Shown: piece by piece, positions 1 through 26,290 of the stretch | Numbering within the stretch: position 1 is the first letter of the stretch | Layout: every line of letters begins with the position of its first letter | Source: a virus | Strand: one strand, 5' to 3' | Length of the DNA stretch: 26,290 nucleotides | IMG/VR virus record: IMGVR_UViG_3300020469_000225 | Location: 1 to 26,290 of that record | The notes under the pieces: model-generated | Told to the model about the DNA's origin: nothing | What the model saw: only the letters and a program-made list of their open reading frames with translations | The model's database searches: none | Translations under genes and position numbers: made by a program

Positions 1-520
1 GCCCTTTACCACCAGAGTGCCCCAGATCTGCTGAAGCAGGTTCACCCTTGTACTGACCACCATTACCACCGCCACCTGCGGTAACATTCATTGTAGGTAA
101 TTCTAAAATTGTATTACCACCAAAACCTGCTATAGTTCCAGATCCTGTGCCACCAGCCCCACCTGCCCCTATTGTGATTTGACAATTTGATCCTGCATCA
201 AGGTGATATCTTTCTCGCATGAGAACGCCACCAGCACCTCCGCCGCCTCCGTTATTACCACCGCCACCGCCGCCACCGCCTACAACAACGTAGTCGATAA
301 ATCCAGGCTGTGATGATGTCCAAACAAAATCATCAGATTCTAAGAACGTGTGTATTGTTTCATCACCAATAACTGTTTGAGTTCCGCCAGTTGTATTTGT
401 AGCTATATTAGCTCTTGGGGCACCATCAGTTTGACCAGTTACAATAAAAGATAATCCTACGGGATATTTGTAACCTCGTGGTCTACCAATTGTTTTTTGG
501 TTTAAACGAAATATAGACAT
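1..520 (-). CDS. Glycine-rich tail-fibre/adhesin-like protein (partial, 3' end outside window)
   Basis: The frame opens with ATG at 520 (MSIFRLNQK) and stays open to base 2, giving 173 residues with no stop, so the C-terminus lies beyond the left edge. Residues 1-80 are mixed polar sequence ending in TIHTFLESDDFVW. The next segment, FIDYVVVGGGGG, is the usual entry into the glycine-rich domain of phage and bacterial surface proteins, in which hydrophobic strands alternate with runs of glycine. From about residue 80 onward Gly, Asn, Ala and Ser dominate. The gene follows the small beta protein at 527-859 with only six bases between stop and start and no strong ribosome site, which suggests translational coupling. 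A second glycine-rich gene lies at 11105-12076. By analogy with glycine-rich distal fibre adhesins of T-even phages this may contact the host, but the receptor role is inference. Confidence 0.75.
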   Translation of the reverse strand, partial: MSIFRLNQKTIGRPRGYKYPVGLSFIVTGQTDGAPRANIATNTTGGTQTVIGDETIHTFLESDDFVWTSSQPGFIDYVVVGGGGGGGGNNGGGGGAGGVLMRERYHLDAGSNCQITIGAGGAGGTGSGTIAGFGGNTILELPTMNVTAGGGGNGGQYKGEPASADLGHSGGKG

Positions 521-526
521 TTACAA

Positions 527-859
527 TTAATATACTTCTGAACCGAATACACTAAATGATACATTGGAAGTGTTTGTATTACATCTCACAACATCTTGAG
601 CATCCATAGTAAGTCCTAAAGTTATACCAATTGCATCTGCTGCTGGCACAGTACCACCTCTCACAATAAAGTGTTTATCATTTGCAGCTTCACCATTTGG
701 TGCAATCGCAATTGAGTATGATACATTTGCAGCTGTTTGATTACAAACTGTGATTGATGATAACACAGCTGAGTTAGTGGTAGGCACCGTATACACATCT
801 GCAATTAAATTTGCAGTTGAGTTATGTTGACCTAATATTTTGTAAACATTTGTTGGCAT
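527..859 (-). CDS. Small beta-rich virion protein, uncharacterised
   Basis: This is a 110-residue protein with no signal peptide or membrane segment. The pattern is alternating hydrophobic strands: VYTVPTTNSAVLSSITVCNQ, then SYSIAIAP, then a basic/glycine turn, and a C-terminal LSFSVFGSEVY-like strand ending in FGSEVY. Small proteins with this YTVP...ITVCN...FGSE pattern are, to my recollection, common beside tail-fibre genes in marine phages, where they are left as hypothetical structural proteins. The protein at 13005-13328 has a similar plan (VIYTV...IANVT...). The start is ATG at 859 with AGGAAAAT about eight bases upstream, just after the TAG stop of the preceding gene. It sits between a fibre-type protein and a glycine-rich protein, so a small capping or attachment role on that appendage is plausible but unproven. 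Confidence 0.75.
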   Translation of the reverse strand: MPTNVYKILGQHNSTANLIADVYTVPTTNSAVLSSITVCNQTAANVSYSIAIAPNGEAANDKHFIVRGGTVPAADAIGITLGLTMDAQDVVRCNTNTSNVSFSVFGSEVY

Positions 860-872
860 TTTATTTTCCTAT

Positions 873-1400
873 CTACGTTTTAATAAAAATTAAATTATTA
901 GCTTCTTTATATAATCTTCCGGCCACCACAGAGCCACCACCTGTAGGTAATGCAGAAAAATCTAAGTCTGCCACAGCAACATTTGCAACATTACTAACTC
1001 TACCTTTACTATTCACTTGAACTGTATGAATAACTTGATTAGCTGTACCGCCATATAAACCAGATGTTACACCTGTAGCAGTTAATTTAGCATCAGTTAC
1101 AGAGGCATCTGAGGGAACCACAGGCGTAAAACCTTGAGTGATATGTACTACTTCAATATTTTTAGTCCCAGGTCCAGATGGGGATGTGCTTGGAGCCGCA
1201 GTAAAATTTATAGTTGCTAAGTCTATTACATACGAATCAACTGATTGTCTTACACCATCTATAAAAACAAATATAGAAAGTCCAGAACCAGGTGCGATTT
1301 GTAAATTAAAAGTTGTAGTTGAGCTATCTCCGGCAAATTGGTCTACCAGAAATTGAGCTGTTCTTGGCGGGTTTCCTAAGTATCCTTCTTGTACGGCCAT
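873..1400 (-). CDS. Tail-fibre N-terminal-type protein
   Basis: This 175-residue protein opens with AVQEGYLGN and a beta domain (about residues 18-92) of the form F-L-V-x-F-x-G-D...LSIFVFIDGVRQ...SYVIDLATINFTAAP...NIEVVHI. That pattern, an FxVxxxG start, a V-ID/NGV turn, a Y, an INF-x-AP and a terminal I-V strand, is typical of fibre attachment domains and is shared with residues 15-88 of the 309-residue protein at 12076-13005. A VTDAKL segment follows, then repeats rich in Val, Asn and Gly, and a short C-terminal tail ending FIKT. It lacks the CTWxF-type C-terminal domain of the other two fibre proteins. The start is ATG at 1400 with AAGGAAAA upstream. A NATAAATA late-promoter-like element lies about 24 bases upstream, so this appears to be the first gene of its transcription unit. 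Function in fibre attachment is inferred. Confidence 0.75.
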   Translation of the reverse strand: MAVQEGYLGNPPRTAQFLVDQFAGDSSTTTFNLQIAPGSGLSIFVFIDGVRQSVDSYVIDLATINFTAAPSTSPSGPGTKNIEVVHITQGFTPVVPSDASVTDAKLTATGVTSGLYGGTANQVIHTVQVNSKGRVSNVANVAVADLDFSALPTGGGSVVAGRLYKEANNLIFIKT

Positions 1401-1423
1401 GTTTTTTCCTTATTTAATCTATC

Positions 1424-1431
1424 TATTTATG
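1424..1431 (-). promoter_or_regulatory. T4-type late promoter-like element (CATAAATA)
   Basis: Read on the minus strand the octamer is CATAAATA, fitting the NATAAATA form of the T4-like late promoter known from marine T4-like phages (T4 consensus TATAAATA). It lies 24 bases upstream of the ATG at 1400, leaving room for a start site and the AAGGAAAA ribosome site. The TAA stop codon of the upstream gene (1427-1429) lies inside the octamer. Confidence 0.55.
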
Positions 1432-1894
1432 TAACGTAATCTGAAGAATTTGGCATATCTACATTTGGCCAGCCACTTGCAGATGGTAAATTTCTTAGTG
1501 CTGTTCTATAACTAGCCCACTCTGTTTTTTTAGAATTTGATAAAGGTGAATCATTACCCTGTGTCCAATCTGTTTCTGTAAGTAATTTATTTCTTTCATT
1601 TCTTTTTGCTGTGGCTATTTGTTCATTGATTATATTTGCTCTATTTGTAGTTTCTTGTGATGATAGTTCTACAACACGAACATTATAGACATAATCACCC
1701 TCAACATATGGTTCAACTGATTCTATTTTCTGTGTTGTGCGATCAAATGATTTTGTTGATAAAACAAACTTGGCATTGTTCTGATTCATCCAATGTTGAT
1801 CAGGTCCAGAGGCTGGAAATGACACATTCGGAAACATTGTTCTATAATGTCCAAGTCTTTGTATTGATTCGCCATCTACAATTGCGATTAACAT
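1427..1894 (-). CDS. Tail-assembly-chaperone-like protein (Phage_tail_APC type)
   Basis: This is a 155-residue protein. The C-terminal half holds the Phage_tail_APC signature: RNKLLTETDWTQ, then DSPLS, KKTEWASYR, LRNLP and SGWPNV. The N-terminal half has IAIVDG, MFPNVSFP and a VYNVRVVEL strand. The paralogue at 10626-11090 matches it along most of its length. Proteins of this family commonly sit immediately downstream of tail-fibre or adhesin genes and are thought to assist fibre folding or attachment; here it directly follows the giant LamG protein, which is its most likely partner. The start is ATG at 1894 with a strong AGGAGAAA site, 12 bases after the upstream stop. Its stop codon overlaps the promoter-like octamer for the next cassette. 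Whether it is a chaperone or a small virion component cannot be settled from sequence. Confidence 0.8.
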   Translation of the reverse strand: MLIAIVDGESIQRLGHYRTMFPNVSFPASGPDQHWMNQNNAKFVLSTKSFDRTTQKIESVEPYVEGDYVYNVRVVELSSQETTNRANIINEQIATAKRNERNKLLTETDWTQGNDSPLSNSKKTEWASYRTALRNLPSASGWPNVDMPNSSDYVT

Positions 1895-1906
1895 TTTTTC
1901 TCCTAA

Positions 1907-4900
1907 TTAACTTGTTTTATTACCTGAAGCTGCGGTCATTGGTGTAAAGTTCGCAGTATATCTAGCCATTTTTGTTATTCTTAACTCGTCTATGAAGCCA
2001 TTAAATCCTCTTGCATAAGAGGTAGAATCTCCTATTCTCCAATTAGCGGTTGAGAGGAATGTTTGATTCCAAGCATTTGTATTATCAGCACCACTTTTTT
2101 GACCATTTATGAATAACATATTAGTGCCGTTATGCCTAACAAATACAACATGACTCCATGTCCCGGTAGGAACTGCCCCACCTTGTCTTAACACACTAGA
2201 ATTTGAATATGCACCTGCCCACACTTGAAGAATACCGCTAGAAATATAAAAACTAAATGCCTCTGTGCTATAACCTGACCTGGTATCAATAATCGTTGCG
2301 ATAGCTGGTGAAGTCATTGGTTTTACAAAAGCTTCAACCGTAACATCACCAGAGCCAAATACTAAATTAGGAGACTGTAATGTTTGTAAGTAATCACCAG
2401 TCCCATCAAAACTTAAACTACCAGTACCAAATTTAGTATTTGCTGCACCCGTTGATATTTTGGCATCACCTGCAACAGAAAAAACAGTTTTCCCTGTTGA
2501 ATCGAAAATACCAGCATTTACAAAGTTTAGTAATGCTCTTGTATTTGCAGTATTACGAAATGGTGCAGTAGGTAAAGTTAAAGTGCTTTGAGTAGGATCA
2601 TATATGGCCTCATCTATGACCATTCTCCATGAAGATACATAACCCTTGTAATCAAAATCGTTTCCATTTCTAGCCCCAATGTGGGTACTCTGTGTTGGTG
2701 TCATTAAAGTGATTGCGTTTGTATAATTATCAACTCTAGTTCCGTTTAAGAAAGCTGCAAAGTTACTACCACTACGAGAGATAGCAACATGATTCCATTG
2801 ATTGATAAATCCATTTGACCCATACGTTGATGTGTCTTGTTTAGTCCAAGAACCTCCAGTAGATAAATTATATCTTATACCATTACCATAATGATAAACA
2901 CTAAGAGGTGAATACCCATCACCCTGTGAAAATAAATTTTTATTTGCATCTGAACTTGTTTCACCATAATACCAACATTCAAAAGTAAAATCTTGTCCTA
3001 AAAAGTTTGTAAAACCTCCTAAGGGTAAACTCAGACGATCATCAGTACCATCAAAGTATGCAGACCCACCATGATCATAGGGATCATAAGATGTTGTGAG
3101 GTCAAATGGGAAGAAAGGTTGAACTCTTGGTGTGCCATTCAAAGTAATTGTATGATTACCTGATTCATCAACAAATTGATTAGACTTACAAGTTAATAAT
3201 TTAACATCAGCCTCTGTGGCACTTTGTGATGTTGTTGTCGTAGGCGTAGTTGGCGGTGTAAATATGGTTGTACCAGTGGATGTTTCAGTTGTTACATAAC
3301 CTGTTGGTATTGAGTCTTTAACCCATCTTACATTTGATATGTGACCTAAAAAATGATTTCCACCGTTTCTATCTCCAATAGTTACAAAATCACGATCAAT
3401 AGCATTCGTTTTTTGATTATAGTTTTTCAAGACACCATTAAGAAATTGTCGTATATACCCACTACTATCTCTTGTAATTACGAGATGCGACCATGAGCCT
3501 AAAGGTAAATTAAAAGGAGTTCCGATTTGAGAACCTGCAAATCTTAAATCTATGTTACCACTTGCATCATGCGATATTTGAAAATTATCATCATTAGGGT
3601 TGGCATAAAAGAATATACCCCAAGAAGAATTTACAGATCTTGGGAACAACCAGAATTCGATAGAAAATTCTTGATTAGAACTTAAATCAAAATCTGATGC
3701 TGTTGTTACTTTTATACTATCGGCTGTAAAAGCATTACTCCAGTAACCTGATGGTGGATAGTGTGGTGTAAAACTACCTTGAGTAACTTGATTTTGAGCC
3801 ACAACTACTGCATTATTACTACTCTCATCTATGAATCCTATATTACGAACAGAACCAGGATATATTCCAGATAAAAGTGTTGTTTGTTGTGGTATTGTGT
3901 TTGCAAATGGGAAAACTGGTTTTGTTTCTATATTACCTGATTCTACAAATCTTATGAATGATCCTGAATTATCTACAGAATTTGAAGATTGGCAAGTAAG
4001 AAGTTTTACTTCTGATGCAGTAGCACCTTGAGATGTCGTTGTAAATGGAGATGTACTTGGTGTAAATGTAGTGGTGTACAAGGCTGAACCTACCACAACA
4101 CGAAGATTTGAAATAAACCCATTAAAGTTTCTATTCGCACCTACCTGACCACCTATACCTACTTTTTGACCAAAACTGGTTAAATCTGTGCTGTTTGTGC
4201 CTGAAGATATAAGAGCTCCATTTACAAAAAGTTTAATACTATTTGAGTCGCCTGTATTTTTTACAAGTGCAACATGATGCCATTTATTTAATGCAAAGGT
4301 TGTGCCAGGGTTCAAATCAGTTTCCCAAGATGACCCATTGTATCTAATGAGAGCTCGTATTACACCAGCATTTGTTACTGTAATCCAAAGAGCATTTGAT
4401 GAAGAACTTGCACCAATAATAAGTAATGTATTACCTATGGCATCACCATTTTCACCATCACCTCTTTGATTAAACCAAAGTTCTGCTGTAAAACTAGATG
4501 TGTCTAAATCTATCACATCTTCAGGAGTTGTTAATTTATCAGCACTACCATCGAGAGATAAAGACCAGAGACCATTATCAAATGGGTTGTCTGCGGATCT
4601 TATTACATCACCAGTTTTTGTAAATCTTGTATCTAAATGTGAATTGTCTTTTTGCACTTCTTTATCTTGACAAGCCAGTAAAATTTGGTCTCTTGCGAGT
4701 TCAGTTGAGAACGGTCTTGAACGGGAAACTTTTGCATCATTAACTGGAGTTATAGCATACCCAAGACTAGAATTTGCAGTTGAATTGTCTATGATAGCAC
4801 CTGATTGGCAGGTGAGAAGTTTTACTTCTGATGCGGTTGCGCCTTGTGAAGTTGTAGTTAAAGGCGATGTTGGAACAGTATATGTGGCACTAGAAGGGTC

Positions 4901-7900
4901 ATATAATGCTGAACCTTTAACTATTCTAAGATTTGATATGGAACTAATCATGTCCCAACCACCACCGTGGTATCTACCAATATTCAAACCTGACAAACTG
5001 ACACTAGAACTGTGTGTGGCTGTGCCTACTCTATTTCCGTTAGAAAATAAAGAAAGTGTTGTACCCTCTCTAGCTAACGCTACATGATTCCATACATCCT
5101 TTACTAAAGAACCAGCGCCAGTACCAGATATAATATTAGCACCATTATAAAAATACAAATACCTAGGACCATTTCCTGTGTCGTAACCTAATTGAGTTGT
5201 TGTATTTTGTGGAGCTGATAAGAACATATGTCCGCCAAGTGCTTCTTTTGGCTGAACCCAAAATTCTACAGTAAAATCACCCGTGCCAAAATCATGATCT
5301 GAGGTGGTTGGGACTGTTAAATAATCATCACCATCAAAGTGTACACTCCAATACCCATTGTCATATGGGTTAAATGTACTGACACCAGGACCTGTTGTGT
5401 TTACTAATGTGCCAGTTGATGTTGTTCCGCTAAAACCACCACCTTGTATATTATTTGTTGCATTGTTTATGAATGTATCATTTTGACATCCAAGAAACTT
5501 GACCTCTGATGCTGTAGCACCTTGAGAAGTTGTTGTTAATGGCTCAGTTGGTGGTGTGAAATTTGATGTATATAATGCAGTACCAATTATGAATCTCAAA
5601 GAATGTATATTTCCTGCATACATACTAGAATAACTTGTTACTCTATAACCACCAACACAAAAATCATCTTCTGTTAAATTGAAAGCACTATCATTAGCAG
5701 TTTCATGGCTATGGTGAACTCCATTTATATAAACTTTTAAAGCACCACTTGCTCTTGTGGCTGCAACGTGATACCACACTTTTGTTTTTATTATGCCTGT
5801 AGCTGACTTCGCAAAAAATTGTGTTCCGCTGGCATTTCTTGTTTGTAGCTGGAGTTGGCCACTTGTATTAACATTTAAAATAAAATGAGGATATACAGTT
5901 GCAGCCACAAGTGTTGGTTGAGCTCTTTGTGATGCAATTATGCTAGATTGTGTGAAGTTGTCAATATAAATCCAAGCCTCTATTGTAAAATCATTCGTGC
6001 CTACAACAAAATCACTTTCACCTAATATACTGTAATATGGGTAAGTGCCGTTGTAAACGCCCCTATTAAAATCCCAACTATTACTATTTGCTGATAGTGT
6101 ACCAGTTGTTGAAACTGGGCTGTATGTAACTGCTGTGTTTGATGTGTATTTTGCAACACCGTTTAAGACATTTAAACCATGAATCCGACCTTGGAATTGT
6201 TGACCGCCAGATGGTTGATTTAAACTTATATTAATATCGCCATGTAAATAGTCAATCGTATCTGCATAAACATCACCTTCTTTCAGACCATCAAGATACA
6301 TTGTGGTACTGCCACCAGATCTAACAATAGCTAAATGATACCACTTATTAGCCATTAATGCTCTTGATGTTATCCGAGCTCCTGTATTTACATACCATAA
6401 AATTTTATTTGCACTATTTAAAATAATTGCTGGATATGCACCATTGGCAACTCTTCCATCATATAAAAGCATATCGGAGCCAGGTAAATTTATTGTATTA
6501 AACCACATTTCAATTGTAAAATCATTTGCCGTGCCAAAAAAAATATCACTCGTTGGTATTACATTTGTGTTTGCTAAATGGTCTGACCCATCAAAGAAGT
6601 TACTAAATTGATTCGTTGATATGGCACCCGTGTTTGCACTATTTGCTAATGCTGGTTGTGTAGAAGCTGGATTGAAAGATGCGTTTGATGTATATTTTGC
6701 ACGGCCTTTTTCTACACGAACAGCATGAAAATATCCTATCCAAGGTAAATTTGATGAACTACCACCATTGTTACCAATTACAAATTTTACGGGTGATACT
6801 ATAGTCGTTGTATCAGCCGCTGACCCTTGTAACTCGCCATTGATGAATAATCTTGATACCCCATCCTCTCTACAAAGTGCTAAATGAGTCCACTCACCTT
6901 TGAAAATTTTTCTTGTTGAAGATACAATACCACTACTATAGTATAAACTAAAAACTTCTGATGATGATACTTTATAAACATATGGCATTGCTAGATTGCC
7001 TGTTCCATTACGACCAAAAATAGTTCTTTGACCTGTATCAACTGATAAATCATAAACCCAAGCTTCAATTGTATAATCATCTAAACCATGAGTAAATTCT
7101 TTCTCAGTTTCATCAACTTTAACAAAACTGGTGCCATCCATATAAATTGCACCGGTGTTTGCAGTTTTGTAAGAAGCGTTTGAAGAAAACGGTGATACCG
7201 TAGAAACTTTTGGAATACCTGATAGGGTAACTAAATGTCTATAATTGATTACATCTCTAAATCTATTTTCTTGACAAGTAATTAATTTTGTTTGTCTTTG
7301 TAGATACTGAAATGGTATAAATTCATCTACTTTTGGTGCGTTGTGTATTGAGAAAGCTTTTGGTGAATTACTATTATCAACAAAACGATTATTCTGACAA
7401 GTTAATAACACAACCTCTGAAGCTGTTGCACCTTGACTTGTGGTTGTAAGTGGTCCTGTAGGCGCTGTAAAATTACTTGTGCCATAAAGAGCCGTGCCTT
7501 TTATAATTCTGAGATTTGAAATAAACGCTAGAGACTGAGAAGCACCTCCTCCTACATTTACACCTATCGTTGCTAAACCCGAGGCTGTTAAATTTTTATC
7601 ATAAGCTGGGTATGTGCTACTAACTGTGCCATCTCTACTAAAGTATAAGTAATTACCAGATCTTTGTACAGCGATATGATACCATTGATTTGTGCCAAGG
7701 TCTACATCAGATCCAGCTTCAAAGTTAGAACCAGTAAATGCTGCTAGTCTACCAGAGGAAGCAATCAATAACGGAGCTATGTGGTCATTATCAACATTAC
7801 TAGCATCACGCAAATCACAAAGAACTTGAATTCCAGATGCACTAGTAAGATAAATAAAACACTCTACTGTGAAATTACCTGTGCCAAATGCAAAGTCTGA

Positions 7901-9466
7901 GGATGTGCCTGTATAAATGCCGGCGTTAGTTGCAGTAAAGTCATTACTCCAATACCCATTACCAAATGGACTAATCTCTGATATGAAAGCATTACCCGAT
8001 CTTGAAATTGCTTGACTGTTATTTGAATAGTCTTGAAATGTTTTACCTTGAGCAGTAAGTAAGACCGTGTTTGCATCTGGTGAAAATGGTGCAGTAGGTA
8101 CTGTGATAGATGCCCCTGTGGCATACACAGCTCCTCTTTGTATTCTAAGATTAGAAATTTTATCTACACCTGCTGATGCACCGCTATTCCAATAACGGAG
8201 TGTTAAATCACCCTTTGCTGAGTGAAATTTCATAACAGTAGATGCGTAAGTTGAATTTGTTGCATCTCTTGAACCGTTTACAAATAAATCTAAAACACCG
8301 GCATCATTTCTCTGAAAGACCACATGATACCATTGACCTACAGCAAGGGTGGTCGTGCCTGTAATCCAATACACACCAGAATTTCCAGATGAAGCTGCCT
8401 GATAAAATTGAAATACATTGCTACTGCTGTTTCTTTGTATTACATTACCCCAACCCGTTTGACCTAATATTGTAGTACCAAGAGTATCATAATATACCCA
8501 AAACTCTATTGTAAATGGGCCGGTACCAAAATCATATAAACCAAAGTCTGTGCTGGGTAGTTGTAAATAATCACCACTTGCATCAGACGAAACTGATAAT
8601 TCACCGTGAGTCGTAGGATCTTCAAATGGTGCAGTTGGTTTAGTATAAGTTGCATCAGTATATAAAGCGCTACCTTTTACAATTTTAAGATTTGAAATAT
8701 TACCTTTAAATTCATATGATGTGTGGGTGTTGTCTGACCCAATTACCATTTCATTTGTTGGTTGAAAATCGTAAGAACTTGTACCAGTAGCAACTCTAGT
8801 ACCATTTTGATACAAGTTTGTTGTGCCACTTGATCTTGTAACAGCTATGTGATGCCATTGACTTTGTGCTAAAGCTGTAGAAGATGCCAAATGTTGTGCA
8901 TTGTTTATCCAGAAAGAAATTTTATCATTATTAGGTGAGTTTTGAAAAGCAATTGCCCACCCACCAGTCCAATTACTATCAGCTGCACATTTTGTAACTA
9001 TAGTATAACTTTGTTGAGTTGCTCCAAGTGGAAATACCCAACACTCAATTGTAAAATCTCCAGTTCCAAATTTAAAATCATCACTTGTAGGTATCTCAAG
9101 AGCATCAGTATCACCATCAAAAGAGTTACTAAATGCACCCACATTATAATAAAATGGATTAAAATCAGTACCATAAACATTTGAACCAAACAGACCTACT
9201 CTTTTGTCGGTTGGGCTATCATCAGCTATGGCCAAATATTGAGCTTCAATAGCTGGGTTATTTACATTATTTGCACCTGGGTTACCATCACCGTGTAGAA
9301 GTAAAACTGTGTTTGCATAATGTTCGTCTGTTCTTTCAGGAGGCCCCGATGGGCTTGGTGGACTCGGTGATGGTGATGGTCCTGGTGATGGTCCTCCTCC
9401 ACCACCACTACCGGAATTGGCGTTATTAGCTGCGCCTTGAAGTGCTGAGAGTGAAATTAAATCCAT
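1907..9466 (-). CDS. Giant LamG/concanavalin A-like repeat protein, putative tail-fibre adhesin
   Basis: This 2519-residue protein has a short N-terminus, a Gly/Ser/Pro hinge (about residues 15-45), then eleven LamG-like (Laminin_G_3, concanavalin A-fold) domains of about 140 residues. Domain signals are FGTGDFTIECW-type strands near residues 135, 320, 530, 800, 980, 1160, 1400, 1660, 1935, 2165 and 2380. Each is followed by W-x-H-[VIL]-A, an F-x-NG-x turn and an ISNLRI-V-KG-x-A-LY strand. Linkers after several domains carry a conserved Ser-Gln-Gly-Ala-Thr block ending LLTCQ. LamG folds often bind carbohydrate, so contact with host surface glycans is likely but inferred. The ATG at 9466 shares its A with the stop of the upstream fibre gene (TAATG), and the chaperone-like gene follows. 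Size and repeat number are unusual, and no enzymatic or membrane motif is visible. Confidence 0.85.
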   Translation of the reverse strand: MDLISLSALQGAANNANSGSGGGGGPSPGPSPSPSPPSPSGPPERTDEHYANTVLLLHGDGNPGANNVNNPAIEAQYLAIADDSPTDKRVGLFGSNVYGTDFNPFYYNVGAFSNSFDGDTDALEIPTSDDFKFGTGDFTIECWVFPLGATQQSYTIVTKCAADSNWTGGWAIAFQNSPNNDKISFWINNAQHLASSTALAQSQWHHIAVTRSSGTTNLYQNGTRVATGTSSYDFQPTNEMVIGSDNTHTSYEFKGNISNLKIVKGSALYTDATYTKPTAPFEDPTTHGELSVSSDASGDYLQLPSTDFGLYDFGTGPFTIEFWVYYDTLGTTILGQTGWGNVIQRNSSSNVFQFYQAASSGNSGVYWITGTTTLAVGQWYHVVFQRNDAGVLDLFVNGSRDATNSTYASTVMKFHSAKGDLTLRYWNSGASAGVDKISNLRIQRGAVYATGASITVPTAPFSPDANTVLLTAQGKTFQDYSNNSQAISRSGNAFISEISPFGNGYWSNDFTATNAGIYTGTSSDFAFGTGNFTVECFIYLTSASGIQVLCDLRDASNVDNDHIAPLLIASSGRLAAFTGSNFEAGSDVDLGTNQWYHIAVQRSGNYLYFSRDGTVSSTYPAYDKNLTASGLATIGVNVGGGASQSLAFISNLRIIKGTALYGTSNFTAPTGPLTTTSQGATASEVVLLTCQNNRFVDNSNSPKAFSIHNAPKVDEFIPFQYLQRQTKLITCQENRFRDVINYRHLVTLSGIPKVSTVSPFSSNASYKTANTGAIYMDGTSFVKVDETEKEFTHGLDDYTIEAWVYDLSVDTGQRTIFGRNGTGNLAMPYVYKVSSSEVFSLYYSSGIVSSTRKIFKGEWTHLALCREDGVSRLFINGELQGSAADTTTIVSPVKFVIGNNGGSSSNLPWIGYFHAVRVEKGRAKYTSNASFNPASTQPALANSANTGAISTNQFSNFFDGSDHLANTNVIPTSDIFFGTANDFTIEMWFNTINLPGSDMLLYDGRVANGAYPAIILNSANKILWYVNTGARITSRALMANKWYHLAIVRSGGSTTMYLDGLKEGDVYADTIDYLHGDINISLNQPSGGQQFQGRIHGLNVLNGVAKYTSNTAVTYSPVSTTGTLSANSNSWDFNRGVYNGTYPYYSILGESDFVVGTNDFTIEAWIYIDNFTQSSIIASQRAQPTLVAATVYPHFILNVNTSGQLQLQTRNASGTQFFAKSATGIIKTKVWYHVAATRASGALKVYINGVHHSHETANDSAFNLTEDDFCVGGYRVTSYSSMYAGNIHSLRFIIGTALYTSNFTPPTEPLTTTSQGATASEVKFLGCQNDTFINNATNNIQGGGFSGTTSTGTLVNTTGPGVSTFNPYDNGYWSVHFDGDDYLTVPTTSDHDFGTGDFTVEFWVQPKEALGGHMFLSAPQNTTTQLGYDTGNGPRYLYFYNGANIISGTGAGSLVKDVWNHVALAREGTTLSLFSNGNRVGTATHSSSVSLSGLNIGRYHGGGWDMISSISNLRIVKGSALYDPSSATYTVPTSPLTTTSQGATASEVKLLTCQSGAIIDNSTANSSLGYAITPVNDAKVSRSRPFSTELARDQILLACQDKEVQKDNSHLDTRFTKTGDVIRSADNPFDNGLWSLSLDGSADKLTTPEDVIDLDTSSFTAELWFNQRGDGENGDAIGNTLLIIGASSSSNALWITVTNAGVIRALIRYNGSSWETDLNPGTTFALNKWHHVALVKNTGDSNSIKLFVNGALISSGTNSTDLTSFGQKVGIGGQVGANRNFNGFISNLRVVVGSALYTTTFTPSTSPFTTTSQGATASEVKLLTCQSSNSVDNSGSFIRFVESGNIETKPVFPFANTIPQQTTLLSGIYPGSVRNIGFIDESSNNAVVVAQNQVTQGSFTPHYPPSGYWSNAFTADSIKVTTASDFDLSSNQEFSIEFWLFPRSVNSSWGIFFYANPNDDNFQISHDASGNIDLRFAGSQIGTPFNLPLGSWSHLVITRDSSGYIRQFLNGVLKNYNQKTNAIDRDFVTIGDRNGGNHFLGHISNVRWVKDSIPTGYVTTETSTGTTIFTPPTTPTTTTSQSATEADVKLLTCKSNQFVDESGNHTITLNGTPRVQPFFPFDLTTSYDPYDHGGSAYFDGTDDRLSLPLGGFTNFLGQDFTFECWYYGETSSDANKNLFSQGDGYSPLSVYHYGNGIRYNLSTGGSWTKQDTSTYGSNGFINQWNHVAISRSGSNFAAFLNGTRVDNYTNAITLMTPTQSTHIGARNGNDFDYKGYVSSWRMVIDEAIYDPTQSTLTLPTAPFRNTANTRALLNFVNAGIFDSTGKTVFSVAGDAKISTGAANTKFGTGSLSFDGTGDYLQTLQSPNLVFGSGDVTVEAFVKPMTSPAIATIIDTRSGYSTEAFSFYISSGILQVWAGAYSNSSVLRQGGAVPTGTWSHVVFVRHNGTNMLFINGQKSGADNTNAWNQTFLSTANWRIGDSTSYARGFNGFIDELRITKMARYTANFTPMTAASGNKTS
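1930..9080 (-). repeat. Eleven tandem LamG-like domain repeats inside the giant adhesin
   Basis: The period is about 205-270 codons. Repeats are recognised at protein level by [FY]-[GD]-T-x-[DN]-F-T-[IV]-E-x-W at the start and [IV]-S-N-L-R-[IV] near the end. The copies are clearly diverged from each other. Repeats 3, 6, 7, 8 and 9 are each followed by the conserved linker block, while repeats 4, 5, 10 and 11 have shorter or different tails. Confidence 0.8.
3185..7450 (-). repeat. Five copies of a conserved 19-residue inter-domain linker block
   Basis: The copies lie at 7394-7450, 5483-5539, 4805-4861, 3989-4045 and 3185-3241. The consensus is [LFT]-T-T-T-S-Q-G-A-T-A-S-E-V-K-L-L-T-C-Q. The first copy has VVLL, the second KFLGCQ, and the last is degenerate (SQSATEADV, ending CK). 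The protein block is nearly constant while many third codon positions differ. Each block is followed by a D-N-S or D-E-S segment and then a V-x-x-F-x-PF segment leading into the next LamG domain. Confidence 0.8.
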
Positions 9467-10149
9467 TATCTACTATCAAATATTGAAACGGCACCCCTCC
9501 AGGTTGTTCCACCATCATCAGTTATGAAAACTAATACATCTACTTTTTCTTCACCACGAGTTAAAGTTGGTGCTGTGCCTGATTGCCATTTAACAGCACC
9601 TGGCCAAGTTTGTGTATAAGCTGCACCAGTATTTCCACCACCACCTGTAAGTTCTAATGTGAAAGCTGTTGCTCTTGATGAGTCTGGTCCTCCTGCAAAA
9701 GTCCATGTGCAAGCGCCAGAAGTATTTGCGGAAAAATAAGTGCCTTGTTGTGTATTGATTGTAGCTGCACCTGCAACATTGCCTAACGCAATGTGTGTTG
9801 CATTGAATACAGCAACATTTATGATACCTGTATTCGTCTTTGTGATTGTAGAATTTACAAATATTGCTGTATTAACTGCTGAACTAAGTTTATCAAGCGT
9901 TATGGTAGACGTTGCTAATTTAGCACCAGTTATATTAGAGTCTGCTATGGCAGCTGTTTCTACTGAGCCAGCTGAGAATAAATTTGCAGAAAGTGTGCTA
10001 GGAACTATCTCATTAGCGTGAATTGAGTTAGCCCCAACTAATGTTGCTCCATTAGCAATATTGTTGGCAGCAACCGTAAATAGTCCAATATTATTACCAA
10101 AAATTGCTCTTTCAGCTATTACAGAGTTAGTTACTTTTGTGAGGGCCAT
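9466..10149 (-). CDS. Tail-fibre/linker protein with conserved C-terminal domain
   Basis: This is a 227-residue protein. Residues 1-105 are a run of short repeats such as NSIHANEIV, SNITGAKLATS and TITLDKLS, the 'xIT-xx-KLA' pattern typical of extended trimeric fibre shafts. Residues about 110-225 form a beta domain: NVAVFN, GTYFSAN, CTWTF, FTLELTGGGGN, YTQTWPGAVKW, VDVLVFITDDGGTTWRG. This domain is well over half identical to the C-terminus of the 309-residue protein at 12076-13005. The TAA stop shares its last A with the ATG of the giant LamG gene (TAATG), a strong hint that the two products are made in step and may join in one appendage. The start is ATG at 10149 with AAAGGTAAAAG upstream. 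The connector role is inferred. Confidence 0.8.
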   Translation of the reverse strand: MALTKVTNSVIAERAIFGNNIGLFTVAANNIANGATLVGANSIHANEIVPSTLSANLFSAGSVETAAIADSNITGAKLATSTITLDKLSSAVNTAIFVNSTITKTNTGIINVAVFNATHIALGNVAGAATINTQQGTYFSANTSGACTWTFAGGPDSSRATAFTLELTGGGGNTGAAYTQTWPGAVKWQSGTAPTLTRGEEKVDVLVFITDDGGTTWRGAVSIFDSR

Positions 10150-10161
10150 CTTTTACCTTTA

Positions 10162-10590
10162 TTATGGGGTTTTTAAAATCCAACCCGTTTGATTGTTTGC
10201 TTTATAGGCGTTTTCATCCCACTCGTAGTATTCACCTGCTGTTGTGTTAGCATCAGTTGGTGCATCACCTAATGGTGATTCATAAGTAAAGTTTTTTGTA
10301 TTGATTGTCCAACTTGTCCATGCTGTATTTGATAGAGGTGCTACAAAGGCATCCATACTTTTAACATAATCATAACCAACACCAGCATAATTACCTCGTA
10401 ATGCTGTGCCGCCATCAGGTACATAAGAGCCATTTGCTGCGGTGGCATAATGAACACCTTGTTTTGTATTATAAGATGTTTGAATCCAATTATTTTTATC
10501 GCCTACAGCGCCACTATCAATAAAATCTTGCTCTGCAACGATCACACGAACAACTTTATTACTCTCATCAATTTCAGCATAATGCGACAT
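10162..10590 (-). CDS. Conserved phage protein of unknown function, fibre-locus associated
   Basis: This 142-residue protein begins SHYAEIDESNKVVRVIVAEQ and continues with DSGAVGDKNNWIQTSYNT and GNYAGVGYDYV. I recognise this N-terminal pattern (SH-[YF]-A-x-I-D-x-x-N-x-V, SGAxGD, W-[IV]-QTSYNT) as a widespread small protein of marine and other tailed phages, usually located near tail genes and without known function. The middle (DAFVAPL) and the aromatic-rich C-terminus (YYEWDE, GWILKTP) are also typical of it. There is no signal peptide, membrane helix or catalytic motif. The start is ATG at 10590 with a strong AAAGGAGTT site. A CATAAATA element lies 32 bases upstream, making this the first gene of the LamG cassette. 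Confidence 0.75.
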   Translation of the reverse strand: MSHYAEIDESNKVVRVIVAEQDFIDSGAVGDKNNWIQTSYNTKQGVHYATAANGSYVPDGGTALRGNYAGVGYDYVKSMDAFVAPLSNTAWTSWTINTKNFTYESPLGDAPTDANTTAGEYYEWDENAYKANNQTGWILKTP

Positions 10591-10622
10591 TATTTTAACT
10601 CCTTTTTTAAATGTTTATTTCT

Positions 10623-10630
10623 TATTTATG
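10623..10630 (-). promoter_or_regulatory. T4-type late promoter-like element (CATAAATA)
   Basis: On the minus strand the octamer is CATAAATA, ending 32 bases upstream of the ATG at 10590. The TAA stop of the chaperone-like gene (10626-10628) is embedded in it. It has the same geometry as the element at 1424-1431: end of a chaperone-like gene, start of a fibre cassette. An AAATAAAC near-match follows about ten bases downstream. Confidence 0.55.
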
Positions 10631-11090
10631 ATGGTTTATCTGGAAAATTTGCATCAACCCAACCACTTGTAGTGGTAAAGTCTCTAAGTTTTTGTCTATA
10701 TGTAGCCCATTCAGCTTTCTTAGAATCTGATAAAGGACTATCTGGCATTTGTGTCCAATCACTATCTCTTAAAAGCATATTTCTAATACCTCTTTGACCA
10801 TCTTGTGCCTCCACATCTCTTTGATTTGTTTCGTCTGATGTTAAAGAGATAACTCGCACAGAGTATGGATAGTAAACATTGTTATGTACCTCAAGATAAG
10901 GTGTTACACTTTCTAATTTTGTATTCACATTTGGTAGTTCTATATGATCTATGATCTTCAAACATGAATTGTTTTTTATCCACTCCTCAGAAGGTCCTGT
11001 TTTCGGAAAAGACACATTCGGAAAAAGCTTTCTATGTTCACCATATTTTTCAATTGTGTTATTTTTATAATCGATTATAGCTAATTGCAT
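10626..11090 (-). CDS. Tail-assembly-chaperone-like protein (Phage_tail_APC type), second copy
   Basis: This 154-residue protein is a paralogue of the one at 1427-1894. Shared elements in order are an AIID(Y/G) N-terminal strand, LFPNVSFP-x-[ST]GP, an E-SV-PY strand pair, YSVRVISL, RNMLLRDSDWTQ, DSPLSDSKKAEWATYR, KLRDF and SGW-x-x-x-x-FP. The C-terminal half is the Phage_tail_APC signature. It follows the glycine-rich protein at 11105-12076 by 14 bases, with a CGGAGAAA ribosome site for the ATG at 11090. Having one such gene behind each adhesin-like gene suggests each is dedicated to its neighbour. The paralogues differ most in the N-terminal half, which would be expected if that half recognises the client fibre; this is inference. 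Confidence 0.8.
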   Translation of the reverse strand: MQLAIIDYKNNTIEKYGEHRKLFPNVSFPKTGPSEEWIKNNSCLKIIDHIELPNVNTKLESVTPYLEVHNNVYYPYSVRVISLTSDETNQRDVEAQDGQRGIRNMLLRDSDWTQMPDSPLSDSKKAEWATYRQKLRDFTTTSGWVDANFPDKPS

Positions 11091-11104
11091 TTTTTCTCCG
11101 TTTG

Positions 11105-12076
11105 TTAAGCTAACCTTATTATTATGGCACCCTGACCTTCAGCTTGGCCAGCAGTGTCAGGATACGGACTATATCCACCAAAATTAGGTGAGTCTCCTGC
11201 AAAAGTTTCACCTTGACCATTTTCTGGGTTTCTGATAGTGGGGTGAGTAAAACCGTTACCACCTCCGCCACCGGCACCACCGGAATCTCCGCCGCCACCT
11301 CCGCCTCCAGCATAACCGCCTCCGCCCGTGCCCGAACCATTATCACCAGGAACTGTGTTACCATGACCACCTCTTGCATAACCAGATTCACCCCCTTGAC
11401 CGTTGCCGGTTGGTTGTGTGCCTGGTGATCCATCTGCTCCTTGTCCTCTGGGGGCGGGACCACCTGATCCACCATTTCTTCGGGGGCCTGTTCCTGCGAC
11501 TCCACCGCTTCCCCCACTCGCACCACCACCGAACATGGGGTTTACTCTTAATGCGTTTGGTGTTCTGCCACCAGCGAGACCCTCTGGCCCACCGCTACCA
11601 TGACCGCCAAGAAAAAATCCACCACCACCTCCACCCGCAACTAATAATTCTTGACCGCCGGGTGCAGGTGCAAGAGTGAAAGCAGATGCACCACCGCCAC
11701 CAGGACTAGGATTTCCGGCAACTGAAGTTTCACCACCTCCACCAACATGACAAACATAAGTTACATTTTCAGTAAGTGTATATTCTCCCCTATTATTACC
11801 ACCTCTACCACCACCTTTGAATCCAGATCCTGGAAAGCCTCCATCAAAGCCTGGGCCGCCACCACAACCACCGTATACTGTTACCTGTACATCAACATCT
11901 GCTTCAACTGTAAATGTTTTTGTAATTGAAGATCTAGTATTACCATCATGTAAAATAAAATCTCCATCAGCAACTAAGTCATGCTCAGGTCCGTTTGGTG
12001 GTGCGGGTGATATATTTCTTAATACAGTATCTTTACTCTGGCCAGAGCCTGCCGCTAAAACTAATTTATCTACCAT
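11105..12076 (-). CDS. Glycine-rich adhesin-like protein
   Basis: This is a 323-residue protein. Residues 1-65 contain a conventional beta segment (LVADGDFILHDGN, then TKTFTVEADVDVQVTVYGG). Residues 70 to about 300 are extremely rich in glycine with runs of up to seven, broken by Ser, Asn, Pro and hydrophobic strands such as GGQELLVAGGGGGGFFLGG. The C-terminus ends GQGAIIIRLA. This is the architecture of the glycine-rich domain proteins of phage tails and bacterial surfaces, resembling in composition the polyglycine receptor-binding region of T-even gp38-type adhesins; that comparison is compositional, not homology shown here. The ATG at 12076 overlaps the stop of the upstream fibre gene (TAATG). 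GC content rises locally because glycine is encoded by GGN codons; this is compositional, not evidence of transfer. Confidence 0.8.
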   Translation of the reverse strand: MVDKLVLAAGSGQSKDTVLRNISPAPPNGPEHDLVADGDFILHDGNTRSSITKTFTVEADVDVQVTVYGGCGGGPGFDGGFPGSGFKGGGRGGNNRGEYTLTENVTYVCHVGGGGETSVAGNPSPGGGGASAFTLAPAPGGQELLVAGGGGGGFFLGGHGSGGPEGLAGGRTPNALRVNPMFGGGASGGSGGVAGTGPRRNGGSGGPAPRGQGADGSPGTQPTGNGQGGESGYARGGHGNTVPGDNGSGTGGGGYAGGGGGGGDSGGAGGGGGNGFTHPTIRNPENGQGETFAGDSPNFGGYSPYPDTAGQAEGQGAIIIRLA

Positions 12077-13005
12077 TAACTAGCCACTCCTAATCCTCCA
12101 CTATTTGCAACTGAAAATATACCTCTATAATTTGTGCCAGCATCATCTGTGAGAAAAACTAAAACATCTACACCATTTTCTCCTTTTGTAAGTTCTGGTG
12201 CTACATTAGCAGACCATCTAACTGAACTTGGCCAAGTTGTAGTGTAAGAATCTCTTGTATTACCACCACCAGATGTAAGTTCTAAAATAAATCCAGTTGC
12301 CTTATCACTAGAAGGTGGTCTTGTAAAGGACCATGTACAGTTATCAGTTTGATTTGCTGAAAAATATGTGCCCTGTGCTAAATTAATTGTAGCACTTGTT
12401 CCGACTTCACCTAATGTTATATGTTCTGAATTGAACACAGCTACATTTGTAACTTCTGTATTTGATGTGGTAACAGTTAAGTTTGATATTGATAATGTGC
12501 CAAATACCTCATTTCCTAATTTTGATGCTGTTATTGCTCCATCAACTATAATATTTGATGTAACAGAGTCATTTTGTAATTCATTACCTGATATGGTATT
12601 TGCACCTAAATTTTCAGCAGCCGCACCTGTCGCTAGTTTTATTCCTGTTACTTCTCCATCAATTATAGAATCTCTACTTACACATTGAGTAGCGAGTTTT
12701 CTAGCAGTTATACTCTTATCATCAACACCGATACTAGCAAATTTTTGTTGATCTCTTACGACAATTAATATATTATTGGTGCCAGTTTGAGGTGCCTCTG
12801 CAAAGTTAATACTTGCATTTGCTTGTGTTACTGTGTAAGATATAAAAGGATCTTGATGAACATTGTTTACATACACATCCAAATCCTTTGGGTCGGTCAC
12901 CGTTGATGTAGGTAAAACAAAGCTAATTGCTGTGTCATTACCACTATATCTTACAGAAAATCTCCTAGAAAGTTCTGTTTCGGGTGTGAAGCCAATATAT
13001 GACAT
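12076..13005 (-). CDS. Tail-fibre/linker protein, two-domain
   Basis: This 309-residue protein combines three parts. Residues 15-88 are a fibre attachment-type beta domain (FSVRYSGNDTAISFVLP, LDVYVNNVHQ, INFAEAP, NNILIVV) like the N-terminus of the protein at 873-1400. Residues 90-185 are shaft repeats (DDKSITARKLAT, GEVTGIKLATG, GAITASKLG). Residues 190-300 form a C-terminal beta domain (NVAVFN, GTYFSAN, CTWSF, VDVLVFLTDDAGTNYRG) strongly similar to that of the protein at 9466-10149. It is therefore the full-length version of parts found separately elsewhere in the window. Both ends overlap neighbours by one base (TAATG), with the 107-residue protein upstream and the glycine-rich protein downstream. 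A role as the fibre base that carries the glycine-rich protein is inferred. Confidence 0.8.
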   Translation of the reverse strand: MSYIGFTPETELSRRFSVRYSGNDTAISFVLPTSTVTDPKDLDVYVNNVHQDPFISYTVTQANASINFAEAPQTGTNNILIVVRDQQKFASIGVDDKSITARKLATQCVSRDSIIDGEVTGIKLATGAAAENLGANTISGNELQNDSVTSNIIVDGAITASKLGNEVFGTLSISNLTVTTSNTEVTNVAVFNSEHITLGEVGTSATINLAQGTYFSANQTDNCTWSFTRPPSSDKATGFILELTSGGGNTRDSYTTTWPSSVRWSANVAPELTKGENGVDVLVFLTDDAGTNYRGIFSVANSGGLGVAS

Positions 13006-13328
13006 TAGGTAATCTCCAAGACTGATAGTATGACATCACAATTACCAGAAGTAGAAGTCGTTAATGAATCTCCTGTCTCTAGCACAAGTTTTTGAGTTCC
13101 TCCAACGGGCACTAAAGCACCACCGACTGGCACACTTGCATTTTTTACAATTGAAAAAGTATTACTATCACCAGCAGACACAATTGCTACGTTAGCTGTT
13201 TGTGCGGTTTCTGTTACATTTGCAATTGTCATACCGATAAGTGTGCTTGTCGTACCAGCACCAACTGTATATATAACTTGATTTGCTGATACATTAGCTT
13301 GTGGGAAGTTTCTGAAGGTATTAGCCAT
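13005..13328 (-). CDS. Small beta-rich virion protein, uncharacterised
   Basis: This is a 107-residue protein of alternating strands: QVIYTVGAGTTSTLIGMTIAN, TANVAIV, NTFSIVKNASVPVGGALVPVGG, QKLVLETGDSLTT and a final CDVILSVLEIT strand. The layout resembles the 110-residue protein at 527-859, and both lie beside fibre genes, although similarity is limited to the strand pattern and the YTV and SVP/TVP motifs. There is no signal peptide or membrane segment. It opens cassette A: two tandem NATAAATA elements precede it, and the ATG at 13328 has AAGGAAA about ten bases upstream. Its stop overlaps the start of the two-domain fibre gene (TAATG). Function is unknown; a small structural or capping protein is the most economical guess. 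Confidence 0.75.
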   Translation of the reverse strand: MANTFRNFPQANVSANQVIYTVGAGTTSTLIGMTIANVTETAQTANVAIVSAGDSNTFSIVKNASVPVGGALVPVGGTQKLVLETGDSLTTSTSGNCDVILSVLEIT

Positions 13329-13350
13329 TTTAAATTTTTTCCTTAAATTT

Positions 13351-13366
13351 TATTTATCTATTTATC
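13351..13366 (-). promoter_or_regulatory. Tandem T4-type late promoter-like elements (two GATAAATA)
   Basis: Two adjacent copies of GATAAATA are read on the minus strand at 13366-13359 and 13358-13351. The TAA stop of the upstream gene (13362-13364) is inside the first copy. The nearest copy ends 22 bases upstream of the ATG at 13328. Both copies fit NATAAATA. The duplication may give two start sites or simply reflect low complexity. Confidence 0.5.
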
Positions 13367-14114
13367 CTAAAGCAATCGAGAGTGCTAAAGCTTCAGATAT
13401 AACTGTATTTGCTCTTTCCATAGCACCTGTAGAAGTGTGTTCTATTACTAAATTACCAACCATGTTACTCGCATGAGATGTGCATTGGTAGTAAAAATTT
13501 TCGCCAGCTGTATTTGCAGGCACCTTCCAGTACAATATCCCTTTATTTTGACCCTGTGCATCATAACCAGTTCTTACTAATAAACGTGAACTACCAGCAA
13601 TACCAGAAGTTCCCTCTGTTTGAACGTGAGTAAGACCCACATTGTAGTATGTACCACCATCACCCACATTTGCTGAAGCATTTGTTGTTCTAATTACAAA
13701 GGGATGAACACCATTTAATTTTTGTAAGTCAAAAGCAAATGTTTGACCAGGTCTCAAATTTACATCAGGATTAAGTGTATCATGCGTGTCAAAAATGTAA
13801 GCTGCGGTTCCACTATGATCAACTACAAATCTTGTTGTAGCCACACCTGCTGTATTTGCAACATTAAAAAATGGTGCGGTTCCTGATTCACTTAGAATTA
13901 AGTTACCGGCCACGGATAAATTGTCAAACCCAGCAACATCTAAATTTACATTACCTGTAACAGTTAAATCACCATTGATTCTAACATTACTTGTCGCTTC
14001 AAAAACACCGCCAACACCCTCTACGAATTGATTGTTCATATCGATCAATTCTGTAGTTGTGCTTAACCACTCTTGAAATGTATTTGAAGTTGTAAGTTGG
14101 TTAATTATTGCCAT
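13362..14114 (-). CDS. Virion-type protein with cupredoxin-like C-terminal domain (copy 2)
   Basis: This 250-residue protein is a paralogue of its upstream neighbour. Residues 1-20 (INQL...NTFQEWLSTT) form a helical start. Residues 45-80 carry strand repeats (INGDLTVTGNVNL, LSVAGNLILSE). Residues 100-225 resemble a cupredoxin: AAYIFD, NLRPGQTFAFDL, GVHPFVIRT, GTYYNVGLTHV, GILYWKVP and YYQCTSHASNMVG. His137, Cys211, His214 and Met218 match the His...Cys-x2-His-xn-Met ligand order of type I copper sites, with C-x2-H-x3-M spacing. There is no signal peptide, so it is not an exported electron carrier; location among baseplate and fibre genes implies a virion protein. Metal binding is unproven. 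The start is ATG at 14114, with AGGAAAAAG overlapping the preceding TAG stop. Confidence 0.75.
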   Translation of the reverse strand: MAIINQLTTSNTFQEWLSTTTELIDMNNQFVEGVGGVFEATSNVRINGDLTVTGNVNLDVAGFDNLSVAGNLILSESGTAPFFNVANTAGVATTRFVVDHSGTAAYIFDTHDTLNPDVNLRPGQTFAFDLQKLNGVHPFVIRTTNASANVGDGGTYYNVGLTHVQTEGTSGIAGSSRLLVRTGYDAQGQNKGILYWKVPANTAGENFYYQCTSHASNMVGNLVIEHTSTGAMERANTVISEALALSIALG

Positions 14115-14122
14115 TCTTTTTC

Positions 14123-14899
14123 CTAGTGTCCTGTAAGTCCTATAGCAAAGGCTAACGCATCATCTGAAGCACTATTAGCTTTATCAAATGCGACTCTTTC
14201 GCTATTCCCAATATATATTGGGCCTACCATAGCACCAGCGTGAGCGGTACATTGATAGTAAAGTGTATCCCCTATTATTGTTTGTGGTACTTTCCAATAC
14301 AAAATACCTGTATTTTTTCCTTGTGCATCAAAGCCTGTTGATGTTTTAAGACTACCACCAGCAGACTCTACTTCAACATGAGTTAATCCCACATTGTAAT
14401 ATGTACCACCATCATTTACGGTGGCAGAGGTGTTACTCGTTCTAATTACAAATGGGTGAGCACCATATAATTGTTGTAAATCGAAAGCATATGTATAACC
14501 AGGTTCTAAGTATAACGCTGGGTTATTACCTTGATCTATGTCAAAAATATAAGCTGCTCCATTACCTTGTATAGAATACCTAGATGCAGCTGCTTGAGAT
14601 GTGTTTGCTGTTTCGTAATAAACACCTGAATCACCTGTATCTGTTTGCGTTACAATTAAATTACCAGGTATCGTTAAATTATCAAAGTCTGTATTTCTAT
14701 TTAACTTTAAGTTACCTGTTACTTCTAAATTACCATCAATTGTTAAGTCATTAAAAACATCAAAAGGTGAGCTACCACTATGCACACTAACCATGTTTGC
14801 ATTATCAGTAAAATTATTAGCAAATGTAATTAAATCTGATGAAACATTTAACCAATCATGCCATGTGTTTGCTAAGTTTAAGTGATTGATAATTGGCAT
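14123..14899 (-). CDS. Virion-type protein with cupredoxin-like C-terminal domain (copy 1)
   Basis: This 258-residue protein is the first of a tandem pair. Residues 1-20 (INHLNLANTWHDWLNVSS) parallel the start of copy 2. Residues 50-85 hold DLTIDGNLEVTGNLKL and LTIPGNLIVTQ strands. Residues 118-230 are the cupredoxin-like part: AAYIFDID, LYLEPGYTYAFDL, GAHPFVIRT, GTYYNVGLTHV, GILYWKVP and LYYQCTAHAGAMVGPI. His148, Cys217, His220 and Met224 reproduce the type I copper ligand order. The surrounding framework is close to copy 2 while the N-terminal and loop regions differ, so the duplication is not recent. The start is ATG at 14899, two bases after the upstream stop, so translation is probably coupled. 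A baseplate- or fibre-associated role is inferred from position. Confidence 0.75.
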   Translation of the reverse strand: MPIINHLNLANTWHDWLNVSSDLITFANNFTDNANMVSVHSGSSPFDVFNDLTIDGNLEVTGNLKLNRNTDFDNLTIPGNLIVTQTDTGDSGVYYETANTSQAAASRYSIQGNGAAYIFDIDQGNNPALYLEPGYTYAFDLQQLYGAHPFVIRTSNTSATVNDGGTYYNVGLTHVEVESAGGSLKTSTGFDAQGKNTGILYWKVPQTIIGDTLYYQCTAHAGAMVGPIYIGNSERVAFDKANSASDDALAFAIGLTGH

Positions 14900-14901
14900 A
14901 A

Positions 14902-15114
14902 TTAATTCTTCATCACGATTTGTTTCAAGAGTTCTTTAATTTCTTGAAACTCATTTTTGATAGTGTTCACCTCTTCTTTTAAACTGTTTAGCGTTACATT
15001 CACCTCTTTTTCTTTACGTCTTTTCAATAAAGCGGCCATATCAGTATTCAATATAGCTTTTGATCCTGAATCCCGAACAAGATGACTATGGTCTTTTACT
15101 TTTAAGTAACTCAC
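14902..15114 (-). CDS. Small coiled-coil protein
   Basis: This is a 70-residue protein. Residues 1-32 read SYLKVKDHSHLVRDSGSKAILNTD, a pattern (V-RD-x-x-S-x-A-I-x-NTD) I associate with small conserved proteins of T4-like marine phages. Residues 33-68 are strongly charged and heptad-like (VNVTLNSLKEEVNTIKNEF, EIKELLKQI), predicting a coiled coil. The start is GTG at 15114: GTGA overlaps the TGA stop of the upstream DUF4815 gene by four bases, which decides this start and indicates translational coupling. It may oligomerise on or help assemble the baseplate periphery, but no function can be assigned. Confidence 0.7.
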   Translation of the reverse strand: MSYLKVKDHSHLVRDSGSKAILNTDMAALLKRRKEKEVNVTLNSLKEEVNTIKNEFQEIKELLKQIVMKN

Positions 15115-18100
15115 GATAATGCAATTGCCCTAAGGTTCTTAACCGTTGGTGTGTTAGCTGGGTTAGTTGAGAATAACACAATTTTAAGTTGAAAGTACCT
15201 AAATGTATCATAAGAAGTATCTGCAGCGGTATATGTTATATCTTCCGCTTTATATTCACAATCGTAATATGATAAAAGGTCTTGAGTTACAACCGTATCC
15301 GTAACTCTACTCATTTCAGTAAATGTCAATTCACTAAACTTAGTGCCTGTATCTAAATCATTTTGAACTCGATAAAATACTTTTACAGATGACCCAGCTG
15401 GCAAGTTTTTAGATATTATTACTCTTAAATCGGTAGCATCAAAGCCTTCTGATAACTTAACTTTTCTTGTTATATATTTTGATGAAGCACCTCCGTTTGA
15501 TGCGAGTGTTTCTGGTCTTGCTACAACTTCTGTGTTAGAAGATGAATTAATTAGATTCTCAACAAACACAACTCTACTTCTATTCATTTCAAAAATAGGG
15601 CTTAGGTCCTCATTAGTTGTAGACATTGTAACTGTTACGTTTGCATCAGAAGATTGATTAAATTCTTTTCTGTTTTTAAAATAAATATCAGAGTTTGGTT
15701 CTATGATAATACCACCATCTAAACTTGTAGCGCCATTTGATTTAACTCCTAACTTGAAGTTAATGTCTGTTTTTGGAAAAGTAAATACTGGCGCATCAAA
15801 TCTAAGAAGATCAACATTTTGAAATGGTAAATTATTTTTCTGTGGCTGTATCACAGAAGTAAACGAGCCAGAAGTATCGAACTTACACTTATGTAAAACA
15901 AAACATAGATCTGATTCTTGAGCTGCGGTCCAAGTTGATGCGTTTTGTGATTTGAATAAAGAACCAAGATATGGCTGACCTACAACCGATTGACCTGTAT
16001 CTAGTCTAGTGTCACCAACAGTTGCAATAAACACATTATATTCTGAGGAGTTAGTAAGAAGAACCATTGAATATTCTTCAGGTTCTAAGAATATAGGTTT
16101 ATCAAATGTAAATCTTGTAGGTAGAGGTATTGTTGGGTCTACCGGTAATACAATATCATCTGGGTTCAACGTAACTTGAGCACCTAAAATAATGTCTTTA
16201 GCACTTGGATAACCATTTACAGTTTTTCTAAGTTCAAGTGTAACAGGTAACGTAACGTCTTTTGTGGAGAAGAATACGTCAACCGCTGATACAAATATAC
16301 CTCTAGGATTCACATTTTCATTTACAAAGAAAGTTTGTGCAAGAGGGTCTTTACCACCAATTGTAGCGTTTGGACAACCAGCTTTCGCCTCTTCTGAGTT
16401 TGCAAAATGTGCCAATAAACCTTTTTTAGTACCATCAGGACTTTCAGCGTTATTTGAGGTGTCTATATGGCCACTCTCTATGTTTTGTAACCACCACTCA
16501 TAACCTCCACTATCAGGAGTTCTACCTAATTCACTCTCATAGGCAGCTACAACGGCATCACCAAAAGCATCAATTGTCGCCTGTGAAACTTTACCTTCAG
16601 CAACCAACTTTGCATTTCTATCTGCTAATGAATCACCTGTAGGTGGCACATTATTTAATGCCTCATGGTGAAAGAAACTTTGCTGTTGGATTGTTGGTTG
16701 TTGTGTTCTTTGAGGTTCAGGTTGAACAGGAGGTGGTATCTTAGACTGTGGTGTCCCTGCAAAGTAACTTGTTACTGCAATCGTACTAAACAAATTAGGT
16801 GAGTTAAATGAATCAACAAATATTAGTTGATGCTCACCACCAACAAATAAATTATTCACATCTGATTCACCAAAACCTGTATCACCAGTTATTTGAATGA
16901 GACCGTTTGCAAAACCTTGGTCATCCGTAACTATGTAAGAGCTAGTTGGTGAATATGTACCTAAATCTGGGTCGTATGCCCTGAGCATACTAGAAATGTG
17001 TGTATTGTCTATGTAAGCAAAAACCAATGAGTTTGGTCTAAAACCATATAGTTCCCACTCAATTGGCTCTGGTCTCATGTAATAAAATATTTTACTTGAT
17101 TCGGATTTTGTTGTCAAGGCTCCTGCCTCAGCAGCTGATGATGTTTGAGATACCTTTTGGCCTTTTGTATCATAGTAAGAATACAGTCTTGTTGTATCAT
17201 TATTATATGATAAAGCAGTCCACTCATCCCACTTTGATCCTGAAAAGTTTATACCAAAGGCATATTGGTCAACATCACCTTCGGTGTTAATTGAAATACC
17301 AGGTCTTGATAGAAAATCAGCATAACTTGTAACATCAGCTTTTAACTTAACATGACCTATGAAAGATACAACATTAAAAGGGTTAATATTTGTTGTAGAT
17401 GATGCAACATTTTGAGCTGCATATACAGTTGTGGTGAATGGCACAGAAAGAACATTTGAACTATCACCTAAACCTGTAGCGCTTACCGCAACATTAGTAC
17501 CGTTAGCTCTGAATCTTGAGTGTAATGTTTTATTTGTGTAATCTATTGAACATTTATAATCGTCATTTAAAACATCACCAACACTATGCCCTTTAAAGTC
17601 ATCAACTAAAAATCCATTATTGATTAACTGAACATTATCTGCATTAAAGAATGAGGACGCTGAAATCTCTTGTTCTAAAAGATTGAGTGATGTATAATAT
17701 TCAACTCTTGACAAACGATCATCAATAGCTCCAATGTCTTTCATTGTATATCTTTTATTTTTAACAATATCAATCTTAACATTACTTGTATTGTAAGTAA
17801 ACGGTGGGAACGTGAGCTTGTAAAGAGTCATTGCCTCTTCTTCGTCAATAGGGGTCGCTGGGTTTGTTAAGGCACTCACACCTTGTTTGACCCTAAACTC
17901 ACCTTCAAAGTCGAGAACAATCTTATCAATTCTTGATAAGTAATAACTCAAGTCAACATCTGCTTCTGGATTTGTACTATCAACTATTTGATTTCTTACA
18001 AATGTCATATTTGTGTTACTATACACATTTGATGTTTCATTATCTTTTCTTGTTACTCTGAAATCTAAAGAATCTCTTAAATCTATTTTTGTGCCATCTC

Positions 18101-20579
18101 TCTTAACATATTGTGGTATGTTTTCGTAAATTGGATAAGAATTAGCATCAAAATGTCCTGTACCTGTGTGTGAAAATCTATTATAAACAACATTAACTTG
18201 ACCTGTGTTGACAACACCAACACCACTTTCTCTTAATCTAATTGTTGCGTGATCGTAGTGTGTATCAGTTTGACCCGTATCGACCATAAAGTGTTCAAGA
18301 ACATTTACATTAGATGAGTTTGATGTACTAGCTGGATTATTTGAAACAAAAATTCCAGTTACGTTTACAACATCAGTAACACCTAAGGATCTTTCAATTA
18401 TACTCCCTGTAGTGTTACCTACTTCTGTAAATATTTTGAAATGACTATTTGAAGTTTTACTTCTTCTACCGGCACCTTCAACATCAATTGTAGTTAGGAT
18501 ATCAGCAGTTCCATCAAAACTTCCATCATCTAGGTCAACCGTTAAACTATCTGGGTTACCTGGTGAAGTTATTGTAAAAAAGGTTACATCACTATCAATG
18601 GGAACAATTGAATTGGCAGTATATGTGCTACTAGATGTCCTTACTATAACTTGGAAAAATTTTCTTTTTAGAGCGTTATCTGTGCCCGCAACTTTAAATC
18701 TCTCAGAGCCATCATTAGTTGTAATTGTGGCTGTGCCAGACTCAAATGTTACATCTTTAAAAACTCTCTTTGTATCATAACTAACTTGATTAACTGATGA
18801 TACAACATCATAAGCTCCTTCAAATACACCAATGTCTCGATTGGTTCCAGTTAAAGTAGTTCTTTGAAATACAAAATTATTTGTTGTCTCTTTACTTACA
18901 GATGTGTTTGTTAAACTTATATTACTACCTTGTATAGCCGTAACGAACACTCTTCTTTCATTAGATCGTAAATCCTCTGAAACATTATGGCCAAAAACTT
19001 CATCACCCACCGATATACCAACTGGGTTTGAAACAATTAAGTGTTGAGTGTTGTTTACAACAACACCTGATGTTTCATGGGTCGTTATTGATGTTGAGTG
19101 TATGTTACTATTTGCATTACCAGTATTCATACCCTTGATGTGTTTTGTAAGAGAGATCGGTAAACTAGTACCACCAGTATTTGCAATTTTCTTTACACCA
19201 AACAAATGTAATCTATTTACAGCCGAATCAGAATCACCACTAACGTATTGTATATTTTTTACATAACCTTCACCAATCAATGTGGTACCATCTATTACAC
19301 CATTTGATGAATATAATTCAACTCTTTCAGAAGTATTAGAGTTGAAAACAGCATTATTAGAATTTGTTATGTTGAAGAAATTAGAATATGGTGTTTGTAA
19401 ATCATGTCCTGTTATAGACTCTTGATCTCTTGCTCTGCTTATTGGTAATTGAACTTGCGAAATTGTATCTATTTCATAACCTTTTACATAAGCCTTACCT
19501 TTACTGATATTCAATAAAAAGGTATTAGTATTACTTAAAGCCGTAATTCTAGGTTCTAAACCATCTACTATGTAATCACCAGATTCATCAAAAGTTCTTC
19601 GAGCTAGAGTTCTACCTAAATCAGAATATTTTGTATCTGAAGCATTTTTAACCAACACACCATTTCTATATCGAACTAACTCAATATATTTTGTTGATGT
19701 TAAACTTGGTAAAGTTGAATTTTGAGTATCTAAATTTTTCCTAGATAAATCTAAAGAAATTTTATATCTATCACCACCCGGCGCCAAATAATTTGATGAA
19801 TCTAAAGCCGGATCTAAAAGTGTTGTGTCATCAGTTGACTTTACAATACTTTCTGTTACATCAAAACCAATTGTGGCATTTGTATTAGCTGCATATTTGT
19901 CAACTGCAATAGTTTGTTGAGCATTCTTAACAAAAACACCGTTTGTAAAAAATACACCCTCTGTTACACCCATGAGTTTTGCTTTACCATAAGGTAAATT
20001 ATTTGTAGCTGTAACTGTAGAGACTAAATTCACAGGATTCAAATCACCTGTGCTAAAAATTTGTAGATTAGCAGAATTTGAAACTATTGCATTTACGGCA
20101 CCTTTTGTATTTGCACTTTCAGATGTGTTGTTTATAAATCTAATGAAAGAAACGTAAATGGTATCAGGATCAGTTCCCACAGCGGTATCAGAGTGATGAC
20201 AAAAATATAAACTTCTTATATTTGCATTAGCTGTATTACCTGTGTTTGCAGTAATAAAATTATTTACAAAACTTGCAACATTAATTGCAGTACCACCAAA
20301 TGTAGATTGTAGATTAATGTGATTAACGGTTGATTGTTGATTTATTTCAATGTTTTGTATCTTACCTTCACCAATAGAAAAAAGTGAAGCACCAGTAACT
20401 CTTGATCCATCTTGAAACAAATGGTCGCCTAGTTTTTTAACTTGATCTTGTAAAAGCGTCTGTGATTGTGTTAATTCACGAGCTTGAACTGCTCTACCTG
20501 GTCTGAAAAGTATTCTATGAAAATTTTTACTATCATTAAAATCATCATGGTACGGTGTGGTATTAAAATCGAGTGCCAT
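15111..20579 (-). CDS. DUF4815-type baseplate/fibre-attachment protein with DUF4214-like insert
   Basis: This is an 1822-residue protein. Residues 8-65 carry the DUF4815 start: TPYHDDFNDSKNFHRILF, RPGRAVQARELTQSQTLLQ and GDHLFQDGSRV. A second landmark, RYTMKDIGAIDDRLSRVEYY, lies near residue 950. Another, PEPIEWELYGFRPNSLVFAY, is near 1170. A Pro/Gln-rich linker (about 1270-1310) precedes a DUF4214-like segment (about 1310-1403; AYESELGRTPDSGGYEWWL). The chain then resumes with DPLAQTFFVNENVNPRGIFV and beta-rich sequence to the end. In T4 gene order this position, directly after gp8, holds gp9 and gp10, the fibre socket and baseplate pin proteins, so a role in joining fibres to the baseplate is likely but inferred. 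The start is ATG at 20579 with AAGGGCAAAG upstream, nine bases after the gp8 stop. Confidence 0.85.
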   Translation of the reverse strand: MALDFNTTPYHDDFNDSKNFHRILFRPGRAVQARELTQSQTLLQDQVKKLGDHLFQDGSRVTGASLFSIGEGKIQNIEINQQSTVNHINLQSTFGGTAINVASFVNNFITANTGNTANANIRSLYFCHHSDTAVGTDPDTIYVSFIRFINNTSESANTKGAVNAIVSNSANLQIFSTGDLNPVNLVSTVTATNNLPYGKAKLMGVTEGVFFTNGVFVKNAQQTIAVDKYAANTNATIGFDVTESIVKSTDDTTLLDPALDSSNYLAPGGDRYKISLDLSRKNLDTQNSTLPSLTSTKYIELVRYRNGVLVKNASDTKYSDLGRTLARRTFDESGDYIVDGLEPRITALSNTNTFLLNISKGKAYVKGYEIDTISQVQLPISRARDQESITGHDLQTPYSNFFNITNSNNAVFNSNTSERVELYSSNGVIDGTTLIGEGYVKNIQYVSGDSDSAVNRLHLFGVKKIANTGGTSLPISLTKHIKGMNTGNANSNIHSTSITTHETSGVVVNNTQHLIVSNPVGISVGDEVFGHNVSEDLRSNERRVFVTAIQGSNISLTNTSVSKETTNNFVFQRTTLTGTNRDIGVFEGAYDVVSSVNQVSYDTKRVFKDVTFESGTATITTNDGSERFKVAGTDNALKRKFFQVIVRTSSSTYTANSIVPIDSDVTFFTITSPGNPDSLTVDLDDGSFDGTADILTTIDVEGAGRRSKTSNSHFKIFTEVGNTTGSIIERSLGVTDVVNVTGIFVSNNPASTSNSSNVNVLEHFMVDTGQTDTHYDHATIRLRESGVGVVNTGQVNVVYNRFSHTGTGHFDANSYPIYENIPQYVKRDGTKIDLRDSLDFRVTRKDNETSNVYSNTNMTFVRNQIVDSTNPEADVDLSYYLSRIDKIVLDFEGEFRVKQGVSALTNPATPIDEEEAMTLYKLTFPPFTYNTSNVKIDIVKNKRYTMKDIGAIDDRLSRVEYYTSLNLLEQEISASSFFNADNVQLINNGFLVDDFKGHSVGDVLNDDYKCSIDYTNKTLHSRFRANGTNVAVSATGLGDSSNVLSVPFTTTVYAAQNVASSTTNINPFNVVSFIGHVKLKADVTSYADFLSRPGISINTEGDVDQYAFGINFSGSKWDEWTALSYNNDTTRLYSYYDTKGQKVSQTSSAAEAGALTTKSESSKIFYYMRPEPIEWELYGFRPNSLVFAYIDNTHISSMLRAYDPDLGTYSPTSSYIVTDDQGFANGLIQITGDTGFGESDVNNLFVGGEHQLIFVDSFNSPNLFSTIAVTSYFAGTPQSKIPPPVQPEPQRTQQPTIQQQSFFHHEALNNVPPTGDSLADRNAKLVAEGKVSQATIDAFGDAVVAAYESELGRTPDSGGYEWWLQNIESGHIDTSNNAESPDGTKKGLLAHFANSEEAKAGCPNATIGGKDPLAQTFFVNENVNPRGIFVSAVDVFFSTKDVTLPVTLELRKTVNGYPSAKDIILGAQVTLNPDDIVLPVDPTIPLPTRFTFDKPIFLEPEEYSMVLLTNSSEYNVFIATVGDTRLDTGQSVVGQPYLGSLFKSQNASTWTAAQESDLCFVLHKCKFDTSGSFTSVIQPQKNNLPFQNVDLLRFDAPVFTFPKTDINFKLGVKSNGATSLDGGIIIEPNSDIYFKNRKEFNQSSDANVTVTMSTTNEDLSPIFEMNRSRVVFVENLINSSSNTEVVARPETLASNGGASSKYITRKVKLSEGFDATDLRVIISKNLPAGSSVKVFYRVQNDLDTGTKFSELTFTEMSRVTDTVVTQDLLSYYDCEYKAEDITYTAADTSYDTFRYFQLKIVLFSTNPANTPTVKNLRAIALS
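16371..16645 (-). other. DUF4214-like domain inserted within the DUF4815 protein
   Basis: It corresponds to about residues 1310-1403 of the DUF4815 protein. Signals are FGDAVVAAYESELGRTPD, then GGYEWWL, and FANSEEAKA near the end, matching the Y-x-x-LGR-x-PD-x-x-G-x-x-WW pattern of DUF4214. A Pro/Gln-rich linker lies on its N-terminal side and the conserved DPLAQTFFV segment on its C-terminal side. Confidence 0.7.
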
Positions 20580-20588
20580 TCTTTGCCC

Positions 20589-22217
20589 TTAAAATTGTAA
20601 AATGAGGCGGATATCTTCCGCCTGACCATCTATTCTTGTAATTGGTGATAAATTTTCAACATATAATACTTCAGCTGAATCCTGTTCAAATTCTGGATTT
20701 TCTACAGCAACGACAAATCTATCAGCACCGGAAGTTTCGCCGTTCAAAACAACACCATTTCTAAACTCACCTTCAACCCCTGTTACTTCTATCTCAGTAG
20801 AAGTTGTAATTCTATGCACAACTGCCTGCACGAAATTTACATTAGCAGCTGAACCCTGAAATACCTTTTCACCTCGTATGTACTCTGTACCTGTTGATAC
20901 CTGTAATGTTGTAACTTGCGATACTACATCATTTGCTGTTGCATCAGTTATAGCAGTTCTTGTGTCATATTTATATGGGTTTCTAATAAGTCCTATTTGT
21001 CTAAACTGTATATCTACTGGTATTTTACCATTTTCAGTTGAATCTATTTCACCTATTTTTGATGTTACCATTACACTATTTGCAACTAAATCTTTTGCTA
21101 AATTGAAACCGTGGCCAAATTTTGGTGCTAAAATAACCCTTGAATCTACACCAGTTCCAGTACCAAAAACTAATGCGTTACATTTTTCGTAATTTTTTCC
21201 AATTGTATCTACTGTTATCTTTGTAACAACACCATTATCAACCGTAGCATTAGCCAAAGCACCTGCGCCATCACCATCTACGAAAACTCTTGTTGTTGTG
21301 CTTATGTTGTTTGCAACATTACTTCCACCGCCATTAGATGATGCGGCCTTGTTCAATGTTATTTTATTGTTTATACTATCAGTACTCAATATATGAGTAT
21401 CAGTTTGTATGCCTGTACCAGTGATTGACATATTTGCATTTGCTAAATCATCAACTGTAATACTTGTAACATGGTTTGCTGTCATAAACGTACTATTTAC
21501 AGTTAATACTGTATCACCCGTTAAAAAAGGTTCTACACGAATATTACTAAAGTTTCTATACTGTGTCCCACCATCAGCCACAACAATAGTTGTAAGCTCA
21601 CCCTCAACAACACCTTGGTTGTTTAAATTGAAAACTGTATCGGTTTCGGTTGATTCATTATTTCTTGTCGGTACTGGTAAAAAAGATGAATTTAAAAATT
21701 TGTTCTCAGCACGAACACTATACATATACTTCCAAATGTACCCATCACCACCACCTGTAGTAGGATTCGTTATAACTCCATTTGATGTAGTAAAGTCTCC
21801 TGTTGGTGTATTTGCAGTTAAAGTACCAGAGTTATTAGATAAACATTTATATACGTTTCTACCCTCTGTAAATACATACATTGGCTCTAAATTTTGACTA
21901 GTATTACCAGTAATTGAATCTTGAGTAGTCTGCTGTGGATCATATTGTCTGTATATTTTGTTTGATTCCCAATTTACTCTAGGTATTACTAAATTTACAT
22001 CACTTGCTTTTACCCTCTTAGCTGCGATCATATCTGTAAAAACCCTATCATTTAAATCGGGTGATTCTACTATATCAAAAGGTGTATCAGAATCATCATA
22101 TGAATCAGTTTTACCTATGAATAGATACTGTATTTCGGGCGTAGCAGAGTCAAATTCAGCAATATATTGTTGAGCGCTTTTAAGACTTTGTAATTTTGAA
22201 GTATATTTCTTTGCCAT
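20589..22217 (-). CDS. gp8: Baseplate wedge subunit gp8
   Basis: This is a 542-residue protein; T4 gp8 is 334. Features in order are YLFIGKTDSYDDSDTPFD (residues 31-48), FTDMIAAKRVKASDVNLVIPRVNW (60-83), VYKCLSN (122-128), GDGYIWKYMYSV (158-168) and FLPVP (179-183). The C-terminus reads VLYVENLSPI then EDIRLILQF. These match, from memory of T4 gp8, the GRSEPW, AVIPRRDW, VYRCL, GDGYVWEYLFEI and MIYMENRPPI...INILFTF positions. About 200 extra residues lie in the middle, including a GxxY-type beta module (ITVDTIGKNYEKCNALVFG). gp8 is a dimeric wedge component that binds gp7 and gp10 in T4. The start is ATG at 22217 with AGGAAAT upstream, 17 bases after the gp7 stop. Confidence 0.9.
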   Translation of the reverse strand: MAKKYTSKLQSLKSAQQYIAEFDSATPEIQYLFIGKTDSYDDSDTPFDIVESPDLNDRVFTDMIAAKRVKASDVNLVIPRVNWESNKIYRQYDPQQTTQDSITGNTSQNLEPMYVFTEGRNVYKCLSNNSGTLTANTPTGDFTTSNGVITNPTTGGGDGYIWKYMYSVRAENKFLNSSFLPVPTRNNESTETDTVFNLNNQGVVEGELTTIVVADGGTQYRNFSNIRVEPFLTGDTVLTVNSTFMTANHVTSITVDDLANANMSITGTGIQTDTHILSTDSINNKITLNKAASSNGGGSNVANNISTTTRVFVDGDGAGALANATVDNGVVTKITVDTIGKNYEKCNALVFGTGTGVDSRVILAPKFGHGFNLAKDLVANSVMVTSKIGEIDSTENGKIPVDIQFRQIGLIRNPYKYDTRTAITDATANDVVSQVTTLQVSTGTEYIRGEKVFQGSAANVNFVQAVVHRITTSTEIEVTGVEGEFRNGVVLNGETSGADRFVVAVENPEFEQDSAEVLYVENLSPITRIDGQAEDIRLILQF

Positions 22218-22224
22218 GATTTCC

Positions 22225-22232
22225 TATTTATA
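22225..22232 (-). promoter_or_regulatory. Perfect T4 late promoter octamer (TATAAATA), position ambiguous
   Basis: On the minus strand the gp7-gp8 gap contains TATAAATA, the exact T4 late consensus, followed by GGAAATC and the ATG at 22217. A late start site would fall within two or three bases of the ATG, so it would not give gp8 a normal leader. It may drive the DUF4815 gene and those beyond, or be a chance match. Confidence 0.35.
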
Positions 22233-22234
22233 CG

Positions 22235-25200
22235 TTAATAACCACCACCTGATGGTCCACCAGTACCATAAGCGTTTGCTCCGTTAGATGATAAATTATC
22301 ACCAGTTGCAAATTGATTACCTAAAACTATGATTGATTGTGTATTTGCATTTGATGTAAATGCAACACTTACCACCACATTTGTATTAGAGACAACTGAA
22401 CTTACTGTTCTTACCTCATTATTGACTACAATTTGAGTGCCAACATTTATTAAATTACCAGAGTGTATAACAGCACCACCATTGCCTATAATTGGGGCTG
22501 TATTAGTTATAGTTACAAACTTTGTATTTGTACCAATTACAAACGTAGAATTAGAAGTTACATTAACTGTTCCAGATAGAGTGTTAGCAAACAATGTTGA
22601 AGTTTCTATTGCCGTTTCAACTGGCTGTGTCAAGTCAACTTCAGCATAATTTTTAAATCCTGCTGGATGCACTAAACCTTTAAAAATTGATTTATATTTT
22701 TCAAACTCTGTAGGCACGTTTGTTACATAAATGTAATCTTGATAATAGTCTAAACCCTGTAATTTTCTCTCTGAAGCTGAGATGATACCTTTCGAGGTTG
22801 TAAATCTACCATCAAATTCTCTCAAAGAGTTTTGCAACACAGCAGTTGCATTAGCCTGACCATCACCACTTGATGATAAGTCAACTGAAGGAACTGCTCG
22901 ATATCCAGAACCAGGTTCAGTAATTCTAATTTCTTCAACAATACCCACCGTGCCGTTTGAAGTTGCAGACACTTGTTCTTGGTCTGCCATTGCGGCGATT
23001 ACTTCTACATTAGCCCCAAACCCACTACCTGAGTAACTATTAACACCAATTGTTGGAAATACGTTTGGTTTATAATTTGTACCACCAATAGGAAATTTCC
23101 TATGAATACCTATCTTTCTATCAGTACCAGAAGCTGAACCATTTACACCGGTATTAGTTGTAAAGTTTGTGTTTGTTGTCAAGTGTGTTGCATTAGTTAC
23201 AACATTTATGAATCTTGACTCGTTATTTAAAATAATTTTATCGCCCACTAATAACTCTGTATTAAATGATGTGCCTGTGCCTATAATTTCATTTAAAACT
23301 GCTGTTACTTTTCCATTACCAGTTATTCTTGATGGTTGAAATTGAATATCAACAATCGCACCGTTTGCTCCTATTTCTGATACAGCTGCAGCCGCCCCAA
23401 AACCCTCAGTTGTTTCTGAAAATATTATCTCATCACCAACAGAATAATTACCACCACCATCATTAATTTTTATTCTACCTAATGACCGAAATGGTTTTAT
23501 TTTTATGATTCTTTCACCTTCTGCTTCTATGAAAGGTCCATCAGAGTCAAATGGTATGTTATTACCAGATACATTTGATGTAAGAAATGTAAGACTGGTC
23601 ATTGGGCCTAAGTCTGTTATTGTTCGATCTTGTAAACAATCGACAATTCTTGATGATACGTTTTCACCACCACCGAGTGCATTACTTGTTACATCAAAAT
23701 AAACTTCTAATGTACCTATCGAATCACCAAAACGTGCAACTTTATATCTAAATGATGGTTGAGCCCCTAATTGTATAAAAGGTCCTCTAAACCAAAAATT
23801 CGCATTAGGATGTCCCACGCCACTTGTTTCTGCGTAAATAAAAATTTCTTGAATTGCTACAGGAGGGCCTCCAGGAGGAACAGCAACGGGAGATCCTTCA
23901 CTAGTTCCATCATATGTAACACCTGTATTAGATGATGGTGGACTACGATCTATTAACATATTCCATCTACCGTGTGTAAATGTAACTGTATTAGCCATAT
24001 CTGTAAATGCAACATCTGAATAAGTATTGACATTAGCTGTGCTTGTTTGCCAGCCAAGTGTACCGGTGCCTTCATTTAAACCGACTTGCACTTGTTCAAA
24101 GGTGAAGTTTGCAATATTACCAGTTAAACCATCACCAACATATATTTCATCTAACTGTATGTCACCAGTATAGCTGTTACCACTTACATAATGAAAAACT
24201 GGTCTTATTGTTGAGTTAGCAAATTGTTGTAGGTTTGAGGTGTTAGACACAATCCTCTCTTCATATTTTGCACCTACACCACCAGTTACAGGGTTAATAG
24301 TAGTGTTACCACTTACTGAATCAAGCACTATACCAGATAATCCAGTTGTACCACTACCCGCAATTACGTTTGCAAGGAAACCGTAATCATCACTTGTAAG
24401 TGATTGGTTAATATCTATTTCATCTATTTTTGTTGTTGATAGTGTAAAGGTATTTTGATGAGCCTTTATATCAGAATCTACTGATGCAACAGCAAATGTT
24501 GACTGTGCATCACCTGACCTGCCGACAACTAAATCTGAAACTTTAAACCCTGTGCCTCCAAAATTTATATTTGCATTATCAGAAAATCCACTTCTTACGA
24601 CTGATACTTCAGCTGAACCCTTTTGTTCAAAACCACCTGCGGTGATTAAAACAGGGTCACCTATATTGTAACCTGAACCACCGCTTATAACACTAATTAT
24701 TTCTAATGAAGATGTTGTATTACAAGAGAGTTCAATAATATTATCTTTGTCATCAACAATATTTGTTAATATTTGTTCACCTTGAGAAAATGTGCCTTTA
24801 ATTGTTTTTCTATTTAAAAATGCCTCTATCGATCTTTGTGATTCAAGTAATCGTGGCACAGATGATTCAACTAAGGCTGATGCGTTTGATCTTGCACCAA
24901 CTACTTTTCGATTTGTTAAAATTGACTCTGAAAAATCATTATACTCAACACGAACATCTGCATTTACTGGTGGTGGATTAGTAAATACTATTTTTCTTTC
25001 TTCTTTTCTGGTATGAAATGCAGCTGATGTATTTGCATCTGAAATTGAAAATTGTTTATCGCCATTTATTCTAACAACAATTTCATCTTCTGAGACTGGC
25101 TGTGCTAAATTAAAAATATTTGTTGTGCCATCACCAATATAAAAAGATGATACAGAGTCCCTAAGTCTTAAAACTCTTTCAATTGTAAAATCACCATCTG

Positions 25201-25612
25201 ATGCTCTTAATATCTGGTCTTTAGGAAATCTAATATCCAGTTCTTGTCCGTATAAAAGTCTAAACAAGAAATCAAATGATTTTTTATTACCTTTTGCTAA
25301 ATAAACTGGTAAAATATTTTTTATTAAAAATGACTTATCGGCTATGGCGTCTTTTGGTACTAAGTTTGCATAAGTGTTGAGAAAATTAGATTCAAATGCA
25401 CCTATCGAAGAGTCAACATCTTGAACAAATCTTAAATCTTTTGATATTTTTGTGCCATCATTGTTCTGAGAGCCTTGTTCATTTTCAAGAAACTCATAAT
25501 ATGCCTCTAAAAAAGAAATAAAGAGAGGATGTTCCTCTCGCACAAATTCAGGAACTTGCTGATTTATTAATAATGAGGTTTTTAATGTTGAGGTATTAGA
25601 CTCATGTGCCAT
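22235..25612 (-). CDS. gp7: Baseplate wedge protein gp7-like
   Basis: This is an 1125-residue protein (T4 gp7 is 1032). Residues 20-50 (VPEFVREEHPLFISFLEAYYEFLENEQG) and 98-140 (NILPVYLAKGNKKSFDFLF, RLLYGQELDIRFPKDQIL) correspond, from memory of T4 gp7, to its C-terminal section with FCEAYIQYLSDGYGTQ and STKGIEASYKFLFKVLYNEE. Near residue 980, FKGLVHPAGF corresponds to RFVHPVGF. Between these lie about 800 residues of beta-rich sequence with G-SGY modules at about residues 312 and 915. The T4 N-terminal part seems absent, so only part of gp7 is conserved. gp7 organises the wedge and binds gp8 and gp10. The ATG at 25612 overlaps the gp6-like stop (TAATG). The last residues are Gly-rich (GTGGPSGGGY). 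Confidence 0.75.
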   Translation of the reverse strand: MAHESNTSTLKTSLLINQQVPEFVREEHPLFISFLEAYYEFLENEQGSQNNDGTKISKDLRFVQDVDSSIGAFESNFLNTYANLVPKDAIADKSFLIKNILPVYLAKGNKKSFDFLFRLLYGQELDIRFPKDQILRASDGDFTIERVLRLRDSVSSFYIGDGTTNIFNLAQPVSEDEIVVRINGDKQFSISDANTSAAFHTRKEERKIVFTNPPPVNADVRVEYNDFSESILTNRKVVGARSNASALVESSVPRLLESQRSIEAFLNRKTIKGTFSQGEQILTNIVDDKDNIIELSCNTTSSLEIISVISGGSGYNIGDPVLITAGGFEQKGSAEVSVVRSGFSDNANINFGGTGFKVSDLVVGRSGDAQSTFAVASVDSDIKAHQNTFTLSTTKIDEIDINQSLTSDDYGFLANVIAGSGTTGLSGIVLDSVSGNTTINPVTGGVGAKYEERIVSNTSNLQQFANSTIRPVFHYVSGNSYTGDIQLDEIYVGDGLTGNIANFTFEQVQVGLNEGTGTLGWQTSTANVNTYSDVAFTDMANTVTFTHGRWNMLIDRSPPSSNTGVTYDGTSEGSPVAVPPGGPPVAIQEIFIYAETSGVGHPNANFWFRGPFIQLGAQPSFRYKVARFGDSIGTLEVYFDVTSNALGGGENVSSRIVDCLQDRTITDLGPMTSLTFLTSNVSGNNIPFDSDGPFIEAEGERIIKIKPFRSLGRIKINDGGGNYSVGDEIIFSETTEGFGAAAAVSEIGANGAIVDIQFQPSRITGNGKVTAVLNEIIGTGTSFNTELLVGDKIILNNESRFINVVTNATHLTTNTNFTTNTGVNGSASGTDRKIGIHRKFPIGGTNYKPNVFPTIGVNSYSGSGFGANVEVIAAMADQEQVSATSNGTVGIVEEIRITEPGSGYRAVPSVDLSSSGDGQANATAVLQNSLREFDGRFTTSKGIISASERKLQGLDYYQDYIYVTNVPTEFEKYKSIFKGLVHPAGFKNYAEVDLTQPVETAIETSTLFANTLSGTVNVTSNSTFVIGTNTKFVTITNTAPIIGNGGAVIHSGNLINVGTQIVVNNEVRTVSSVVSNTNVVVSVAFTSNANTQSIIVLGNQFATGDNLSSNGANAYGTGGPSGGGY

Positions 25613-26290
25613 TAATCTACTGCCTCAAGAGTTGTTGTGATAGCTAAGCTATCATTTACGTCAATCGTAACTATATTGTTTCTGGTAGATTCTACAACAC
25701 CACTTTCAGAACCTATCGTAAATCTTAATAACCCATCTGCTGTTGCAACACTTGTGATATTGATTGAACTAATTGTTATGATACCTGTTTCATAATCTAT
25801 TTCTCCAATACTATCATTAATAATTTGTCTATTACCATCTGTATCAAAGAAAACACTTCTGATTGTGCCATTTCTTGAATCAACAATGGCTGTAGCTTCA
25901 CCACCTGAGCCATTACCACCACTTATTTCTACTGAAGCAGTTGTATAATCAGATCCTCTATTACTCAATACTATTCTTGTAATCTCACCACCACTAATTT
26001 CAGCGAAAGCGGTTGCATTGACACCATCACCAATGATTGTTACATCTGGCGCTTCAGTATATCCAAAACCTGGATTTTCAACATTAATTCGTGAAACACC
26101 CGTTGATGACTGTGGCACTTCTTCAAATTGCACAGTTCTAGCCGCCCCACCTGCATCAAAACCACTAAATTGACTAGAGACTAATTTCTCGTTTGTAGTG
26201 CCTCTTTTTAATCTCTCACCAAAATCTATTGTATAATTATCTACACCAATTGTAGGTGTAACTCTTTTTTGTAATCTAATTGACGTTTCA
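25612..26290 (-). CDS. gp6: Baseplate wedge protein gp6-like, C-terminal part (partial, 5' end outside window)
   Basis: The frame is open from the TAA at 25612-25614 to the right edge with no stop. The upstream sequence reads KTSIRLQKRVTPTIGVDNY, then IDFGERLKRGTTNEKL, and joins VQFEEVPQ. The GTG at 26133 is therefore internal and not the start. Visible sequence: two G-x-x-Y-type beta modules (NPGFGYTEAPDVTIIGDG, NRGSDYTTASVEISGGNG), then IGEIDYETGIITI, then RNNIVTIDVND and a short tail. The 'x-IDY-x-TG-x-I-x-I ... RN-x-I-x-x-ID' ending is, to my recollection, seen in gp6 homologues of marine T4-like phages. Position directly before gp7 and gp8 fits the T4 order 6-7-8. In T4, gp6 forms the inner baseplate ring with gp53 and gp25. 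Assignment rests mostly on synteny. Confidence 0.7.
   Translation of the reverse strand, partial: ETSIRLQKRVTPTIGVDNYTIDFGERLKRGTTNEKLVSSQFSGFDAGGAARTVQFEEVPQSSTGVSRINVENPGFGYTEAPDVTIIGDGVNATAFAEISGGEITRIVLSNRGSDYTTASVEISGGNGSGGEATAIVDSRNGTIRSVFFDTDGNRQIINDSIGEIDYETGIITISSINITSVATADGLLRFTIGSESGVVESTRNNIVTIDVNDSLAITTTLEAVD

Follow-up and report, generated by a model that had tools for sequence, protein, structure and literature searches.

A cupredoxin-like domain with a conserved, putative type 1 copper ligand set in paired tail-type proteins of a T4-like virus

Two adjacent genes in a 26,290-nucleotide virus fragment (IMG/VR record IMGVR_UViG_3300020469_000225, positions 1 to 26,290, hereafter the window) encode proteins that each hold a His-Cys-His-Met set reminiscent of type 1 copper proteins, in a genomic setting where a structural component of the phage particle would be expected. 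The locus thus raises the question of whether a phage tail protein carries a metal site that is under selection, or only the fold in which such sites commonly reside.

Both genes are located on the minus strand, as open reading frames of 258 residues (paralogue A, 14123-14899) and 250 residues (paralogue B, 13362-14114). An earlier note on this DNA had described them as tandem paralogues, and the two products indeed align over their full length with approximately 46% identity. Despite this divergence, both window copies retain all four candidate ligands, identical between copies and at exactly the positions given in that note: H148, C217, H220 and M224 in paralogue A, and H137, C211, H214 and M218 in paralogue B. 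PHROG matches reveal the window to be a T4-like baseplate/tail-fibre region, with baseplate wedge proteins upstream, followed by a 1822-aa phrog_358 structural-type protein, phrog_473, the paralogues, phrog_1276, and finally tail-fibre and tail-fibre-assembly genes. The syntenic neighbours, likewise on the minus strand, are a 70-aa phrog_473 virion structural protein upstream (14902-15114) and, downstream, a 107-aa phrog_1276 protein (13005-13328) and a 309-aa tail-fibre protein matching phrog_9017 as well as other tail-fibre families (12076-13005). The C-terminal part of phrog_677 is matched by both window proteins, with E-values of 5.5e-18 and 1.3e-23. Synteny and membership of PHROG structural families suggest that the two are structural tail or baseplate proteins, in agreement with the virion-type label they had been given. 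Three relatives (L097, L098 and L106) have the same gene order with a single copy, which indicates that the window paralogues arose by duplication. A search of viral contigs with one of the window proteins as query returned a single contig, which shares 15 kb with the window at 100% identity. Repetition is also seen elsewhere in the window: the C-terminal domain of the 12076-13005 tail-fibre protein recurs at 9466-10149 with approximately 47% identity, and a 2519-aa protein (1907-9466), in which baseplate wedge and virion structural families are matched about 10 times over, is probably an extended fibre or adhesin built of repeats.

The two paralogues are built alike: a cupredoxin domain is inserted between an anchor at the N-terminus and a helix at the C-terminus. 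In paralogue A, the anchor spans residues ~1-90 (14630-14899, minus strand) and is common to short homologues without a cupredoxin. It is followed by the predicted cupredoxin domain at residues ~104-231 (14207-14590, minus strand), delimited from the AlphaFold model and its Foldseek PDB matches, and by a helix at residues 233-256 (14132-14203, minus strand), assigned by DSSP of the model and present in the short homologues too. The predicted cupredoxin domain of paralogue B, placed by an AlphaFold model of residues 90-228 and PDB matches, covers residues ~93-226 (13437-13838, minus strand). A search with the N-terminal 90 residues alone yielded 21 loci, the window's own sequence included. Six of these, the window among them, contain the cupredoxin, and all six keep the four ligands. 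The other 15 loci, mostly encoding 71-135 aa, combine the same N-terminal anchor with a similar helix at the C-terminus (ALAFAIALG or a near variant) and are without the cupredoxin, which indicates that the domain is an optional insert between anchor and helix. Among the short homologues, those of L176-L178, L185-L192, L194 and L195 (71-135 aa) consist almost entirely of anchor and C-terminal helix, and have the appearance of a bare mounting module.

AlphaFold modelling of the whole 258-residue paralogue A gave a low-confidence N-terminus and a domain with pLDDT mostly at 90-95, with local dips to 75-79; the model of paralogue B residues 90-228 reached a mean pLDDT of 92.4 and a pTM of 0.86. 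When compared with the PDB using Foldseek, the paralogue A model matched rusticyanin, AcoP, azurin, amicyanin and laccases, with plastocyanin and nitrite reductase also found among the matches, while each of the best 50 listed for the paralogue B domain is a cupredoxin or a multicopper oxidase (probability 0.99-1.0). Superposition on the PDB cupredoxins is modest overall (TM-score ~0.4-0.55, rmsd 5-11 Å), probably in part owing to long loops. In both models, the penultimate strand terminates at the Cys, and the loop leading into the last strand holds the second His and the Met, an arrangement that is cupredoxin-like. No relative of paralogue B was found by a single-sequence search of the PDB, indicating that profiles are needed: a profile built from 53 family domains (alignment A6) matched 86 PDB sequences at E <= 1 (best 3e-6), and the 60 listed of these 86 are all cupredoxin-type copper proteins. 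Predicted structure and profile similarity together support placing the window domains in the cupredoxin superfamily of Greek-key beta sandwiches, and so uphold the layout first read from the sequence.

In paralogue A, the codon of H148 lies at 14456-14458 and the ligand loop C217-T-A-H220-A-G-A-M224 at 14228-14251; in paralogue B, the codon of H137 lies at 13704-13706 and the loop C211-T-S-H214-A-S-N-M218 at 13461-13484 (all on the minus strand). The four paralogue A residues are invariant in alignment A3; those of paralogue B correspond to H48 and to the invariant C122, H125 and M129 of alignment A6. C217 and C211 are the sole cysteines of their respective proteins. In profile alignments to plastocyanin (PDB code 1b3i) and rusticyanin (1a8z), the His, Cys, His and Met of the family fall on the four copper ligands, and the same is true when the family is aligned with the plastocyanin of cyanophage S-SSM5. 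Amicyanin, plastocyanin, rusticyanin, azurin and the type 1 domains of nitrite reductase hence share with the window domains the fold, the His-Cys-His-Met set in register and an aromatic residue two positions before the Cys. The amicyanin spacing of the ligand loop (C-x2-H-x2-M) is found in most family members, namely 193 of 202 distinct complete domains. The C-x2-H-x3-M spacing to which the earlier note drew attention is genuine but a minority form, seen in only 4/202: the two window copies and their close relatives from L097 and L098. Two further loci (L163:1454-1825 and L285:4936-7770) have C-x4-H-x2-M loops with a longer, azurin-like Cys-His spacing. In contrast to type 1 copper proteins, the window domains occur in a virion context and without a signal peptide, a long loop separates the first His from the Cys, and the metal site is putative. 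A further difference concerns the first ligand motif, which is HPF in the window copies, with Pro directly following the His. Small cupredoxins mostly place Asn or Ser there (HN/HS), so the site may be atypical; HPF resembles the HPxH motif of multicopper oxidases, in which the corresponding His serves as a type 1 ligand.

The domain was found in approximately 330 phage isolate records, nearly all of marine cyanophages, with the addition of two Pelagibacter phages; by way of comparison, the S-SSM5 tail sheath is matched at E <= 1e-60 by 471 records that carry Synechococcus, Cyanophage, Prochlorococcus or Marine in their names. In most marine T4-like cyanophages, it forms the C-terminus of gp9 (phrog_677, T4-GC 398), behind a PF07880 domain. 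This gp9 cupredoxin is homologous to that of the window proteins and has the same four ligands, but the mounting differs: PF07880 (T4_gp9_10_N) is present at the N-terminus of gp9 in S-SSM5 and L274 and is absent from the window proteins according to Pfam, the latter having another anchor, a C-terminal helix and a duplicated gene. Beyond gp9, giant fibres of >2000 aa contain the domain, as do a tail-region gene of a podovirus and a few bacterial proteins of secreted type. All four ligands are present in the secreted-type cellular proteins of L279, L284 and L285, which comprise a protein with FG-GAP repeats, one matching PF25489 and a Rhodobacteraceae protein. A plasmid search gave no match. 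In many cyanophages, the gene beside gp9 (T4-GC 399) carries a related domain; in L065, L221 and L225, this gene, located downstream of gp9, reads HPL...YYWCHYHTGQGN, a His-Cys-His-Gln set of stellacyanin-like character. The two window proteins have no Pfam match at E <= 1, and the best relatives reach only 0.017 with PF00127 (Copper-bind) and 0.052 with PF13473 (Cupredoxin_1), short of the cut-off. The At5g54830-like family PF25489 matches a secreted-type planctomycete member at 1.4e-12 and some phage members weakly, and does not reach the window proteins.

Is the ligand set maintained by selection? One of the search patterns included the Cys and the second His, making its loci unusable for measuring retention. 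To avoid this circularity, a ligand-blind set of gp9 proteins was gathered by N-terminal peptides only; all four ligands are retained in 79/79 complete proteins, one protein cut by a contig end having been left out. One of these 79 (L255) has HPL in place of HPF and still keeps all four ligands. Across all fetched loci, 199 of the 202 distinct complete domains have His/Cys/His/Met and the remaining 3 have His/Cys/His/Gln, in a family profile built on ligand-bearing members that under-samples ligand-less relatives. The 53-sequence alignment A3, containing a window protein and diverse relatives, has 7 invariant columns, of which 4 are the ligands. Among 26 representatives with <50% identity, drawn from input domains that already ended in the Met, 5 of the 95 well-occupied columns are invariant, and these are Tyr, His, Cys, His and Met, the Tyr standing two residues before the ligand Cys. 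The chance of the four named columns falling among the five invariant ones by random placement is approximately 1.6e-6. Both synonymous codons are used at the Cys and at both His residues in these representatives, which suggests selection as opposed to recent copying. In 197/202 domains, there is no Cys other than the ligand, and since this Cys is usually alone, its retention is not explained by an intradomain disulfide; this cause was excluded. The conservation among homologues on which the earlier note had staked its reading is hence borne out, and we consider the window domains most likely to be a selected, metal-binding module on the virion, probably with type 1 copper.

Alternative explanations can be arranged in roughly falling probability, from another metal, through a redox-active centre and a scaffold with leftover ligands, to a captured plastocyanin. 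The first, in which zinc or iron occupies the site or the Cys/His cluster is conserved for a copper-free use, is unlikely but the most serious of the four. Zinc and iron sites rarely use an axial Met, and Gln is found as axial ligand in copper proteins such as stellacyanin; a complete type 1 copper set that includes the axial Met, with Gln as the only axial variant seen, argues against this option. On the other hand, the sequence fixes the ligands and not the metal, and azurins described with Zn, Fe and Ni are among the listed PDB matches. Iron bound at HxH motifs is moreover already known or proposed in phage tails and fibres, including T4 gp37 and alterophage R22Y (PMC11705849). The common ground between these HxH sites and the window domains is the notion of a metal-carrying tail or fibre protein, but the HxH sites are octahedral and located in trimeric fibres, in contrast to the four-ligand site of a single cupredoxin domain.

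A copper centre could instead be redox-active on the particle, exchanging electrons with components of the host surface or setting off attachment or contraction by a change of redox state. Electron transfer is the normal function of type 1 sites, and the ligand set matches that of amicyanin and plastocyanin; however, the window proteins have no redox partner, second copper site or oxidase domain, and their context is structural, making such a role improbable.

It had also been suggested that the fold may be used only as a scaffold, in which case the ligands would be leftovers from a copper-binding ancestor. Ligand-less use of the fold does occur: of 23 distinct cases of the T4-GC 399 domain, 19 have lost the Cys and the second His, with 3 having His-Cys-His-Gln and 1 His-Cys-His-Met, and one of the two domains in L109 is without any of the four ligands. 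The persistence of these related domains shows that the cupredoxin fold does not require the ligands. Leftover ligands would be expected to drift, as they have in the T4-GC 399 domain, and the losses look concerted where they occur; a set kept elsewhere consequently argues for metal. In the ligand-blind proteins and the family overall, the set is kept while nearly all other columns vary. The scaffold reading is thus applicable to the domain beside gp9, but for the window copies we regard it as very doubtful.

Capture of a host plastocyanin (petE) for photosynthesis during infection can be dismissed, despite the fact that cyanophages do carry petE (PMC3037559) and that one phage protein with the domain is annotated PetE, as the window proteins have neither a Pfam Copper-bind match, even at E = 1, nor a signal peptide (N-termini read by eye), structural modules flank the domain on both sides, the synteny is structural, and S-SSM5 carries both gene types, petE and a gp9 with cupredoxin. 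The true S-SSM5 petE, by comparison, has a signal-peptide-like N-terminus and matches Copper-bind at 4e-20. The homology of cyanophage plastocyanin (T4-GC 225) to the window domain is distant, with the ligands in alignment, and it is a host-derived, secreted electron carrier as opposed to a structural module within other genes. In Synechococcus phage S-SCSM2R (PQ898602.1; L286:5800-6306), the "PetE" annotation belongs to a structural-type protein with the virion cupredoxin and not to a plastocyanin. We classify the window proteins as cupredoxins by predicted fold and ligands, distinct from gp9 (no PF07880) and from PetE, with copper as the putative metal.

Our preferred reading, which we hold to be reasonably likely, is that the window encodes a pair of tail or baseplate proteins from a marine T4-like phage, each with a cupredoxin that serves as a metal-stabilised (copper) module for adhesion or attachment, rather than as an enzyme. 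The domain would fold as an apoprotein inside the host cell and, once in the lysate or seawater, take up one copper ion coordinated by His, Cys, His and an axial Met. By bridging the C-terminal ligand loop and the His loop, the bound metal would stabilise an exposed domain, and the long, variable segment that connects the first His with the Cys may contact the host surface or a neighbouring subunit. Besides the possibly atypical first ligand motif and the modest superposition, two points count against this proposal. Cupredoxins mostly transfer electrons, and those in the window have no known partner; copper loading in copper-poor seawater is a step for which the proposal offers no account.

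A search limited to open-access papers found none on a cupredoxin in phage virions, so the occurrence is apparently unreported; the published proposal that comes closest is that of iron at the HxH motifs of tail fibres (PMC11705849). Textbooks present cupredoxins as carriers of electrons and as domains of oxidases; in this family, the fold recurs as a structural module in tail proteins of marine phages that are very abundant, and a domain with a complete putative metal site escapes Pfam. The family also corrects an annotation, as the structural protein labelled PetE in one phage record could be miscounted as a photosynthesis gene. Should metal be bound, these domains would represent a copper counterpart to the iron proposed in phage tails, linking infection to trace-metal chemistry. 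Virion proteomes exist for related cyanophages (PMC3037559). It is conceivable, although we would put it at somewhat below even, that the virions of a large fraction of marine T4-like phages are copper proteins, with several strongly selected type 1 sites per baseplate or tail and a role for these in attachment. If true, phage particles would constitute a marine pool of organically bound copper, and infection would be tied to copper.
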